Virus record (IMG/VR): IMGVR_UViG_3300047496_000047
Location: 1-61,811 of that record
DNA length: 61,811 nt
Reading direction: 5' to 3' (one strand)
Source of the DNA: a virus
The notes below the pieces were generated by a model. It was not told the DNA's origin, searched no databases, and saw only the letters and a program-made list of their open reading frames with translations. Position numbers and translations under genes: made by a program. Below are positions 1 to 61,811 of the stretch, piece after piece (the first letter of the stretch is position 1; every line of letters starts with the position of its first letter).

Positions 1-96
1 ATGGGATATCAGAAGGTTGCTGTAGTCGTTACTGATGTTGATCCTCATACTGAAAGAGAAGTCCCTGGCTTTCTTGAATATGCAAAAGGACTATGA
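1..96 (+). CDS. ParB-like protein, C-terminal fragment (edge duplicate)
   Basis: This is the last 31 codons of the ParB-like gene that lies complete at 61349-61780. It is broken here only because the circle was opened inside it. The TGA stop overlaps the ATG of the next gene. Confidence 0.85.
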   Translation: MGYQKVAVVVTDVDPHTEREVPGFLEYAKGL

Positions 97-127
97 ATAA
101 GTTTAAACAGTTTTGGATAAATAAGAA
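1..127. repeat. Terminal duplication, left copy
   Basis: These 127 bases are identical to 61685-61811. An exact overlap of 127 is what a de Bruijn assembler with k=127 leaves on a circular contig, so I read it as an assembly overlap on a circular or circularly permuted genome, not a packaged terminal repeat. The unique genome would be about 61,684 bp. Confidence 0.9.
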
Positions 128-299
128 ATGGATCACTGCTAAAGATCTTAGACCTGGGATGAAATTCAATCCTGGGGGAGGAACTCCCAGAAAAGTATCT
201 GTCATAGGACAAAGCTCTAAGAAGGGAAAGATTGAAGTGATGTTTGATAATGGAGATTCTGCTAGTTTATATGAAGATACCAAAATAGAAATTAAATGA
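93..299 (+). CDS. Small basic hypothetical protein
   Basis: The product is 68 aa with no recognised family. It begins with a Lys/Trp-rich stretch, followed by a short beta-rich part (VSVIGQ, IEVMFDNGD) that could be a small beta-barrel. It overlaps the ParB-like gene by ATGA and the next gene by 4 nt, so it is translationally coupled inside the head-gene operon. A truncated second copy of its 5' end closes the window. Confidence 0.7.
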   Translation: MNKFKQFWINKKWITAKDLRPGMKFNPGGGTPRKVSVIGQSSKKGKIEVMFDNGDSASLYEDTKIEIK

Positions 300-721
300 G
301 TGCTCTAAAGACATATCTAAAACTTCAAAAAGGATACTCCAAAGAAGGAGAGAAGCTCACTAGAAAAGAAGTCGTTGAAGTTCAAGATATCGTAGCCAAT
401 CTTCAAGCTAAAGGGAAGTCTGCTACTTCTATCATTAAGTACCTTCAAGGATGGAATGGCAAATTGAGTGAATACTGGAAGGCCAAGAGAGCTTTTGACA
501 CTGAGCAGAAACGAATAGACTCACAGGAGACAATCGAGGCAGCAGGGGACCTTGATATATCTACATTTAAGGCAGTTCTCTCGCCACACGCGTGTCCTAT
601 ATGTAGAAGAAAGACTGATAATGGAACTAAGATATTCGATACTAAAGAACTTACTAAATCAGGATATGGTCATATTCCTCCATTCCACCCTAATTGCTAC
701 TGTACTTTAGTAGCTGAATGA
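296..721 (+). CDS. MuF-like head morphogenesis (minor capsid) protein, C-terminal-domain type
   Basis: The 141-aa product has an alpha-helical N-terminal half (residues 1-85) and a C-terminal C-x2-C motif (CPICRR) followed by GYGHIPPFHPNCYC. That Cys/His arrangement is typical of the C-terminus of Mu gpF/SPP1 gp7-like proteins, which bind the portal and enter the head. The protein is short for the family (often over 250 aa), so it may be a reduced form. Its position among connector genes supports a minor head protein. The family link is by motif only. Confidence 0.6.
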   Translation: MSALKTYLKLQKGYSKEGEKLTRKEVVEVQDIVANLQAKGKSATSIIKYLQGWNGKLSEYWKAKRAFDTEQKRIDSQETIEAAGDLDISTFKAVLSPHACPICRRKTDNGTKIFDTKELTKSGYGHIPPFHPNCYCTLVAE

Positions 722-722
722 T

Positions 723-1154
723 ATGAAAAGAGGATTCACATGTGGCGCTTTTGATCTATTACATGCCGGCCACTATATGATGTTTAGAGAGGCTAAAGAA
801 CATTGTGATCATTTAACTGTTCTTCTTCAGACTGATCCGAATATTGACCGGCCGGAAAAGAATAAACCCATAGAGTCTATAGAAGAAAGAAAGATCAAGC
901 TAATGGCTTGCCGATACATCGACGACATTATTGAATATGAGACTGAAGCAGATTTATTCTCTCTTATAGATGAGAGTGACTTCGATATACGAATCATCGG
1001 AATGGATCATAAAGGGAAACCTTTTACAGGAGATTCTCTTATTTCTAAGTCTATGGAGGTCTATTACAACACCAGAGATCATCCATATTCCACTACCAAT
1101 CTCCGAAAGAGAGTGTATGAAGCTGAGAAACTAAAATGGGATCATTTAGCATAA
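723..1154 (+). CDS. Glycerol-3-phosphate cytidylyltransferase-like nucleotidyltransferase
   Basis: The 143-aa protein has the cytidylyltransferase signature: GAFDLLHAGH near the N-terminus (HxGH, which binds the CTP phosphates) and YSTTNLRKR near the C-terminus (the R-x-S-T-T loop). Length fits TagD/GCT enzymes (about 130 aa), which make CDP-glycerol from CTP and glycerol 3-phosphate; the true substrate is unknown. It sits inside the head-tail module, far from the sugar cassette at 42.8-50.5 kb, but may feed decoration of virion or host glycopolymers. It overlaps the next gene by 19 nt. Confidence 0.8.
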   Translation: MKRGFTCGAFDLLHAGHYMMFREAKEHCDHLTVLLQTDPNIDRPEKNKPIESIEERKIKLMACRYIDDIIEYETEADLFSLIDESDFDIRIIGMDHKGKPFTGDSLISKSMEVYYNTRDHPYSTTNLRKRVYEAEKLKWDHLA

Positions 1155-1633
1155 AAGGCGGAGCAGCAGAGATCAATAGTGTTATCGAGAGATACTATAA
1201 AATCAAAGACAAAGCAGATCTTGCTATGCTCTCGAAGATGAAGTATGCTATTAATCAACTCGTTTATAAAACGGCTAGAGCAAGACGACCCAAGATCTCT
1301 ATCCAAGAGCATGTTGCTTTAGGAAGACCGAAAAAAGTAAATGGTAGACCTGCATATCGAGTAAGTGACCCTAATGCTACCCTCGGAGTTCCAGTTAGAT
1401 CTGGCAATCTTCAGATCTCTATTTTAAAAGAAGTCAAACAGACCAATGGGAAAGTTCAAGGGAGAGTATATATCAAAGGCCCCGGTCAGAAGTATGCCAA
1501 ATATATCGAATTTGGTACATCTAGGATGAGAGCTCGCCCCTTTATGAGACCTGCTCTTAATTTAAATCTAAAAGCTATTAGAAAGAGATTCTTAGATAAC
1601 GGAATCAATGAGAAGAATGAACCCGATAGCTAA
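1136..1633 (+). CDS. HK97 gp10-like tail completion protein
   Basis: The product is 165 aa, basic, with an N-terminal helix and a C-terminal segment KYIEFGTSRMRARPFMRPAL. The pattern Y-x-E-F-G-T...P-F-x-R-P-A is the hallmark of HK97 gp10-like proteins, which sit at the head-tail interface of siphoviruses. The following gene matches the usual next gene in the connector series. Confidence 0.75.
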   Translation: MGSFSIKGGAAEINSVIERYYKIKDKADLAMLSKMKYAINQLVYKTARARRPKISIQEHVALGRPKKVNGRPAYRVSDPNATLGVPVRSGNLQISILKEVKQTNGKVQGRVYIKGPGQKYAKYIEFGTSRMRARPFMRPALNLNLKAIRKRFLDNGINEKNEPDS

Positions 1634-1673
1634 TAGTAAGAACACTCTTTGAATCGTTAGAATATAGATACAG

Positions 1674-2084
1674 ATGCTAGAGATCCTTCAAAATATGATA
1701 TCTGTATTGACTGGAGATGCAACTCTCATTAGTCTCGTTCCTGCTACTAACATATTAGTTGGACCAGTAGACATCGTAACAGAGGCTCAGTTAGGTCTCA
1801 TTCTTCCTCAAGTCAATCTTCAGACAGTAAGCGAAGTCTCTCGATCTGTTCCGTCCAATACTCGAGATACTGATATCCAAATAGATATATGGAGTCGAGT
1901 TTCTCAACTAGAAATCGAAAACATATACGAAAGGATCATCACTCTTCTCAACTATACTTCTCCAGTACAAGGATCAGCTAAAATCTTCTGGGAAAGATTA
2001 GGAGGAGCAGTGGATCAGTATGAAGGAGATAGAAGGATATGGCATCGAGCAATGACGTATCGAGTATGGGCGATCAAACCCTAA
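1674..2084 (+). CDS. Tail terminator / minor tail protein candidate
   Basis: The 136-aa product begins with a helix (MLEILQNMISVLTGD) and has DTDIQIDIWSR in the middle, which resembles the conserved beta strand of gpU/tail-terminator-like proteins (often IQIDxWS). It comes after the gp10-like gene and before the tail tube gene, the usual place for a tail terminator. No Shine-Dalgarno is visible. Confidence 0.6.
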   Translation: MLEILQNMISVLTGDATLISLVPATNILVGPVDIVTEAQLGLILPQVNLQTVSEVSRSVPSNTRDTDIQIDIWSRVSQLEIENIYERIITLLNYTSPVQGSAKIFWERLGGAVDQYEGDRRIWHRAMTYRVWAIKP

Positions 2085-2098
2085 TTATTAATTAATAG
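2085..2098. repeat. 14-bp direct repeat flanking a small acidic gene, copy 1
   Basis: TTATTAATTAATAG occurs here directly after the preceding stop, and again at 2261-2274 directly after the stop of the small acidic gene. The two copies bracket that gene. Confidence 0.8.
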
Positions 2099-2107
2099 AA
2101 TAATCAC

Positions 2108-2260
2108 ATGTCGGAAGACGAAAAAGTAGTTCATGAAGCAGAAGTAGAAGAAACTCCTGAAGAGGAAACACCAGTTACAGAGGATCCTCAGGGAGATGTT
2201 TTGCCAGATACAGGATTCGATCCTGACTCTGAAGCAAATACGACAGGGAATCAAGTTTAG
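2108..2260 (+). CDS. Very acidic 50-aa protein
   Basis: The ORF reads MSEDEKVVHEAEVEE..., with Glu/Asp making up roughly two fifths of residues and no hydrophobic core. It ends in NTTGNQV and is probably disordered. It sits between connector and tail tube genes and might be a tail chaperone-like or decoration peptide. The function is unknown. Confidence 0.65.
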   Translation: MSEDEKVVHEAEVEETPEEETPVTEDPQGDVLPDTGFDPDSEANTTGNQV

Positions 2261-2274
2261 TTATTAATTAATAG
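2261..2274. repeat. 14-bp direct repeat, copy 2
   Basis: This is an identical copy of TTATTAATTAATAG at 2085-2098. The next gene starts 10 nt later, so the repeat doubles as its AT-rich leader. Confidence 0.8.
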
Positions 2275-2283
2275 GAAATTATA

Positions 2284-2757
2284 ATGTCGAATTCATTCAC
2301 AAACCCAGGTGTACCTATCACAACTAGGATCACCTTTAACTCGGGTACTCTTGACTTTGGATCGAACCGTGTCGTAGAGGTGGATAACGTTAGTCTTTCA
2401 ATCGACTATACGCTTAGCCCACTCTACGTTCTTGGTTCTATCCAGCCTCAGGATTATTGCCGATCGACTCAGAAATGTTCCTTCACAGCAAAGATCAAAT
2501 CTTTTGCTCCGGAGTTGTACATGGATGACTTCGGTTCATCGACCATTGGTTCACCTCAGGAGATTGACCTCTTGGATGGGCAACCAACTCTTTTGAGTCC
2601 AGTCTTTACCTTCTTCGATAGGAATAACAAGCAGTATCAGTATCAGTTCAGTGGAGCCCTCTTTAAGAGCTATAAGTTGAATGCTAAAATGGAAGACTAC
2701 GCAGAATGGGACATCGAGCTTGAAGCTAAGGGAGTAGTTCTCATCTATACAGCATAA
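2284..2757 (+). CDS. Major tail tube protein
   Basis: The 157-aa product is beta-rich with a central positively and negatively charged loop region, and contains no contractile-sheath neighbour. Position directly before an overlapping chaperone pair and the tape measure gene is the conserved siphovirus order. No diagnostic residue motif was identified, so the call is based mainly on synteny and size. Its stop overlaps the next start. Confidence 0.75.
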   Translation: MSNSFTNPGVPITTRITFNSGTLDFGSNRVVEVDNVSLSIDYTLSPLYVLGSIQPQDYCRSTQKCSFTAKIKSFAPELYMDDFGSSTIGSPQEIDLLDGQPTLLSPVFTFFDRNNKQYQYQFSGALFKSYKLNAKMEDYAEWDIELEAKGVVLIYTA

Positions 2758-3122
2758 TGAACGATTCTATCTACAGATTAGTAAATCCTGAATTCAATTT
2801 AGAGTTTGCTGGAAAAGAATATCGAGTTAGGAAAGCAAACTTAGACAAAGCTCTTCAGTATCAGACTAAAGTAAAAGAACTCAGCGAAGAGAAATCCGAG
2901 GCAATGACTCTTAAGATCGCAGCATTCTGCCTTTATCTCGTTTTGAAGGATTCAGATCCCACTATCACAGAAGAGTTCGTTTGGAACAATACCCCAGGAG
3001 ATATTGATCCCCTGGAATGTATGGTAACATTGGGTTTTATGAGCCCCAAGAAGGCGGAAACAGCTCAGATCATAAAGGGTCTGATAGAAAAGAAACAGAC
3101 TTCCGACAGCTCTTCATCCTGA
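2757..3122 (+). CDS. Tail assembly chaperone, short form (gpG-like)
   Basis: The 121-aa protein lies between tail tube and tape measure genes. In siphoviruses this gene makes a chaperone that coats the tape measure protein during tail assembly, with a fraction of ribosomes slipping to make a longer GT-type product. The C-terminus (QTSDSSSS) is polar and low complexity. A slippery heptamer lies 84 nt before the stop (see the frameshift entry). Confidence 0.8.
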   Translation: MNDSIYRLVNPEFNLEFAGKEYRVRKANLDKALQYQTKVKELSEEKSEAMTLKIAAFCLYLVLKDSDPTITEEFVWNNTPGDIDPLECMVTLGFMSPKKAETAQIIKGLIEKKQTSDSSSS

Positions 3123-3304
3123 TCACTGAGAAGACAGGATGGACTCCGATGGAGATAAGGGAACTCACAATAGGACAGATCAATGAGTATGTTAAAGGAT
3201 GGGCATCATCCAATGAGAAACCTCAAACAAACCCAACAGAAACAGAAGAGAATGTGGATATGTTCAACCTAGCTTCTGGTATACCTGTCATAAAGAAGAA
3301 ATAA
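2757..3304 (+). CDS. Tail assembly chaperone, frameshifted long form (gpGT-like)
   Basis: If ribosomes slip -1 at 3032-3038, the first 94 codons join the frame that continues through 3304, giving a product of about 182 aa. The added part includes LFILITEKTGWTPMEIRELT, a hydrophobic/helical segment resembling the T domain of tail chaperones, which binds the tube subunit. The downstream frame has an ATG at 3017 but no ribosome binding site, which favours frameshifting over independent initiation. Confidence 0.7.
3032..3038 (+). promoter_or_regulatory. Candidate -1 ribosomal slippery site GGGTTTT
   Basis: Read in the upstream frame the heptamer is G GGT TTT, a canonical X-XXY-YYZ arrangement in which both tRNAs can re-pair after slipping back one base. 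It lies inside the 106-nt overlap between the gpG-like frame and the downstream -1 frame, exactly where tail chaperone genes slip. Confidence 0.75.
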
Positions 3305-4798
3305 ATGTTAGATACACTCGAGATTCTTATAGAAGCAGACGCATCGGGTCTTACAAGTCAGCTTAAAGACGCTGGCAATAAGATTACGCAGTTTGTAGAT
3401 AATATGAATCATCAGGAGGTATCATGGACTGAGATTCTTGCAAAAGACGTCTCTCCTGCTCTTATTGCTTCTATTGCAGCAACGGTAGCTACGTCTATCA
3501 CTCAAGCTCTTCAGTTACAGACTGCAGTTCAAGCAGCTCAGCAGACTACTAATCCAGAAGCAGGACAAACTGCTGCAGATATGACTGCACAGTCGATCGC
3601 CTTGTCAGAACAGACTGGGCAATCTGCTCAGGATATAGCTAATGCCATGGCAATTGTTAATCAGACGTTTAAAAATACTGCAGATTCTCAGGCAATCTTG
3701 AATACGGTTACAGATGAATCTTACATCAAAGGTACTTCAGTTGTAAGTATGGCTCAACAGTTGGTTCCTCTCTTTCAAGAATGGGGGGTAACAGGAGCTC
3801 AGTCTGCTCAAGTAATGGCAGATATTAATGCAGCAGTGGCTTCAGGAGAAATCCCATTCAATACTCTGATCGATAATTTGACTCAGGTGGGTCCTGCTTT
3901 AAGCAAAGTTTCCAATCTTCAAGACGTAGCTTCAGGAGCTGAATTGGCATCTGCAACCCCAGGGATGGATGCAGCATCTGCTCTTCAAGGAGTTCAAACG
4001 ATGGCACAAGCTGTTCAGAATCCATTAAGCCAAGCTGGAGTCCTTCTTGGGGGTATTGTAAATAAGATCAAGACCGGAGGAATCGGGGCAGGATTTGCTG
4101 ACATTGCTAGTCATATCCAATCAGCAGGATCCGCAGCTCAAGCTCTTTATGGAAATATCGGGCTTGATGCAAACTCAATCACTCACTTTCAGAATACCAG
4201 TACTCCTGCACTCCTTGCAATTGATCAGCAAATCCTTGAATTAATCAAGAATGCTGGAACTTTGCCTGATCAGATGAAGAAGAGCGAGACTGCTACTAAA
4301 GATCTGATGGCGGCATGGAATACGTTTGTAGATATCCTATTGACCAATGAAGCTCCCCCTCTTCTTAAAGTATTGACTGATGGACTCAGTGGGATCTCTA
4401 ATGCAACTAAAGCATATGATAATCTCTTGAATGATCCAGCAAGTTTTGTCAAAGTACTCGGAAATCAGGACTTCTGGAATGCTTTAGGAGACAATTTTCA
4501 CACTATCGGGAAGGATATGCTTGATATCATTACGATAGGAGCAGACAATCCGATTAAGAATTGGGCTAATTCTACAGTTAATTCAATATCAGGAGGACTT
4601 AAAGCACTGATCGATACTAAAGGAGCAGCATTGGAAAATCCTGGAGTTGGATTAACCCCTAACTTAGTAAGTAATACAGGAGCAGCTAATTCGTCTGGAA
4701 ATAACATTACAGTGAATGTCAATGTCGAGGCATCATCAAGCCCACTAGCAACCGGAATGCAAATTGGGCAAGGAATTAAAACAGCAATTTCACGATAA
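3305..4798 (+). CDS. Tape measure protein
   Basis: The 497-aa product is Ala/Gln/Ser-rich and mostly helical, follows the frameshifted chaperone pair, and is the longest tail-shaft gene. It starts MLDTLEILIEADASGL, a beta-strand opening common in tape measure proteins. At 497 residues it is short for the family. At about 0.15 nm per residue the rule of thumb predicts a tail near 75 nm. The C-terminus has a beta strand NNITVNVNVEAS. The stop overlaps the next ATG. Confidence 0.8.
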   Translation: MLDTLEILIEADASGLTSQLKDAGNKITQFVDNMNHQEVSWTEILAKDVSPALIASIAATVATSITQALQLQTAVQAAQQTTNPEAGQTAADMTAQSIALSEQTGQSAQDIANAMAIVNQTFKNTADSQAILNTVTDESYIKGTSVVSMAQQLVPLFQEWGVTGAQSAQVMADINAAVASGEIPFNTLIDNLTQVGPALSKVSNLQDVASGAELASATPGMDAASALQGVQTMAQAVQNPLSQAGVLLGGIVNKIKTGGIGAGFADIASHIQSAGSAAQALYGNIGLDANSITHFQNTSTPALLAIDQQILELIKNAGTLPDQMKKSETATKDLMAAWNTFVDILLTNEAPPLLKVLTDGLSGISNATKAYDNLLNDPASFVKVLGNQDFWNALGDNFHTIGKDMLDIITIGADNPIKNWANSTVNSISGGLKALIDTKGAALENPGVGLTPNLVSNTGAANSSGNNITVNVNVEASSSPLATGMQIGQGIKTAISR

Positions 4799-5226
4799 TG
4801 TATACCTACGTAATCATTGATGGATTCAAATATGCAGTACAACAGGGAACTTATATGAGGAAATGGGTACGACAATTCACTGCTAATCTTGTTGCTAATC
4901 TGGTAGAACTCAACTTCATTGACAGAGGACCAGGAATTAAAACATATGACTTTTCTCTTCATCTTGCCAGTTGGGATCCTTCTTCTGAACCATATAAAGC
5001 AGGAATCACACAGACAGCTCTTCAACAGATGACTAATCTGGAAAACTCATATGAAAAAGTCAATACTGCAGTTCAATTTATAGATCCATTAGGAAATCCA
5101 CCTGACCCTTCTACCCCTGGAGTCTATTTCACTAATCTTACACAGAGAATACCGGACTACTCGACTAACCAGAAGATTTATTTCATAGTAGACGTAGAGA
5201 TCGTCGAATCATTAACTGCAATATAA
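4798..5226 (+). CDS. Distal tail-associated protein, unknown family
   Basis: The 142-aa product follows the tape measure gene with a 1-nt overlap, the place usually taken by distal tail proteins. It has alternating beta segments (YTYVIIDGFKYAVQQG near the start) and is far shorter than Dit proteins (over 200 aa). Structural role inferred from position only. Confidence 0.5.
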   Translation: MYTYVIIDGFKYAVQQGTYMRKWVRQFTANLVANLVELNFIDRGPGIKTYDFSLHLASWDPSSEPYKAGITQTALQQMTNLENSYEKVNTAVQFIDPLGNPPDPSTPGVYFTNLTQRIPDYSTNQKIYFIVDVEIVESLTAI

Positions 5227-5227
5227 A

Positions 5228-5764
5228 ATGTCTACCCAACCACAGCTTACATTTCAACAGAACGTTACTCCGTATTCGACTATTACTTCGGAGACTTATC
5301 AGTCGACTTCTCCATCTGGAGCTCCACTTCCTGTACTTCAAGGAACTCAATCCAATCACTTTTATTTCCGAGTCTATAATAACTGGGCACTTGCTGCAGG
5401 TATTGCAACAGCAGTTAATGTTTTCGTCACTACTTACGATGGGATAGGAACAGGATCACATACCGCATTCAAAGCAGTAGTATCCCAGACTTGGATTCAT
5501 ATGTTAGAGAATGGATATGGTGAATCTGCAGGTACTCCCGGTCCATTCACTTCTTATATCGGAAGTGACACAAACGTAGGAGGAGTATTCGTTTATAATC
5601 CAGAAGTAGGATCGAATGGAGTATCACTGTCTCAGATTAGAGCAGGATCTAACCAAGCCGGAGTAGGATTCATTGAATTCCAGAGTTATGCTTATGTTCC
5701 TACTAATGCTACGAACAATACCTCTACGTTCTCTATCTCAGTAGGATATGAATGGACAAGTTAA
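5228..5764 (+). CDS. Beta-rich virion protein, unknown
   Basis: The 178-aa product is rich in Ser/Thr/Gly and aromatic residues, has almost no charged residues and resembles a beta-sandwich structural protein. It lies 1 nt after the previous gene, and its start has no Shine-Dalgarno. It is probably a tail-tip or decoration component; no family recognised. Confidence 0.5.
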   Translation: MSTQPQLTFQQNVTPYSTITSETYQSTSPSGAPLPVLQGTQSNHFYFRVYNNWALAAGIATAVNVFVTTYDGIGTGSHTAFKAVVSQTWIHMLENGYGESAGTPGPFTSYIGSDTNVGGVFVYNPEVGSNGVSLSQIRAGSNQAGVGFIEFQSYAYVPTNATNNTSTFSISVGYEWTS

Positions 5765-5773
5765 ATCAAATAC

Positions 5774-6184
5774 ATGATATCAGATCAATTCCCTAAAGCA
5801 GAAAGACAAGATGACTTCCATGAAGTTTCATATTTCGAAGTAGTCTTTGAAGACGGTTCAGTTAGAGATGAAAAAGACTTGAATTGGTCTGATATTTCTC
5901 AAGAAATGATCGTAGATTATAAAGAAAAACAGAAAACTGTCTTTGTTTCTATCCCTAAGATCAAAAAGATCAAAGTAACTCACAAGGATCTATCGGTAGA
6001 ATTGGATATACCGGACAATTGTCAAGTATACCAAGCAATACGATCAAATGCCACTCTTGTTCCCGGTCAACCCACTGTTCATTCGACAATAGGGCGAGTT
6101 ATTGGGCTAATAAAGGATAATCGAGTAGTAGAAGAGAGATTTATCAATATTCCCGAGAAGGTAGTCTTAGGATTCAAAGAATAA
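5774..6184 (+). CDS. Hypothetical tail-region protein
   Basis: The 136-aa product is charged, unlike its Gly/Ser-rich neighbours. Short beta strands (FVSIPKIKKIKVTH) are followed by a Val/Ile-rich C-terminal half. No family recognised. Its placement before two adhesin-like genes suggests a baseplate accessory or an assembly factor. Confidence 0.45.
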   Translation: MISDQFPKAERQDDFHEVSYFEVVFEDGSVRDEKDLNWSDISQEMIVDYKEKQKTVFVSIPKIKKIKVTHKDLSVELDIPDNCQVYQAIRSNATLVPGQPTVHSTIGRVIGLIKDNRVVEERFINIPEKVVLGFKE

Positions 6185-6185
6185 T

Positions 6186-7502
6186 ATGTCTACATTTCAT
6201 CAATATATCAATAATGCAATAGGAACCGTTCAAAATAACCCTCTTTCTTCAGGAGGAACTACTCTTACGACAGACTCTACACTCGGAACTAAGCTCGCTG
6301 CACTTACTTTCCCATACTTTTTGACAATCTGGGGAGCTAATCTCAATCCTAATACTGATGCTAATATGGAGATTGTGACAGTAACTGCCAATCCTACTTC
6401 CAATAACTTCACAATTACTCGAGGATCTCAGTCTACTACTGGCGTTTCTCATGCTCAGGGATCGAATATTGCTCTTCTTTGGACTGCAGGTAATGCAAAT
6501 GATGCTATTCCTAGTGGTACTACATCACAGGGATCGATTTATTATATCAATGGATCGAATCTTCCTGCCCTATTAGCTCCCGGATCAGCAGGAACAGTTC
6601 TTTCTTCGAATGGGGCAAGTGCTAATCCTAGCTTCATCTCCGTTCCCTCTATTACATTCGGAGACGGGTCCGACGGGACTGTGACGATTTCAAGTCCTAC
6701 CACTCTTACCCGAGACATGTACTATTCTAGTCTTACAGTAAATAGCACGCTTACAACCGATGGATTTCGAATTTATGTAAGTGGAACTATCAATGGAAGT
6801 GGAACTATCACTTTTGGAACAGGAAATACAGGAAGTGGATTCTTTAAAGTTAACTTAGGAGGTGCAGGAGGAACTGGGCGTAGTAATGCAAATGGAAATA
6901 TCGGAACTACTCCAACAGCAGCAAATTCTATCGGAACATTAACCGCAGCGGGAGCAGGAGGACTCGGAGGACAAGGAAGCAATGGGCCTGCAACCGGAGG
7001 AACAGCAACTGCTGTAGTTCAAAGATTTGGAATCATTGCATCATTGACCTATCTTGGGCTTGATTTTTCTCTAACCGGAACATTTACTCCAGTTACGTCG
7101 TCATCAGCCGGAGCAGGCGGATCAGGAGGAGGAGGAACTGGAGGATCTGCTATCGGAGGAACAGGAGGAACAGGTGGAAATTCAGGAGGAACAGTCTGGA
7201 TATCTGCAGCAATATGGGCAGGAACATTTGTAATAGCCGCTCCTGGAAATGCAGGATTAACTGGATCAAACTTTACAGCTGGATCTGGTGGAGCCGGAGG
7301 TGGCGGAGGAGGAGGAGGAGGAAACGGAGGGGTAACCGTTACGATCTATGGTACTAAAACCTGGTCTGGATCATATAGCATTGCGGGCGGATCAGGAGGA
7401 GGGGGTGGCACAGGCACAGGTGGAAATAACGGATCTTCCGGAAGTTCAGGTTCATCTGGAGTTAGCTATGAACTTATTGCTTCCAGTGCATTCTTAAGAT
7501 AA
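6186..7502 (+). CDS. Glycine-rich tail adhesin
   Basis: The 438-aa product has a beta-rich N-terminal half and a C-terminal half dominated by Gly runs broken by Ser/Thr/Asn (for example GGAGGGGGGGGGNGGV). Polyglycine-II-type tips of this kind occur in phage receptor-binding adhesins such as those capping T-even long tail fibres. The N-terminus (aa 1-150) looks like a shared fibre-attachment module. Receptor recognition is inferred. Confidence 0.65.
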   Translation: MSTFHQYINNAIGTVQNNPLSSGGTTLTTDSTLGTKLAALTFPYFLTIWGANLNPNTDANMEIVTVTANPTSNNFTITRGSQSTTGVSHAQGSNIALLWTAGNANDAIPSGTTSQGSIYYINGSNLPALLAPGSAGTVLSSNGASANPSFISVPSITFGDGSDGTVTISSPTTLTRDMYYSSLTVNSTLTTDGFRIYVSGTINGSGTITFGTGNTGSGFFKVNLGGAGGTGRSNANGNIGTTPTAANSIGTLTAAGAGGLGGQGSNGPATGGTATAVVQRFGIIASLTYLGLDFSLTGTFTPVTSSSAGAGGSGGGGTGGSAIGGTGGTGGNSGGTVWISAAIWAGTFVIAAPGNAGLTGSNFTAGSGGAGGGGGGGGGNGGVTVTIYGTKTWSGSYSIAGGSGGGGGTGTGGNNGSSGSSGSSGVSYELIASSAFLR

Positions 7503-7503
7503 C

Positions 7504-10500
7504 ATGAACTTTGCCGAGTTAAACAGTATAGCACTCAACGGGGGCTTACTCAATAACACTGGGTTTGTTGAAATCCCTGCTCAGATCTCGGTAAACACTA
7601 ATCCTTCTTTTGCTTCATTCGTAGAAATCCCTGCTTCAATCTCAGTAGGATCTGAGGTCATTTCTGAAGTTCAAGGTTCAATTACGGTATCTGATTATGC
7701 TTGGATGACCAATACCCTGATTGCTGCCCAGCAACAGTCCGGGCTTAGACCATATTTTGCAGTCAATATCGTTGATGATACAATACAACCAGAGGCAATA
7801 CTCTCAGCTCCTGGAGCTCCTATAAACGGGTCGATCGTATCAGCTCCAGATGGAAATCTTCTAGCAGTAGGAGGAGATGGAAGCGGAAATATGTGCTTCT
7901 GGAAGATTACGAATCCATCAGGATCTTGGACTAGCCAAAATAAGCACGTCTTCACTTCGACTTATCTCTCTCAGTTTAATGCTTCGATTGGAGTATCGAA
8001 TTGGTACAGAGGAACCTATGTCATCGATATCTATTACCATATTGCTAATTCTGGGAATATTAATATCGTCCATTATCAGTCTTTGGACGGAGGATTAACC
8101 TGGTCTTCTTCCATTACGACTAATGCTCCTGGGATATCATCTTCAACTAGCAGCAATGTCTATCTCGCAGCCGTTTCACCATGGGTGAATGCGGATAGTT
8201 CCATCTCCAGCCTTTTCTTCTATATTTTCAATAATAGTCTCTGGTACGACATCTATTATCAATTTTACAATAGCGATCAGGGATCAACTTTTCAAACAGC
8301 AGTTATCTGGACTAATCAAGTAAGTTCCCAGGATCTTATAATTCATAGCATAGATGCTTATAGAAGCTCGACTGGAGTGATTAATCTTGCTATCTCAGCA
8401 TATCATCAATGGCAAGATACCATTACCAATGCAAACTATGGAATCTATCAGACTCAGTTAAAGAATCTGACTAATGGGATAAACGACGTCTGGACTAACC
8501 TCACTCAGATCTTTACAAACATCTCTGCCTCTACTAATAATCTCAACGTTTATACTTATCCTAAGATCAGTTATGATGGAACATATTATTGGATTCTTTT
8601 TAGAGCAGTAGTTGTAACAGGACAGCAAAGCTCCCAAACTCAGACTACAACCAACGTAGTTACTCAGGTTTATTACTTCTTAGTCAAGTCCCCCGATTTT
8701 GAGAATTTCTCTTATCCTGCTCCTCTGATCTTTACAGATGGAACGATTTTTACCGATACCAAAGCTAATTCATGGGTAAACTTCCAAGGAACTAATGTTT
8801 ATGTAGGAGGGAATGGACTAATGTGGGAATACCAGATCAATAGCATCACAGCTGATGTGACAAATAGCGTTCTTAACTATGAAATTAACGAAGCAGCGGG
8901 ATCTGCTTCTACTATGACTTTGACTATCGGAAATCAGAATAATCAATGGTATGGAGCTTCTCCTACTAAGCCAGGAGCATCAGCTATCGCTGCTAATAGA
9001 AAGATCTATCTTGATCAAGGATATTACAATGCATCAGGTAATCCTGAATCAGTTCCACATGATATCTTCTATATCGACGATATACAGTTGAACGTAACAG
9101 CAAACACAAATGATCTTGTTCTTCAAGCAAGAAATTCATATAAAGCTCTAAAGACTTTTACGGCGAAATATGCTTATGATTACAGAGGTCCTCTGTACTA
9201 TACCGATCCTTTTGATGGAACAACTCTTTCGAACTGGAATCAAATCTCAGGAACATGGCAAGAGATTGGATCTTCTCCTTTCTTTGCTATTGAACCTGTA
9301 GGATCTCCCTCGACTCAGGCTTTAATTTCTCATCAGATCGAAAATCCTGCATCTTCTTCCGAAGCAGTTTATTGCGTGTATGCTTCTTTCCCAACTGCTT
9401 CTATTTCAGGAGAAACTCTTTACATCTATCCCTATTATGCAGATTCAAATAACAATCTTCTATTCCAGGTACAATCAGATGGGGCGAATAATCATATTTC
9501 TATCATAGCGACACAGGGAGGAATAACAAATATTATTACATCAGGACAACTTCTAAATTCAGCATATTCAGGAAATATAGCTCCCATCGTTATCCATCGA
9601 TTCAATTATGCTGATTATCTCTTCATTATAGGATCCGATTATTACAATACGGTTCAATCTTTAGATCCCAACACTTCGGGGATAACAACTCCTGCCCCAA
9701 CTATGCTTTCCGCTTCAGGATCATCAGTTAATGTCGGAGGAACGTGGCAAGTCCGAAATGGAGTTTTTGCTATGGGAGCGATAGGATACGAAGTTAACTT
9801 TTCAGTCTTCAAACATATAGAATATGCAGATTCTTTGTCTATTCAGGACATTGTTCAGAGGATAGGAGGACTCTCAGGAATCACGTCCTATAATCAAACT
9901 TACTCGTTTAATGAAGATCTATATCTTCCTTCGAACTATTCATACGATCACGCGCCTACGGCTAATGCAGGCTATTTTACAGTCAATCCTTCATCTTCTG
10001 CAATGAATACCCAATTCACAATGACCAATAATGAGGTGGAATTTAAGGCTAGAATGAGACCGAGCTCAATAGGATCAGGTACTTCTCTCAACTTCTTCTT
10101 CAGAACTAGCTCAAATACTACAGATTTTCAAACGGGTTATATCTGGAATATCGCTTGGACTCCGACTCAGAATCATACTTCCTCGAGAATAAAATTCAGA
10201 GATACCACACAAGGAGGAGACTTCCTCTTTTCTTCTTCAAGTTCTATTGACTATTTGCCAATGGGAACATACCAGAACAATCTAGAATTTGATCTTGAAC
10301 AGTGGCACACTTACAGATTAGTAGCCATTGATGGATGGATCTTTGGATTCATCGACAAGCGTCTTGTTATCTCATGGCAGGATAATCATTTCAAAAGCAA
10401 TACACATGCTGCTCCTACTACTGGAGGAATCGGATTTCAGACTGATTCGAATACTAACGCAGATGTCCAATTCATCCGATGCAGAACACTCTGGAACCAA

Positions 10501-11055
10501 GTTCAGGATTTTACAATTTCACCGGGAGATGAAGGAGACACTGATATGCTGAATCTTCTTCAGACGATTCAAGGATGGGTCTATTCGAATCTCATGGGCC
10601 AATTTACTAGCAAACTTCTTCTTGCGACAGAGTCTTCTAGCTACACATATCAGAATGGAATAGTCTCTAGCTCAACTGATAATTCTGATAAAGAATATGT
10701 GAATCAAGTGACAGTTTATGGATTGAATGTATCAGCAATCGCTCAAGATCAAAATTCTATTTCAACTACAGGAAGAGTTAGAGAAATGACCATTATCGAC
10801 TACACTATTCTAACTTATCAAGATGCTTTGTCTAGAGCAAATAATGAATTAATTCATGCCAATCAGTATCTTAATCAGAACACTCCTCAGTATCCGAATA
10901 ACGTAGGAGCTCAGCTCTTTGATGTAATTACGATTGTCAATACAGGACAAAACTCTTCGAATATCAATGGAAACTTCAGAACTTATAATCAGACTATTAT
11001 AAACCCAGGATCTAATGGATTCTATAGCGTCTCTCTCGAGACAGGCACACTCTAA
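7504..11055 (+). CDS. Large tail hub/adhesin with sialidase-like and LamG-like insertions
   Basis: The 1183-aa product is the largest in the genome. Residues about 60-400 include an Asp-box (SLDGGLTWSSS), the turn motif of sialidase/BNR beta-propellers. Two later regions (around NWNQISGTWQE and VEFKARMRPSSIGSGTSL) look like concanavalin/LamG-type carbohydrate-binding sandwiches. The segment around SVLNYEINEAAGSASTMTLTI and the last 150 residues resemble baseplate hub domains. I read it as a hub protein carrying glycan-recognition domains. No catalytic sialidase triad is apparent. Confidence 0.6.
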   Translation: MNFAELNSIALNGGLLNNTGFVEIPAQISVNTNPSFASFVEIPASISVGSEVISEVQGSITVSDYAWMTNTLIAAQQQSGLRPYFAVNIVDDTIQPEAILSAPGAPINGSIVSAPDGNLLAVGGDGSGNMCFWKITNPSGSWTSQNKHVFTSTYLSQFNASIGVSNWYRGTYVIDIYYHIANSGNINIVHYQSLDGGLTWSSSITTNAPGISSSTSSNVYLAAVSPWVNADSSISSLFFYIFNNSLWYDIYYQFYNSDQGSTFQTAVIWTNQVSSQDLIIHSIDAYRSSTGVINLAISAYHQWQDTITNANYGIYQTQLKNLTNGINDVWTNLTQIFTNISASTNNLNVYTYPKISYDGTYYWILFRAVVVTGQQSSQTQTTTNVVTQVYYFLVKSPDFENFSYPAPLIFTDGTIFTDTKANSWVNFQGTNVYVGGNGLMWEYQINSITADVTNSVLNYEINEAAGSASTMTLTIGNQNNQWYGASPTKPGASAIAANRKIYLDQGYYNASGNPESVPHDIFYIDDIQLNVTANTNDLVLQARNSYKALKTFTAKYAYDYRGPLYYTDPFDGTTLSNWNQISGTWQEIGSSPFFAIEPVGSPSTQALISHQIENPASSSEAVYCVYASFPTASISGETLYIYPYYADSNNNLLFQVQSDGANNHISIIATQGGITNIITSGQLLNSAYSGNIAPIVIHRFNYADYLFIIGSDYYNTVQSLDPNTSGITTPAPTMLSASGSSVNVGGTWQVRNGVFAMGAIGYEVNFSVFKHIEYADSLSIQDIVQRIGGLSGITSYNQTYSFNEDLYLPSNYSYDHAPTANAGYFTVNPSSSAMNTQFTMTNNEVEFKARMRPSSIGSGTSLNFFFRTSSNTTDFQTGYIWNIAWTPTQNHTSSRIKFRDTTQGGDFLFSSSSSIDYLPMGTYQNNLEFDLEQWHTYRLVAIDGWIFGFIDKRLVISWQDNHFKSNTHAAPTTGGIGFQTDSNTNADVQFIRCRTLWNQVQDFTISPGDEGDTDMLNLLQTIQGWVYSNLMGQFTSKLLLATESSSYTYQNGIVSSSTDNSDKEYVNQVTVYGLNVSAIAQDQNSISTTGRVREMTIIDYTILTYQDALSRANNELIHANQYLNQNTPQYPNNVGAQLFDVITIVNTGQNSSNINGNFRTYNQTIINPGSNGFYSVSLETGTL

Positions 11056-11477
11056 TGGTACAGATACTTCCAAATAAGCTATATCAAAGACAGAATAAAA
11101 GACTAATTCCTGATGTTTTAAGAAAGGCAGTCATCAGTCGGGTCAATATCGCTCAAAGACAGGCTGACATCTACTTCATCAATAATCCGGAGACGATTAT
11201 GCAGAATGTTCCTTTTTCTAACTCTGTAGATCTGACTACTCTAGTTCCAGGAAGCAAAGTAGTAGTGGATCTTTTTAGTGAGGTAAATCCGAAAGACATC
11301 GTCATTGCTTATGCTTACGGAGGAGCTCCTTCTTCTGCCGGTGTGGTAGGGGAAAGCGTCGTCATCACCTATGTTTCAAATGTAGTCTTGAATAATCTCG
11401 GAGGGGGAAATTATACTCTTACTAAAACAACCAAAACGATGACTTTCGTTAATGGGATTCTTACCACCAGTACTTAG
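11055..11477 (+). CDS. Hypothetical baseplate-associated protein
   Basis: The 140-aa product overlaps the hub gene by 1 nt. Residues 30-95 (VISRVNIAQRQADIYF...VVVDLFSEVNPKDIVIAYAYG) look like an OB-fold, as found in spike-base proteins next to hub genes. The C-terminus is Thr/Asn-rich. An OB-fold spike role is an inference. Confidence 0.5.
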   Translation: MVQILPNKLYQRQNKRLIPDVLRKAVISRVNIAQRQADIYFINNPETIMQNVPFSNSVDLTTLVPGSKVVVDLFSEVNPKDIVIAYAYGGAPSSAGVVGESVVITYVSNVVLNNLGGGNYTLTKTTKTMTFVNGILTTST

Positions 11478-11491
11478 CTCTTCTTTGCCGG

Positions 11492-11497
11492 TATAAT
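11492..11497 (+). promoter_or_regulatory. TATAAT box 8 nt before fibre gene start
   Basis: TATAAT ends at 11497 and the ATG begins at 11506. Transcription from this box would start at or just before the ATG, giving a leaderless message. I see no clear -35. Confidence 0.45.
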
Positions 11498-11505
11498 GAG
11501 AATAT

Positions 11506-13722
11506 ATGAGTAACCTTATTAGGAGAAAGTCTTCAGGAGGAACTGTAACTGATGTTACTGCTACTCTGCCTATTATATCTTCAGGGGGAACAACTCCTAA
11601 TATTTCGACTTCCCTAGCGACTAATAAATTAATTGGCCGTGCCTCAGCAGGTACAGGAGTATTCGAAGCTATAACACTCGGTACTAATCTTTCTTTTAGT
11701 GGTACTACATTGAATGTACCTACCGGAGCAGGGGGTGCTGCATCTGTTTCTAACTCTGATGGAACTTTGACTATTAGTCCTACCACGGGAGCAGTAATTG
11801 CCTCTCTGGCGCTTGGTCATGAGAATACTTGGACAGCCGACATTAATTTAGCTTCCTCCAATATTTATAAAATCAATTCTTTGCCTGTCGTTGCTGCTCA
11901 AACCGGATTGAATAATTATTATTTTGGTGGTGCAGGAAATAATACAGCCACTGGAACGGGAAACACAGCTATTGGTGGCGGTGCTCTGGCAAGTCTCACA
12001 TCCGGTCAAGATAACTTTGCAGCCGGAAGTGACGCTTTATTTAGTAGTACGTCTGGTATTGATAATATGGCATTGGGGAAAAATGCTCTATACTACAATA
12101 CAACCGGGCAAGAAAACGTAGCGATAGGATTCGGCGCTTTGGGATTAAATGTTAGCGGTTTTGAAAATACTGGGGTAGGTTATGAGGCAGGAGTTAGCAA
12201 TACTGGATACGCTAATACAAGCGTAGGATTTTTTGCCAATGGGAATGCTGGAGGTGGGAACTTCAATACTAGTATAGGATGGCGATCCCGTGGTTCTGGT
12301 GATACTGGTAGTAATAATGTCAATATCGGAGATTACGCTGGACGAAATCAAACTGGCTCCTATAACAGCGTGTTCGGTTCGCAGTCGTCATATAACGCAA
12401 CTAGCGCTAGTTATTGCATAGTTATAGGGCAAAATGTTGATCTACCCTCTACCACGACGGACGGCCAACTCAATATCGGGAATGTGATTTATGGAACAGG
12501 GATATATGCTACAGCTACACCTTCTTCCAGTCCCACTGGCGGGAAAATAGGAATCGGAGTTCAATCCCCTACTGAAGTCTTAGATGTTAACGGGAATATA
12601 AATATTCCTACTACTACATCGAGCGTAGGGATTATTAAGCAAAATGGCGGTTTATTTATCCATTCTTATGGAACAACCAATGTGTTTGTTGGAGCTGGTT
12701 CCGGTAATACCTCGCTCACTGGATATGGTAACAATGGGATCGGCGCAGGTACTCTTGCTTCCTTAACTACGGGTTATCAAAACAATGTTATAGGACATAA
12801 CGCCGGTACATCTCTTACTACGGGAAGAAGTAATATATTTATTGGTGACGGTGCGGGTTCTTCTGTTACTACAGGTGACGGCGGTCTTTATATTGGCCGT
12901 AATGCTGCAGCATCTTTAGTATCGGGTTCAGGTATTGTTATCGCGCACGATGCTGTAACTGTAGCTACTACTCTTAACGGAGATGTGATCATTGGGGGCA
13001 ATGCAGGAGGGTCTCTCACTACAGGTGTTGGTTTTAATGTTTTTATTGGTCCATCATCAGGAGGCAGCACCACTACAGGTTACAGTAACGCATTCATTGG
13101 TCGCAATGCCGGATATTCTAATGTGAGTGGAAATGATATAGTTTGTATTGGAGAACTTGCAGGTCATACGGACGGCACGACTACTTCTGCTAGTAATTTA
13201 AGTTTCGCTACGGCTATCGGAGCATGGGCACAAATTACGCAATCTAATACAATCATATTAGGTGGGCAGCCGGGTACAAATGGGGTGGCTGATGTTGGTA
13301 TCGGAATTTATGCTCCCTCAGCTAAAGTTCATATCGTAAAATCCACCGAGCAATTGCGAATTGGATATGATGGATCTAATTATTATTCCACTACAATTGG
13401 ATCAGCGGGATCGACTACCTTTGCTCTTACCGGTACTTCCCCGATATTTACTTTCTCACAGAGTGTGACGTTTAGCGCAGGCATAAATGTTTCTTCTTCA
13501 AATATCGTTACTGATACATCGACAGGAACTAAAATAGGAACTTCTACGTCTCAAAAACTGTCCCTATGGAACGCAACACCAAACATTCAGCCTACAACGG
13601 CTATAACCGCTGCTTCTTTCACATCCAATACATCGGGAACATTAGACGACTCTGCTACTTTTGGAGGTTATACTATCGGTCAGATAGTGGCAGCATTAAA
13701 ACAGATAGGTGCATTAGCATAA
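11506..13722 (+). CDS. YadA-head-like repeat tail fibre
   Basis: The 738-aa product carries many 14-16-residue repeats of the form N-T-A-I-G-x-x-A-L (GNTAIGGGALASLTSG, ENVAIGFGALGLNVSG, and so on) between about residues 145 and 600, as in the left-handed beta-roll heads of trimeric autotransporters. The C-terminus, TFGGYTIGQIVAALKQIGAL, is a helical trimerisation-type tail seen in many phage fibres. No S74 endosialidase chaperone is present. It is probably a trimeric receptor-binding fibre. Confidence 0.75.
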   Translation: MSNLIRRKSSGGTVTDVTATLPIISSGGTTPNISTSLATNKLIGRASAGTGVFEAITLGTNLSFSGTTLNVPTGAGGAASVSNSDGTLTISPTTGAVIASLALGHENTWTADINLASSNIYKINSLPVVAAQTGLNNYYFGGAGNNTATGTGNTAIGGGALASLTSGQDNFAAGSDALFSSTSGIDNMALGKNALYYNTTGQENVAIGFGALGLNVSGFENTGVGYEAGVSNTGYANTSVGFFANGNAGGGNFNTSIGWRSRGSGDTGSNNVNIGDYAGRNQTGSYNSVFGSQSSYNATSASYCIVIGQNVDLPSTTTDGQLNIGNVIYGTGIYATATPSSSPTGGKIGIGVQSPTEVLDVNGNINIPTTTSSVGIIKQNGGLFIHSYGTTNVFVGAGSGNTSLTGYGNNGIGAGTLASLTTGYQNNVIGHNAGTSLTTGRSNIFIGDGAGSSVTTGDGGLYIGRNAAASLVSGSGIVIAHDAVTVATTLNGDVIIGGNAGGSLTTGVGFNVFIGPSSGGSTTTGYSNAFIGRNAGYSNVSGNDIVCIGELAGHTDGTTTSASNLSFATAIGAWAQITQSNTIILGGQPGTNGVADVGIGIYAPSAKVHIVKSTEQLRIGYDGSNYYSTTIGSAGSTTFALTGTSPIFTFSQSVTFSAGINVSSSNIVTDTSTGTKIGTSTSQKLSLWNATPNIQPTTAITAASFTSNTSGTLDDSATFGGYTIGQIVAALKQIGALA

Positions 13723-13732
13723 TTAAAATAAT

Positions 13733-13951
13733 ATGAACGATATAGAAAATTCTTCGGTTGAGGTTAGTTCTGATAAGTCATCGATCACTGTTACTACTCC
13801 AGTACCTTCAACAGTACAGATTTTTACTGAAAGTCAGATAAATCAAAACATAGCCATCTGGAGAACTAATCTTTCCGTTGCAAATCAAAATGTAATAAAT
13901 GCAACTGAAAAACTAGCTTATTACCAATCGTTATCAGCTAATTTCAAATAA
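13733..13951 (+). CDS. Small hypothetical protein after the fibre gene
   Basis: The 72-aa product has a Ser/Thr/Val-rich first half and a helical second half (FTESQINQNIAIWRTN...). It may be a fibre-associated or assembly peptide. The start has no Shine-Dalgarno (AATAATATG). Confidence 0.55.
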   Translation: MNDIENSSVEVSSDKSSITVTTPVPSTVQIFTESQINQNIAIWRTNLSVANQNVINATEKLAYYQSLSANFK

Positions 13952-13952
13952 T

Positions 13953-14108
13953 ATGTACGAAATTAAAAAACAGGACGGAGATGCAATAATAGACTATCTT
14001 CTAAAAAGTCTTCTCCCTTCATCAGAAGTGCAGAAAATAGCACAGATATTCAAAGACTCCTACAAAGAAGATCTACCGGTCGAATCCCCTTCAGAACCTG
14101 TCAAATAG
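13953..14108 (+). CDS. 51-aa hypothetical protein
   Basis: The ORF starts MYEIKKQDGD and continues with one amphipathic helix (IIDYLLKSLLP...VQKIAQIFKDSY) and an acidic tail. It fits the gap between neighbours with 1-nt spacing upstream and the same AATAATATG start context as the preceding gene, which supports it being real. Confidence 0.55.
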   Translation: MYEIKKQDGDAIIDYLLKSLLPSSEVQKIAQIFKDSYKEDLPVESPSEPVK

Positions 14109-14120
14109 ATTCGAAGAGAT

Positions 14121-14420
14121 ATGGACAATATCCAACCCCCAAAAACAATTGAAGAGGTCGGAATTCATCTTATCTATATGACTCGATCTATGGAAGATCT
14201 TTCTAAGAAATTCGATATGTTCGCTTCTAATTATGTTCCTATTTCAGCTTTTCTTAATTATAAAGAGGAAATGGAAAAGGAATTAAGAGAATTAAAAGAA
14301 GAAGCAAAGAATGGAGTTTCATTCAGAGAACGATGGACAGGAAGAGTTTGGGGAATCAATATGACGATAGGAGCTATTTATGGGCTAGCAGCTTTATTGA
14401 TATCCCATTATTGGAGATGA
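14121..14420 (+). CDS. Membrane-anchored coiled-coil protein, XhlA/holin-accessory type
   Basis: The 99-aa product has a charged helical region (residues 20-75, KEEMEKELRELKEEAK) and one C-terminal membrane segment (INMTIGAIYGLAALLISHYW) ending close to the C-terminus. That layout matches XhlA-like hemolysin/holin accessory proteins, and lysis genes follow. The family match is by architecture. Confidence 0.6.
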   Translation: MDNIQPPKTIEEVGIHLIYMTRSMEDLSKKFDMFASNYVPISAFLNYKEEMEKELRELKEEAKNGVSFRERWTGRVWGINMTIGAIYGLAALLISHYWR

Positions 14421-14710
14421 TCGATAAGGAAGAATTAATTTCTTTTCTAGAAAGTGAAAAATGGTATCCAATTATCCATCCAACTAATATAGAATTAGAA
14501 ACTTCCTATCTTTTGGAAGATAATCTAAATTCTATTATTTCAAGAATAGAAAACAAAAGATCCTTTTTTAGAAAAATATCTAAGTCGTGGGTCTCTTCTA
14601 TAATAGAGGAGACTCGAATTCATAATTTTCAAACATCTGATAAAATGATGGTGATGGAATTGTATAATAATATTATAAGAACCATGATCGATAAGTTAAA
14701 ATCTCTATAA
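14417..14710 (+). CDS. Hypothetical helical protein in lysis cluster
   Basis: I start this at the ATG overlapping the previous stop (ATGA), giving 97 aa. It is entirely charged/helical, with no membrane segment or recognised motif. Tight coupling to the membrane-anchored protein upstream and endolysin downstream suggests a lysis or regulation accessory. Confidence 0.55.
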   Translation: MIDKEELISFLESEKWYPIIHPTNIELETSYLLEDNLNSIISRIENKRSFFRKISKSWVSSIIEETRIHNFQTSDKMMVMELYNNIIRTMIDKLKSL

Positions 14711-14714
14711 AACA

Positions 14715-15698
14715 ATGGAAAACTATATCGGAGTAATTCCTGATCCTCGTTCCATAGAACAAAAAGCGAATGATTATCAGCATTCAGAACTTTATGGAGG
14801 AGCTTCCCCTTATATTTGGACCATTAAACCACAAATTCAATGGGCTAAGTGGTCTATAAGAGATCAAGACGGGAGTTCATCTTGCGTAGAACAAGGGACT
14901 GGAAAAGGACTTGAAACTAAGACAAAAGTACCAGAATCAGCTAGAAATTACGCTCTTAGAGATAATCCTACTTCTCCTGGAATGTACCTTCAAAATGCAG
15001 GATCTCTTGCAGTGAACGCAGGAACAGACACTGAACAAGCCTCTCCTTCTCAGAATATGTCGGAAGCTCAGATGAATGAACCATATATTCATGTAAATCC
15101 TCTGAAAGTTCATAGCTACGTTTTTGTTTCTATCGATATAGACCAGATAGCTCAAGTAGTCCGAGATCAGGGGCATTGTATGCTTACATTTGAAACTAAC
15201 TATTCTGAATGGACCGATGTTCCAAAATACTTAGGTACCCCTGTTCAATTCGGCCACTGTGTCTGTGTCACCGATGCTACCTTATGGGAGACAGAAAAGG
15301 CACTAATCGTAGACGAAAGTTGGAAAGTAGGAACTACTACTGGATTTAACTCTCAGAGAGTCATCGTAGAATCGTTCCTGCTCAAACGTTGCACTGGAGC
15401 TATGTATCTCATCATGAACACGCCGAACGTTGATCCTAAGCCAATCTACAAGTTTCTAAACCCCCTTTCTTATGGAGTTTTTAATGGAGAAGTCACTGCC
15501 CTCCAAAATATACTAAGATATGAGGGATTCTTTCCATCAGGAACCCCATCTACAGGGTACTTCGGCAACGTTACTGCTAATTCTCTTAAGAAGTGGCAGA
15601 TCAGCCATGGTATAATGGACTTTGCTAACGAAACGAATTTAATAAATATTAGGTTCGGGGCGAAGTCCATAGCATTAGCGAATAACTTATATAATTGA
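14715..15698 (+). CDS. Papain-like peptidase with peptidoglycan-binding domain (endolysin candidate)
   Basis: The 327-aa product has a papain-fold N-terminal part: DQDGSSSCVEQGTG around residue 60 gives the catalytic Cys (with the oxyanion Gln/Asp before it), FGHCVCV around 180 gives the His, and VDESW around 200 gives the third residue. Residues 240-320 form a PG_binding_1-like domain (VTALQNILRYEGFF..TGYFGNVTANSLKKWQ). The combination points to a cell-wall peptidase. There is no signal peptide, so release would need a holin. A tail-associated or protein-processing role is possible but less likely given the wall-binding domain. Confidence 0.7.
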   Translation: MENYIGVIPDPRSIEQKANDYQHSELYGGASPYIWTIKPQIQWAKWSIRDQDGSSSCVEQGTGKGLETKTKVPESARNYALRDNPTSPGMYLQNAGSLAVNAGTDTEQASPSQNMSEAQMNEPYIHVNPLKVHSYVFVSIDIDQIAQVVRDQGHCMLTFETNYSEWTDVPKYLGTPVQFGHCVCVTDATLWETEKALIVDESWKVGTTTGFNSQRVIVESFLLKRCTGAMYLIMNTPNVDPKPIYKFLNPLSYGVFNGEVTALQNILRYEGFFPSGTPSTGYFGNVTANSLKKWQISHGIMDFANETNLINIRFGAKSIALANNLYN

Positions 15699-15699
15699 T

Positions 15700-15975
15700 A
15701 TGTTTACATTAAACGTCAAATCTCAAGCAGTCATACTTAGATTCTTCAAAGGAGCAGCAGCATCAGGGGCATCTGCAGCATTAGTTTCTATAGGAACCCT
15801 TGCTACGAATAATCCAACGACCCTTCAAAGTCTAGGAATATGGTCGGGACTAGTTTTTATTTCTTTTATAGTAGGAGCAGTCACTGGCCTCCTTATGGCG
15901 ATAGAAAAATATTGGAATTACGTCGACCCCTCTGTTCCAACCTCTCCTTCTTCTGATACAACTCTTCAGAAATAG
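15700..15975 (+). CDS. Holin candidate
   Basis: The 91-aa product has two hydrophobic segments, about residues 15-38 (AAASGASAALVSIGTL) and 46-70 (GLVFISFIVGAVTGLLMAI), and a polar C-terminal tail. Size, topology and position directly after the endolysin fit a class II-type holin. A TATAAT at 15690-15695 sits 5 nt before the ATG and could give a leaderless transcript. Confidence 0.65.
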   Translation: MFTLNVKSQAVILRFFKGAAASGASAALVSIGTLATNNPTTLQSLGIWSGLVFISFIVGAVTGLLMAIEKYWNYVDPSVPTSPSSDTTLQK

Positions 15976-15977
15976 GA

Positions 15978-15983
15978 TATAAT
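15978..15983 (+). promoter_or_regulatory. -10 box for small structured RNA
   Basis: TATAAT lies 7 nt before base 15990, where a long RNA helix begins. The expected transcription start therefore coincides with the 5' edge of the structure. The -35 is weak (TGATAC, 18-nt spacing). Confidence 0.5.
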
Positions 15984-15989
15984 AATAGA

Positions 15990-16113
15990 GACCTACCTGA
16001 GCTGTTCGTTTTCCTTTAATCGGGCTCTGACGGCAGCTTGGATCGGTCATTTCCGTAAATCAGAAGGTCTTCTGACTCGAGATATCTAGTAATTCATCTA
16101 TTAGATACTCGAG
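15990..16113 (+). ncRNA. Structured RNA, unknown family
   Basis: 15990-16004 (GACCTACCTGAGCTG) pairs with 16034-16048 (CAGCTTGGATCGGTC) over 15 positions with two mismatches and two G-U pairs valid only on this strand. TCAGAA/TTCTGA follows with a four-base loop. CTCGAG 16076-16081 then pairs with 16108-16113 over an inner nine-pair stem TATCTAGTA/TATTAGATA containing another G-U. It may be a separate RNA or the leader of the next gene. I do not recognise the family. Confidence 0.6.
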
Positions 16114-16142
16114 CGAGAAGTTCTTTGAAAGGAGAATACTGC

Positions 16143-16316
16143 ATGAAACCCATCATCAATGTTATGATAAACCTAGCTAGACTGCTGTTCCTTTTATCTA
16201 TCGGAACTGTGTTTTGGCTCACTGTATTTCTATATGCGAGAAACAAGTCTTCAACGCTTACTAGAGCGCAAGCAAATATCGTGTGGCGGCACATGGTTAA
16301 TAGCATTCCTCACTGA
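16143..16316 (+). CDS. 57-aa single-pass membrane peptide
   Basis: I chose the ATG at 16143 because AAAGGAG at 16128-16134 sits 8 nt upstream, one of the few good Shine-Dalgarno sequences in this genome. The hydrophobic segment LLFLLSIGTVFWLTVFLYA is followed by a basic, polar tail, so it is an inner-membrane peptide. It could be a second holin/antiholin or an exclusion peptide. Base composition is richer in GC than nearby tail genes. Confidence 0.6.
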   Translation: MKPIINVMINLARLLFLLSIGTVFWLTVFLYARNKSSTLTRAQANIVWRHMVNSIPH

Positions 16317-16372
16317 AAGGGATCAGTCCCTGACTTTTATCGGAATCCGTTGGGAACCTAAATCGAATCAAA

Positions 16373-16720
16373 ATGGACCAAGACCCAGAACTAAGACGGA
16401 GGATAGAGAGAATTCGAAAACTTCGGCTAATCAATAGCCGAGAATATCGAAAAAGAACAGAACAGCTAGAATATGAAAGGACTCATACAACGATGCAAAT
16501 TGATACTCAATGTGATCAATGCGGTGGAACGATCGAGCAGGGGGAAGAGAGGCGTCTCTACCACGGTCATACCCTTTGTTCCGGAGAATGCTTATCACTC
16601 TTCAGAGAAGCCGACAACAAACGACAGGGCCAACAGGAGGTGGCCTTAGCACGTGATCGGAAAACGATCTTCGATCAGCCCTTTGGCACATCGCCTCAGA
16701 TCGGTCTCTTCGGCGAGTAA
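16373..16720 (+). CDS. Small zinc-finger-like protein
   Basis: The 115-aa product has a very basic N-terminal helix (residues 1-35, Arg-rich) followed by C-x2-C (CDQCGG) and, 18 residues later, HTLCSGEC, a short treble-clef-like zinc site. Nucleic acid binding is plausible. It ends just before a terminator and has a higher GC content than the tail genes. Confidence 0.6.
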   Translation: MDQDPELRRRIERIRKLRLINSREYRKRTEQLEYERTHTTMQIDTQCDQCGGTIEQGEERRLYHGHTLCSGECLSLFREADNKRQGQQEVALARDRKTIFDQPFGTSPQIGLFGE

Positions 16721-16746
16721 TCTCCTTTATCGGGCTTTGGCCCACT

Positions 16747-16782
16747 CAGACTCTTCGCCTTGTCCTGGAGTCTGTTTTATTC
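16747..16782 (+). terminator. Rho-independent terminator of the rightward (late) block
   Basis: CAGACTC at 16747-16753 pairs with GAGTCTG at 16768-16774 and is followed by TTTTATT. It closes the rightward transcription unit and slightly overlaps the end of the convergent RusA-like gene. A smaller hairpin (GGGC TTTG GCCC) lies just upstream. Confidence 0.75.
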
Positions 16783-17133
16783 CTCAGGTTCTTTTATAGT
16801 AATAAGAACCATATCAGATTCCCCTTTCATACTTCTAAAAGTGGTTTCCTTTACATATTTAGGATCATCCCCCGGAATGATCTTTGCATTCACCATACCG
16901 TCTTCTAGCATTTTAGCCATAAAAGAAACGTTAGAAGAATCCAACGCTATTCCTTTCCAGTAGAAATCATATGTTATCCGAACTGGGAACTTCTCTATCT
17001 GCTTCTGTTTCGAATAAGGGAGAATCGACAGGTGATATAGATTCTTCAACTTGATCCTTTTGCTCCAGTGAAGCCCCGCATAGATTCGATTCGAAGAGAC
17101 CTTCTCTGGTACCGGCATCGTTATTTGTATCAT
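16777..17133 (-). CDS. RusA-like Holliday junction resolvase
   Basis: The 118-aa product matches RusA layout: N-terminal NRIYAGLHWSKR, then DSSNVSFMAKMLEDGMV and IPGDDPKYVKE carrying the acidic residues that bind magnesium. RusA dimers cut four-way junctions, resolving replication or recombination intermediates before packaging. It is the last gene of the leftward block. Its first 167 nt overlap the upstream gene in another frame. Confidence 0.8.
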   Translation of the reverse strand: MIQITMPVPEKVSSNRIYAGLHWSKRIKLKNLYHLSILPYSKQKQIEKFPVRITYDFYWKGIALDSSNVSFMAKMLEDGMVNAKIIPGDDPKYVKETTFRSMKGESDMVLITIKEPEE

Positions 17134-17587
17134 CAGTTAATCGTACCATATTTAAGGGCTTTAATAACTCCATAGCTTTCTTATATCCCTCATAAGAGAG
17201 ATATTCCTCTCTTACCGGTTCATCGGGCATAGGAGGAAGAAATGTCTTGATCCTTCTGATCTCGTCTTTTACTCCGAACTTGACCGCTCGATGGGAGCCT
17301 TTGGATATAACATCAGCGTGAACATGGATATGCTTCTGATTCTTAGTGATGTAGGCATGGAATCTCATTCCCTTATTGATAGATTTGATCCATCCATGAT
17401 CCTTCTTATAATGGCGGATATATCCCGCCTTCTCTAAAATATCATCAGGAAGAAGAGTATTAGGATTGAATCCCTTGCCTATAATACGACTCGGGATATA
17501 GTAATCTCTTCCAACAATATCCTGAGCCCTTTTATATCTAGCCTCTTTTTTTAGTCTTTCTTGCTCCTCGTCCCAAAACGTTTTCAT
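16967..17587 (-). CDS. Hypothetical protein overlapping RusA
   Basis: The 206-aa ORF starts after the preceding gene with no gap. Residues 60-120 include HAYITKNQKHIHVHADV, a His-rich beta hairpin. The last 55 codons overlap the RusA start in another frame and read as low-complexity acidic/Ser/Asp sequence (SPLFETEADREVPSSD), as expected of a tail evolving under constraint from RusA. No family recognised. Confidence 0.6.
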   Translation of the reverse strand: MKTFWDEEQERLKKEARYKRAQDIVGRDYYIPSRIIGKGFNPNTLLPDDILEKAGYIRHYKKDHGWIKSINKGMRFHAYITKNQKHIHVHADVISKGSHRAVKFGVKDEIRRIKTFLPPMPDEPVREEYLSYEGYKKAMELLKPLNMVRLTDDTNNDAGTREGLFESNLCGASLEQKDQVEESISPVDSPLFETEADREVPSSDNI

Positions 17588-18073
17588 CTAATCCCATAAG
17601 TTAAAATAATATTCGATAAACTTAGCCATTCCTTTCTTGAAAATCTCCTCGTGTTCTGAATATAGTTTAGCAGCTTCTATTGGATCATATTTTCCATCAT
17701 GATGCCCAAAATCTCCTTCTTCCATCTTCTTAGCTGCCTCGAATCCATCTATCATAATCTGAAGAGTATCTTCCCATGCCTTATGCATATCTGCATCTTC
17801 AACAGATGTTTGTTCTGGATTCACAGATCCAAATTGAGCAGGACTTCCGTGATGATATTCCTTTAGCCATTTAAGATTAGCTAGAGCAATCTTTGTCATT
17901 TCATAATGAAAGTTCCATCTCCATGAATTATCGTATCCTCGAAAGACTCGATCCCATGCTGCTCGAATATCCCAGTAAGTATCTTTGAACCATCTCGGAA
18001 CAGAATACCAAGGATTTCTAGAAAAGAGCCTCTTCATATCGTCCATAAACTCCACTGAGTATTTTATTTCCAT
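17588..18073 (-). CDS. Hypothetical helical protein
   Basis: The 161-aa product is mostly helical and rich in Trp/Tyr (WYSVPRWFKDTYWDIRAAWDRVFRGY). Its pattern resembles conserved phage proteins of unknown function that sit in replication operons. It overlaps the upstream gene by 1 nt (ATGA-type coupling). Confidence 0.6.
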   Translation of the reverse strand: MEIKYSVEFMDDMKRLFSRNPWYSVPRWFKDTYWDIRAAWDRVFRGYDNSWRWNFHYEMTKIALANLKWLKEYHHGSPAQFGSVNPEQTSVEDADMHKAWEDTLQIMIDGFEAAKKMEEGDFGHHDGKYDPIEAAKLYSEHEEIFKKGMAKFIEYYFNLWD

Positions 18074-18312
18074 TAGTTTATTTCCATTAGATAGAAGTCG
18101 ATTAAATCTATCGTATATTCTAAAAACTCTATCGCTTCTTTTGCCCTACAACTAGCACATCGGGATTTAGGTTCGTGATGAGCTCCTACGTAATCATTAG
18201 GACACGTACTATAGAAGTCATCAAGATCTGATGTTTCACAATCTGCTCCGTATCCTTCTTTGATAAGTTTAATCGCCTGCCTGTATATCCATTTCTCAAA
18301 TCGTTCCTTCAT
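18073..18312 (-). CDS. 79-aa hypothetical protein with Cys cluster
   Basis: The product has cysteines at CETSD, STCPND and SRCASCRAKE, enough for one zinc site, inside a helical frame. Its ATG lies 2 nt after the predicted tmRNA 3' end, so it is read from the same leftward transcript. Confidence 0.6.
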   Translation of the reverse strand: MKERFEKWIYRQAIKLIKEGYGADCETSDLDDFYSTCPNDYVGAHHEPKSRCASCRAKEAIEFLEYTIDLIDFYLMEIN

Positions 18313-18313
18313 G

Positions 18314-18674
18314 TGGACCCGGGGAGAATCGAACTCCCGTGCAACTCATTTCAAATAATGCATCTACGAAGACTAGTCTAATTGTTCCAATAGACGGGAA
18401 CTAACCGGGGTGTAATACCCATTGCGGGGATTTAGCAGGACTTCCACCAATTGCATTCTTATAACGCAGAGATAGGACTATTGCAATAAAGTTCCTATTC
18501 TACGGAAGGTTAGGCTGTTTTAAGAGCGAATCCTCCGACCGATCCTACTGTTGAGTAGAAAGGGCTTGTGATGCTTGAAGCAGCACTTATGTTTCCCACG
18601 ACTTTTTAGATTTCACGTGAGCTTAATCTCTTCGCACATTATTTGTCAATGAACTGTCTATGCCTATCGGGCCC
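18314..18674 (-). ncRNA. ssrA: Transfer-messenger RNA (tmRNA)
   Basis: Reading leftward, the 5' end GGGCCCG pairs with the 3' CGGGTCC (one G-U), followed by discriminator A; CCA is not encoded. The T arm is GGGAG-TTCGATT-CTCCC. Helix 2 is nine perfect pairs, CAAATAATG near the 5' end with CATTATTTG near the 3' end. The region ACTAGTCTTCGTAGATGCAT is typical of tmRNA 3' domains. An open tag frame runs after AAAAAGTC to a TAA and ends FALKTA, not the usual ALAA. tmRNA rescues stalled ribosomes by trans-translation. Phage copies are rare. Confidence 0.85.
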
Positions 18675-18831
18675 ATTTCCCTCTATATAATTGCAAGGAC
18701 TTCTTGCCTATTACAGATCCTAAAAAAGATCTAGAGGGAAGTCTCTGATTGATTGCGGGAGTTCGCCGGAACTATCTTTCGACAGGCAGTGCTTATTGAT
18801 TATTCACACCGCTCCAACAATCGAATCATAT
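18675..18831 (-). ncRNA. Structured linker RNA between tRNA-like gene and tmRNA
   Basis: Reading leftward, TTCCCTCTA pairs with TAGAGGGAA around two inner hairpins (GATC/GATC and GCAAG/CTTGC), forming a three-way junction that abuts the tmRNA 5' end. Upstream are CTGTC-GAAA-GATAG and GTTC-CGGC-GAAC hairpins. It may guide processing of the polycistronic RNA or be part of a larger RNA. I see no protein gene. Confidence 0.5.
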
Positions 18832-18900
18832 TGGGGAATCCGGATTTGCACCGGAGTCTCAAGGTTATGAGCCTTGCGAGAAACTACTTCTCCATCCCCC
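18832..18900 (-). tRNA. tRNA-like gene, anticodon CAT (Met or lysidine-Ile)
   Basis: The 69-nt sequence folds as a cloverleaf: GGGGGAT with ATTCCCC (one G-U), a D stem GAGAA/TTCTC, an anticodon arm CAAGG-CTCATAA-CCTTG and a T arm CCGG-TGCAAAT-CCGG. It is odd: the D loop is five bases and lacks the GG pair, and the T stem and acceptor compete for one A. It may be degenerate or a tRNA mimic. Confidence 0.65.
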
Positions 18901-18909
18901 GATACCGAA

Positions 18910-19403
18910 CTTATGGGGAAACCCTATACTCCTTGTGCCGTAAAAAGAGAAGTATAGGGAAAATGCGCCAGGATGAATTACTTCCTGCCCAGGGATACTG
19001 TATACAAATACCCCCATAAGCTAAGTATATTAAAATGAACAGAATTCTGGACGGAGGGGTTACAGTGTACCCTCAAGTAATGGACGGATGGCAACTTTTA
19101 TTTTTGCAAGACGTAAGGCCTACCTTACATCATTGGAGTTTCCCATACCGAGATGAGATCTTACTCTAAATGGTACTGATGTGCATTTTCTTAAGGTAAT
19201 GCATACCAATATTATTCCATTGGCTCATTTAGTTTATTTGGAGCCATTCTTCGATCGTGTGTAGAAGTTAATCTTTTGCCACTACAACCTGGTTACTCAC
19301 TCCTCACGCTTTCACCCGTACCTTTGATACGATCATACGTTTCAGTCACGCCCAGAACTCTGTTCACTTTAGATTCTCAAGGATCTATCCTCTGATTAAC
19401 ACT
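18910..19403 (-). ncRNA. Large ornate non-coding RNA, unassigned (GOLLD/ROOL-like context)
   Basis: Directly downstream of a promoter lies about 0.5 kb with no credible ORF but dense pairing. AAAGUGAACAGAGUUCUGG (19370-19352) pairs with 19050-19032 over 19 positions with two G-U pairs, enclosing about 300 nt that holds hairpins such as TGGCTC/GAGCCA, CCAAT/ATTGG, GTAAGG-TAGG-CCTTAC and GAGGG/CCCTC. A second domain is closed by CTTATGGGG (19020-19012) with CCCCATAAG (18918-18910) around a nine-pair hairpin CCCTATACT/AGTATAGGG. Size, complexity and placement beside a tRNA-like gene resemble GOLLD and ROOL RNAs. Identity is not established. Confidence 0.65.
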
Positions 19404-19409
19404 GAGGAC

Positions 19410-19438
19410 ATTCTATCATATTTGCAATAGTTTGTAAA
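19410..19438 (-). promoter_or_regulatory. Promoter for the RNA locus
   Basis: On the minus strand TTTACA (19438-19433) and TAGAAT (19415-19410) are 17 nt apart, immediately after the DNA polymerase stop. Transcription would start near 19403 at the edge of the large RNA. The stretch ATTTACAAACTATT is shared with the promoter at 40129-40157. Confidence 0.75.
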
Positions 19439-21838
19439 TTACACAGCATCTTCTTTTTGTGTTGTAGTAGGGGGTTCTTCCTTCTTTTTCCTCTTTGAAG
19501 ATCGAGGAGGAGTTTTAGCTTTGGCAGACTTTCTTATTCCTCTTTTAAGGTCTCCAATATAATACTGTTTCCAGTCATGGTCTTTATATACATGTTTGAG
19601 CATTCTTTCCAGGGGAGGATAGATCAGATTATCCCAATAATATTCTTTATCGAACTCTCCTTTGTACTCTCCTAAATGGATTCCTTTAAGTCCTCCTTTT
19701 CCTTCTGTGATGATATATGGAAGAATTGTTCCAGCAGAAGTAAAATCTTTTTTTCCATTCGATTCTTTCTTGAGCTCATATGCAATCCTGACATGAATAG
19801 GAGCAGTGTATTTCTTAGTAGAATCCTTTTTAGGCTTGTATTCGTTTCTAGTGATCTTCTTATAGATAGTGATCTCCTCAATATCGATCTTTGCTTCAAT
19901 TAGATTAGCCTTATGCTTCATGATCCAGTTTGAAATAACTTCAGGAGAATCTTTATTGAAGATCTTCTTAATGAGATCTCTTTGAACTTTAGCAGCTAGG
20001 GGAATACAGTCTCTTTTTACGCATTCCATCCCAACAAAGTTCAACTTCCCTCTGATATCTCCGATATACTTTTTCTTTGCTTCGATGAAGAACTTATCGA
20101 ACTTCTTGTCTAGTGCCATTTGAATGGTACATTCTCTTACTCGGTATTCCTCTTCAAGGTGTTTTTTGATGTACTTATTGGTTTCCTTGAGAACTTCCTC
20201 GATATCTTCTCCTTCTGCTAGAATAACGAATAGGGAATCTGTATCTCCATAGATCACCTTTCTTCCTTTAGCATTGAAGATCTCTGTTAGATGCTTGATC
20301 AGATATTGCCCTGTTGCAGTAATAGATTCGGCCATATTTACGTTGAATCCTCTGAAGTATTGGTTTCCAATCACTCCGTAGATTGAGTTAGCAAGTTCCT
20401 TTACTACAAGTTGCTTTACATTAAGATCTTTCCATTCTCGGCTTTCCTTATCCAATCCTTTCTGTTTCTCTCGGATCTTCTCTCGTTCAGCAAGGAGAAG
20501 TCCGATCTTCCTAGGAATAATTCCTTCCGTAGATCTAAAATAAGCTTTGCCCCTCATTACCCCGTCTTTTTCTATTCCTGGAGTAGCCACTGTCCAACTA
20601 ACTGACTCTTCACAATACGTTTCAGGAGAAATATTGAATGTCCGAATGATGTTAGGATACAGACTCTTAAAGTCAAGATCATACACATTTTCATATGCTC
20701 CAGGGACAGGAGTCAAAACGAAGGCTCCTAGATATTCTTCAGGAGCAGTCTCTTCTTCTCCTTCGTTGTCCTCTCGGAGATATGTAGGATTAGTAGGATA
20801 ATGAATACCTTTATTATTAGCTTCAGTCAAGATGAAGTTATCAAGATTCTTTATCATTGCCCAATTTTGAGCTGTACATCCACACATCTGGCTCATATGA
20901 TATGTCAGGGCAATAAGACCGATCTTATCTTCTAACTTTTTTAGGAGTCTACAGTCTTGAATGTTGTATTCTTTGAACTTAATCGGATCATCTTTCCATA
21001 GTTTAAGATAAGATCCCTCGAACTTTGTCTTTCCTTCTTTGAGGAAGTATTGGCTTATAGATTCAAGGGAATACGAAGTGATGTTCTGACGAGCTTCAGG
21101 ATCTTTAGAATAGAAATATTGAACCCTTCTCATCATGTCTTCATGGAGGATATTTTTGATATAGAAAGTGGGAAGCTCGTGCTTGAGCATCCTTTTCGTG
21201 ATATAAGGAAGATCGAACTCTTTGCTGTTCCATCCGACGAGCATATCTACTCCTTTCTCGAATAGAAAGTCTGAGAATGCAAGGAGAATCTTTCTTTCTT
21301 CTTTATCACTAAAGTAATATTCCTTTCCGGTTCTATCCATCAAACAGATAGAAAGAATCTGATCTTTAGCTTTGATCGACTTCTTTCCCCTCCATTCTTC
21401 ATATTCGATCATCCCACTGCTATCATCAGTCTCAATATCAAGATACATCATATTGACGTTCTCGAAGTCTTCGATCTTGTATCTTTTATCGAGCAGCATT
21501 CTCTTAGAAGGTCCTACGTCAGCTTCATAAGTCTTGATCCCCTTATCATGAAACCATTTCACAACTTCAAATACTTTTTTATCCTTGTATTCTTTCTTAT
21601 CCACGTCGATCTTAAAGTAACCGTTCCCTTTGGAATATCCATTGATGAATTTCCCTTTCAATAGCTTACTGATTATCTTTTCGTTATCATCTGTTTTATC
21701 GACAAAGAAGTACCATTGGAACTTCTCGAAAGATACTTTCCTTTTTCCATCTGAATCCCGATAGATAAGAACGACATCCCCTTTCTGTCCTCTTCCTTCG
21801 TAATCTGAAGTGATCGACCATGAATTGATTATTTTCAT
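19439..21838 (-). CDS. Family B DNA polymerase
   Basis: The 799-aa replicative polymerase has all exonuclease motifs: YLDIETD (about 132-138), VGWNSKEFD (201-209) and YNIQDC (291-296). It also has all polymerase motifs: DLDFKSLYPNI (387-397), KELANSIYG (480-488) and YGDTDS (530-535). It lacks the insertions of protein-primed enzymes, so RNA priming is expected. The C-terminal 30 residues are Lys/Pro/Ser-rich and probably disordered. It starts with an ATGA overlap to a 43-aa gene. I see no helicase or primase in the genome. Confidence 0.95.
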   Translation of the reverse strand: MKIINSWSITSDYEGRGQKGDVVLIYRDSDGKRKVSFEKFQWYFFVDKTDDNEKIISKLLKGKFINGYSKGNGYFKIDVDKKEYKDKKVFEVVKWFHDKGIKTYEADVGPSKRMLLDKRYKIEDFENVNMMYLDIETDDSSGMIEYEEWRGKKSIKAKDQILSICLMDRTGKEYYFSDKEERKILLAFSDFLFEKGVDMLVGWNSKEFDLPYITKRMLKHELPTFYIKNILHEDMMRRVQYFYSKDPEARQNITSYSLESISQYFLKEGKTKFEGSYLKLWKDDPIKFKEYNIQDCRLLKKLEDKIGLIALTYHMSQMCGCTAQNWAMIKNLDNFILTEANNKGIHYPTNPTYLREDNEGEEETAPEEYLGAFVLTPVPGAYENVYDLDFKSLYPNIIRTFNISPETYCEESVSWTVATPGIEKDGVMRGKAYFRSTEGIIPRKIGLLLAEREKIREKQKGLDKESREWKDLNVKQLVVKELANSIYGVIGNQYFRGFNVNMAESITATGQYLIKHLTEIFNAKGRKVIYGDTDSLFVILAEGEDIEEVLKETNKYIKKHLEEEYRVRECTIQMALDKKFDKFFIEAKKKYIGDIRGKLNFVGMECVKRDCIPLAAKVQRDLIKKIFNKDSPEVISNWIMKHKANLIEAKIDIEEITIYKKITRNEYKPKKDSTKKYTAPIHVRIAYELKKESNGKKDFTSAGTILPYIITEGKGGLKGIHLGEYKGEFDKEYYWDNLIYPPLERMLKHVYKDHDWKQYYIGDLKRGIRKSAKAKTPPRSSKRKKKEEPPTTTQKEDAV

Positions 21839-21966
21839 TTTAGATATTTATTTAAGATCTTTCCAAGAGCTTCATAAATCTGATCCTTCTCTGGCCACAT
21901 ATAATGCGGGTATTCCATCAATTCTTGAACTTCTTCGACAAGATCTTTCAGAAGTCTTTCTTTCAT
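21835..21966 (-). CDS. 43-aa hypothetical protein
   Basis: This short ORF (MKERLLKDLVEEVQELMEY...) is helical and acidic-basic mixed. Its ATG overlaps the end of the thymidylate-synthase-like gene, and its TGA overlaps the polymerase ATG, which is strong evidence for coupled translation. Confidence 0.6.
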   Translation of the reverse strand: MKERLLKDLVEEVQELMEYPHYMWPEKDQIYEALGKILNKYLK

Positions 21967-22658
21967 TAGAATATCCCTTTGATATCTTTATGATACGCGT
22001 GCAAGCTTCCAATCTGCTGCATGAAGAATCCCATAGGAAGATCAAGCTTCTGAGCAATGATTTCCTGAATCTTTATAGCCATCCATACGTCCCAGCACCA
22101 GTGAGTCATAAGATCATTCGAACGAATATTATAGATCTGGTTAAGTCTTCCATTCCTAATAAGAAATTGATAGTACATACTGCAAGGAACTCTCATTTTT
22201 CCTCCAATCCTTTCTTTATCAATTTCCCGATCCCAGATAGTGATGATAGCATTACGAGAAGAAGGAGTTTCAGAAAGGCAACGAATTACTCTTCCAATCT
22301 GATCTCCGATTCTTTCGGAATAGGTATAACTAAACTTTCCATCATGAACAAACTCTTCCCATACTGCTCTTTCTTTATAAGCCTCTCCCGGATTGAGCTT
22401 CTGTCCTCCTATTCGTTCTATAAGCTCTTTCTTACCCCAAGGCATCTCACTCCCCTTGCTAAAAGCTTCTACGATCGCGTCTACGTCATTTAAATCATTG
22501 ATCATATAGGAATACCCGAGAAGCTCATTTGTGTAGTAGGCTGGGTCATCCTTGACCACCTTATCCTGCATAGTCTCAAGCTTCACTATAGTTCCCATCT
22601 CTTTAAGTTCTCTCTTTGTCTCGCTAGCGGCTTCCTTACAGTTTTTGTATATCCTCAT
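21966..22658 (-). CDS. Thymidylate-synthase-family enzyme, predicted dCMP (hydroxy)methylase
   Basis: The 230-aa product carries the TS catalytic core: RVPCS (nucleophile Cys), YYQFLIRNGRL, the phosphate-binding IRSND and the C-terminal HAY. Ungapped alignment to E. coli ThyA from GKLSCQLYQRS onward puts Asp where ThyA has Asn177. Asn there selects dUMP; Asp is found in T4-type dCMP hydroxymethylases. I therefore predict action on dCMP, giving 5-methyl- or 5-hydroxymethyl-dCMP with a folate cofactor. It is shorter than ThyA (264 aa). The pyrophosphatase and kinase upstream fit a modified-nucleotide route. Confidence 0.75.
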   Translation of the reverse strand: MRIYKNCKEAASETKRELKEMGTIVKLETMQDKVVKDDPAYYTNELLGYSYMINDLNDVDAIVEAFSKGSEMPWGKKELIERIGGQKLNPGEAYKERAVWEEFVHDGKFSYTYSERIGDQIGRVIRCLSETPSSRNAIITIWDREIDKERIGGKMRVPCSMYYQFLIRNGRLNQIYNIRSNDLMTHWCWDVWMAIKIQEIIAQKLDLPMGFFMQQIGSLHAYHKDIKGIF

Positions 22659-22888
22659 TATGATTGGTTATCTGTTAATTCTATCTCTATTCCTCCGTTG
22701 ATCGTTACATTGGGAGAGATCCTAGCGATGACAGTTTCTGCATGACGGAAGGCTTCGTCAGGAATCACTATATCTAGAGCAAATGAAACAGTAGGAAGAC
22801 CATCGACCAATGCATGACTAGGCTTAGATGAAGCTTTGACCTTGAAGGATCCATTCCTTTTTCTTCCAATTTGTAAGTATGCTATCAT
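22658..22888 (-). CDS. Small hypothetical protein
   Basis: The 76-aa product is beta-rich (TVSFALDIVIPDEAF, NVTINGGIEIEL). It overlaps its upstream neighbour by 4 nt and the downstream one by 1 nt, so it belongs to the nucleotide operon. No family recognised. Confidence 0.6.
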   Translation of the reverse strand: MIAYLQIGRKRNGSFKVKASSKPSHALVDGLPTVSFALDIVIPDEAFRHAETVIARISPNVTINGGIEIELTDNQS

Positions 22889-23712
22889 ATCTTTTTCATT
22901 ACGACTATCGTCTGGTAAAGAGGGATTCTAACATCAGGAAATCTTTTTCTGTAAGTTGAAATAAACAGAGTAGGAGGAAAATGTTTGTGGATCCATACGT
23001 CCTCTACTTCAAGTCCTAGCTCTTCCATACGGGAAGCAAGTTCATAATGAAGAAGATATGGTTCCTTATTCCGAATAGTGTCTTTGATAATGATAGCAAA
23101 GTACTTCCCTTTCTTAAGCTTCTTTGTACATTTCTTATAAAGATCCATGATCTCCTTATAGTAGACTTCATCGGATAACCAGGCAAAGTTTCTATCGTCT
23201 TGATAGTCGAAACTGCTATCTTTTCCTCTAAGGTTCTTTCTTTCTGGTGCATCTGCTCCGTTGTTGTAAGGTGTTCCTGTAACGATCAGATCGATAGATC
23301 TATCTTTTACTTCATCGATCTTCAACCTAGCGTCTCCTTCGATGATCTGATAAGGAGAATTTCCATAAATATCACAGTTAGCTTTCAGAATAGGAAAGAA
23401 TTCCAGTTCGATCCCCACAGCTCGTCTTCCGAGTTTCAATGCTTCTACAAGAGCAGTTCCTGAACCAGAACATGGATCAAATACTGTATCTCCGACTTTT
23501 GAATACTTCTCTACAGTAAATTGATACCCTTGCCAATGTCCGGGACATAAGTGTTTGACTTTCTTTTCAACTATCGAATATCCGAGTCTCTTTCTAGCAG
23601 AGTAATAAGTACCGTCTTCTTTAAGAAGTTCTCCTCTGTATTTCTTCTTGCAAAATCTACATTCGCAATGATAATCCGAAGGAGTTTTCTTTCTCGGGCT
23701 TAGTGTAATCAT
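22885..23712 (-). CDS. Site-specific DNA methyltransferase (N4-cytosine/N6-adenine type)
   Basis: The 275-aa product has the AdoMet-binding motif VFDPCSGSGTALVEA (about 95-110), then GIELE, and the catalytic loop LIVTGTPYNNG, where TGTPY takes the place of the usual (S/D)PPY. The order fits the beta class. The N-terminus holds CECRFCKKKY, a possible zinc knuckle with a third Cys in KHLCPGHW. No restriction enzyme is adjacent, so it is an orphan methylase, likely protecting DNA or regulating packaging. Confidence 0.8.
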   Translation of the reverse strand: MITLSPRKKTPSDYHCECRFCKKKYRGELLKEDGTYYSARKRLGYSIVEKKVKHLCPGHWQGYQFTVEKYSKVGDTVFDPCSGSGTALVEALKLGRRAVGIELEFFPILKANCDIYGNSPYQIIEGDARLKIDEVKDRSIDLIVTGTPYNNGADAPERKNLRGKDSSFDYQDDRNFAWLSDEVYYKEIMDLYKKCTKKLKKGKYFAIIIKDTIRNKEPYLLHYELASRMEELGLEVEDVWIHKHFPPTLFISTYRKRFPDVRIPLYQTIVVMKKI

Positions 23713-23714
23713 TG

Positions 23715-23930
23715 CTAGTATTGATTATTTCGCCTCCAATTGTAATCCATTTGCATATAAGATATCATCCTAGCTATAGAAAATATAACAAGAATTGCTG
23801 ACATGAGTCCTTCCCAGAATGATATCCCTTGATTCCAATAGATGCTCGCTTGATTTGCTAACCAAAATGATCCTGCCCCCATAAGAAGAGCTTCCCAGAA
23901 CCAGAATCGGAATGGACTTTTCTTCTTCAT
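23715..23930 (-). CDS. Two-pass membrane protein
   Basis: I use the ATG 1 nt after the upstream stop, giving 71 aa beginning MKKKSPFRFWFW. Two hydrophobic stretches (EALLMGAGSFWLANQASIYW and GLMSAILVIFSIARMISYM) suggest two membrane passes with basic ends. The function is unknown. Confidence 0.6.
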   Translation of the reverse strand: MKKKSPFRFWFWEALLMGAGSFWLANQASIYWNQGISFWEGLMSAILVIFSIARMISYMQMDYNWRRNNQY

Positions 23931-23931
23931 G

Positions 23932-24390
23932 TTAGTACTGAGATTCTTGTCTGAATTCGTTGACTGCATGTTTCTTAAAATAAAGCTCATAAAGATCTTC
24001 TGAACTCACTCCTGCTAAGACCAATGCTTCTACGAAGAAATGAAGTGCATCTACCATCTCCTCTTTGAAGTGATCTACGTCAGTTGGAACTTCTGTCTGC
24101 TTCCACGTCTTCCAGTTCTTCATTGTCTGCTCTGCTTCGCTAAGCTCCTGGATAGCAGCATCGATCATTTGCTTAATCAGATAACTTCCTTCCTTGGTGT
24201 GTATATTGTGTTCTCCTCCGTTCCAAGTTTCATCTGGGATTTCTATCTTTGTCTTGAAAATCTTCTCATAATGTAGCTCAGTGATTCTCTTATATCCTTT
24301 CATCAAGTCAGTCTGACCTGCAAAGATCTTATCAAGCTTGTCCCCCGAATAGCGTTCCTTGTTTTGGCTCGTTGTCTCTTTTGTATTCAT
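23932..24390 (-). CDS. Dimeric all-alpha dUTP/dCTP pyrophosphatase
   Basis: The 152-aa product fits the all-alpha NTP pyrophosphatase fold: IQELSEAEQTMKNWKTWK supplies E-x2-E, and FKEEMVDALHFFVEALVLAG supplies E-E-x2-D. The same family includes dimeric dUTPases and T4 gp56 dCTPase. With a predicted dCMP-modifying enzyme next door, hydrolysis of dCTP (and dUTP) to the monophosphate is plausible. It overlaps the kinase gene by 59 nt. Confidence 0.75.
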   Translation of the reverse strand: MNTKETTSQNKERYSGDKLDKIFAGQTDLMKGYKRITELHYEKIFKTKIEIPDETWNGGEHNIHTKEGSYLIKQMIDAAIQELSEAEQTMKNWKTWKQTEVPTDVDHFKEEMVDALHFFVEALVLAGVSSEDLYELYFKKHAVNEFRQESQY

Positions 24391-24931
24391 TTTTTTCTAT
24401 GAAGTTAATAACTGCGATTAATAAGTCCTGAGGATCATTCCTCGTATCTAACACTAATATCTTCTCTAACTTCGTCTCATTGATGAATCTTGTGTACCTA
24501 TCATGAAGCATTGCTATGTCCTCCAGAACAATATGATCGTCTCCTCTTTCCGCATATCGGTCTATGATAGTTTCAATAGGAGGTTGGCATATTATCATGT
24601 AGACTGGCTTATCAAGAAGTTTGAAGTATTTTTCGAATTCCCATATATCTGGATTGTCAAATGATTCATATCCTCTTTTTGCAGAATAGACAAGTTCTGA
24701 CGGATAATACCGATCAAGTATAACGATCTGATTCTCATTCTGATTGATGAACCCAAAGACAGACGAATACATATTCATCTTCTTTCTTATCTCTTCCCTC
24801 GATCCGTCCTTTGGTCTTGTCGTATCCTTAATGATGAATCCTCGGTATCTTTTTCCTATCAATTCGACAAGAGTAGACTTCCCTGCAAGATCCATCCCTT
24901 CGACTATGATGACTTTTCCTTTAGAGTCCAT
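24332..24931 (-). CDS. Thymidylate/deoxynucleoside monophosphate kinase
   Basis: The 199-aa product has a P-loop VEGMDLAGKST at residues 9-19, the substrate-site DTTRP and a DRYYPSELVY motif (DRY/H of thymidylate kinases), then a LID-like region near AERGDDH. It would phosphorylate dTMP or a modified dCMP made by the neighbouring TS-family enzyme. It overlaps the asparagine synthetase end by 11 nt. Confidence 0.8.
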   Translation of the reverse strand: MDSKGKVIIVEGMDLAGKSTLVELIGKRYRGFIIKDTTRPKDGSREEIRKKMNMYSSVFGFINQNENQIVILDRYYPSELVYSAKRGYESFDNPDIWEFEKYFKLLDKPVYMIICQPPIETIIDRYAERGDDHIVLEDIAMLHDRYTRFINETKLEKILVLDTRNDPQDLLIAVINFIEKNEYKRDNEPKQGTLFGGQA

Positions 24932-26618
24932 AGGATTTTATTATCTTATTTAATAAGTATAGATTCCATAATCCCCTCGCTGAGTTCCTTTCTGATAGAT
25001 GATCGTATCTGTATTTGATAGCGGAGATCTTTACTAAGTTCAGGGGATTAGAATAGATCTCTTCTTTGACTTTAGGATTCGTCACATACTTCTCATAAGG
25101 GATTTTTAATGCTCTCTTAGGAGTATCAAGAATCCAATCTGGGATCTTTCCTCTGAATGCTTCACGAAGAATCTTCTTCTCAGGACCAGACTTCATCTTA
25201 GCTGGAATGTCTAATGAAAGAGAAGTAACTCTATGATCAAGATATGGAACTCTAGCTTCGATTCCGAAACTCATCATCATCTTGTCGATCCTCATCGTAT
25301 GATAATAAGGGATCTCATTCATAAGATCCATCTCATTCAAGTAGTTATCGTCTCTCCCTGGAAGAATAGGATGCCTAAAACCAGAAGACTTAAACGGACT
25401 AACGAACTCATCTACTGAGAAGATTTCATAGAAGTCCTTCATTATCCTATCTACATTCAGCTGGTCTTCTTTCTTCCACTTCTCAAACTTCTGATATCTA
25501 GAATATCCTCCAAAACATTCATCTGCTCCCTCCCCTATCAATGTGACCTTCTCTTCGATGTTCTTAGCTAGAAAATAAGTAGGAATAAGACTTCCTTTGT
25601 CTGTGGGTTCTTCTATACGATCGATAATATCATCCATACTTTCAAAGATCTCTTCTTCTGTAATATGAATGTTAACTAGATCGATTCCATAGTGCTTAGC
25701 TACTTTCATAGCTTGAGTCACTTCATCATTTTCGTCTCCTTCCATTGAGAGACAATATGCTTTGAACTTTGCTCCGTGTTCTTTCATTAAGTGGCAGAGA
25801 ATAGAAGAATCTAGTCCTCCTGAAAGAGTCAAAGAGACCGGAACATCAGATATCAATCTCTCCTTCACCGATTCAGAGATAGCATCTGCAACATCTTCCT
25901 TGTCCACAAAGATATCTTTCTCCATCTGAACTTTTCTTCTTGATCCTGTTTTAGTCTTCAGATTGAATGTATAGATCTCTCCAGGAGGAAGAAGAAAGAT
26001 CTCTTCGAACGGAGTACCAGTATCAGGATTAAATCCATATTGAAGATAATTATAGAGTTCTTTTCTTTCTGGTACCCACTCTGCCAATTTAAGAATCGGA
26101 CGGATCTCAGAAGACATAACCAAGTCTCCATCTTTCTCACAGATATAGAGAGGCTTTACTCCAGAAGGATCTCTATATGCAATGATCTTTGTTGGAGTAA
26201 CTAGAACAAATGAGAATTCCCCATTTAGATTTCTAAGTCGTTCTCGAACAATGTCATTATCCCAATCTAGATAATTAACAAGATTCCTGAGAAGAACTTC
26301 AGTATCTCCTGTGGTAACAAGATCATCGAAGTCTGCACCTAGCTCTCTGTAGTTATAGATCTCTCCATTAAAGAGAAGCCAATATTCTCCTTCTTCGTCT
26401 TGGAATCCCATTGGCTGGGATGATCGATCGTCTAGGTCAAGAATCGACAAACGATTGTGTCCTAAGAAGATCGTATTCCCAAATCTTTTCTTTTTGATGA
26501 TCTTGGTATAGTCCGGTCCACCTCTTTCCATCATCTCGAGAGCTTCTATAAAAGTCTCTTGAACCAATGGTTCCTTCGTTGATTCGCTCCCCGTTGACGC
26601 TAGTAACAATCTGCACAT
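24921..26618 (-). CDS. asnB: Glutamine-dependent asparagine synthetase (AsnB type)
   Basis: I start at MCRLLLAS because the glutaminase nucleophile must be residue 2 after Met removal. The N-terminal Ntn half has RGGPDY, GHNRLSI, FNGEIYNYRE and GDTEVLL; the C-terminal half has the ATP pyrophosphatase motif SLTLSGGLDSSILC and GEGADECFGGYSRY. All key positions are present in 565 aa, so a working amidotransferase is expected. In a phage it could amidate a nucleotide, sugar or protein instead of free aspartate. The neighbours are nucleotide genes. Confidence 0.85.
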   Translation of the reverse strand: MCRLLLASTGSESTKEPLVQETFIEALEMMERGGPDYTKIIKKKRFGNTIFLGHNRLSILDLDDRSSQPMGFQDEEGEYWLLFNGEIYNYRELGADFDDLVTTGDTEVLLRNLVNYLDWDNDIVRERLRNLNGEFSFVLVTPTKIIAYRDPSGVKPLYICEKDGDLVMSSEIRPILKLAEWVPERKELYNYLQYGFNPDTGTPFEEIFLLPPGEIYTFNLKTKTGSRRKVQMEKDIFVDKEDVADAISESVKERLISDVPVSLTLSGGLDSSILCHLMKEHGAKFKAYCLSMEGDENDEVTQAMKVAKHYGIDLVNIHITEEEIFESMDDIIDRIEEPTDKGSLIPTYFLAKNIEEKVTLIGEGADECFGGYSRYQKFEKWKKEDQLNVDRIMKDFYEIFSVDEFVSPFKSSGFRHPILPGRDDNYLNEMDLMNEIPYYHTMRIDKMMMSFGIEARVPYLDHRVTSLSLDIPAKMKSGPEKKILREAFRGKIPDWILDTPKRALKIPYEKYVTNPKVKEEIYSNPLNLVKISAIKYRYDHLSERNSARGLWNLYLLNKIIKSYGL

Positions 26619-26622
26619 AGTA

Positions 26623-26883
26623 TTATTCTTTCTTCTGCCAATCAAGCCCTTTGACTTCAAGCTTGTCTTCTATCTGTTTCTTTCTATTCTCCTTATAATT
26701 AGGATCCAATGCCTTTCGATACTTGCTCAAACGAAGCTTCGCCCATGAGATAGCTTTCTTTGGATCTTGCTCTTTCATTGGGGGAACTTCATCTTCTGCA
26801 CTTCCTGATATGATCATGGAAACTATCTCATCATCCAAGAGACCTTTTTCTAACAACTTTTTGATGAACTGATTGCTGGTCAT
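26623..26883 (-). CDS. 86-aa hypothetical protein
   Basis: The product is helical, with an N-terminal helical segment (FIKKLLEKGLLDDEIVSMI) and a Lys-rich C-terminus. It overlaps the UDG-like gene by 4 nt. No family recognised. Confidence 0.55.
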   Translation of the reverse strand: MTSNQFIKKLLEKGLLDDEIVSMIISGSAEDEVPPMKEQDPKKAISWAKLRLSKYRKALDPNYKENRKKQIEDKLEVKGLDWQKKE

Positions 26884-27362
26884 TTGATGTCATGTAATGA
26901 ATTAATAAATCTTTCTTTATCGTCTTCTGATGCCCTACGAAGCCAAGAAGTATGGGGAAGACTTATGATGATTCTTGTCTTTCCGAAGGCTGCTTTCATT
27001 GTTCGTCTCCAGAGAGGAACCATAAAGACTTCAGCAACTTGTGATCCTAGAGTAACTATGAACTTCGGATCACATTCTTTTGCTTCCTCCTCCAATTCTG
27101 CAAACCCCTGTAGAATTTCCTCATCATCCAGAGGACGATTATTCGGGGTAGGAGACTTGTAGAGGTTCGTTAACCATACTTGCTCTTTCTTTATTCCTGC
27201 TTCATTTAAGATCCTTTCTAGATATCTTCCAAATATAGAATCCCAGCAATCGGTTGTTCTTGGAAATGCTTTTTCACTAGGATTGATTCCTATGATCATT
27301 ATTCCATGTTTTACTTTTACTGGTTCTAATCGGTACATATTAGTAGAGATTATGCGCTTCAT
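26880..27362 (-). CDS. Uracil-DNA glycosylase superfamily protein
   Basis: The 160-aa product contains IIGINPSEKA (motif 1 of the family 4/5-like glycosylases), WLTNLYKSPTPNNRPL, a VTLGSQVAEVF strand and SLPHTSWLRR (motif 2 with the catalytic-site His). It lacks the four cysteines of the family 4 iron-sulfur cluster. It may excise uracil or another odd base, or act on mismatches. Confidence 0.75.
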   Translation of the reverse strand: MKRIISTNMYRLEPVKVKHGIMIIGINPSEKAFPRTTDCWDSIFGRYLERILNEAGIKKEQVWLTNLYKSPTPNNRPLDDEEILQGFAELEEEAKECDPKFIVTLGSQVAEVFMVPLWRRTMKAAFGKTRIIISLPHTSWLRRASEDDKERFINSLHDIK

Positions 27363-27633
27363 TCTCTTTATTCTTCAGATAGGAACTCATTGCTGAGAGT
27401 TCTTTCTCTATCACTTTCATCCTTCGTCTTATCACTATTCCTCTTGCTCCAGCTGGAAGAGATTCCCATTGTTTTTCCAGCCGTTTGTCGCTTCCATATG
27501 AATCTCTATTGAGAACGAAATATTGTGCATATTCCTGTTCGATCAATGCAATCTCCTCGCTGAGAGTTGAGAACTCTTCAACTAAAGCTATCTTCTTATT
27601 GACTGCTTCGTTTGGAGTAAAGACGTTTTCCAT
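27340..27633 (-). CDS. Coiled-coil hypothetical protein
   Basis: The 97-aa product is helical throughout (NKKIALVEEFSTLSEEIALI, MKVIEKELSAMSSYLKNKEN), consistent with a coiled coil. It overlaps the UDG-like gene by 23 nt. No family recognised. Confidence 0.55.
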   Translation of the reverse strand: MENVFTPNEAVNKKIALVEEFSTLSEEIALIEQEYAQYFVLNRDSYGSDKRLEKQWESLPAGARGIVIRRRMKVIEKELSAMSSYLKNKENEAHNLY

Positions 27634-27635
27634 GG

Positions 27636-27887
27636 TTATGCTTCCATTCGTGGACCTTTTTCTAATTCTTTCTTCTCGAATGCTTCTACGAATTCATCAA
27701 CATACTTCGGATTGAAGTACCATCTTCCTTTTGAACTCGTCTCCCCTTTGACGTAAATCGATCTAAGAATATTTCTATTTCTAAGATCTCTCAAGATCCA
27801 TTTCTTTAGACACGGAGTAGATTTGATCCAGTAGATCTTTCCTGACTTTCTCAATTCTTCCATGCTCATGGATTCTTTTGTCTTCAT
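27636..27887 (-). CDS. Small winged-helix/excisionase-like protein
   Basis: Starting at the ATG just after the upstream stop gives 83 aa: MEELRKSGKIYWIKSTPCLK, then LRDLRNRNILRSIYV and GRWYFNPKYVDEFVEAFE. The helix-turn-helix plus wing pattern with an invariant-looking aromatic hairpin resembles excisionase/MerR-like DNA-binding domains. Regulatory role inferred. Confidence 0.55.
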   Translation of the reverse strand: MKTKESMSMEELRKSGKIYWIKSTPCLKKWILRDLRNRNILRSIYVKGETSSKGRWYFNPKYVDEFVEAFEKKELEKGPRMEA

Positions 27888-27894
27888 AGGATGT

Positions 27895-28332
27895 TTAATA
27901 TCGAGGACCTGGGGTATCATCATCGTCTGGATAAGATATGTCGTCTGCAATATTCTTCTCCGGAGGATATGTTTTGGCTTCGATGTCTACCTTAATTACA
28001 GCTTTTCTAAGAAGGGAAAGGATCTCATCCAACTTGGTTCCGATTTGAACCATTCCTTCTCCTGACGGAGCAGCTGTTCTCTTTGGAGGAGGAACAAGAT
28101 TATAGGATGTAAAGATCCTTGATCCTACTGTTTTTGTCTCGATTGTATATTTGATGTCTATTGTCTTTCCAATCTCGAATCGATCATTAACTTCTTTAAA
28201 CAGAGTCTGATATTTGATCCCGTCATTACCGAAGATTTCATATGCTATGAAAGGAGTAAATACCTTTCCTCCTGGTTTAGGATTGACTGGCCTCTGATTG
28301 AGATTGATGACTGTGATTGTTTTATCTTGCAT
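27895..28332 (-). CDS. SSB-like OB-fold protein candidate
   Basis: The 145-aa product opens with beta strands (TITVINLNQRPVNPKPGG, FTPFIAYEIFG), a basic middle and an acidic C-terminal tail (DDISYPDDDDTPGPRY). Acidic tails recruit partners in single-strand-binding proteins. It lies next to the nuclease gene in a replication operon. The tail does not end in the classical DIPF, so the call rests on layout. Confidence 0.5.
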   Translation of the reverse strand: MQDKTITVINLNQRPVNPKPGGKVFTPFIAYEIFGNDGIKYQTLFKEVNDRFEIGKTIDIKYTIETKTVGSRIFTSYNLVPPPKRTAAPSGEGMVQIGTKLDEILSLLRKAVIKVDIEAKTYPPEKNIADDISYPDDDDTPGPRY

Positions 28333-29284
28333 TTCTTCTTGGTGCTATTGTTTTATTAAGTTCTTCGACCTTCTTGTAAGCCTTGTCTTTCCAAGCAGGA
28401 TCCCCTGTGCAATGGACATGATATCTGCACCAATCTGCTTGGTAGTTAAGCTGCCATCGATTTGTTCTAGAATTCTTTATTATATCAGGAACAGAAGGGG
28501 GAGGAGTCTTATCCTCTACACACTTATTAATCAAATCCCAAACTTTCTGGAGAGAGTCGATTGTTTCTTGTTTATAATCGACATTGAACTCCAAGAGGCT
28601 TTGATATGCTGTTTCTGAATAAAGAACTCTACCAATAATCCATGGGTACTTCTCTCTAAGCTTCCACATATAAAACATTAATTGTTTCTCATGTTCAGGA
28701 AGAGATTTTCCTTCTTTTTGTCGATACTCGAATCCCCATTCGCTGATACTCTTGATCTCCAATACCATGATCGAATTCTTAGGATCAGGAATGAGGAGCT
28801 GTTCATTGAGTTTTTTATCTTCTTCTTTAAGACGATTCATGAGGAGATCGAGCTCGGTCTTTCTAAACCAATCACACTTAGCTTCATAGTCTGCTAACTG
28901 TTTAGAATATTCGGATAAAGCAAAGAAGATTGCAGTCTTTCTTCTAATCTTCACTTTAGCTTCATCTGTACATGCTTCAGGAGAAATGATGATTCCATCT
29001 GGTCTTCCTGATACATTGAATTTTTCATCAAAGATTCTATCTTGTCCTCCTAAGAAGATTCCTTGTGACTTAAGTTTCTTAACTAGATTCTCTTCTACCA
29101 TCTTTCCTACTTCCATTCGCCTAAGATTCTTAGCAGGAATCGGTCCATCTGGTTTAGCTCCGAGTAAAGCATGATATACCCCGCTTAAGCACTTATCAGC
29201 ATCAGTCGCGTAGATATGTTTCTTATCCCATTCCTCATTATCGAGAGAAAGATCTTGAAGTGATTTGATGGACCAGTTATTCAT
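28322..29284 (-). CDS. PD-(D/E)XK nuclease (Cas4/RecB-like)
   Basis: The 320-aa product has the nuclease core: an N-terminal helix with E (EVGKMVEENLV), the GRPDGIIISPE strand, VLEIKSISEWGF (the E-x-K) and a QLMFYMWKL motif (Q-x3-Y). A probable role is 5' end processing or recombination during replication. No Cas genes or array are present. Cysteines at CTDEA, CDWFR, CRYHVHC could hold a cluster as in Cas4, but the spacing is not canonical. Confidence 0.8.
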   Translation of the reverse strand: MNNWSIKSLQDLSLDNEEWDKKHIYATDADKCLSGVYHALLGAKPDGPIPAKNLRRMEVGKMVEENLVKKLKSQGIFLGGQDRIFDEKFNVSGRPDGIIISPEACTDEAKVKIRRKTAIFFALSEYSKQLADYEAKCDWFRKTELDLLMNRLKEEDKKLNEQLLIPDPKNSIMVLEIKSISEWGFEYRQKEGKSLPEHEKQLMFYMWKLREKYPWIIGRVLYSETAYQSLLEFNVDYKQETIDSLQKVWDLINKCVEDKTPPPSVPDIIKNSRTNRWQLNYQADWCRYHVHCTGDPAWKDKAYKKVEELNKTIAPRRNAR

Positions 29285-29294
29285 TCAGTTTGGA

Positions 29295-29450
29295 TTAGTC
29301 GATTAAGTCGTCTTGTGTTTCTGCCCAGAAGACATATGGATCAAAGTCTCCTGGGATTCCTTCAATGTCTTTTTCCTTCGGATTACTGGCAATATACCAT
29401 TCTCTTCCTCCTTCAAACCATGCTTCGAATTGATCGTCAAAGTAACTCAT
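29295..29450 (-). CDS. 51-aa acidic hypothetical protein
   Basis: The ORF begins MSYFDDQFEAWFEGGREWYI and ends AETQDDLID; it is acidic and Trp/Tyr-rich. Its ATG overlaps the end of the E1-like gene by 4 nt, so it may be co-translated with the Ubl operon. No family recognised. Confidence 0.6.
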   Translation of the reverse strand: MSYFDDQFEAWFEGGREWYIASNPKEKDIEGIPGDFDPYVFWAETQDDLID

Positions 29451-30316
29451 GATAGCATCATCTGAAGAGTATCAATATGGAAGAGTATATTCTTTCTGAA
29501 TTTCTCTTCTTTAAGGAATCTCTTCGTCTGATTCGCTATCAAAGCTCCCATTACCATTGAGATATAACAGATGTACCTAGCTCCACAGGGATCACTTGAA
29601 GGATTATCCGAAAAGGTCTTTACCCATTCTTCAAATTGAGTGAAGGTATAAATCTCAAGCTGAGGTCCTCCCATTCTACCATCAATGATGAGATCTGGCA
29701 TTATTTCTCCTTTCTCGATATTGTCATGGATCTTTCTTCGTTCTTTCATCGAGTCTACTGCCATGATCAGAATACCACCTTGGAACTCTTTTCCTGAGAA
29801 CTTCTCATCAAAAACCCTTACAACTGCCTTTGGGTTAATTGCTAAGATCTGTTCTTTCATAGCATATACCTTGGGAACCTTATTATGAATTACGAAGAAC
29901 GACTGGCTGCTCAGATTATGAGCTTCTACTATATCGTGGTCATAGAGAAGGAACTCTGAGATTCCTAGTCTAGCAAGAGCTACTGCTGCTTGGGACCCAA
30001 TGTTCCCGATGCCAACAATCGAGATTGGTATTTGCCTTTCTTCTTGTGGCGAGAATATTTCCCTTTGTCTTTTCCAATCAATACTACCTCGTGAGTGTCG
30101 TCCTCCAGATCCTCTTGTCTCGCTGGAACCCCGTCGCTGTTCTCTCCGTGATGGAAGTATCTGCTCACCGTTTCGTCGTCCTCGTCGTCTGCTTGTTCCC
30201 CTGGATAGTTCCTTTCCCACCATTTCTTTCCCCATCCCTTTTCTCTCTTTTTCCCGTCGTAGTTGTACCCTGACGACTGCCTTGTCTTTACCTTTTCGGT
30301 GATCTCTTTCTTGCAT
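29447..30316 (-). CDS. ThiF/E1-like Ubl-activating enzyme
   Basis: The E1 domain starts at about residue 95 of this open frame: ISIVGIGNIGSQ (ATP-binding GxGxxG), LLYDHDIVEAHNLSSQ (Asp binding ATP), a Lys at KVYAMKEQ, AVDSMKERRK and DPCGARYIC, where Cys244 or Cys250 is the candidate thioester residue. There are no CxxC zinc pairs. The first 80-90 codons overlap the JAB gene and read as Arg-rich low complexity. The last ATG/GTG before the domain is at about residue 32-33, so either this basic tail is used or the domain is made as a JAB-E1 fusion by -1 slippage. Confidence 0.8.
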   Translation of the reverse strand: MQERDHRKGKDKAVVRVQLRREKERKGMGKEMVGKELSRGTSRRRGRRNGEQILPSRREQRRGSSETRGSGGRHSRGSIDWKRQREIFSPQEERQIPISIVGIGNIGSQAAVALARLGISEFLLYDHDIVEAHNLSSQSFFVIHNKVPKVYAMKEQILAINPKAVVRVFDEKFSGKEFQGGILIMAVDSMKERRKIHDNIEKGEIMPDLIIDGRMGGPQLEIYTFTQFEEWVKTFSDNPSSDPCGARYICYISMVMGALIANQTKRFLKEEKFRKNILFHIDTLQMMLS

Positions 30317-30789
30317 AGATCCTTAAGCTCTAAATCCTCTCCTTCTAATGTAATGATGTTAAGATCCTCTACTTTATGTCGTATTGGATCAAACAAGTCG
30401 AACCTTGCCTTCATCTCATGCTTGTGATTAGTTACTAGAGAGATCAACCAAGGAAACTCAGTTGATGCATCAATAGTTCCTGTATCTGTTCCTGAGAAGA
30501 ACACGCTCATTGCTGCATGAGAATGCCACCAAAAACGATATTCTGAAAGCTTCTTTTCCCCTGCTTTCATTTTATCGAATAGGAACTTTGCTAGAGTCTC
30601 CTGTTCGATCGTGCTGTGTGCTGATGAAACTACCTGGTCAAAGATCTCAAGATCATGGACAATAAACTGGGTTTCCCCACCTGCTGCCTTGACCGCTGTT
30701 ACCTTTCCTAATCCAGAAATCTCATCAGGGCACTGAGATACGTAGTATCCCATCTTCTTCTTTGCATATGCCGTGATGTATAGATTCAT
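29980..30789 (-). CDS. JAB/MPN (JAMM) metallopeptidase, deubiquitinase-like
   Basis: The 269-aa product carries the full JAMM motif: Glu23 in DEISG, then H89-S-H91, seven residues, S99, two residues, D102 (HSHAAMSVFFSGTD). Such enzymes use zinc to cut isopeptide or peptide bonds after a Ubl C-terminus. From residue 155 the protein is charged and low complexity, probably a flexible linker. Lying between E2-like and E1-like genes, it should mature the Ubl (removing ISTIN) and/or remove it from targets. Its 3' 337 nt overlap the E1 frame. Confidence 0.88.
   Translation of the reverse strand: MNLYITAYAKKKMGYYVSQCPDEISGLGKVTAVKAAGGETQFIVHDLEIFDQVVSSAHSTIEQETLAKFLFDKMKAGEKKLSEYRFWWHSHAAMSVFFSGTDTGTIDASTEFPWLISLVTNHKHEMKARFDLFDPIRHKVEDLNIITLEGEDLELKDLCKKEITEKVKTRQSSGYNYDGKKREKGWGKKWWERNYPGEQADDEDDETVSRYFHHGENSDGVPARQEDLEDDTHEVVLIGKDKGKYSRHKKKGKYQSRLLASGTLGPKQQ
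30070..30075 (-). promoter_or_regulatory. Candidate -1 slip point in JAB-E1 overlap
   Basis: In the JAB frame the codons are GGA AAA GAC. The AAA codon can slip back one base onto A-AA, after which the frame reads directly into the E1 domain (Q-R-E-I-F-S-P...VGIGNIG). It is a single-codon slip, weaker than a canonical heptamer. Confidence 0.35.
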
Positions 30790-30797
30790 GATGTTAA

Positions 30798-31583
30798 TTA
30801 TAGCTGATCCTCTTCTTCCTCGTCATCTTCGTCCTCTCCATCCCAATCTTCATTGTCTTCATTCTCAGTAGTTACTATCCCGTCCGCTTCTAGAGATTCT
30901 TTCTCTGAATCGTTCGAGGGGACTTTTTTTTTCAGGTATTTAATCCAATTTGGCTTCCTCATATAAGCATTAGTATCTCCTGCCATCGTGAGAAATCTGA
31001 TCCATGAATCTGCTAAGAGATATATCTCGAACTCCTTTGCATAGTTCATAATCCCAGTAGACCAGTCTCCCATACATGGCTTTCCTTCGTGGACTGCCCA
31101 GTGAGCTTTAGAGGGTTCCTGAGAATGAATATATGTTTTGTTTCTGATCTCAAAAGACTTAGAACTTGGAGAATACTTAATGACATATTTTCCAATAGCA
31201 TCTTTTCCTGACTTGAGATTCTTCGTATGAATATGAATCCTATTGTCAGTTCCTATAAAGATCTTTTCAATAGAAGAATGATTCTGAATCTTATCCTTAA
31301 TAAGATCATCCTCTACTTCTCTTCTATCTAGAGATTCTAGGATCTTCTGGTCTTTTGCAATCGCTCCTATCAACTGGCGAACGCTTGATTCTGCTAACTT
31401 TATGTAATCTTCTCTTGGATAACCCTCAAAGGTATTTCCCCTAGTCACTTTGAGCCTTGAGAGATTATCTTTCCAGCGTTCAATGTCTTTCTCCTTAGAA
31501 GCAATCCTTCGAGAAGATTCATCTCGAGTCACCTTCGTGATCTCTCTAAACCAGTTCTTGAAGGATTTGCTTCTTCGGGGCAT
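30798..31583 (-). CDS. E2-like (UBC-fold) Ubl-conjugating protein candidate
   Basis: I start at MPRRSKSFKNWF, 1 nt after the Ubl stop (261 aa). Residues 1-105 are helical. Residues 110-200 alternate strands (RIHIHTKNL, GKYVIKYSP, SFEIRNKTYIHS) and then give HWAVHEGKPCMGDW: the His-rich turn, Gly and Cys170 resemble the active site of prokaryotic E2-like proteins, where the Cys follows the third-fourth strand. A helix (YAKEFEIYLLADSWI) follows. The C-terminus is strongly acidic. The E2 call rests on this local pattern and on the operon. Confidence 0.65.
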   Translation of the reverse strand: MPRRSKSFKNWFREITKVTRDESSRRIASKEKDIERWKDNLSRLKVTRGNTFEGYPREDYIKLAESSVRQLIGAIAKDQKILESLDRREVEDDLIKDKIQNHSSIEKIFIGTDNRIHIHTKNLKSGKDAIGKYVIKYSPSSKSFEIRNKTYIHSQEPSKAHWAVHEGKPCMGDWSTGIMNYAKEFEIYLLADSWIRFLTMAGDTNAYMRKPNWIKYLKKKVPSNDSEKESLEADGIVTTENEDNEDWDGEDEDDEEEEDQL

Positions 31584-31584
31584 A

Positions 31585-31842
31585 CTAGTTGATTGTGGAG
31601 ATTCCACCAGCCTGCTTAGGGGAAACGATCTGAAGTGTATCGCCATCCTCGAGGATATCGTTCAGATTAGCTCGCTCACTGTCTACCCAGATATTCTCTG
31701 TTGAACTAGTTCGGATGCCAGCTTTTGTAAGGGCATCAGCAACTGTCGAGTTCTCTGGGATTCTTACCGTCTGAAGATCATGACCGAAACGTCCGATCTG
31801 AACTTCAATAAGGTTGTCTGTACCATCATCTGCATGTCTCAT
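31585..31842 (-). CDS. Ubiquitin-like beta-grasp protein with GG motif
   Basis: The 85-aa product reads as a beta grasp: strands LIEVQIGRFG and LQTVRIPE, a helix STVADALTKAGI, then IWVDSERANL, LEDGDTLQIV, ending SPKQAGG followed by ISTIN. The GD-x-L-x-I strand before a terminal GG is shared by ThiS/MoaD and ubiquitin-like modifiers. A five-residue extension after GG would need trimming before E1 could activate it, and a JAB peptidase is encoded two genes on. It is the first gene of the four-gene operon. Confidence 0.82.
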   Translation of the reverse strand: MRHADDGTDNLIEVQIGRFGHDLQTVRIPENSTVADALTKAGIRTSSTENIWVDSERANLNDILEDGDTLQIVSPKQAGGISTIN

Positions 31843-31903
31843 AAGTAGATTTATGATTAACCGTCTTAATAATTAGAGTATCAAAGAAAGAACTCTTCTT
31901 GTC

Positions 31904-32149
31904 TTACTTGCAGTTCTTCTTCTTTTCCTCCTTTGCCTCGTCAAGCTCTTCTTTTGCAAGAGAAGCAAGAACCCCATCTACCTCTTTGTCTTCAGCGATA
32001 TGGGCAAGAACTGCTTCTTTACCCTTCTCTGTAAGAGAAAGATCATCGTTGCGGTAACCCGCTTCGATCTGGTCTGCCGTAGAACCACCAAGGATACGAC
32101 GGAGAACCTTACTAACCTTCTTCACGATACCGTCTTCTGCTTTAATCAT
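31904..32149 (-). CDS. 81-aa helical charged protein
   Basis: The product has a short basic N-terminal helix (VKKVSKVLRRILGG), a winged-helix-like middle (LSLTEKGKEAVLAHIAED) and a Lys/Glu-rich tail ending NCK. It sits between a structured RNA and the Ubl gene and could be a small regulator of the operon. No family assigned. Confidence 0.55.
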   Translation of the reverse strand: MIKAEDGIVKKVSKVLRRILGGSTADQIEAGYRNDDLSLTEKGKEAVLAHIAEDKEVDGVLASLAKEELDEAKEEKKKNCK

Positions 32150-32195
32150 TTGTTTGAATGATTACCTAATAATCCAGCTATTGACTAAATTAACT

Positions 32196-32495
32196 GGACT
32201 CAGGAAGGGATGGTTTTATAGAGACGTCGTTTACCATTAAAGGTATATTTACGATGCGCCTACACGATTCTGTAAGCCGGTACGATGTGAGAATCGTATG
32301 ATCCAGCTGTCCCGTGCAACGTCTCTTAGTACTTGGTTATTCGGAGTATTCCTATCTCTTATGCCGTTTGCTATTCGAAGTATAAGTTCGATGTATTAAG
32401 CCCCGGTCAACTACGAGAGACGTCGTTTCATTCAACCAACTTAACCCTTCATCTCCTCAAGCAGATCCACACTGCTATGTCCCTTCTCTGAGTCC
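32196..32495 (-). ncRNA. Structured RNA with mutually exclusive helices
   Basis: No ORF fits this 300-nt span, yet GGACTCAG-AG-AAGGGA (32495-32480) pairs with TCCCTT-C-CTGAGTCC (32210-32196), closing the whole region. Inside, AGAGACGTTG (32326-32317) can pair over ten positions with either of two identical AAACGACGTCTCT strands (32428-32416 or 32232-32220). TACGAT/ATCGTA and ACGATTCT/AGAATCGT also compete. It could be a switch/attenuator ahead of the Ubl operon or a trans-acting RNA. The minus strand is assumed from the neighbours. Confidence 0.6.
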
Positions 32496-32527
32496 AATCA
32501 ACTTGTCAAAGTACTTCTACGCTAATC

Positions 32528-33052
32528 CTATTCCCCGTCTTCCTTCTTCATATATCCCGAATGATATCCTGAATCTCCTCTTATATCATCTTGTGGTCTT
32601 GATCCGTCCTTTCTTGGCCGTCCTCCTTTAGCTACCTTTGTTGAAATCATCTCATCATCTAGTACGACATAAGATACTTCATCAGAAAGATAACCTGCTT
32701 CATACTTTCTTACTGGAAGATTCACATACGATACATCCTCTTTTGCTCCAAGAAGACTAAGAGCTCTTTGAACCGAGATCATCATCGTTCCGGATGAATT
32801 GGTCTTCAATTGTCGGAGATCAAGATCTTGCATTGCTTCTTGGCTCGGAGAACCTTTATAATATTTCCAAGCTAAGGATTTCTTCTCTTTATCGACTAGA
32901 AACTGAACAAACTTTCCTTCGAGCTCATAAACTAGAATGTCCTCTCTCCTGAATCTCATCTGTCCTGTAGAGGTGATAGTGACGCAGAACTCTACTTTCT
33001 CCTTTGGGGCAGCTTGTCTTAAAGGAAGAAAGTTGAACTTAGGTGCTGGCAT
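32528..33052 (-). CDS. Hypothetical protein with basic disordered C-terminus
   Basis: The 174-aa product has a beta-rich first half (EFCVTITSTGQMRF, KFVQFLVDKEKKSLAW) and a hydrophilic C-terminal tail (GGRPRKDGSRPQDD) like an AT-hook. It may be a DNA-binding protein. It is separated from the next gene by the structured RNA. Confidence 0.55.
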   Translation of the reverse strand: MPAPKFNFLPLRQAAPKEKVEFCVTITSTGQMRFRREDILVYELEGKFVQFLVDKEKKSLAWKYYKGSPSQEAMQDLDLRQLKTNSSGTMMISVQRALSLLGAKEDVSYVNLPVRKYEAGYLSDEVSYVVLDDEMISTKVAKGGRPRKDGSRPQDDIRGDSGYHSGYMKKEDGE

Positions 33053-33104
33053 GGTTTTGTAATGAACTTAGTCTTGAGTTTGGTCAAGTAGGCCTTTGCC
33101 AGCC

Positions 33105-33782
33105 TTATCCTAAAAAAACTTCAAGTTTCAGATTGATCTTTTTTGAATTAGTAACCTGGTAGAGCTTGATGTTGTCTGCCAAGGTGATCGATCCTGATGC
33201 GAATAATTCTTGAACTCTTGCGTCGACTTCTGCCATAGTTGAGTACTCTTCGATAGTCTTCGTTCGTATATAATATACGAGGAATCCTATCTCTGATGGC
33301 TTCTTTAACTTAACTAAAGCGTCGATATCGAATAGAACGTGATTGTCTCCTAGATCAACTAGAACGAACCCGTCTTCTATCCCCTTCACTTCTCCTTCCA
33401 TATCCTTTGCTATCGTCTTACTAAACCACTTAAGCTTATCTGCTCCTAACTCTCCTCCTTTCTCGTCCATATCTTTATAGACTCGAGCTGGATCTACTAC
33501 TTTGACATAGTCCCCAACTGTAATTGTTTTTCTCATCTCGATTATCTTTTTCTCTTCTTCATTATTAATAATTTCGATTATATCCACTAGATTACAAACG
33601 TGTCGATTTATTCCTCCGTTGCCTATTGGGAAGTCGTACCAAATTGATTCTTCCCCATCGGCCTGATAGATAATCCCTTCGTCTGTTGGATGATTATTCT
33701 GATTTCCTTGAATAACCCGAACTCGTGTTCCTGGAACTAATCTATATCGATCGACTGTAATGGAACTATTCCCCGTATGCAC
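33105..33782 (-). CDS. KOW/Tudor-like beta-barrel protein, start uncertain
   Basis: The frame is open up to 34058, but a strong promoter at 34008-34036 lies inside that stretch, so the far ATG is probably not transcribed. I start at the GTG at 33782 (225 aa). Two similar modules are visible: LVPGTRVRVIQGNQ...EGIIYQ and VGDYVKVVDPARVY...GEVKGIEDGFVLVDL, both KOW-like barrels that often bind RNA or RNA polymerase. An internal ATG at 33536 would give only the second module. Confidence 0.5.
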   Translation of the reverse strand: MHTGNSSITVDRYRLVPGTRVRVIQGNQNNHPTDEGIIYQADGEESIWYDFPIGNGGINRHVCNLVDIIEIINNEEEKKIIEMRKTITVGDYVKVVDPARVYKDMDEKGGELGADKLKWFSKTIAKDMEGEVKGIEDGFVLVDLGDNHVLFDIDALVKLKKPSEIGFLVYYIRTKTIEEYSTMAEVDARVQELFASGSITLADNIKLYQVTNSKKINLKLEVFLG

Positions 33783-34007
33783 TTTAAGAATGATTATAGA
33801 TAATAGATTCTCAATTAGATCTCGAACCGCTAAAGCATCTGAAGGATTTACAATTATGACCGGCTGTGGTACAATCCTCTTCGAATACTTTAGCGATTCT
33901 GATCTTGAACAATAAATTGAACTTAATCTTTCCGTTGATATGAAACCTAAAAAGGTTAATATATATGATATCCGGACAAAGATATTTAATTCATTATTGC
34001 TGAAGCC

Positions 34008-34036
34008 ATTATATCGCATTCTGTTGCATTTGTAAA
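34008..34036 (-). promoter_or_regulatory. Leftward early promoter
   Basis: TTTACA (34036-34031) and TATAAT (34013-34008) are 17 nt apart on the minus strand, a near-consensus sigma-70-type promoter preceded by GA and followed by AA as in the others (ATTTACAAA). It would drive the leftward genes from 33.8 kb through the Ubl operon. Confidence 0.8.
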
Positions 34037-34106
34037 TCTCTACAATACATTGCAACATATTAAAAAAGATTGTAAATATCAGTTATTTGAAAACTAAATA
34101 GAATGT

Positions 34107-34425
34107 AGCTTTTTTCACCTCTTCTTTGATTAGGAAGAGGTAGATTCTCAAGATCAATAAATCCTCAATCTACTCTTCTCTCAGCATGCTCCCCGCTTCT
34201 GAGAGGAGGTGAAAGGAGCTAATTACTTACAATCCAGCTTCTTTCGTCGGGGATAAGAATGGAGACGAGATATTCATTCGGGGTCTGTAGACAATTCCAG
34301 TCTACCAGCAAATACTCAGATTTTCATACCTGCTGACGACCTTCGCTCTTCTGTACTAAGTTCGGTTTCTTTCTTTTGGACTTAGTACGGAGGAGGGGAG
34401 GTAGTCTTTTCAGACAAAGCCTCGA
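34107..34425 (+). ncRNA. Large structured plus-strand RNA / 5' leader
   Basis: AGCTTTTTTCACCTC (from 34108) pairs with GAGGTGAAAGGAGCT (ending 34222) over 15 positions with two G-U pairs that would be C-A on the other strand, so the RNA is rightward. Within lie GGTAGATT/AATCTACT and TCTCAG/CTGAGA stems. Further on are GTAGAC/GTCTAC and a 16-pair stem around GTACTAAGT/ACTTAGTAC, also with two G-U pairs. It fills the gap before the only rightward gene of this block and may be its leader or a separate RNA. Confidence 0.6.
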
Positions 34426-34462
34426 TTTTCATCTAAGATCTGTTCTAGAGTACTAGTACTAT

Positions 34463-35239
34463 ATGAATATAAATAGATACGAAGGTGAAGTTTTCAGTAG
34501 AATCACATCGGATATTCTAGGAGGAAATAATAATCAAACTTATAATATTGATCTTGAACAAATGAGACGAGCACAAACGCCAACAACGAATCATATCGGG
34601 ATAGCAGATGAGGAAGTTGCCTCTTTCCTCGGACTTCATCGAGTTATAAACGATAGAACTACAGTAGAGACTCTTCCTGCTGAGGACAGTGCTCTTCCCC
34701 TCCAAAGAGTTCAAGAACTTGCAGATGCAATCAGAGGACATGAAGTTCGTCCTAATATGATATCTCATTATGAGATAGATGAAACAGAGCTTTCTTCTAC
34801 AAACAGCCCATCCGAAGTTCTTGATCAAGCGTATAGGGATTTTGAAGCAGGAAGACCTACGATTGTTCCTGAAGGAACTAGAATAACGATAGGATCGGAT
34901 GATCCCCCTATTAGATGGGATCCTTCAAGAAATCTAAGAAGGAAAGAACTGGATTTTCTATTGAATCTTATGAAATCTCATTGGATGGATATAGAATTCT
35001 ACGTCTTTTGTGGGGACTGTCCTAGAAAGTATAAGTTCTTAGTAGAAGAAGGAGAACGATTTGGTTGTCCTGACTGCGAAAGCTATAAGTTTTCATTAAA
35101 AAGAGATCCTATAAAAGAAGAGGACTATTTTACTTTTGACGAGGTTCGTAAGCTTAGCGAATCTGGAGGAGTTCATTCCGGTTCAAATAATACTACGATC
35201 GGATATACAACAGCATATACGAATAATTATCGATTTTAG
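34463..35239 (+). CDS. Zinc-ribbon protein, isolated rightward gene
   Basis: The 258-aa product has a Gln/Asn-rich and disordered first 150 residues and a C-terminal zinc ribbon: FCGDCPRK then GCPDCESYKF (two C-x2-C knuckles). It is the only rightward gene between 16.8 and 40 kb, preceded by a 320-nt structured RNA and a TACTATAT box just before the ATG. It could regulate transcription. Family unknown. Confidence 0.65.
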   Translation: MNINRYEGEVFSRITSDILGGNNNQTYNIDLEQMRRAQTPTTNHIGIADEEVASFLGLHRVINDRTTVETLPAEDSALPLQRVQELADAIRGHEVRPNMISHYEIDETELSSTNSPSEVLDQAYRDFEAGRPTIVPEGTRITIGSDDPPIRWDPSRNLRRKELDFLLNLMKSHWMDIEFYVFCGDCPRKYKFLVEEGERFGCPDCESYKFSLKRDPIKEEDYFTFDEVRKLSESGGVHSGSNNTTIGYTTAYTNNYRF

Positions 35240-35752
35240 TTAATTATTCTTGATATTCCCACATATAAACTTTTCAGTTAATTCTACTGGTTTATAATTA
35301 GTCCATTCGAGAGCTATCTGTCGATGATATGAATCATCATAGAATGGACATTCGTCTTGTCTATGATCATTACCGTGCCAATGGCCATGTATATTCATAT
35401 CGATCCCTTCTCGTTTAGGAAGAGGTTTATGAGAGAACTCTATTCTTTTTCCATACAGAGTGGTAGTGAAAGAATCTACGACTAAATCCCATCCGTGGTC
35501 GAAATACCAACTATTGCTCTTATGATCATGGTTTCCTCTTACTAGAACTTTCAAACACTGAAGAGGTTGGATATTGATTCTATGGGCATCTTCATCATGT
35601 CCTATGCAAACATCTCCGAGATGAATTAAAACTTCTCCAGGACGGCAAGAAAGAAGCCCAGTCCAGATTTGATATTCGAAGTCTTCTGGTCTTCCCCATT
35701 CGATGAGTTTCTTATGACCGAAGTGAGTATCAGTTGTCAGCCAGATTTTCAT
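35240..35752 (-). CDS. Calcineurin-like metallophosphoesterase
   Basis: The 170-aa product has the metal-binding set: TDTHFGH (D-x-H), HLGDVCI (GD), VRGNHDH (GNHD), FSHKPL and NIHGHWHG (GHxH). It is a single-domain phosphoesterase or nuclease, acting on a nucleotide, RNA 2',3'-ends or protein. Such stand-alone enzymes are common in phage early regions. The stop meets the stop of the convergent zinc-ribbon gene with no gap. Confidence 0.85.
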   Translation of the reverse strand: MKIWLTTDTHFGHKKLIEWGRPEDFEYQIWTGLLSCRPGEVLIHLGDVCIGHDEDAHRINIQPLQCLKVLVRGNHDHKSNSWYFDHGWDLVVDSFTTTLYGKRIEFSHKPLPKREGIDMNIHGHWHGNDHRQDECPFYDDSYHRQIALEWTNYKPVELTEKFICGNIKNN

Positions 35753-35775
35753 ATATTTACTTAGTAAGTAGGGTG

Positions 35776-35925
35776 TTAATAAGTTTTATTTATTTCTTTC
35801 CAAAGACCGCAGTCGGCGCATTCGAGTTCTTTAGCAACTTTTATAGTAGTTAAACGCTTGTTTATTTCTTCCTGCCATTCGTACCACTTACGAACTACCC
35901 AATTATGTTGTTTACATTCTTTCAT
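35776..35925 (-). CDS. 49-aa hypothetical protein with single Cys knuckle
   Basis: The ORF begins MKECKQHNWVVRKWYEWQEE and ends with ELECADCGLWKEI; Cys/His pairs at C4/H7 and C36/C39 could hold one zinc. Spacing to both neighbours is short. No family recognised. Confidence 0.6.
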   Translation of the reverse strand: MKECKQHNWVVRKWYEWQEEINKRLTTIKVAKELECADCGLWKEINKTY

Positions 35926-35926
35926 A

Positions 35927-36187
35927 TCATTGGTTTAGTTTTACTTCTTTAGTGTCTTTGCTAATGATACTTTCGATAAATTGATATGCCATGTTTTCTC
36001 GATGCGACAACTTTAAGAAATAAACTATAAATTTTAGACTAGGTAATCTTTTACCATTAACTATTTCAGATACATGACTCTTGTTCTCACATCCAGCTTT
36101 TACAAGATCAATCTGACGAAGTTCCATTTGCTCCATGACGTATCGGATATATTCATGAGGTTTAGGAAGTTTAGTTTTTTCACTCAT
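35927..36187 (-). CDS. HigA-like helix-turn-helix protein
   Basis: Starting at MSEKTKLPKPHEY (86 aa), the core YVMEQMELRQIDLVKAGCENKS followed by VSEIVNGKRLPSL is a Cro/C1-type helix-turn-helix of the HigA antitoxin kind (L-R-Q-x-D-L...VS-x-I-x-N-G-K-R). No HigB toxin is adjacent, so it is likely a solo regulator. Confidence 0.65.
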   Translation of the reverse strand: MSEKTKLPKPHEYIRYVMEQMELRQIDLVKAGCENKSHVSEIVNGKRLPSLKFIVYFLKLSHRENMAYQFIESIISKDTKEVKLNQ

Positions 36188-36860
36188 GGCTTCCTTCATT
36201 ATCGAGAGAGTCGAGGCTACCTTCAATTGCATCCATTGCTTTAGAGTATTTATCTTGGAAGTATTCAATGATATTGCAGAAACAACCCTCTTCATTTTCA
36301 TTGCACGGTCTGCCGTCAAAGGTGCTCTCAAACTTATTCACCTCAAGCTTGAGATTATCTTTCTGATATTCGATTACCTCCCTCACCTTCTCCACCGTAC
36401 TCCGTATGGCTGCTGCTTCTACTTTGGTGATGAAAGAAATAGCATCTATCATTTCGTACCCATCAACTCTATCTTCGTTTTTGAAGGCTAGCTTTGAATA
36501 GTCTGGTATCAACTCCTCTCTCCATCCTTCTGGTAGTGGGTCTTCACCTGTACGATTTTCTCGTACAACTGGTGTTGGATGTATGATCTTAAACTGTGAT
36601 TTAGGTTCTTTTACAAACCGATCGAAGTCGCTTTCATAACCGGGTTCTTGGAATTTGTGCAGTTTGCATGGTTTCTTCTCGGCACAATAGACTGGCCCTT
36701 CCATATCTCCAAACCCTCTTGTATGAATAAGCATGCCGCATTCCTCTACAGAATCAGAGAAGTCACAATGAGAGTGAGGACTACAGAAGCAACAAAGGCT
36801 TTTACCGCCTTTTTGATATAGGCGCTTTTTACAAACAGTGTGTGTTTCGTGGTTGTTCAT
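36180..36860 (-). CDS. Cys-rich hypothetical protein
   Basis: I start at MNNHETHTVCKK (226 aa). The first 70 residues have many Cys/His (CKKRLYQKGG...LCCFCSPHSHCDF...EECG...YCAEKKPCKLH), probably two zinc sites. The C-terminal half is helical with a late CNENEEGCFC. It overlaps the HigA-like gene by 8 nt. Function unknown. Confidence 0.6.
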   Translation of the reverse strand: MNNHETHTVCKKRLYQKGGKSLCCFCSPHSHCDFSDSVEECGMLIHTRGFGDMEGPVYCAEKKPCKLHKFQEPGYESDFDRFVKEPKSQFKIIHPTPVVRENRTGEDPLPEGWREELIPDYSKLAFKNEDRVDGYEMIDAISFITKVEAAAIRSTVEKVREVIEYQKDNLKLEVNKFESTFDGRPCNENEEGCFCNIIEYFQDKYSKAMDAIEGSLDSLDNEGSHE

Positions 36861-36951
36861 AGGTTCTTCTTTAGTGCTTCTAAAGCTGTGAGGGTTTGAT
36901 CTCGACATTCATTAAATCCGCTACATTCCACTGGGTAAAAACTATCATCTG

Positions 36952-37200
36952 CTAAAGAAGCATATTTAGGTTCTGGCATCCCCCTATGCACTTTTCAACA
37001 GTTTCCTCTGCTGCGAGGTGGCGTTCGGCGGCGATGAAAGCCTTTACATTTTCGTAAGTGAGAGGTTGATACTCTTCTTGCCTACGAATTTGCATAGCTT
37101 TACCTTCGCCTTCAACAATTCCATAGGCATGATAGATAAATATGTTTTTAAATCTCTCCTCCCACTCACTTGGTGTTTGTGTCATAGGGTTAGATTTCAT
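36952..37200 (-). CDS. 82-aa hypothetical protein
   Basis: The product has TPSEWEERFKNIF near the start and VKAFIAAERHLAAEETVEKC near the end, a pattern seen in many small phage proteins of unknown function. The second ATG at 37185 is an alternative start. It overlaps the upstream gene by 11 nt. Confidence 0.55.
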   Translation of the reverse strand: MKSNPMTQTPSEWEERFKNIFIYHAYGIVEGEGKAMQIRRQEEYQPLTYENVKAFIAAERHLAAEETVEKCIGGCQNLNMLL

Positions 37201-37423
37201 TTTCTACATTTCGTTGATACTCCAATTCTTCCTCTGATAAATATTTGTGTCGCACCATATAGCGACTGATCTGATCTTCGGGATAGTCTTTTATTCCGTT
37301 ATACATTCGCACGTACACTTCGTGGTAAGGAGGTTTACCTTTACTGCTGCGACCCCAGCTTTTCACAATTACCCCGATATTTTCTCCGTCCACTACGACC
37401 ATGTCGCCAAAACAATACTTCAT
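37190..37423 (-). CDS. Small KOW-like beta-barrel protein
   Basis: The 77-aa product reads MKYCFGDMVVVDGENIGVIVKSW..., a GD-x-V-x-V...G-V-I-V barrel like KOW/SH3 modules, with a helical C-terminus. Binding to nucleic acid or ribosome is possible. Confidence 0.55.
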   Translation of the reverse strand: MKYCFGDMVVVDGENIGVIVKSWGRSSKGKPPYHEVYVRMYNGIKDYPEDQISRYMVRHKYLSEEELEYQRNVENEI

Positions 37424-37626
37424 ACTCTTTCTCCCCTCTTATTGGGGGGAGTGTTAGCTAGTAAGATATCTCGAGCTTGTAAGATATCTCGAATGTCTCT
37501 AAGAATAAGAAGAACTGCGGCCGAAACTACTGCTTGCCAATGGGACGCACCGCCTTCCAAACAAGTCCAGATAACAACCCCGAAGAATACAACTGACCAA
37601 AATAAATCTGATATTTTTTTATTCAT
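37420..37626 (-). CDS. 68-aa membrane protein
   Basis: The hydrophobic segments LFWSVVFFGVVIWTCL and WQAVVSAAVLLILRDI suggest one or two membrane passes, with a basic C-terminus. It overlaps both neighbours by 4 nt. Unknown function. Confidence 0.6.
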   Translation of the reverse strand: MNKKISDLFWSVVFFGVVIWTCLEGGASHWQAVVSAAVLLILRDIRDILQARDILLANTPPNKRGERV

Positions 37627-37850
37627 GATATTAGTTCATGGGGTAATGGTTTATAATAATTTGCGCTCTTGATGTTAGGGATTAAGAAGACTCCTTGGTC
37701 TGTTTCAATAGCTCTCTTTCCTATCTTGTTTATAAACTTAGCAATGATCACTTCATTTGTTCTCAGAATGATCCTAATTTTAGATCCTTTATAGAAACTC
37801 GTATGTGGGGTTCTCATATAGAAGATTTTATGAATCCACATTTTCCGCAA
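37623..37850 (-). CDS. Small Sm/KOW-like protein
   Basis: The 75-aa product contains SKIRIILRTNEVIIAKFINK...GVFLIPNIKSANYYK, a five-strand barrel pattern. The internal ATG at 37817 (64 aa) may be the true start since it avoids part of the overlap with the next gene. No family assigned. Confidence 0.5.
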   Translation of the reverse strand: MRKMWIHKIFYMRTPHTSFYKGSKIRIILRTNEVIIAKFINKIGKRAIETDQGVFLIPNIKSANYYKPLPHELIS

Positions 37851-38329
37851 TGATATCTTCCTCCCGCATATAGAGTTTTCTTGATAAAGATTCCTCTTCT
37901 ATCATAACAGGATCTACAGTATTCGATCCCTTCTTTCTTTTTCTCATTCCAATTGTCCCATCTCTTCTCTCTGTCTTCTTCTTTTTTTTGATGCATCATA
38001 TCATGATAAGAAGAAGATTTTCCTAAGGACAAGCCTACCTTAGTCTTCAGTGGCTTTCTTGGAACTCCCATGATACATGCCATACAGATAGGTGCCATTT
38101 CTCTTTTGTTTTCAATTTGAGTATCTGCCATCTTTTTTGACATTGCTCTATTACACTGAGAACAGATCCCTACTCTGTCTGACTTCTTTAGTCCATTCTT
38201 TTTTAGAAATCTTTCTTTTCTTTCTTGAGCTTTCTTGTTTTTTTGCATCTGGGAATCTACAGCATTCCGAAGAGCTCTTCTTCTGGACTCGTAGCTATTC
38301 TCTATTCTCGAATGTGATCCTATTCCCAT
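37814..38329 (-). CDS. Double zinc-ribbon protein
   Basis: The 171-aa product has a first zinc site from CSQC and CMAC around residues 55-90, and a second from CRSC and CGKC at 135-165. The N-terminal 50 residues are very basic. It is probably a nucleic-acid-binding protein. It is followed by the Fic gene's end 1 nt away. Confidence 0.65.
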   Translation of the reverse strand: MGIGSHSRIENSYESRRRALRNAVDSQMQKNKKAQERKERFLKKNGLKKSDRVGICSQCNRAMSKKMADTQIENKREMAPICMACIMGVPRKPLKTKVGLSLGKSSSYHDMMHQKKEEDREKRWDNWNEKKKEGIEYCRSCYDRRGIFIKKTLYAGGRYHCGKCGFIKSSI

Positions 38330-38330
38330 G

Positions 38331-38855
38331 TTATTGGAACCAATTATAATATTCCATCTGTTCTTTCCCTTGATGAATGATATGAAGAGGAAGTCTCATC
38401 TGAAGACGGTGCCAATTGTAGATAATTCTTCCCACTCTTCCGTTACCGTCTTCGAATGGATGAATATTTTCAAAAGCAATATGCTGTCTTTTGCAGATAT
38501 CTCCTTTTTCTTTTTCACTCTTGAATGTTTTTAGAAAATCCGGAGTTATAGTTCGATGTATTTTTTCTAGAATCTTCTTCAGGTCTTCTTCGATCAGTTG
38601 TATAGATATGAATGGCTTTATATGTCCTCCGATTATGATAGGACAATTCCTAAACTTACCGGCTATATCAGGACGAAGTGTTTTCATGACGAATTGATGT
38701 ATCTGTAGAATATCATCTATTCCGATCCGATCTGACTTCGTGATGTATTGCCAGGCTTCCCATGAATCGAATATGTGCTGATCTCCGTATACTCTCTCGA
38801 TTCCATTGGACTCTTTTAGGAATTCGTATATCTCTTTTGGTTTAGGATCAATCAT
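38331..38855 (-). CDS. Fic-domain protein (AMPylase/UMPylase-like)
   Basis: The 174-aa product has the active-site motif HIAFENIHPFEDGNGRVGR with catalytic His, acidic residue, GNGR and final Arg, matching H-x-F-x-(D/E)-G-N-G-R-x2-R. The N-terminal helices include IDDILQIHQFVM. Fic enzymes attach a nucleotide or phosphate to Ser/Thr/Tyr of target proteins. I see no inhibitory S/T-x3-E-G-N helix within it, so it may be constitutively active or controlled by a small neighbour. Confidence 0.85.
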   Translation of the reverse strand: MIDPKPKEIYEFLKESNGIERVYGDQHIFDSWEAWQYITKSDRIGIDDILQIHQFVMKTLRPDIAGKFRNCPIIIGGHIKPFISIQLIEEDLKKILEKIHRTITPDFLKTFKSEKEKGDICKRQHIAFENIHPFEDGNGRVGRIIYNWHRLQMRLPLHIIHQGKEQMEYYNWFQ

Positions 38856-39055
38856 ATCTTTTTCTTTAATTGATCGCTTCTGTTTCTATTTCTATAATGA
38901 AAAAGCTCATATCCCTTTTGATAAGATATGACTTTTGCACACTTATTCGAGCAATATTCTTTTTTTCTCGATTCTTTCTTTAAACTTGTTGTAATAGGAA
39001 AATCCTTCTCACAGATTATGCACTTTTTTATTTCGATGATTCGGTGAGTTCTCAT
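38852..39055 (-). CDS. 67-aa zinc-binding protein
   Basis: CIICEKDF and YCSNKCAK give a C-x2-C...C-x3-C site about 20 residues apart, in a very basic protein. It overlaps the Fic gene by 4 nt, so it may be coupled to it. Confidence 0.6.
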   Translation of the reverse strand: MRTHRIIEIKKCIICEKDFPITTSLKKESRKKEYCSNKCAKVISYQKGYELFHYRNRNRSDQLKKKI

Positions 39056-39264
39056 ATGTTTGCTTTATGAGAAGCCATCATAGCTGTGACGTAGATGAAA
39101 ACTCCTATTGCTAAAAGACCGAACACAGTAGCTAGAAAGACTAAAGTGAATATGCAGATAGCTTTAGCTACTGATTCTGTAGAAGGAGCCATTCTTTTTT
39201 TATACGTTGTCCCTATTAGTGCCGGATTGAATTTGTAATATGGGCTTTTTAATTCTCTTTTCAT
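39052..39264 (-). CDS. 70-aa membrane protein
   Basis: A long hydrophobic region (AICIFTLVFLATVFGLLAIG followed by VFIYVTAMM) suggests one or two membrane helices. The N-terminus is basic, so it lies on the cytoplasmic side. Unknown function. Confidence 0.6.
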   Translation of the reverse strand: MKRELKSPYYKFNPALIGTTYKKRMAPSTESVAKAICIFTLVFLATVFGLLAIGVFIYVTAMMASHKANI

Positions 39265-39488
39265 CTTGTTATGGTTATTGCTTTGCCGGTATCATTATTG
39301 ATAATATCTTCTCCGTTATACTTATTAATGAGAATCTTTGGATTAGAAAGAAAGCAGGACTTTAAATGTCTTTGACCTGATTCTTTAGCATTTTCTATAT
39401 CAGTAGGCTGATTCTCATTAAACCATCCGCAGTTACAAGTGACTTTATAGTAGAAAGCTTTATATACCATGATCTTAGACTTAGCCAT
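39261..39488 (-). CDS. 75-aa hypothetical protein
   Basis: The product has CNCGWFNEN near residue 18 and CFLSN near 45, with His between (SGQRHLKSC), resembling a single zinc finger. It overlaps its neighbours by a few nt. Confidence 0.55.
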   Translation of the reverse strand: MAKSKIMVYKAFYYKVTCNCGWFNENQPTDIENAKESGQRHLKSCFLSNPKILINKYNGEDIINNDTGKAITITR

Positions 39489-39753
39489 TAATCTTAGTAA
39501 GCTCTACCTTAGGGAGATTCTTCTCTTCTTGAGTATCGATACATCTGAATTGATGCTCTTTGAGCTGGATGATCAGGACTTCTAATACATTCGAGATAGC
39601 TTGTGCTTCGTCTTGAGAATAGAAATTCTCAGCTAAGACATTTTCAAAGTGTTCGACAAGATCGATAGGTTCTCCGTTAATCTCGACCTTACTTAGATTC
39701 GTGTCTTCTTCTCTCATTCCCATCTCCTTGAATAGTTTTGATATGTGCTTCAT
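39481..39753 (-). CDS. 90-aa acidic hypothetical protein
   Basis: The product is helical and acidic (LVEHFENVLAENFYSQDEAQ) with one Cys. It overlaps the next gene by 8 nt. No family recognised. Confidence 0.5.
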   Translation of the reverse strand: MKHISKLFKEMGMREEDTNLSKVEINGEPIDLVEHFENVLAENFYSQDEAQAISNVLEVLIIQLKEHQFRCIDTQEEKNLPKVELTKING

Positions 39754-39825
39754 GATGATTTCTCAAGATCAATTTATAATGCTCAGATAGGTCGGAACAT
39801 TGAAGCTGAATAGAGCGTTTATAAT

Positions 39826-40059
39826 TTATTGGATAGTAACTTTTGTAACGTTCTTAGGATAGTTTATTGTTCCTAAGTCGTCGATTGAGATCTTGTCTAA
39901 ATCTTCTAGTTCTCCTGTAAAAGCCATAATTGAAGCTTCCTTGGAGGGGAACTTTCCGGTAAGTCTTTTGAATCTAGCTCTTGCTTTAGGAAGTGTTTCA
40001 TCTGAAGCCCAGTATGGTACTGGTCCTACAATGTCTCGGACAATAATAGATGTCTGCAT
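39826..40059 (-). CDS. First leftward gene, hypothetical
   Basis: The 77-aa product starts MQTSIIVRDIVGPVPYWA and holds TLPKARARFKRLTGKFPS and a beta-rich C-terminus. As the first gene after the leftward promoter at 40.15 kb it is likely an immediate-early host-takeover protein. Family unknown. Confidence 0.6.
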   Translation of the reverse strand: MQTSIIVRDIVGPVPYWASDETLPKARARFKRLTGKFPSKEASIMAFTGELEDLDKISIDDLGTINYPKNVTKVTIQ

Positions 40060-40128
40060 GGTATTATTTTTGGTCGTTTAGTTTATTTGCTCTATTCAGT
40101 TTTCAATGTCCCTTCCTTATCTGTATGC

Positions 40129-40157
40129 ATCATACTACATTTGAAATAGTTTGTAAA
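40129..40157 (-). promoter_or_regulatory. Leftward early promoter, divergent region
   Basis: TTTACA (40157-40152) and TATGAT (40134-40129) are 17 nt apart on the minus strand. The sequence ATTTACAAACTATTTCAAAT closely matches the start of the RNA-locus promoter at 19.4 kb, so the two may be co-regulated. Confidence 0.75.
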
Positions 40158-40216
40158 TCATTGAAACAGTTAGAATACAAAAAAGAGCTCTTGTAAAATG
40201 GGATCCCCTTAGAATG

Positions 40217-40244
40217 TTTACACTAGAAAAATAGGGTATACAAT
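40217..40244 (+). promoter_or_regulatory. Rightward promoter for terminase
   Basis: TTTACA (40217-40222) and TACAAT (40239-40244) are 16 nt apart. The ATG of the terminase small subunit is at 40253, only 8 nt after the -10, so the transcript would be leaderless. Confidence 0.7.
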
Positions 40245-40252
40245 ATGCTTTA

Positions 40253-40711
40253 ATGTCAGAGAAGGGAATCATACTTCCTGAACCAGCTAAGGGGAAAGGT
40301 AGTCCAGGAAGGAAACCAAAGTTCACTAAAGAAATAATCGTCAAACTCGAGGAGGTTTTCTTGCTTGGAGGATCTGCAGAAGAGGCTTGTATGGTAGCAG
40401 ACATCTCTCCAACTACCTTCTACAAACATATAAAAGAGGATCCTGAATTAGCGGAAAGATTCGACACTCTTAAAATGTTCCCTATTCTTAAAGCTAGGAG
40501 GGCAATCGTCCGTTCATTAGATAATCCGGAATATGCCTATAGATTCTTGGAAAAGAAAATGAAAAAAGAATTCGGAGCAGAGGAAGTTCTACCTCCGAAT
40601 CAACTCGTTAACTATGGAACTGTTAATAGTTTCCCAATCAGTTCTGAAAAAGTCACTCCTGCCATCATAGAGAGAGTAAGACAAGCTAAAGAGAATGGAG
40701 AGCTCGAATAG
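40253..40711 (+). CDS. Terminase small subunit
   Basis: The 152-aa product has an N-terminal Lys/Pro/Gly-rich part (GKGSPGRKPKFT) and a helix-turn-helix (EEACMVADISPTTFYKHIKE) that would bind packaging sites, followed by helical oligomerisation segments. It overlaps the large subunit by 17 nt, the usual arrangement. Confidence 0.8.
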   Translation: MSEKGIILPEPAKGKGSPGRKPKFTKEIIVKLEEVFLLGGSAEEACMVADISPTTFYKHIKEDPELAERFDTLKMFPILKARRAIVRSLDNPEYAYRFLEKKMKKEFGAEEVLPPNQLVNYGTVNSFPISSEKVTPAIIERVRQAKENGELE

Positions 40712-42446
40712 AATTGAGAGTACGGAGATCTACAAGTGGGCTAGAAAAGATTTTAAGACTTTCGTCGGGGCAGTTATTGGTCTGCATAATCAGCCATTTC
40801 ATGACGAGCTTGATGATGTTATTGGAAACCCTCTTTATAAGAGAGTGGTTATTTCATATCCCAGAGGGCATGGAAAATCGACTCACTTGTCCGTGTCTCT
40901 TCCTCTCTGGCTCATTGCAAAGAATCATAATCTTCGAATTCTTCTTATTTCAGCTACTGAAACAGTATCCCGCTCTTTTCTTACAGAAATAGTAGGGCAC
41001 ATCGATCGTAATGATGATTATCGGGAATTTTCTAAGTGTATAGATGATCCTTCTCATTTGGGAGTCATTCCTCGAATGAAGAACTATATTAAAACTCGAG
41101 AGAATTGGTCTGGAGATTCTATTCTTATTGATAGAGATCAGCTTACTCTTAAAGATCCAACTATCAATGCAGTGGGTTTGTTTGGTTCTATTCTTTCTAA
41201 ACGAGCTGATGTTATCATCTGCGATGACATCGTGAACCAGGAGAACAGTGCTACTGAAGTCCAGCGTCAGAAAGTAATCGACTGGATCTATACCACGGTC
41301 ATGCCAGTACTTGTTCCTGGAGGATCTTTTATCTATCTGGGTAACACCTGGCACCAAGATGACCTTGTGGCTAGACTTCTTAAATCGCCTCAATTTGACT
41401 ACCGAAAGCGATCGAAAGCGATTCTATCAGATAGCAAGAATATGGATCTTTGGGACAAGTGGGCTACTCTTCGACTCAATGAAGAGGTGGATCTCCCAGA
41501 GAGAATAAGAAGTTCTGAAGACTTCTATCAGTTGAATCAGGAAGCTATGGATGAAGGAGTAGAAGTACTCTGGCCAAGCAAGTATACATACAAGGATCTT
41601 TATCTCCTTCGAATGGAGAACCCATATGCCTTTGCTCGAATGTACCAATGTGATCCTAGTGATCGCCCTGATCAGAAGTTCAAAGACGCATGGATCGAAG
41701 AAGCTTGCAGGAAAGGAAAGAACATGAGACTTCAAATGGGAAAGAGGACGGGGTTCGAGATGTTAATGACTACTGAAGGACTTGATCTTGCTATCTCTGA
41801 GAAAGAAACATCAGATGATACTGCTTATTTGACTATTGATCGAGTCAAATTCTCTAACGATCCCGATATTAAACCAGGAGATGTTATTGTACGTAACATC
41901 ATTCGAGGCAAAATGAGTCCGAATACTGTAAAAGATATGGTAAAAGATCATTATGACAATCTCCAGCCAGATGGAATAAGAGTAGAGACTGTGGGATATC
42001 AAGAAGCAATTCAGAGAGATCTTGACGATATGGGGGTACCTGTTCATGGGTATCATACAGGAGGAGAGAAGAAAGATCCTTATATCGGGATCAACTCTTT
42101 AGCTATTTATGCAGAAAATGGAAAATTGGTTCTTCCTTTCGATCAGACTGATCCTCATACTGTCCGTTTAATCTCTCAATTGATTAATGAGATGAGAGCC
42201 TTTCCGGATGGACACACTGGAGATTCCCTCATGGCACTTTGGTTTGCATTCTCTGAGATGAGGGATCTATTAGGAAACAGAATAGTAGTCCCTTCTATAG
42301 AAACTCAGATCAAAGATCCTCCTGATCTTAAAGATCCCGAGGTACTTAAGGAAGAGAATAAGAAAGCGGATCTTGGTTTTATCCTTCAGCAAGAAGAAGA
42401 GCGTGCATTCTTTAGAACTCAGATGGGAGGTAGGTGGCATGGATAG
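40695..42446 (+). CDS. Terminase large subunit
   Basis: The 583-aa packaging motor has a Walker A YPRGHGKST (about 55-63), Walker B ADVIICDDIV (171-180) with the coupling Ser/Asn region at GNTWHQDDL (216-224), and a nuclease domain beginning GLDLAISEKETSDDT (362-376) with a later acidic GHTGDSLMALWF. It fits the psiM2/TIGR01630-type large terminases. This type often packages headful from circularly permuted concatemers, consistent with a circular map. Confidence 0.9.
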   Translation: MESSNRIESTEIYKWARKDFKTFVGAVIGLHNQPFHDELDDVIGNPLYKRVVISYPRGHGKSTHLSVSLPLWLIAKNHNLRILLISATETVSRSFLTEIVGHIDRNDDYREFSKCIDDPSHLGVIPRMKNYIKTRENWSGDSILIDRDQLTLKDPTINAVGLFGSILSKRADVIICDDIVNQENSATEVQRQKVIDWIYTTVMPVLVPGGSFIYLGNTWHQDDLVARLLKSPQFDYRKRSKAILSDSKNMDLWDKWATLRLNEEVDLPERIRSSEDFYQLNQEAMDEGVEVLWPSKYTYKDLYLLRMENPYAFARMYQCDPSDRPDQKFKDAWIEEACRKGKNMRLQMGKRTGFEMLMTTEGLDLAISEKETSDDTAYLTIDRVKFSNDPDIKPGDVIVRNIIRGKMSPNTVKDMVKDHYDNLQPDGIRVETVGYQEAIQRDLDDMGVPVHGYHTGGEKKDPYIGINSLAIYAENGKLVLPFDQTDPHTVRLISQLINEMRAFPDGHTGDSLMALWFAFSEMRDLLGNRIVVPSIETQIKDPPDLKDPEVLKEENKKADLGFILQQEEERAFFRTQMGGRWHG

Positions 42447-42450
42447 GGGA

Positions 42451-42479
42451 TTTACAAATAAAATGAGAGATGATATAAT
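42451..42479 (+). promoter_or_regulatory. Rightward promoter
   Basis: TTTACA (42451-42456) and TATAAT (42474-42479), 17 nt apart, lie right after the terminase stop. The context is ATTTACAAA. It serves the secreted small protein at 42511. Confidence 0.8.
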
Positions 42480-42510
42480 ATTTACATTATCAATTAATCA
42501 TCATAATCAT

Positions 42511-42753
42511 ATGAAAAAGAAAATAATTGGTCTCTCGGTTGTTATATTGGCCATTGCAGGAGGAGCTCTTGCTTCTAGTGTAACAGGACAGTTTATTTCT
42601 GCCTTTGCTCCGTATACTCAGATTCAGTCGATCTCTCAAGTAGGATCAAGTTTCCCTATTAATGTCTATAAAGTCATTGATGGAACTGCAGTCTGTTATG
42701 TCTCTCAGGTTGGATCAGGAACTGCATCTATTTCTTGTGTTCCTACTAAGTAG
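42511..42753 (+). CDS. Exported 80-aa protein with signal peptide
   Basis: I use the ATG at 42511 (MKKKIIGLSVVILAIAGGAL ASS), a clear Sec signal peptide: positive n-region, 15-residue hydrophobic core, Ala-x-Ser type cleavage near residue 22. The mature part is about 58 aa with two Cys (AVCYVSQ...SISCVPTK) that could form a disulfide. It has its own promoter before it and another after it, as a moron would. An envelope or superinfection-exclusion role is inferred. Confidence 0.7.
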   Translation: MKKKIIGLSVVILAIAGGALASSVTGQFISAFAPYTQIQSISQVGSSFPINVYKVIDGTAVCYVSQVGSGTASISCVPTK

Positions 42754-42757
42754 GGTA

Positions 42758-42785
42758 TTTACAAATCAATAGATTTTGATATAAT
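42758..42785 (+). promoter_or_regulatory. Rightward promoter for the sugar cassette
   Basis: TTTACA (42758-42763) and TATAAT (42780-42785) are 16 nt apart, with ATTTACAAA context. The following ATG is at 42795, leaving only about 3-4 nt of leader. Confidence 0.8.
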
Positions 42786-42794
42786 GTCTCCGAA

Positions 42795-43718
42795 ATGGGG
42801 ACAGAATCTACAAAAGCTGGGGTGAAACTAGCGGTATGTATACCGTTCATGAATCAGATTGCTTTAATGGAATCGGTCCTGACTCAGTTAAATAAAGTCA
42901 CATCTCAGGATGTGCCTTTTATTTTGATTAACAATGGAAGCGATGCTAATGGATATATCTTCAAAAGTCTAGGAAGGAGGGATCACCAAAATATTTGGAA
43001 TAAGAAAAGTATAGGGGTATATCCGACATTCAAACAAGCTTTCGAGAAAGATACATTTAATTCAGAGATTCTTGCATTCTTCCATAGCGATCTTGCAGTT
43101 TGGGAAAAAGATTGGGATATACGGGTTAAAGATGAGTTTGATAAGAATCCTAAACTAGGAATGATTGGATTCATTGGATCTAATGAGATCGATTCTTCAG
43201 GAGGAAGAGGATTAGGGACTATTTCTAATTTTCAAGGGAAAGCATTAGTTTCGGCTGATGTGATTGGAAGATCTGGAATCGGAAGCCAAGATCTAGCTAA
43301 CGTAAAAATATGGGCTGGATCTCCTGCCGAAGCTCACGGGAAGCGTTCTGATGGATTCACCAAGGCATCAGTCGTAGATGGATGTGCGATGATTATACGA
43401 GCTTCTGCATTCAAGGACATTGGGCATCGAGAGAACTTCCCTCCTCATCATTTCTATGACAGACTGATTTCTACTCAGCTATTAGAGAAAGGATGGGAAA
43501 TAGGAGTACTTGGAATTGAATTTGATCATATTTCGGGGCAAACAGTAAATCAGGAACCAAAATATCAGGAGATGGCTTATAATTGGCTAAAAGAAAATCG
43601 TAATATTGCAGGAGATTTTAATCCTGAGTATAATTATGATATGCCAATGTACATCGAAGCAGAGAAGATGTGGTTGGAAGAGTATCGAAGGAAAGGTTTA
43701 ATCCCCCATAAAGTATAA
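42795..43718 (+). CDS. Glycosyltransferase, GT-A fold
   Basis: The 307-aa product has a GT2-like opening (KLAVCIPFMNQIALMESVL), an INNGSD strand and FFHSDLAVWEKDWD, in which HSD takes the DxD role for the metal/sugar nucleotide. A later SVVDGCAMIIRASAF resembles the acceptor-side ED/CxM region. It opens the sugar cassette directly after a strong promoter. Donor and acceptor unknown. Confidence 0.75.
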   Translation: MGTESTKAGVKLAVCIPFMNQIALMESVLTQLNKVTSQDVPFILINNGSDANGYIFKSLGRRDHQNIWNKKSIGVYPTFKQAFEKDTFNSEILAFFHSDLAVWEKDWDIRVKDEFDKNPKLGMIGFIGSNEIDSSGGRGLGTISNFQGKALVSADVIGRSGIGSQDLANVKIWAGSPAEAHGKRSDGFTKASVVDGCAMIIRASAFKDIGHRENFPPHHFYDRLISTQLLEKGWEIGVLGIEFDHISGQTVNQEPKYQEMAYNWLKENRNIAGDFNPEYNYDMPMYIEAEKMWLEEYRRKGLIPHKV

Positions 43719-43753
43719 TAATATGAAACAAGGAACGAACGGAGATATGTAAT

Positions 43754-43924
43754 ATGAAGCTTCTGAAGATTTATCGAAATCTTAATGATGTGGCGATCTG
43801 CGAGGATATTGATGGGAAAATCAAGATCTTTGCTATGGTAGAAGACCCAGCAATAGATACAGATGAAGAAAATGATATTAAAAATAGACTAGAATTCTCA
43901 TTTAAGATTAAAATAAATCAATGA
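43754..43924 (+). CDS. 56-aa hypothetical protein
   Basis: The ORF reads MKLLKIYRNLNDVAICED... and is beta-rich then acidic. Its stop overlaps the next ATG (ATGA), supporting it as real. No family recognised. Confidence 0.6.
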   Translation: MKLLKIYRNLNDVAICEDIDGKIKIFAMVEDPAIDTDEENDIKNRLEFSFKIKINQ

Positions 43925-44916
43925 CTCAAGAATTTGAAATAGCTATCGTTGCTCCTTTACATATCCCTCCTACTAAAGAATGGATTGAATCTCTCGAAAG
44001 AGTTTGTAAGAAAGGAAAGAAGCAAGTCATTATCGTAGATGACTCTAAAGATCAGAATCTTAAAGAGATCCTTCCTCATAACTGGGAAGTGATCACCCGA
44101 GAGCTTCAAAGAGAGATTCTTGGAGAGAAATATGAAGATTTTAAAGTATTTCAGAAATCTTCTGCTTGTAAGAATATAGGACATTATGTTGCTTATCAGT
44201 CTGAAGCAGACATCATCATCGGTCTTGATTCAGATTGCAATGTTCCTTCTGATTTTATAGGTCAGCATATCGAAGGTCTTCTTCGTATTGCTACAGGATG
44301 GACTAATCCTATCGCTAAAACGGGATGGTTTCCTCGTGGATATCCATATGCTGAAAGAACACGAAGGACCATAGCTAATATTGGTCTTTGGAATAATAAA
44401 CTTGACTTAGGAGGAGCAGATCGAGTAGCAAATCAGAATGAACCGTCTGAACCGATGAACGATCCTCACGCTATTGCAGATGGATTTCTTCCTTATTCAG
44501 GAATGAACTGGGCCATGTGGAGAGAAGGAATACCAGGCCTTCTTTTTCTTCCCAATTTCGAATATGCTTATGACAATGTAGTTCATAAGTTCCGACGTCA
44601 TGATGATATCTGGGGAGGATATATTTTTCAGAAGCTTATGGAACTTCGTAATGAAAGGATATGCTATGGTGATCCAGTGGTTTACCATGATACCATCATT
44701 GATGCTCAGAAGGATGCAGATGAAGAGAAAGGAGCTAGTGAATTCGAGAATACTTTTTATATAGCAGTGGACCAGGCGATAACTAAGATAGAAACAATAG
44801 GGGGATATGATGATATGTTCTATCAATTCTCTAAGATCATTGAAAGAGACTGGAATGAGACTGAATTTCATTCTTTAATCGCTCCTATTAAGTTCTGGGC
44901 AAGTCTGTTTACATGA
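43921..44916 (+). CDS. Glycosyltransferase-like / reversibly glycosylated polypeptide-like protein
   Basis: The 331-aa product has IVDDSKDQ near residue 40, KNIGHYVAYQSEADIIIGLDSDCNVP (GLDSDC as DxD) near 80-105 and a long central domain with HKFRRHDDIWGGY near 225, the H-x-D-D-I-W motif. That motif and layout resemble UDP-arabinopyranose mutase/RGP proteins (GT75), which interconvert or transfer pentoses. Confidence is moderate. Confidence 0.6.
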   Translation: MTQEFEIAIVAPLHIPPTKEWIESLERVCKKGKKQVIIVDDSKDQNLKEILPHNWEVITRELQREILGEKYEDFKVFQKSSACKNIGHYVAYQSEADIIIGLDSDCNVPSDFIGQHIEGLLRIATGWTNPIAKTGWFPRGYPYAERTRRTIANIGLWNNKLDLGGADRVANQNEPSEPMNDPHAIADGFLPYSGMNWAMWREGIPGLLFLPNFEYAYDNVVHKFRRHDDIWGGYIFQKLMELRNERICYGDPVVYHDTIIDAQKDADEEKGASEFENTFYIAVDQAITKIETIGGYDDMFYQFSKIIERDWNETEFHSLIAPIKFWASLFT

Positions 44917-45560
44917 ACGAACCTCTTACAGTCTTAGTCGTAGCACACAGTAGATTCGCGTATACGAAGCGTACTATCACGTCCATATGGAATACTACAT
45001 CCTTTAGGACTACGAAGTTCGTCATTGTGGTTCCTCTTCTATCTACTTCAGATGATAATCAGGAGATGTACGATTGGCTTCAGATCTTTGAAAAAGCGGA
45101 TCCTTCTCATAGAAAACTGATCTTTCTTCCAGAGAACAGAGGATGGGCTAATGCAGTGAACGCAGGTCTTAGATTCATCTTCAGTCCTCCTGGGGACTAT
45201 ATGAGAAATTATATTCTTCTTAGCAATAATGACGTCGAGTATCATCCAGGTTGGTACGAAAAGGCATTGAGTCTTTATGAGAGATATCCGAAGATTGGAA
45301 TCTTTGCCGTTTGGAAGCACACTGCTCACGGGGTAAAGGAAGATCTAGGGGATCTTATTATAAAAGACCAGATGCCAGCTGTGGGATGGTTAATGAAGAA
45401 GGAGGTTCTTGAAGATCTAGGGGATCTTACTGAGAATGGAGCTTGTGACACTAAAGGAGGAAATGGAGAAGATGTTGATTATTGCATTAAAGCGGGGCAG
45501 AAGGGATATTGGATAGCAGCTCCTAAAGAAGACATAGCAGTTCATATAGATGGATATTAA
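44913..45560 (+). CDS. Family 2 glycosyltransferase
   Basis: The 215-aa product has FLPENRGWANAVNAGLRFIF (the N-x-G-x-A-x-A-x-N helix), YILLSNNDVEYHPGWYE (NND as DxD) and GNGEDVDYCIKAGQKGY (ED acid region with the family's D-x-D-x-x-x-K-x-G). These are the GT2 core motifs. It overlaps the previous gene by 4 nt. Confidence 0.85.
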   Translation: MNEPLTVLVVAHSRFAYTKRTITSIWNTTSFRTTKFVIVVPLLSTSDDNQEMYDWLQIFEKADPSHRKLIFLPENRGWANAVNAGLRFIFSPPGDYMRNYILLSNNDVEYHPGWYEKALSLYERYPKIGIFAVWKHTAHGVKEDLGDLIIKDQMPAVGWLMKKEVLEDLGDLTENGACDTKGGNGEDVDYCIKAGQKGYWIAAPKEDIAVHIDGY

Positions 45561-45572
45561 TAATACTAGAAA

Positions 45573-46448
45573 ATGATTAAAGATAAAACAGGAAAGGAAT
45601 GGAGAGTTTCAGTAGTTACTCCCGCAGGTAGAGAGAAATATCTAAGCATATTTAAGAAATATATCTATAAGGAAATCGAGAAAGGATTAGTTGACGAATG
45701 GCAATTGTGGCAAAATACGATAAAGGAGAGCGATATTTCCTATATCGGTTCAATGGCAGCAGAGAATCCCAAAGTCAAGGTCTTTACTATTTCGAATATA
45801 GAGAATCGGTATAACTTCTGCGATACCACTCGAACATGCGAGTTCTTTTCTAACTGTCATGATGATAATACAATCTACATTCGGTTCGATGATGATATTG
45901 TTTGGTATGAGCCTGGAGCTATTGAGAGAATGTGCTTTGTGAGAATCCAGCATTCAGATGCATATCTGATCTATCCTACTGTTATCAATAGCACAACAGT
46001 AACGAACTGGCATCAACGGAGTGGCGCTTTAAGTGAGGAAGCAGGGATACTTCATCATAAAGAGGATAAACCAGAAGATCCTAATTGGATCTATTTGGAG
46101 GAATTTAATTACACGGACAGTAAGCTCATAGATTTGATTCATGATACTTTTAAGAAGAAATATGAAGAGAAGAATCTAAGCGATTACTATCTTGAAAGTC
46201 GATATCTTCTAGATCATCAGAGATTTTCTATCTGTAGCATCTGTTGGTGGGGGAAAGATCATATCCTTCCTGGTCCATCAGAAGAACCTCAGCTTTCATG
46301 GGAACTTCCAGAGAAAGAGAACAAACATGTTTATTTCTTAGGAGATGCTTTGATGGTTCATTATTCATATCATACTCAGAGAGATTACTTGGAGAGTTGC
46401 AGTCCAGAGAAATTAGAATTTTATAAACAACTAAGCGAAAATCTATGA
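45573..46448 (+). CDS. Glycosyltransferase, GT-A fold
   Basis: The 291-aa product contains RVSVVTPAGREKYL at the N-terminus and TIYIRFDDDIVWYEPGAI with a DDD metal site near 115. The C-terminal half is Glu/Lys/Tyr-rich and may recognise the acceptor. It overlaps the FkbM gene by 4 nt. Confidence 0.7.
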   Translation: MIKDKTGKEWRVSVVTPAGREKYLSIFKKYIYKEIEKGLVDEWQLWQNTIKESDISYIGSMAAENPKVKVFTISNIENRYNFCDTTRTCEFFSNCHDDNTIYIRFDDDIVWYEPGAIERMCFVRIQHSDAYLIYPTVINSTTVTNWHQRSGALSEEAGILHHKEDKPEDPNWIYLEEFNYTDSKLIDLIHDTFKKKYEEKNLSDYYLESRYLLDHQRFSICSICWWGKDHILPGPSEEPQLSWELPEKENKHVYFLGDALMVHYSYHTQRDYLESCSPEKLEFYKQLSENL

Positions 46449-47116
46449 TTCCAATACAAGCAGATGAACATAACGCGGAATGTGCCCGAGCTCACGAGGA
46501 AGCTGTTATTACTAAAGACGAATATAAAATTGCAGAACTATTTGCCAATGATCCGAATATCGAATATATTGTTGATATTGGAGGAAATCTAGGATGTGCG
46601 AGTGTTCAGTTCCAGAAGTTCTATCCTAATGCAAAAATCATCTTATGTGAGCCTGAGCCGAATCTGATGAAGTGGGCTAAAGTAAATACAGAGAATAAGC
46701 TCATCTATGCAGAGAAGGCTATTGTAGGTGATCCTGAGATGAAAGAAGCGAAGTTCAATGTTTGCCATTGGGGTGGGAATCACCATGTAGATGGACACTT
46801 CAGATGGGATCTATTCGAACCAATGGGTTCTAGGAAGATCGGAGAGATTACTGTAGAAGCTACTACTTTGAAACAGTTAATGGATGATAATAACTTTCCG
46901 AGGATAGATCTTCTAAAAATCGACTGTGAAGGACTAGAAGGGGAAATTCTTCAAAACTTCAAACCTTATATGAGTTTGGTTAATCATTTCCGAGGAGAAT
47001 GGCACGGAGATGCTGATATTCCTTTAATCGAGGATGCTCTAAAGGATACTCACGATGTATCATTCGAGCATACATTCACTACTCACGGAGGGATCTTTGC
47101 GGATAGAAAAATCTAG
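46445..47116 (+). CDS. FkbM-family methyltransferase
   Basis: The 223-aa product has the AdoMet motif VDIGGNLGCASVQF (45-58), ILCEPEPNLM (motif II) and LLKIDCEGLEGEIL (the FkbM signature I-D-x-E-G-x-E). FkbM enzymes O-methylate sugars or polyketides. Here it probably caps or modifies a glycan built by its neighbours. Confidence 0.85.
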   Translation: MIPIQADEHNAECARAHEEAVITKDEYKIAELFANDPNIEYIVDIGGNLGCASVQFQKFYPNAKIILCEPEPNLMKWAKVNTENKLIYAEKAIVGDPEMKEAKFNVCHWGGNHHVDGHFRWDLFEPMGSRKIGEITVEATTLKQLMDDNNFPRIDLLKIDCEGLEGEILQNFKPYMSLVNHFRGEWHGDADIPLIEDALKDTHDVSFEHTFTTHGGIFADRKI

Positions 47117-47118
47117 TG

Positions 47119-47146
47119 TTTACAAATATTTTACAAGGTATACAAT
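47119..47146 (+). promoter_or_regulatory. Rightward promoter inside the sugar cassette
   Basis: TTTACA (47119-47124) and TACAAT (47141-47146), 16 nt apart, lie in the 48-nt gap after the FkbM gene. Again TTTACAAA context. Confidence 0.7.
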
Positions 47147-47164
47147 TATTATCAATAATATACC

Positions 47165-47944
47165 ATGCAGAAAGTACAGATCATTATCCCATGTATTAAT
47201 CTCTGGGCTAAATACACTAAACCGTGTATTGATTCTGTAGTTAAAGCTTGTAAAGGAATAGACCATCGAATTCTTCTAGTTGATAATGGATCATTCGATG
47301 AAACGAAGATAGAAGCAGGTAAACTTGTCTCAGATACGTTCAGCCATAAGAGATTTGAAATAAACGAAGGATGTTCTAGAGCGTGGAACTTCGGGATCAA
47401 TGATGCATTCGAAAGGGGATATACCCATGTCCTTGTTCTTAATAATGATGTTTTGATTCATCCTGAGTCCATTGAGATGCTACTTGCTAGGTTTAGGGTA
47501 GAACCGGAAGTAGCTATGGCTACTATGATGGATATAACAGGGGAATGTGTTACTCCGGGATCTATCTTTAACAAAGATAAACTCGATAAAATCGGAGTAT
47601 TAGAAACAGAACATCCGTGCTTTTCAGGATTCATGATCAATCGAAAGTGTTGGGAAATAGTAGGAGAGTTCGATGAAGGGTTCTATCCTGCTTACTATGA
47701 GGACAATGACTACCACAGAAGGATCAATCTATCTGGAATGATAGCTATCGTCTGTCCTCTTTCACTCTTTTATCACTACGGCAGTAGGACGACATTAGAA
47801 GCTCTTCCGAGGAAGATCGATTCCTCTCAAGCTCATAGATATTTTGTAGAGAAGTGGGGAGGTAATCCTGATAGTGAAAGTCTTTATAAACAGCCATTCA
47901 ATAACATGTTTAATGGAATTGATTGGACTAAACAATCATCATGA
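47165..47944 (+). CDS. Family 2 glycosyltransferase (rhamnosyltransferase-like)
   Basis: The 259-aa product has VQIIIPCINLWAKYTKPCID, ILLVDNGSFDETK, NEGCSRAWNFGINDAF, VLVLNNDVLIHPESI and YYEDNDYHRRINLSGM (ED-x-D-Y-x-x-R). All core GT2 motifs are present and the length fits rhamnosyltransferase-like enzymes. Confidence 0.85.
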   Translation: MQKVQIIIPCINLWAKYTKPCIDSVVKACKGIDHRILLVDNGSFDETKIEAGKLVSDTFSHKRFEINEGCSRAWNFGINDAFERGYTHVLVLNNDVLIHPESIEMLLARFRVEPEVAMATMMDITGECVTPGSIFNKDKLDKIGVLETEHPCFSGFMINRKCWEIVGEFDEGFYPAYYEDNDYHRRINLSGMIAIVCPLSLFYHYGSRTTLEALPRKIDSSQAHRYFVEKWGGNPDSESLYKQPFNNMFNGIDWTKQSS

Positions 47945-48108
47945 AAAAGAAGAATAAGAAAGTGAATATAGTAGATAAGACCAAGAAGTTAGATGAGAAG
48001 ATCGTTTCTTTTAGGAATAAAGGAATGTACTTTCGAGAGATAGGAGAAAAGCTTGGAATTGCTAGAGAGACAGCTCGAGGACATTATTATTCTGCACTTA
48101 AAAGATAA
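47941..48108 (+). CDS. 55-aa helix-turn-helix peptide
   Basis: After a basic start (MKKKNKKVNIVDKTKK), the segment VSFRNKGMYFREIGEKLGIARET reads as a helix-turn-helix of the sigma-region-4/resolvase type. It overlaps the GT stop and abuts the next ATG. It may tune transcription of the cassette. Confidence 0.6.
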   Translation: MKKKNKKVNIVDKTKKLDEKIVSFRNKGMYFREIGEKLGIARETARGHYYSALKR

Positions 48109-49176
48109 ATGAAGAAAAAAGTACTGATTACTGGGGGAGTTGGATTTATCGGGTCTCACTTTATCGAGCACATTCTGAAGAATACGGATTGGGATATAGT
48201 TACTATTGATCGTCTTGATACGTCAGGAAATATCAATCGCCTTGCTGATATGGAATGCTGGGAGAAAGAGAAACATCGAGTGAAGTTTTACTATCATGAT
48301 CTCCGAGCTGAGATTAATGATGGGGTAGCAAGACTTCTCCTGTTGAATAATAAAGCACCTCTTAGCGCTAAAGAAGCACTGGGAATAAAGTCATTCGATT
48401 ACATCGTTCATTTTGCTGCAGGTACTCACGTAGATCGATCTATTACTGATCCACTGGGATTTGTTCAAGATAATACAGTAGCTACGGGTAACCTTCTGAA
48501 TGCGATTCGAATGTACCCTCTTTTGGAAGAGGGAGGGAAGTTTCTTTACTTTTCAACAGACGAGGTATTTGGTCCAGCTCCGGAAGGAGTTCTCTATAAA
48601 GAATGGGATAGGTTCAATCCGAATAATCCATATGCTGCAGCTAAAGCAGGAGGAGAGGAACTTACTATTGCATTCTCTCATACGTATAAGATTCCTGCAG
48701 TTATTACCCACTGTATGAACGTCTTCGGAGAGAGGCAGCATCCAGAGAAGTATATTCCTATGTGTATTAAAAAGATTCTCAATGGAGAAACTCTTACTAT
48801 TCATTCGAACAAAGAAAAGACCAAAGCAGGTACTAGATTCTATCTTCACACTCGAAACGTTTCGGATGCAGTTCTTTTTGTACTTGAGAGGGGGAACGTC
48901 CTTAATGGAACAGGGTTACAGGGGAAGTACAATATCGTGGGGGACAGAGAGGTAGATAACCTCGAGATGGCTCAGATGATTGCGGACATCATGAAAATGC
49001 CACTTAAATATGAGATGGTAGATTTTCACTCATCAAGACCCGGGCATGATCTTAGATATGGACTTGATGGATCCCTTATGAAAAATGAAGGATGGGTTCC
49101 TCCTGTTGGTTTTGAGGAAAGTCTAGAAAGGATGGTTAAATGGACATTAAAGAATAAGGATAAATGGATCTATTAA
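48109..49176 (+). CDS. NAD-dependent nucleotide-sugar dehydratase/epimerase (dTDP-glucose 4,6-dehydratase-like)
   Basis: The 355-aa SDR has LITGGVGFIGSHFIEHIL (GxxGxxG), VHFAAGTHVDRSITDP, FSTDEVFGP (S-T-D-E, the catalytic Thr-Asp-Glu of RmlB) and NPYAAAKAGGEEL (Y-x3-K). The TDE triad points to a 4,6-dehydratase, forming 4-keto-6-deoxy sugars for the neighbouring transferases. Confidence 0.85.
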   Translation: MKKKVLITGGVGFIGSHFIEHILKNTDWDIVTIDRLDTSGNINRLADMECWEKEKHRVKFYYHDLRAEINDGVARLLLLNNKAPLSAKEALGIKSFDYIVHFAAGTHVDRSITDPLGFVQDNTVATGNLLNAIRMYPLLEEGGKFLYFSTDEVFGPAPEGVLYKEWDRFNPNNPYAAAKAGGEELTIAFSHTYKIPAVITHCMNVFGERQHPEKYIPMCIKKILNGETLTIHSNKEKTKAGTRFYLHTRNVSDAVLFVLERGNVLNGTGLQGKYNIVGDREVDNLEMAQMIADIMKMPLKYEMVDFHSSRPGHDLRYGLDGSLMKNEGWVPPVGFEESLERMVKWTLKNKDKWIY

Positions 49177-49793
49177 AATTCTTTAGAATGAAAAAGAAGA
49201 AAACAGAAGATGAAGCGATGGAATTATTCGCTACTAAATTGTCTGAACGAATGAGATCTGTGGTTGGAGAAGAATTCATCAAGACTCTTCCTGTTTATAA
49301 TTCATTCGTTAAGATAGCACACACTGGACTAAAGAAAGAGATCTTTGATAAGATCGATTCTATGGCTCCGGAGGAGGGGACATTTTGTTATGCTCATCAG
49401 ATGCAAAAGATCGTAGCTGAAGCTGGGAAGAAGACGGAATACCAATTGATGCAAGTTATAGCTGACACATACGAAGAATCTATAGAGAAAGTTAGAAAGA
49501 ACTTTGAACTTTCTGGACTAAATCCATTCGAATGGCAAAGCATCAATCATTGTAGGTTAGATGTGACTCCGGATGCTCCTGTTGTTCCTATTCTTCCTGC
49601 TTATTCTGCTCCTCCTACTCCTCCGGAGGGAGAAATCCCTAAGGAATTCAATCTCATGAAACTGATATGGGATCTTCTGTACATAAAGGATAAGTTTGCA
49701 GAAACATCTCATGAGAAAGGGATCATCACCAAGATCATTAATAATATAAAAGCTAAATATGTCGGAAACGAAACTGGAAGAAACACTACATAG
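49164..49793 (+). CDS. Hypothetical helical protein with proline hinge
   Basis: The 209-aa product is helical to about residue 130, then has a Pro-rich linker (APVVPILPAYSAPPTPPEGE) and a helical end. It overlaps genes on both sides (13 and 35 nt). It may be an adapter for the sugar enzymes. No family recognised. Confidence 0.5.
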   Translation: MDLLKFFRMKKKKTEDEAMELFATKLSERMRSVVGEEFIKTLPVYNSFVKIAHTGLKKEIFDKIDSMAPEEGTFCYAHQMQKIVAEAGKKTEYQLMQVIADTYEESIEKVRKNFELSGLNPFEWQSINHCRLDVTPDAPVVPILPAYSAPPTPPEGEIPKEFNLMKLIWDLLYIKDKFAETSHEKGIITKIINNIKAKYVGNETGRNTT

Positions 49794-50541
49794 CTTCATC
49801 AGCACAACAGGTAAATCAAAGATAGCGGTCGTCATTCCTCTATTTGGCTATTGGTCCGACACTAGTCAACAGCTCAATGAAGAAACACTCAGGATAGTAA
49901 TGGATCGGATGGTATCTAATATTCATCAGACCTACTACATCTTCGTAGCAGACGATCAGCGTCTTACTAAGAAAGTCGGAGATGTCTTACTAGGGATAGC
50001 TAAAGGAGGAAACTTCAAAGGAGTATCTGCTAAAGCAGGATCATCATATTCTGAATATTTACGATTAGGAATATCATGTGCACTTGAAGATACAGATGCA
50101 CAATATGTACTGTGCGTAAACCCATGGATCATGCTTCAGTATAACGGTATAGATATCCTCGTTGACAGAGTTAATCGAGAAGATGCAAAGATCGTATCTG
50201 GTCTTGATGTAAACGGGATCATCGCAGCTGCTCAGTTCAATGAGCACAAATTCAATCTTCCTCGAGAATTTAAAGGTATTGATGCTAACTTCTTCGGGAT
50301 GAAGAGATACGTAGCTGAAATGATAGGATTCGATGAGCAATATAAAACTCATTACTTCCTAGGAAGGGACATATGGCAGACTCTATTCACTAAAGGATTC
50401 GAATCCATCATTAGTGAGAAAGCTCCTATCTTTACATTTAAAGTAGACTGGACCGAGTTTGAAGATCAATCTTCATTTGATGCAGATGCTCAGCATTTCT
50501 TAAGCAAATGGCACTTTAATGCGGATATCAAATATGAGTAA
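49759..50541 (+). CDS. Glycosyltransferase-like protein
   Basis: The 260-aa product has a GT-A-like strand KIAVVIPLFGYWSD, a FVADDQRLTK turn and QYVLCVNPWIMLQYNG, where the usual DxD is replaced by VNP. The missing metal ligand may mean an inactive or metal-independent enzyme. It closes the cassette. Confidence 0.55.
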   Translation: MSETKLEETLHSFISTTGKSKIAVVIPLFGYWSDTSQQLNEETLRIVMDRMVSNIHQTYYIFVADDQRLTKKVGDVLLGIAKGGNFKGVSAKAGSSYSEYLRLGISCALEDTDAQYVLCVNPWIMLQYNGIDILVDRVNREDAKIVSGLDVNGIIAAAQFNEHKFNLPREFKGIDANFFGMKRYVAEMIGFDEQYKTHYFLGRDIWQTLFTKGFESIISEKAPIFTFKVDWTEFEDQSSFDADAQHFLSKWHFNADIKYE

Positions 50542-51343
50542 AGAGATCAAAAAGAAAAGTAAACTAGGAGAAGAAATCAATATTGCTCCAACTTGGAATG
50601 GATATGTTTCTCCTAAATATCATCCAGATGATGTAAAAGAAACTCTAAAAGAATTAGATCTTAAATCTATCGAACAAGTAGAAATAGAAAATCCCATTAC
50701 TCATCAGAAGTCTATCGTGACGATTGACCGAGAGGGTACCCACGACAGCAAGCTGATCAAAGCTCTAGCTGATAAGAAGATGAACAGAGACCAAAAGGAT
50801 TCTGTATTGGCTGCTTATCTATTTGAACGAGGTAAAGAATCTGCATCATTCTTAGCAGAGATCTTTCGATCTAAGGGTCAGCATACCAAAGAGACTCGTG
50901 CATTCACTTCTCAGATGAGATTCGACTTCGAGATGTTCATCAGTTTATATTCAGAACAAATGAAAGCAATTGCTCGGGATATAGCTGAAACTTACAGCAT
51001 TCCAGACATACAACGATTCATAGATGTTTATATGGAAACTCTGAAGAAGACTAAGAATCGAGGAGATGCTCTTGATGAGGCTATAAATAAAACGGTTCCT
51101 GAATGGGCAGGGTTCATTAGGAGGCAGGACGGGCTCAATCTAAAAATTATGATCAGGAACTGGACTGAAGCAGAAAGAGTGGAAGAGAAGGTTAAAGCAG
51201 TTTCTATTGCTCGGCAGAAGGAAAAAGGATATGGTATTTATATCGATTCAGAAGGCAGACCATATAGTATTTTTCAAGATGAAGCAGTTGATGATATAGT
51301 AAAGGCTGATATTAAAAGGATCAAAGATTTAGAAAATGACTGA
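50534..51343 (+). CDS. Hypothetical protein before portal
   Basis: I start at MSKEIKKKSKLGEE, which overlaps the previous stop (269 aa). It is helical and charged; YHPDDVKETLKELDLK and KNRGDALDEAINKTVPEW are prominent. Position suggests a head-assembly accessory. No family recognised. Confidence 0.5.
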   Translation: MSKEIKKKSKLGEEINIAPTWNGYVSPKYHPDDVKETLKELDLKSIEQVEIENPITHQKSIVTIDREGTHDSKLIKALADKKMNRDQKDSVLAAYLFERGKESASFLAEIFRSKGQHTKETRAFTSQMRFDFEMFISLYSEQMKAIARDIAETYSIPDIQRFIDVYMETLKKTKNRGDALDEAINKTVPEWAGFIRRQDGLNLKIMIRNWTEAERVEEKVKAVSIARQKEKGYGIYIDSEGRPYSIFQDEAVDDIVKADIKRIKDLEND

Positions 51344-51569
51344 TCTAGATATACTCAATTATAATATAGGAGGGATGACCGTAAAGGATGCTACTGCCTT
51401 TACCTTCCTCCAGTGGGTAGCTAATAAGCTTAATGGGGTTAAAGCATTCTCTGCTGATGCGACGGAATTAGTACTTCAAGTACAGAACCCACCAATGAGC
51501 AGGTTCATGGCTGATGAGAATAAGATCATTATGGTGAGGCGATTAGAAAGAATAGGCGTACAACTATGA
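51336..51569 (+). CDS. 77-aa hypothetical protein
   Basis: Helical N-terminal half with GMTVKDATAFTFLQWVANKL, then a basic end. Overlaps neighbours by 8 and 4 nt. No family recognised. Confidence 0.5.
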   Translation: MTDLDILNYNIGGMTVKDATAFTFLQWVANKLNGVKAFSADATELVLQVQNPPMSRFMADENKIIMVRRLERIGVQL

Positions 51570-51940
51570 CTCCAAAGAAGCAACTTGCAGGAATGAAGAC
51601 TAAAGAAATGATCAAGTGCGATGCATGTGATCAGTATCATCCAGTAGAGGACTGTGAAGTAGTAATCATTAAGATGATAAAGGGAAAGGATTGCGAACTT
51701 CGCCCCGTATCATCGTCAAGCTCGTATAGCTTTGATAAACGATCTATTATATCTAATGATACCAAAGTAGAACCTAGAGTTCATTTATCTGAACAAGAAC
51801 AGCTCATTGAAGATATGAAGAATGCAGCAACAGCTAAGCCAAGGCCAGTTATTATACCTAGGGAGTTCCAGGGGATGAACATCCCTCCTGACGATCCAAG
51901 GTTCGAATCTCATGGAGCTAAAGCAGTAAGGAGAGCATAA
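51566..51940 (+). CDS. 124-aa protein with Cys knuckle
   Basis: KCDACDQYHPVEDCEVV offers C-x2-C, His and Cys for one zinc. The rest is Ser-rich and disordered (RPVSSSSSYSFDK) with a Pro/Arg-rich end. It overlaps the next gene by 1 nt. Unknown. Confidence 0.5.
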   Translation: MTPKKQLAGMKTKEMIKCDACDQYHPVEDCEVVIIKMIKGKDCELRPVSSSSSYSFDKRSIISNDTKVEPRVHLSEQEQLIEDMKNAATAKPRPVIIPREFQGMNIPPDDPRFESHGAKAVRRA

Positions 51941-52527
51941 TGCTTAAGACAATACGTAAAAAACGTCCTCCCTTATCTCAATTGAGAGAAGCAGCTCTAA
52001 TCGCTAGGAAGATAATGGAAGACAAAGGAATACAAAGAAGAGATACTATCTTTGATCTTCTATCTAAAGATCCCCATGCTCCGATACTACCTGGCATCTA
52101 TCCATATATCCCTCACAAGTGGGTCATCGAACAATCCCGCATTATCATCGGGGACTCTGTAGCACGCTGGATTGAAAGAGTGCCAGATGAAGAGGCTCAA
52201 GAGAATGCAGTGTCATTTTTCAGGTTCGTTGTAAAGAGGATGGAAGAGAAGGAGAATCAGATGAGAAAGGAATACAGGAAAACTGATCTTGCAGAGGAAG
52301 AAGATAAGCTCATCTCGGACATCTTTTCTCCCTGGAGGAAGTACGATACAGCAGTTAAATTGAAGAAGTTCATTGTAGATAGTTTTGCATGTGCAGTTAT
52401 TGCTCATACCAATGAAGACGTGGAATCTTATGTAGACTGGTTTATACATGATTGGACTCCCAAACTATTCGAAGTCTGGAAGAAGAAAGAACAAATGGAA
52501 GAAGATGTACGACGATATACAAGCTGA
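51940..52527 (+). CDS. Hypothetical helical protein
   Basis: The 195-aa product is helical and Lys/Glu-rich with aromatic clusters (YVDWFIHDWTPKLFEVWKKK). Overlaps the next gene by 23 nt. Possibly involved in head assembly. No family recognised. Confidence 0.5.
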   Translation: MLKTIRKKRPPLSQLREAALIARKIMEDKGIQRRDTIFDLLSKDPHAPILPGIYPYIPHKWVIEQSRIIIGDSVARWIERVPDEEAQENAVSFFRFVVKRMEEKENQMRKEYRKTDLAEEEDKLISDIFSPWRKYDTAVKLKKFIVDSFACAVIAHTNEDVESYVDWFIHDWTPKLFEVWKKKEQMEEDVRRYTS

Positions 52528-52756
52528 ATATGATATGGCGAACGATATCAACCATTCCTATGTGGACTTCGAGGAGAGGATTGATCTGGAGATCTTCATA
52601 CATCAACTTACATACAGGGAAACTGTAGTAATACTATTTAAATATATGGGTATGCCTATAAAAGAAATAGGCAAGATACTAGGTCTCCATGCATCAAATA
52701 TTTATAAGATCATAGAATCAGTTGAGAATAAACTGAAGAATAAGGATATAATGTAA
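52505..52756 (+). CDS. Sigma-region-4-like helix-turn-helix protein
   Basis: I use the ATG at 52505 (83 aa). After an acidic start, LTYRETVVILFKYMGMPIKE then IGKILGLHASNIYKII matches the sigma-70 region 4 fold: a helix, then a recognition helix following the L-G-x-x-x-S-N-I turn. It could steer RNA polymerase to late promoters, several of which lie close downstream. Confidence 0.65.
   Translation: MYDDIQAEYDMANDINHSYVDFEERIDLEIFIHQLTYRETVVILFKYMGMPIKEIGKILGLHASNIYKIIESVENKLKNKDIM
52722..52752 (+). promoter_or_regulatory. Late promoter candidate, TTGAGA-N19-TATAAT
   Basis: TTGAGA (52722-52727) and TATAAT (52747-52752) are 19 nt apart; the portal ATG is at 52762. The same TTGA-N19-TATAAT pattern precedes the genes at 55794 and 59810. 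Confidence 0.5.
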
Positions 52757-52761
52757 TATAC

Positions 52762-54651
52762 ATGGATAACTTCCCCGTTCAGGCACTCTCCAAGGCACAA
52801 CGCGTCATGGCTCCTTCTCCAGCTCGTGCATTGGTCTTCGATACAGAGAAGCAACGCAATACACAATTTCTTAATAAAGGACTATCCAAACCGGGACGAG
52901 TTACTTTCGAAGTCTTAAGAAGGGCAGTACAGTCGACTCATATTGCACGTATATGCGTTAACGTATTAAAGGAAAAGGTAACAAAGACAGAATGGATCAT
53001 TAAATCTATCGATAGAAACAAAGTTCCAAAAGATGATAGGATCGAAGTAGCAACAGAACTCATTAAACATCCTACTCTTTCTGGTGAAACATTTAGAACA
53101 CTATTGGACAAGATATTAGAGGATCTTCTCATTCTAGACGTAGCTGTAATGGAAAAGACGAGATACCCAGATGGTACGTTAGCGGAACTTCATTATGTAG
53201 ACGGATCGACTATTCGCCCTGTCTTTGATGAATACGGTAATCAGGATATTGAGATACCAATGACTACTCCAGCAGGACAAGTAGAACTTCCTACTTCATA
53301 TATCCAAGTAATGGACAACAGCCAGTATGGCGGACCTGAATCAGGACAAGTTGTAGGATCATGGCCAAAGAAAGATATGATTCGCTTTATGATGCATCCA
53401 CAAGGAAGCATGATCGGAATAGGATACGGCTTGTCTCCTATCGAATCGGTTGTAACAGTCGTTGCTAACATTCTTAATGCAGATAACTTCAATGCAACGT
53501 ACTTCGAGGAAGGATCTTTTCCTCCAGTCATCATTCAGCTACTAGGACAAGTCAACCAACGAGATATTCAGCTTTATAGAGAATACTTGCAATCTGAACT
53601 ATCAGGAAACTATCATCGCCCTGCTATCATGGCTGGAGGAACAGATGCTAAAGTACTTAACCTAAAAGATCTTACTAATAGAGATATGGAGTTCATGGAG
53701 TATATGAAGTTCATGGCTCGACTATTGGCAGCAGCATATGGTCTTTCAGGACAAGATATTGGTCTTACTGAAGAAGTAGGATCGAAGAACGTATCAGAGA
53801 CCCAGAAGGCAATGACGAATGAGAAGGGATATGGATCTATCCTTCATCTTCTTAAAGAGATCATCAATCAGGAGATTATTTGGAAAGACTTCGGTTATAC
53901 TGATATCGAATTCGATTGGGTAGCGGACGATTCGATAGATCCTAAAGATGCAGCAGTTATCTATGATACCGCACTTAAGAATGGAACTGTTACTTTAAAT
54001 GAAGTAAGGCAGAAGACAGGATTTGAACCATATGGAGACTGGGCTAATAAGCCGATGGTACTAACAGGAGAAGGATATAAACCTATTATTGGAGGAGATA
54101 ATGGAGAAAATGAATCTGGAAATAAAGAAGGGGAAGACGATGAAGGAGGAGAACACGGAGACTCTGCTAAAGCCAATACTGAAGAAGAAAAGATGTATGC
54201 TGAAGAAGGAAAGGCAGAGGAAGAAGTATCTGAACAGGCAGACATCAACGGAGACCGTGTTGTTGGAGGAGAACGAAAGTACTCTGATCAGGGAAGACTT
54301 CCAGATAAGAAGAAATCGTTTGCTACCAAATTGCTAGAAAAGATCGGTTTTAAGAAGAATAATGTTCCTACTCAGGCTGAAGCTACCGACTTCCAGGAGA
54401 CTCCTGTTATGTTTGGCAATCTAGTGATGAATGATGCTCTGAAGGATTACGTTAAGAAGATCTTCCATATGAATGACGTAGGAGGTGTTTCTTTCATAGG
54501 CATGGATAACATTGGGCATACCTATAATCTTGAATCTGCGAAGGTACTACTGGTCAATGCGATCACGTCAGATCCATCTTGCTTCGGAGGTATCATTAAA
54601 GAAGCAGATATCGACAAAGCTAAGTACACGGTTTATATTAAGAAGCAATGA
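52762..54651 (+). CDS. Portal protein
   Basis: The 629-aa product has the size, order (after terminase, before prohead protease) and layout of portals. Core elements include YVDGSTIRPVFDEYGNQ, RFMMHPQGSMIGIGYGLSPI and a clip/stem-like MAGGTDAKVLNLKDLTNRDMEF with MARLLAAAYGLSGQDIG. The C-terminal third is Glu/Lys-rich and disordered, followed by a compact end domain. It forms the dodecameric DNA channel. Confidence 0.85.
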   Translation: MDNFPVQALSKAQRVMAPSPARALVFDTEKQRNTQFLNKGLSKPGRVTFEVLRRAVQSTHIARICVNVLKEKVTKTEWIIKSIDRNKVPKDDRIEVATELIKHPTLSGETFRTLLDKILEDLLILDVAVMEKTRYPDGTLAELHYVDGSTIRPVFDEYGNQDIEIPMTTPAGQVELPTSYIQVMDNSQYGGPESGQVVGSWPKKDMIRFMMHPQGSMIGIGYGLSPIESVVTVVANILNADNFNATYFEEGSFPPVIIQLLGQVNQRDIQLYREYLQSELSGNYHRPAIMAGGTDAKVLNLKDLTNRDMEFMEYMKFMARLLAAAYGLSGQDIGLTEEVGSKNVSETQKAMTNEKGYGSILHLLKEIINQEIIWKDFGYTDIEFDWVADDSIDPKDAAVIYDTALKNGTVTLNEVRQKTGFEPYGDWANKPMVLTGEGYKPIIGGDNGENESGNKEGEDDEGGEHGDSAKANTEEEKMYAEEGKAEEEVSEQADINGDRVVGGERKYSDQGRLPDKKKSFATKLLEKIGFKKNNVPTQAEATDFQETPVMFGNLVMNDALKDYVKKIFHMNDVGGVSFIGMDNIGHTYNLESAKVLLVNAITSDPSCFGGIIKEADIDKAKYTVYIKKQ

Positions 54652-54965
54652 GTACTACCTATAAATCAAACGGATCAGCTAAGATCACAATAGCCCACAC
54701 TGGGCAAGCTCTATCATTAGCTTCTTGGGCACCTAATGGCCTTCAGTCTGCTAACCGAGTAGATATTATTCCTTTAGCAGGAAATGGAGGATCTATCATG
54801 ATTGGAGATAACACCGTTGCTGCTGATCAAACTAACGGAGGCATTCTAATGGCAGTAGGAGATACTTATACCATCGAATTGATTACTTGTCTCCAAGTCA
54901 TCTTCGTAAACGGTACAGCAGGAGACGGGATCAGTATTAACTGGTGGATCGGAGATAGAAACTAG
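54648..54965 (+). CDS. 105-aa beta-rich virion protein
   Basis: The product looks like a small jelly-roll or Ig-like decoration protein: SAKITIAHTGQALSLASW, IIPLAGNGGSIMIGD, TYTIELITCLQVIFVNG. It overlaps the portal gene by 4 nt. Head decoration is a possibility. Confidence 0.5.
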   Translation: MSTTYKSNGSAKITIAHTGQALSLASWAPNGLQSANRVDIIPLAGNGGSIMIGDNTVAADQTNGGILMAVGDTYTIELITCLQVIFVNGTAGDGISINWWIGDRN

Positions 54966-54986
54966 TAAAATTAAAAGTCATCTTAG

Positions 54987-54992
54987 TATAAT
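54987..54992 (+). promoter_or_regulatory. TATAAT box just before a start codon
   Basis: TATAAT ends at 54992 and the ATG is at 54999, so a transcript from here would be leaderless. No -35 is evident. Confidence 0.4.
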
Positions 54993-54998
54993 ACTTAT

Positions 54999-55223
54999 AT
55001 GAATCAAACAATCGCAATCGGAGATAATGTCCAAACTTCAATTCATAGACAATACTCCGGATACCAAGTCGTATCTAACGTCACAAGTGTAGTTACGAAC
55101 TGGCAAACCATTTATACAATAACAGTTCCGTACGGAACGCTCACTGTCAACGCATTCGCTCTTACTCTTTCAGGAGACACGTATTCGTCTACACATCCAA
55201 ACAACTGGGTTATCGGTCAGTAA
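54999..55223 (+). CDS. 74-aa hypothetical protein
   Basis: Beta-rich (YQVVSNVTSVVTNWQTIYTI, TLTVNAFALTLSGDTY), Thr/Val/Asn-rich, probably a small virion protein. No family recognised. Confidence 0.5.
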   Translation: MNQTIAIGDNVQTSIHRQYSGYQVVSNVTSVVTNWQTIYTITVPYGTLTVNAFALTLSGDTYSSTHPNNWVIGQ

Positions 55224-55229
55224 ACTACA

Positions 55230-55748
55230 ATGGCATATAAATCATTTCAAGATCTCTGGAAAGAGATGAAAGAAAAGAATACTAATCCGTTCGGCATGAC
55301 TCTCGAAGCAGATGAATCAGAGGACGATCTTTCTAATGGAAGAGGATATAGGACTCAATCAGCTCAGCCAAAGAGCGCTTCACAAAAAGCTATGCTCAAC
55401 GGAGAAGACGAATATAATCCTAAGATCATGGTGGAGAAACCAGGAGAATCTATCCATTCAGAGAAATGGGACGACTGTATCAGAGACGTTCAGTCTAAAG
55501 GAGAGAAGGTAAATGCTTTTGCTGTATGTACAGCTCAGCTTGGACAAGAGTCTTTTAAATCTCAATATCAGCATTTGGCATACACTAAGTCGCTTGTTAA
55601 GAAGGCAAGAACGGAGACTCAGAAGATGGGAATAGGATTTGCCGGTCCTGTCCCAACATCACTTCTTGCAGACCAAGATCTTGAACCTATAGCAGATGAT
55701 TCAGAAGAATATCTTGCTAACGGAGAAGGGTGCGAGTATGTTCTCTAA
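55230..55748 (+). CDS. Virion protein sharing a motif with the capsid N-terminus
   Basis: The 172-aa product has a disordered N-terminal part, then KWDDCIRDVQSKGEKVNAFA VCTAQLG (W-x2-C...A-x-C-x-A-x-L-G, a short Cys module seen in phage proteins). At 137-152 it has FAGPVPTSLLADQDLE, nearly identical to MCP residues 21-36 (FAGPVPNSLLARQDLE). It is acidic after that. It could be an internal or scaffold-linked head protein that uses the same contact or protease site as the capsid. Confidence 0.6.
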   Translation: MAYKSFQDLWKEMKEKNTNPFGMTLEADESEDDLSNGRGYRTQSAQPKSASQKAMLNGEDEYNPKIMVEKPGESIHSEKWDDCIRDVQSKGEKVNAFAVCTAQLGQESFKSQYQHLAYTKSLVKKARTETQKMGIGFAGPVPTSLLADQDLEPIADDSEEYLANGEGCEYVL

Positions 55749-55755
55749 TCACTCT

Positions 55756-55786
55756 TTGATAAAAGTAAAATAGATCTCTGTATAAT
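55756..55786 (+). promoter_or_regulatory. Late promoter candidate, TTGATA-N19-TATAAT
   Basis: TTGATA (55756-55761) and TATAAT (55781-55786), 19 nt apart. The prohead protease ATG is 8 nt after the -10, so the message would be leaderless. Confidence 0.5.
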
Positions 55787-55793
55787 GTAGTGG

Positions 55794-57431
55794 ATGAAAG
55801 CGACATTGTTACGAGCCACATCCAAAGAAGGATTCCCTTTCTCTTTCGAGATTAGGAAGTCTTTCTCAGTAGATGAAGAAACAGATGAAATGATCATCGA
55901 AGGTGTTGCTTCAACGGACACAGTAGATCATGACCATGAAAGAATGGCAGAAGCTGCTCTTCATGCTATGACTAATATTGTGAATACAGAGGGAGTTCCT
56001 CTTCGTTGGGAGCACCAGAAAGATGAGAATGCTATCTTTGGCAATGTATATCGAGCATGGGTCGACGAGCGTAATCAGATGCATATCCGAGCTTCCTTGG
56101 ATAAGTCACATCCAATTTCTCCTATGCTTCATCAAGCTTTGAAGAGAGGAGAACGATTTGGCTTTTCTGTAGGAGGACGAATCACTGATGCTGAGAAGGA
56201 ATTAAGTGAGAGTACGGGAAAGCCAGTTAATACTTTCTACGATATTCTTCTTGATGAAGTTTCTGTTACAAAGAAACCAGCAAACTATGATTCATGGATA
56301 GAAGACATTACTAAAAGCAGAAAGGATCTTCCTTCGTCGAAAGACTTATATGAAGAGTTCACTTTTAGAAATCCTTCATTTGATTATTTGGCACAAATCG
56401 CAAAGTCTATCCCAGAAAGATCTTGGGAGAAAGTAGACCGGTTATCAATTAATAAGAATAGAGTAATGGAATCAAAAGAATCGAAAGAAGAGAAAGAGAA
56501 GAGCTACGTCAGTAAAGCTCAGTTCGACTCTTTCCAGGCAGACGTCACTAAGGGAATTCAGAGCATCACAGACCTTTTGAAGGCAATGGGAGAGGATGCA
56601 ATGGATACTACGAATCCTGACAAGAAAAAGGACGAAGACGCTACACAGCAGAAAGCTAAAGCTCGTGCTAAGAAAGGAGGCGAGGATGCTATGGACACGA
56701 CTAATCCTGATAAAAAGAAGCAGGAGGATGATACTCAGCAAAAGGCTAAAGCTATGGAGTCTGAAGAGGAAAAGGAGAAGTCAGCAGACTCTGAGGAATC
56801 TAAGGAGACTAAGAAATCTGAAGACTCTAAAGAATCAAAAGAAGAGAAGTCTTATGGTTCTGAAGAGGAGAAGGAGAAAGCTATGGACTCCGAGGAAGAA
56901 AAAGAAAAGGCTATGGATTCAGAAGAGTCCAAAGAAGAGAAGAAAAAGACTCGAGAAGGACAGGAAGACGAAGGAGGCAATGGTACAGAGAAAGGCATTA
57001 AAGGAGCGATCTCTACTATCACTGCTCTTACTAAGAAACTTCGAGGAGTCAAGAAGACTCAGTCCGTCGAGAAGTCAGATTCTTCTGTTTCTGACATTGA
57101 TGCTTTCTCTAAAGCAGTAGCAGATCATATGAATGCTGTTACGGAGAGACTCGAGAAGTCAGGTACGTCTATCCCTGGTTATGCAAACAACGTCATGAGC
57201 ATGATCCGACAGGACAAAGAGCTCCAGAAGGAGATCCGCAAGATGATTGCAGAACCTTCAGCTCGGAAGTCTATGTCAGTTAGCAATGGTACGGCATATG
57301 CAATCACCAAGGATGGACAGAGGTTTCAACTTACAGCAGCTGCTCCGAAGGAAGAGATAAAGAAATCATTGAAGGATATCAACTTCAAAGATCTTTATAA
57401 GCAAGATTTCTCTGCTTTTAGAGAGGAATAA
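55794..57431 (+). CDS. Prohead protease fused to scaffold-like region
   Basis: Residues 1-190 form a HK97 gp4-type (S78) protease: IEGVASTDTVDHDHERM, catalytic His74 in RWEHQKDEN and Ser125 in FGFSVGGRI. Residues 230-405 are Lys/Glu/Ser-rich with repeats (AMDTTNPDKKK twice, AMDSEEEKEK twice). The end is helical, typical of capsid scaffolds. At 545 aa the protein combines maturation protease and scaffold, removed by self-digestion after assembly. Confidence 0.85.
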   Translation: MKATLLRATSKEGFPFSFEIRKSFSVDEETDEMIIEGVASTDTVDHDHERMAEAALHAMTNIVNTEGVPLRWEHQKDENAIFGNVYRAWVDERNQMHIRASLDKSHPISPMLHQALKRGERFGFSVGGRITDAEKELSESTGKPVNTFYDILLDEVSVTKKPANYDSWIEDITKSRKDLPSSKDLYEEFTFRNPSFDYLAQIAKSIPERSWEKVDRLSINKNRVMESKESKEEKEKSYVSKAQFDSFQADVTKGIQSITDLLKAMGEDAMDTTNPDKKKDEDATQQKAKARAKKGGEDAMDTTNPDKKKQEDDTQQKAKAMESEEEKEKSADSEESKETKKSEDSKESKEEKSYGSEEEKEKAMDSEEEKEKAMDSEESKEEKKKTREGQEDEGGNGTEKGIKGAISTITALTKKLRGVKKTQSVEKSDSSVSDIDAFSKAVADHMNAVTERLEKSGTSIPGYANNVMSMIRQDKELQKEIRKMIAEPSARKSMSVSNGTAYAITKDGQRFQLTAAAPKEEIKKSLKDINFKDLYKQDFSAFREE

Positions 57432-57461
57432 TTAGTAACAGTTAATAGTAATCGACATTAT

Positions 57462-58499
57462 ATGAACGGATCACGATTAGAAAAATGCCTCGAAAGGGTG
57501 GAGAAATCGGTAAACATCAGCTTTGCTGGTCCAGTACCTAATTCCCTCTTGGCACGTCAGGATCTTGAGAGCGCAATTGTAGTTCTCTCAGATCGTCAGA
57601 CTCCTTTCCGAGATCGAGTATCTCGAATCAAGGGAGAAGGTCTCGCTCACCTTTGGAACCAGCGAACACGTTTGGACAACGTAGCAGATGGTCCTTCTGG
57701 ATTGGTTAACCTGTTTTATGCGGATGGAAACCTCCCTTATACTACAGATCCTAACTACGTCCAGCAAACAGCAGCTTATAAGTATCTCGGTACAACTGCA
57801 GTCATCACAGGTCCTATGATTGCATCTGGTCGTTCTTACATCGATATCGAAGCAGAAGTAGCAGAGGCTACTCTCCGACGTATCATCCAGTGTGAGGAAT
57901 GGGCAGACTTCAAGGGCAATGCGACTACCAATACTCTTTCTTACAATGGATTCGATCAGCAGCTTGTTACTAACATCATCGGAGCAGCAGGAGCAGCATT
58001 GACCGCAAGTGGCGTCACTATCCCTCTCTTCGATCGTGTTATCAAGCTTATCCGTATCCAGGGTGGTTCGAAAGTGGATGGTATCTATTGCTCATTCGGT
58101 CAGCAGTCAACTATCAACCAGATCGTTTCAGCAGCAGCTCGCTACGTTATCCAGATGGATTCACGAGAGAACTTGCTTACTGCAGGTGATCACGTTGTTA
58201 GCTACCAGTCAGCTCTTGGACCAATCCCAGTTATCGGAGACTTCTTCGTTAACGCAGCTCTCCCTTATCCAATCGATGCAACTGGTTCGTCTGGAGCAAC
58301 AGGTAACGGAGTATCAAACATCTACTTCCTTCGTCACGACGAACAGGGAGTTCAGATGGCAGATCTTGTCACACTCGGACGTACTGAGCTTGCAAAGATC
58401 GCAGATACAGTACGATTCTATATCAATGAATACCTTGTCCTTGCTGTGAAAGCAGAGCCATGGTTGGGAATGATCACGAACGTACAGGAACCTGCTTAG
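57462..58499 (+). CDS. Major capsid protein
   Basis: The 345-aa product follows the protease-scaffold gene and has HK97-like features: an N-terminal arm, long helix-rich spine (ITGPMIASGRSYIDIEAEV) and beta-rich A and P domains (HVVSYQSALGPIPVIGDFFV). Its composition lacks Cys apart from few. The N-arm includes FAGPVPNSLLARQDLE, shared with the protein at 55230. No Shine-Dalgarno is seen (ATTATATG). Confidence 0.8.
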   Translation: MNGSRLEKCLERVEKSVNISFAGPVPNSLLARQDLESAIVVLSDRQTPFRDRVSRIKGEGLAHLWNQRTRLDNVADGPSGLVNLFYADGNLPYTTDPNYVQQTAAYKYLGTTAVITGPMIASGRSYIDIEAEVAEATLRRIIQCEEWADFKGNATTNTLSYNGFDQQLVTNIIGAAGAALTASGVTIPLFDRVIKLIRIQGGSKVDGIYCSFGQQSTINQIVSAAARYVIQMDSRENLLTAGDHVVSYQSALGPIPVIGDFFVNAALPYPIDATGSSGATGNGVSNIYFLRHDEQGVQMADLVTLGRTELAKIADTVRFYINEYLVLAVKAEPWLGMITNVQEPA

Positions 58500-58517
58500 T
58501 TCACTTACTACTTAATC

Positions 58518-58580
58518 AGTGGTTGTGGGTAGAGAGACTAGCTTTTCAATTCTCTTTACCCATAAAAAGCCAATCACTGA
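58518..58580 (+). other. Strong hairpin after the major capsid gene
   Basis: CAGTGGTT (58518-58525) pairs with AATCACTG (58573-58580), and GTGGGTAGAGAG with CTCTTTACCCAT inside; the G-U pairs hold only for the plus strand. It lacks a following U tract, so it may stabilise the capsid mRNA 3' end or slow transcription into the next gene. Confidence 0.65.
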
Positions 58581-58589
58581 AATCATAAT

Positions 58590-59792
58590 ATGAAAGTAAT
58601 CATCGAAACTGGTAAAGAAAGGGAGTTTTATGTCAATGGGATGGTCTTTCCTACTAATACAGAAATAGACATATCATTCGATGAAGCTCTTCGTCTATCT
58701 AAATTGGTTCGTCTTGTCTTCAAAGATACAGAAAATGGTGCATATATTCCTTCGATTTATACAGGAATGAAAGAAGTAGCCTTTATGGCAGACATCGATA
58801 CTAATTCTGGATGGGGGAATGTAGGACTTAATCTGATCAAATATTCAGAACCTTACGTTAAGTCTGCTTTAATAGGTAGAACTTATAATGTAGAGGATAA
58901 GGAGATCAGAGAAGCAGCAAAGAGGGAAATAAGACAAGGCATGGGGGTAATCATACACGAACAGCCTAAAGAAGAATGGAACAGTCTTTTATTCGATAGG
59001 AAGATTTGTATAGTTCCATTCGAAACAACTAAAGCTCCTGCTTCATGGATCCCTCGTATCAATAACTGTAAAGCTCTGATAGTTCCATGTAAACAAAATA
59101 TTCAGATGTATAGGGATTCAGGAGTAACTATTCCTATCGAACTTGTCCATTGGGGTACTGATATAGAGAAGTTTCATCTGATAGATCGCCCCGATCATCC
59201 TGTCTTTACATTCGGTCATATGGGCTCATTAAGTGAAAGAAAAGGTACTGATCTTTTAGTAACAGCTTTCCTTAAAGCATTTCCTACTGAGAAAGACGTT
59301 CAGCTTATCTGTAAGACTAGCCGTAATAACTTCATATGGGCAAGCCGAGATCCTAGAGTAATTGTAGATATGACTCCAGTCCCACATGACGAGCTCATGA
59401 GATGCTTCTTTTCTAAGATCGACTGTTTTGTCTATCCAACAAGAGGGGAAGGATGGGGATTAGGCATTACTGAAGCCATGTCTACTGGAGTACCTGCTAT
59501 TGTCACCGGATGGAGTGGACCAATGGAATTTATGACATCGGATGTTGGCTGGCTTATCGACTATACGATGACTCCTTCGAAGAACTTTAGTGAGAAGATC
59601 TATCATGAAGATTGCGGAGACTGGGCAAATCCTTCTGAGGAACATCTAATTCAGCTGATGAGATATGCGTATGAGCATCAAGATGAGACAAAAAAGAAAG
59701 GACAAGCAGCAGCTAAACATATTAGAGATCATTTTACTTGGGAGAAAACAATCAAGATGTACACGGCTGCTCTTGATAAACATCTCTCCTAG
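58590..59792 (+). CDS. Family 4 (GT-B) glycosyltransferase
   Basis: The 400-aa product has FTFGHMGSLSERKGTDLL (G-x-L-x-x-x-K-G of GT4), FVYPTRGEGWGLGITEAMSTG (E-x7-E donor site) and VPAIVTGWSGPMEFM. The N-terminal 100 residues are not typical of the family. It sits between capsid and connector genes, away from the other transferases, as if it acts on the capsid or on DNA. Confidence 0.85.
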   Translation: MKVIIETGKEREFYVNGMVFPTNTEIDISFDEALRLSKLVRLVFKDTENGAYIPSIYTGMKEVAFMADIDTNSGWGNVGLNLIKYSEPYVKSALIGRTYNVEDKEIREAAKREIRQGMGVIIHEQPKEEWNSLLFDRKICIVPFETTKAPASWIPRINNCKALIVPCKQNIQMYRDSGVTIPIELVHWGTDIEKFHLIDRPDHPVFTFGHMGSLSERKGTDLLVTAFLKAFPTEKDVQLICKTSRNNFIWASRDPRVIVDMTPVPHDELMRCFFSKIDCFVYPTRGEGWGLGITEAMSTGVPAIVTGWSGPMEFMTSDVGWLIDYTMTPSKNFSEKIYHEDCGDWANPSEEHLIQLMRYAYEHQDETKKKGQAAAKHIRDHFTWEKTIKMYTAALDKHLS

Positions 59793-59803
59793 ATTCTTAT
59801 AAT
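59773..59803 (+). promoter_or_regulatory. Late promoter candidate, TTGATA-N19-TATAAT
   Basis: TTGATA (59773-59778) and TATAAT (59798-59803), 19 nt apart, inside the end of the transferase gene. The connector ATG is at 59810, again leaderless. Confidence 0.5.
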
Positions 59804-59809
59804 GTACAT

Positions 59810-60799
59810 ATGAGTTTGAATCTTCCTACCTCTGGAAACTGGTTTATCGGAACAAGCAATACCCCATATGGTACTCCTAAGCAAGTAGCTGTAGATAATC
59901 CTTATCTTACTAAAGATGAATTCATCACAAACGAAGCTGCTATTGGTCTTGGTATTACTAGTAGCTCTCCTATCTATACTTCAGGCAGACTCGATCGTCT
60001 TCTTGTCCAAGTAGCAGGAGAGGTCAATAGGATCTGCCGTAGATGGTTCGATACCCAGACGATTGACGAGACTAAGATGGGATTGATTGTACGACCATGG
60101 AATCCCCAATTGGTTACCGTTCCTCTTCAGAATGCTCCATATAGCCAGATCATCTCGATATACTTTCAAGTTCTCAAATGGTTCATTCAGATCGACACTT
60201 CATCTGGGGGATATCTCCAAGACTTTCCAGACTTGGGATTCTATAAGATAGTTCCTTTGCTTTCTAATAGTGGTACAGGAGCAGGATCTCCTATGCCAGC
60301 TGAGATCGTAGATAAAGTTCCTCTTGGAGTACTCTGGACTCAATATACATTTGGATTTGGATCCCAGCAATTAGCTCAACCTTTGACTTATATTTCTACC
60401 TCATCCGATAAGCAATATCAGCTTCCTCTTTATGCTCGACTTATTGCTCCAAGCCAGCCAATAGTAGTCTATTCGAACGGAACAGTAGTGAACCCAGTAT
60501 CGAATCCATATTCATTCGATTATCCTAATGGGATCATCACTTTTACTAATACAATCGACCATACAACCCATACGATCACAATGGACTATATATCGAATGA
60601 GTCTATTCCTTTCGATATTAAAGAGGCAGTAGCCCTTCTTGTTTGCGAATCGATTGGGCAAGGATCAGCTAATCCTACAGGAGCTAAGTCATTGGGGATG
60701 CAGACCTTTAGTGTTAGTTATGGAGACAAGACTTATTTAAGAGAAAGAGCAATGGAGATACTACAGAAGTATGCATTCAACACTCCTATAATGTTTTAA
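59810..60799 (+). CDS. Head-tail connector (adaptor) protein
   Basis: The 329-aa product begins with LDRLLVQVAGEVNRICRRWF, the helix typical of HK97 gp6-like adaptors, and ends with VALLVCESIGQGSANP and YLRERAMEILQKYAF. The middle holds an inserted beta-rich domain, making it longer than simple adaptors (about 100 aa). It docks to the portal. Confidence 0.65.
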   Translation: MSLNLPTSGNWFIGTSNTPYGTPKQVAVDNPYLTKDEFITNEAAIGLGITSSSPIYTSGRLDRLLVQVAGEVNRICRRWFDTQTIDETKMGLIVRPWNPQLVTVPLQNAPYSQIISIYFQVLKWFIQIDTSSGGYLQDFPDLGFYKIVPLLSNSGTGAGSPMPAEIVDKVPLGVLWTQYTFGFGSQQLAQPLTYISTSSDKQYQLPLYARLIAPSQPIVVYSNGTVVNPVSNPYSFDYPNGIITFTNTIDHTTHTITMDYISNESIPFDIKEAVALLVCESIGQGSANPTGAKSLGMQTFSVSYGDKTYLRERAMEILQKYAFNTPIMF

Positions 60800-60801
60800 T
60801 C

Positions 60802-61161
60802 ATGCCCCCTGCTTTATTTAATGTAGTTGTGAATGTATACCAGAGAGCTTCTACTGGAAACGACTCTTTGAATAATCCTATCTATGGTACTCCTACATCA
60901 GGAGCAGGATGGAGCCTTGTTTATGCTAATATGCCATGCAAACTAGCATTCTCATCTAAGCAGATCCAGTTTGCTATGACAGGAGAACGTCCTAAGCCAT
61001 CAGGAGTAGTTTATTATGGATCTTCCTTTACATTAGCTCCTGAATATCGGATCGTTACGACGGATCCTTCTCCGATTGAGTATGTCGTAGTAAGTGTTGT
61101 ACCTGCTTATATCGTAGCAGCAGTAGTAGATCATTATGAAGCAATAGTAGAACTACCATGA
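60802..61161 (+). CDS. Head-closure/stopper protein candidate
   Basis: The 119-aa product is a small beta-rich protein with VVYYGSSFTLAPEYRIVTTD and YVVVSVVPAYIVAAVVDHYE. Size and order suggest the head-closure (gp16-like) role. It overlaps the next gene by 4 nt. Confidence 0.6.
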   Translation: MPPALFNVVVNVYQRASTGNDSLNNPIYGTPTSGAGWSLVYANMPCKLAFSSKQIQFAMTGERPKPSGVVYYGSSFTLAPEYRIVTTDPSPIEYVVVSVVPAYIVAAVVDHYEAIVELP

Positions 61162-61352
61162 TAAATAAATTCAAAGAGCATTATAAGAATATGATGAAAG
61201 GGATTAAAGATAATCCTTTGGAAGCATATGTACATGAAGGAGTATCTGAATTGACTATTACTAGAGAACTTAAAGCAGATGGTTGGACAGATTCTCAGAT
61301 TAGAGAACTCATGATCGAAGCTAAGAAGGCGAAAGAAATGGAGAACAAATGA
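61158..61352 (+). CDS. 64-aa helical protein
   Basis: Lys/Glu-rich with HYKNMMKGIKDNPLEAYV and LMIEAKKAKEMENK; entirely helical. Overlaps both neighbours by 4 nt. Unknown function. Confidence 0.55.
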   Translation: MINKFKEHYKNMMKGIKDNPLEAYVHEGVSELTITRELKADGWTDSQIRELMIEAKKAKEMENK

Positions 61353-61780
61353 AAGATCGACCATTCAAAAGAATATGGAAGTTCATTACTGAGAAAATCT
61401 GTATGCCTCATTCTGGATTTGATGATGCTTTTAAGAAGGACACAGAGCTCTACGACTTCAAGGAATTGTTCTATCCTAGAGTCTGGGAAGTAGATCTCGA
61501 TTCGATCTATCATTCACCCAAACGTCCGTCTCAACCAGACAAAGTAAAAAGATTCTCTGAGTCTCTTCGAGAGGGAGAAGAACTTCCTCCGATCAAAGTC
61601 ATGTACAATCCTCCTGTTTCTCTACAAGATACTACTTTCTTTACAGTTCTAGATGGTAGAGGAAGAATCGAGACTGCCGAGAAGATGGGATATCAGAAGG
61701 TTGCTGTAGTCGTTACTGATGTTGATCCTCATACTGAAAGAGAAGTCCCTGGCTTTCTTGAATATGCAAAAGGACTATGA
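61349..61780 (+). CDS. ParB/Srx-like domain protein
   Basis: The 143-aa product has DSIYHSPKRPSQPDKVKRFS, LPPIKVMYNP and LDGRGRIETAEKMGYQKVAV. The D-G-R-x-R-x-x-A-x-x-x-G-x-x-x-V pattern is the ParB N-terminal nucleotide-binding core. CTP binding or a nuclease role is possible. It lies among connector genes, not next to a ParA. Its C-terminal 31 codons are duplicated at the left edge of the window. Confidence 0.7.
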   Translation: MKDRPFKRIWKFITEKICMPHSGFDDAFKKDTELYDFKELFYPRVWEVDLDSIYHSPKRPSQPDKVKRFSESLREGEELPPIKVMYNPPVSLQDTTFFTVLDGRGRIETAEKMGYQKVAVVVTDVDPHTEREVPGFLEYAKGL

Positions 61781-61811
61781 ATAAGTTTAAACAGTTTTGG
61801 ATAAATAAGAA
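61685..61811. repeat. Terminal duplication, right copy
   Basis: Identical to 1-127. It includes the end of the ParB-like gene and the first 35 nt of the gene at 93, so the circle closes without loss. Confidence 0.9.
61777..61811 (+). CDS. Partial copy of the small basic gene at 93
   Basis: These are the first 35 nt of the gene that lies complete at 93-299; cut by the window end only. Confidence 0.8.
   Translation, partial: MNKFKQFWINK

Follow-up and report, generated by a model that had tools for sequence, protein, structure and literature searches.

A predicted ubiquitin-like conjugation pathway in a tailed phage and its relatives

In a 61,811-base IMG/VR record of a bacterial virus (the whole stretch of DNA that was analysed, hereafter the window), four adjacent open reading frames (ORFs) on the minus strand at positions 29447-31842 are assigned to a ubiquitin-like modifier (Ubl), an E2-like protein, a JAB peptidase and a ThiF/E1 enzyme. 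The best reading of this locus, and one that we consider likely, is a complete and reversible Ubl conjugation pathway of a tailed phage, most likely acting at the replication stage; its observed basis comprises the parts themselves, the families to which they belong, their conserved catalytic residues, synteny and a replication-gene context. Among prokaryotes, Ubl conjugation has been described chiefly in bacteria, where it often serves antiphage defence. Here, phages themselves encode the full cascade, as a conserved operon near replication genes, at many IMG/VR loci and in cultured phages. A search of an open-access library returned no description of a complete phage-encoded Ubl cascade, and ThiF and ubiquitin go unmentioned in the main text of the genome papers on crAss001 and on crAss-like phages. 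The accessible portion of a 2006 survey of prokaryotic Ubls treats phages only for the tail protein TAPI (PMC1779556).

The four components

Profiles built without the window (from 59 Ubls, 28 E2 cores, 105 JABs and 105 E1s) were searched against its 586 stop-to-stop ORFs, and the only matches were these four, with leave-one-out E values of 1.4e-17 for the Ubl, 3.3e-11 for the E2, 6.2e-60 for the JAB and 1.1e-63 for the E1. Judged on sequence, the four-gene identification is far beyond chance. The four leftward ORFs listed in the first-pass annotation were present and were the same four that the profiles singled out, and its core claim of a phage-borne Ubl/E2/JAB/E1 conjugation operon is backed by the profiles, the conservation of catalytic residues, AlphaFold2 models and synteny. 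A promoter and terminator scan of the region returned sites no more numerous than in shuffled sequence.

The Ubl (31585..31842, minus strand) is a protein of 85 amino acids that ends in ...SPKQAGGISTIN. A beta-grasp fold for this protein and a UBC fold for the E2-like protein had been named beforehand as the tests on which the annotation could fail, and both tests were run. For the Ubl, the AlphaFold2 model (pLDDT 84) is a confident beta-grasp with a beta-beta-alpha-beta-beta-beta order and a single Ubl domain, and Foldseek agrees, matching it to SUMO, TtuB, SAMP1 and the C. subterraneum ubiquitin. MoaD and ThiS lead the matches of the family profile to PDB, and the best Pfam match of the window protein is ThiS at E=0.001, below the cut-off, a family that is matched by 8 of 17 family Ubls. 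The glycine pair Gly79-Gly80 (31603..31608, minus strand) near the C-terminus corresponds to a late GG found in 55/60 unique family Ubls. In most of these, one or two further residues come after it, and in some a longer tail of unrelated sequence; the tails differ among relatives in both length and sequence. In the window, the residues that follow are ISTIN (31588..31602, minus strand), a C-terminal propeptide predicted from sequence to be removed by the JAB peptidase. The AGG-ISTIN ending read in the first pass is present, but its processing point is less certain: in its nearest relatives, L004 and L006, the Ubl ends tail-less at KQAG, against KQAGGISTIN in the window, and the mature window Ubl may therefore end at either KQAG or KQAGG. 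In crAss-like phages the Ubl domain seems to form the N-terminal portion of a larger protein, with IKSGA at the Gly site.

The E2-like protein (30798..31583, minus strand; 261 amino acids) contains AHWAVHEGKPCMGDW and is laid out as an N-terminal coiled coil (residues 8-100), a UBC-like core (about residues 105-222) and an acidic tail. Its predicted catalytic residue is Cys170 of a CMG motif (31074..31076, minus strand), in a column aligned with the catalytic Cys of UBE2L3; this Cys, usually as CxG, occurs in 79/79 full-length relatives, a count outside which stand five alignment members without it that are short ORFs near contig ends. Upstream, His161 of AHWAVHEGKPC (31101..31103, minus strand) occupies the position of the E2 HPN motif, for which relatives carry HPH/HPN/HPY/HPF[I/V]...G..C. 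As in ubiquitin E2s, HP[H/N/F/Y][I/V] usually precedes the Cys in these relatives, several of which keep the eukaryotic His-to-Cys spacing (L062, HPNVTLNGHVCFG; L009, HPHINSYGYICYG), while the window has HW where most relatives have HP.

Recognition of this protein as an E2 came at the level of the family. Pfam, NCBIfam, PHROGs and PADLOC did not name the window protein, which had no meaningful Pfam match, and the Pfam family UQ_con was matched by 3/33 E2 family members, the best at 0.0044. A full-length family profile searched against PDB did not recognize E2s, but a profile restricted to the core, a conserved block around the Cys picked after the full-length profile had failed, did so: all 60 of the 60 chains listed are E2s, UBE2L3 is first (E = 0.0038), and the HPN-like motif and the Cys align in register with those of E2s. 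In the AlphaFold2 model (pLDDT 81), the long coiled coil at the N-terminus precedes a UBC-like order of strands and helices, namely a strand meander, the Cys loop and helices. The second of the tests named beforehand is therefore answered in part, as the order of elements in the model agrees with a UBC fold but Foldseek returned non-significant matches only, mostly to coiled coils, an outcome apparently due to the prominence of two long coiled-coil helices in the model. The main support for a UBC fold therefore comes from the family profile, and the E2, while supported at the family level, is the weakest of the four calls.

The JAB/JAMM metallopeptidase (29980..30789, minus strand; 269 amino acids) carries the zinc and catalytic motif H89-S-H91-x7-S99-x2-D102 (30484..30525, minus strand), with the sequence HSHAAMSVFFSGTD. 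The perfect HxHx7Sx2D that had been reported for it is family-wide, occurring in 105/106 unique members. The Pfam match of the window protein is to Prok-JAB (1.1e-3, below the cut-off), with no Pfam match to NlpC/P60, and the family profile matches the Caldiarchaeum Rpn11 homologue, CSN5 and JAMM1 in PDB, all deconjugating proteases. When the JAB alignment was searched against 84,980 bacterial and archaeal genomes, one relative was found, on a Pacearchaeota contig, so that this type of JAB is mainly viral as far as a pattern search can tell.

The E1 core (29447..30082, minus strand) spans residues 79-289 of the ORF at 29447-30316, with a Pfam ThiF match of 6.3e-18 and, for the family profile, a best PDB match to UBA5 (2.8e-17), the closest solved E1. 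In its ATP-binding GxGxxG motif (GIGNIG, within VGIGNIGS; 29996..30013, minus strand), the first two glycines are present in 103/103 unique E1s and the third in 102/103, and D126, D128, N134, K149 and D188 are invariant (103/103 unique members). Cys244 (29585..29587, minus strand), in the crossover-loop region, is the candidate thioester Cys, its column being Cys in 102/103 unique members. The Arg of NxxRQ is missing in the E1s inspected, which read NLSSQ in the window and NTGGQ and NMAGQ in Flavobacterium phage FpV4 and Dulem virus 41. A ThiF/E1 domain with GIGNIG was correctly annotated in this ORF, but its full extent was not: the ORF overlaps that of the JAB, and its first ~78 residues, which are JAB sequence read out of frame, lie outside the E1 homology. 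This homology begins at I79, encoded at base 30082 by ATT rather than by ATG, GTG or TTG, with GAGG four bases upstream; the ATT may be a rare start codon, translation may begin further upstream, or the sequence may contain an error.

Conservation among phages and genomic setting

Comparison with phage records at the DNA level found no relatives, nor did searching IMG/VR with the four proteins one sequence at a time; in IMG/VR, relatives came from alignment-based scans. A tblastn search led to FpV4 and Dulem virus 41, in which a Ubl-like gene is followed by E2-like, JAB and E1 genes that are neighbours and ordered as in the window. An alignment seeded with these relatives gave at least 294 related JAB loci in IMG/VR, of which 80 were kept, and a search with an E1 alignment gave 44 loci; the two sets are not fully independent, as the E1 alignment was built from JAB-selected loci and some of its hits fall on contigs already in the JAB set. 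Loci with at least 3 kb of context on either side were counted, some duplicate or near-identical contigs included. Among the matches listed, the 37 JAB-selected loci counted in this way carried an E1 in 37/37, an E2 in 36/37 and a Ubl in 33/37, and the order Ubl-E2-JAB-E1 was found in 29 of the 37. This order, which had been called unusual, is in fact the commonest in related phage loci, and a permuted order, E1-Ubl-E2-JAB, is also present among them. The 35 E1-selected loci had a JAB in 34, an E2 in 25 and a Ubl in 18, with divergence or absence accounting for the ten loci in which no E2 and the 17 in which no Ubl was detected.

The same four-gene set is found in crAss001 (gp79-gp76), DAC15, cr85_1 and bajarodcaudo virus 1, with the JAB and E1 identified by profile and the E2 and Ubl by position and sequence reading. 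Complete modules are carried by cultured gut and fish-pathogen phages, including crAss001 (host Bacteroides intestinalis), DAC15 (B. thetaiotaomicron) and FpV4 (Flavobacterium psychrophilum), in whose records the module genes bear the labels 'thiamine biosynthesis protein', 'metalloprotease domain containing protein' or hypothetical. These cultured carriers make viral ubiquitin-like signalling in bacteria directly testable. In addition, the Xanthomonas jumbo phage PhiXhv-12 encodes a Ubl-like protein that has GG as its very last residues, together with an E1 and an E2-like protein of 892 residues containing HPHMAVPSSQESHGSLCLG, and no JAB gene was seen between or beside them in this single case, read by eye. 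A tail-less Ubl without a JAB is consistent with tail removal being one role of the JAB.

The module is set among genes for replication and nucleotide metabolism in the window, and the terminase and portal genes are about 9 kb or more away on the other strand. Its neighbours, outside the cascade itself, include a Cas4/RecB-like nuclease (28322..29284, minus strand; PF01930, 6.9e-4, below the family cut-off), a uracil-DNA glycosylase (UDG) superfamily protein (26880..27362, minus strand; PF03167, 6.3e-17), a thymidylate kinase and a DNA methylase. A UDG is also found near the module in crAss001, FpV4 and locus L008, and in crAss001 and FpV4 a toprim/primase lies upstream of the module, with UDG to one side of it or the other. 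Related modules typically lie near helicase, primase, ERF or UDG genes: Pfam searches of 119 module-neighbour proteins of relatives matched DnaB helicase (DnaB_C) 15 times, AAA_24 12, AAA_25 10, ERF 6, PriCT_1 4, UDG 3, RecA 1 and SSB 1, as raw counts.

Proposed pathway and alternative readings

In the pathway proposed here, the steps of which follow the known biochemistry of each family, the JAB peptidase would cut ISTIN off the Ubl and expose a C-terminal Gly. The E1 would then bind ATP, adenylate this Gly and accept the Ubl in thioester linkage, probably at Cys244, from which the Ubl would be transferred to Cys170 of the E2. The long N-terminal coiled coil of the E2 probably selects the target, the Ubl would be joined to lysines of target proteins, and the JAB would also take it off again. 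The targets are likewise inferred. Host, rival-phage or virion proteins were proposed in the first-pass annotation, but the genomic setting favours the stage of DNA replication: as diverse phages commonly carry the module amid genes for replication and recombination, replication-stage proteins would be the likeliest, and on the basis of gene neighbourhood alone these would be phage replication or recombination proteins or the host proteins engaged at that time. More tentatively, a large set of otherwise diverse tailed phages might share a SUMO-like system for their own replisomes, in which Ubl placed on and taken off phage helicase, SSB or recombination proteins controls replication or recombination. 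If true, viral lineages would not merely be targets of full E1-E2-JAB-Ubl cascades but a major and ancient reservoir of them.

It is also possible, although we regard it as somewhat doubtful, that the cascade is used for offence or counter-defence, tagging host defence proteins, host replication proteins or competing phages. The related bacterial systems Bil and CBASS Cap2 do act in phage-host conflict (PMC12135933, PMC12355090), but a module that sits among replication genes and is kept across diverse phages is more suggestive of a core function than of an accessory gene against defences.

A role as a sulfur carrier appears improbable. The Ubl would in that case resemble ThiS/MoaD and, after trimming by the JAB, be converted to a thiocarboxylate by the E1 for a sulfur cofactor or a modified nucleotide, a scheme favoured by the ThiS matches given above, by the closeness of the E1 to ThiF, by the nucleotide-metabolism enzymes that the phage encodes and by the ThiS/MoaD-JAB-E1 sulfur-assimilation clusters described in the 2006 survey (PMC1779556). 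However, sulfur transfer has no need of the E2-like protein that accompanies the set, with its invariant Cys and HPN-like motif, and no sulfurtransferase family was found among the first 25 of 59 neighbour families. Attachment of the Ubl to structural proteins during virion assembly is similarly hard to credit, since, despite the precedents of TAPI, a phage Ubl already known to be paired with a JAB and part of the predicted lambda TAPI/TAPK arrangement (PMC1779556), and of Bil, described as acting on phage tails (PMC12135933), the window module is distant from the opposite-strand terminase and portal and its relatives share the replication context.

Comparison with known systems

With respect to general features of Ubl conjugation, the module has a beta-grasp modifier with a C-terminal Gly, a ThiF-type E1 with an intact ATP site and a conserved Cys but lacking the NxxRQ Arg, and, at the family level by profile, a UBC-fold E2 with a catalytic Cys. 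On the membership features tested, it was rejected as a member of Bil, PRTRC or CBASS Cap2/Cap3/6A-MBL. The PRTRC cassette (Prok-E2_D, PRTRC A/B/C/ThiF) likewise brings together Ubl, E2-like, JAB and ThiF proteins. NCBIfam PRTRC models fell below their cut-offs, with 12.6 bits against 101.8 for PRTRC_A and 23.8 against 144.75 for PRTRC_ThiF. In the standalone-Ubl type 6d of the 2006 survey, taken here as PRTRC, the usual E2 His is missing, whereas the phage family keeps HPH/HPN (PMC1779556).

The Bil operon also consists of a Ubl, an E2, a JAB peptidase and an E1 in four genes (PMC11354881). BilA has two Ubl domains whereas the window Ubl has one, and Bil is a bacterial defence operon whereas modules of the window type are found in phages beside replication genes. 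The PADLOC Bil models matched neither the window Ubl, E2 and JAB nor any of 33 family E2s, and BilD matched the window E1 weakly (1.8e-4). CBASS Cap2/Cap3 and 6A-MBL share E2 and JAB activities and a related E1 domain (PADLOC E1-E2, 8.1e-15; NF058523, 2.1e-12), but in those systems the domains are fused as E1-E2 or E2-E1-JAB, whereas the window encodes separate E2, E1 and JAB proteins together with a beta-grasp Ubl, and no CD-NTase or MBL partner was found among the ten window neighbours searched.

Lambda and T1 TAPI-TAPK likewise pair a phage Ubl with a JAB; as described in the survey, that pair lies among tail genes, its JAB is fused to NlpC/P60 and no E1 or E2 accompanies it (PMC1779556). 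The window module, with a JAB free of NlpC/P60 and a replication context, was rejected as a TAPI/TAPK system for its lack of both the JAB-NlpC/P60 fusion and a tail-gene cluster. Finally, UBA5, the E1 of UFM1 and the best PDB match of the phage E1 profile, is similarly a compact E1, and the phage core, at about 210 residues, is roughly half its length.

Module composition in cultured phages and related loci

An uncharacterised gene, crAss001 gp75, lies directly after E1 in the crAss001 locus (L129:8351-9163), and equivalents of this gene are found directly 3' of E1 in FpV4, DAC15 and cr85_1. Together, gp75 and these equivalents could represent a fifth component of the module.

Related gene sets were detected in other phages. 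The Xanthomonas jumbo phage PhiXhv-12 carries genes for a Ubl-like protein with GG at its C-terminus, an E2-like protein and an E1 (L133:2751-6627), with no JAB gene adjoining this set; DNA ligase and topoisomerase genes are located nearby. The human gut phage MT835544 encodes a small Ubl-like protein, an E2-like protein, a JAB and an E1 (L134:3191-8225), with the Ubl-like protein ending in NALAA rather than GG, and a reverse-transcriptase-like ORF follows the module. In some of the related loci (L096, L103 and L095), the cluster has an additional E1-like ORF or a pair of JAB-like ORFs.

Gene order also resembles that of the phage module in a Candidatus Pacearchaeota contig (L128:4878-9800), where a small protein ending EGGLASLLQ is followed first by a protein of 468 aa and then by a JAB (HSHATMPTFHSGTD) and an E1 of 641 aa, the latter containing two ThiF-like units.

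Reading frames of JAB and E1 in the window

The JAB and E1 reading frames overlap at positions 29980-30316 of the window. The codon at the homologous start of the window E1 is ATT, with GAGG immediately 5'.

Other protein-coding and RNA genes of the phage

The phage encodes a tmRNA gene (window 18311-18674, minus strand; Rfam RF00023, 57.7 bits, above the gathering score) and a tRNA-Met (18831-18901, minus strand), which together suggest a bacterial host. The phage also has a gene (24921-26660, minus strand) for an asparagine synthase that carries a glutamine amidotransferase domain and may be connected with the modification of nucleotides or DNA. Thymidylate kinase and DNA methylase genes are located near the asparagine synthase gene.
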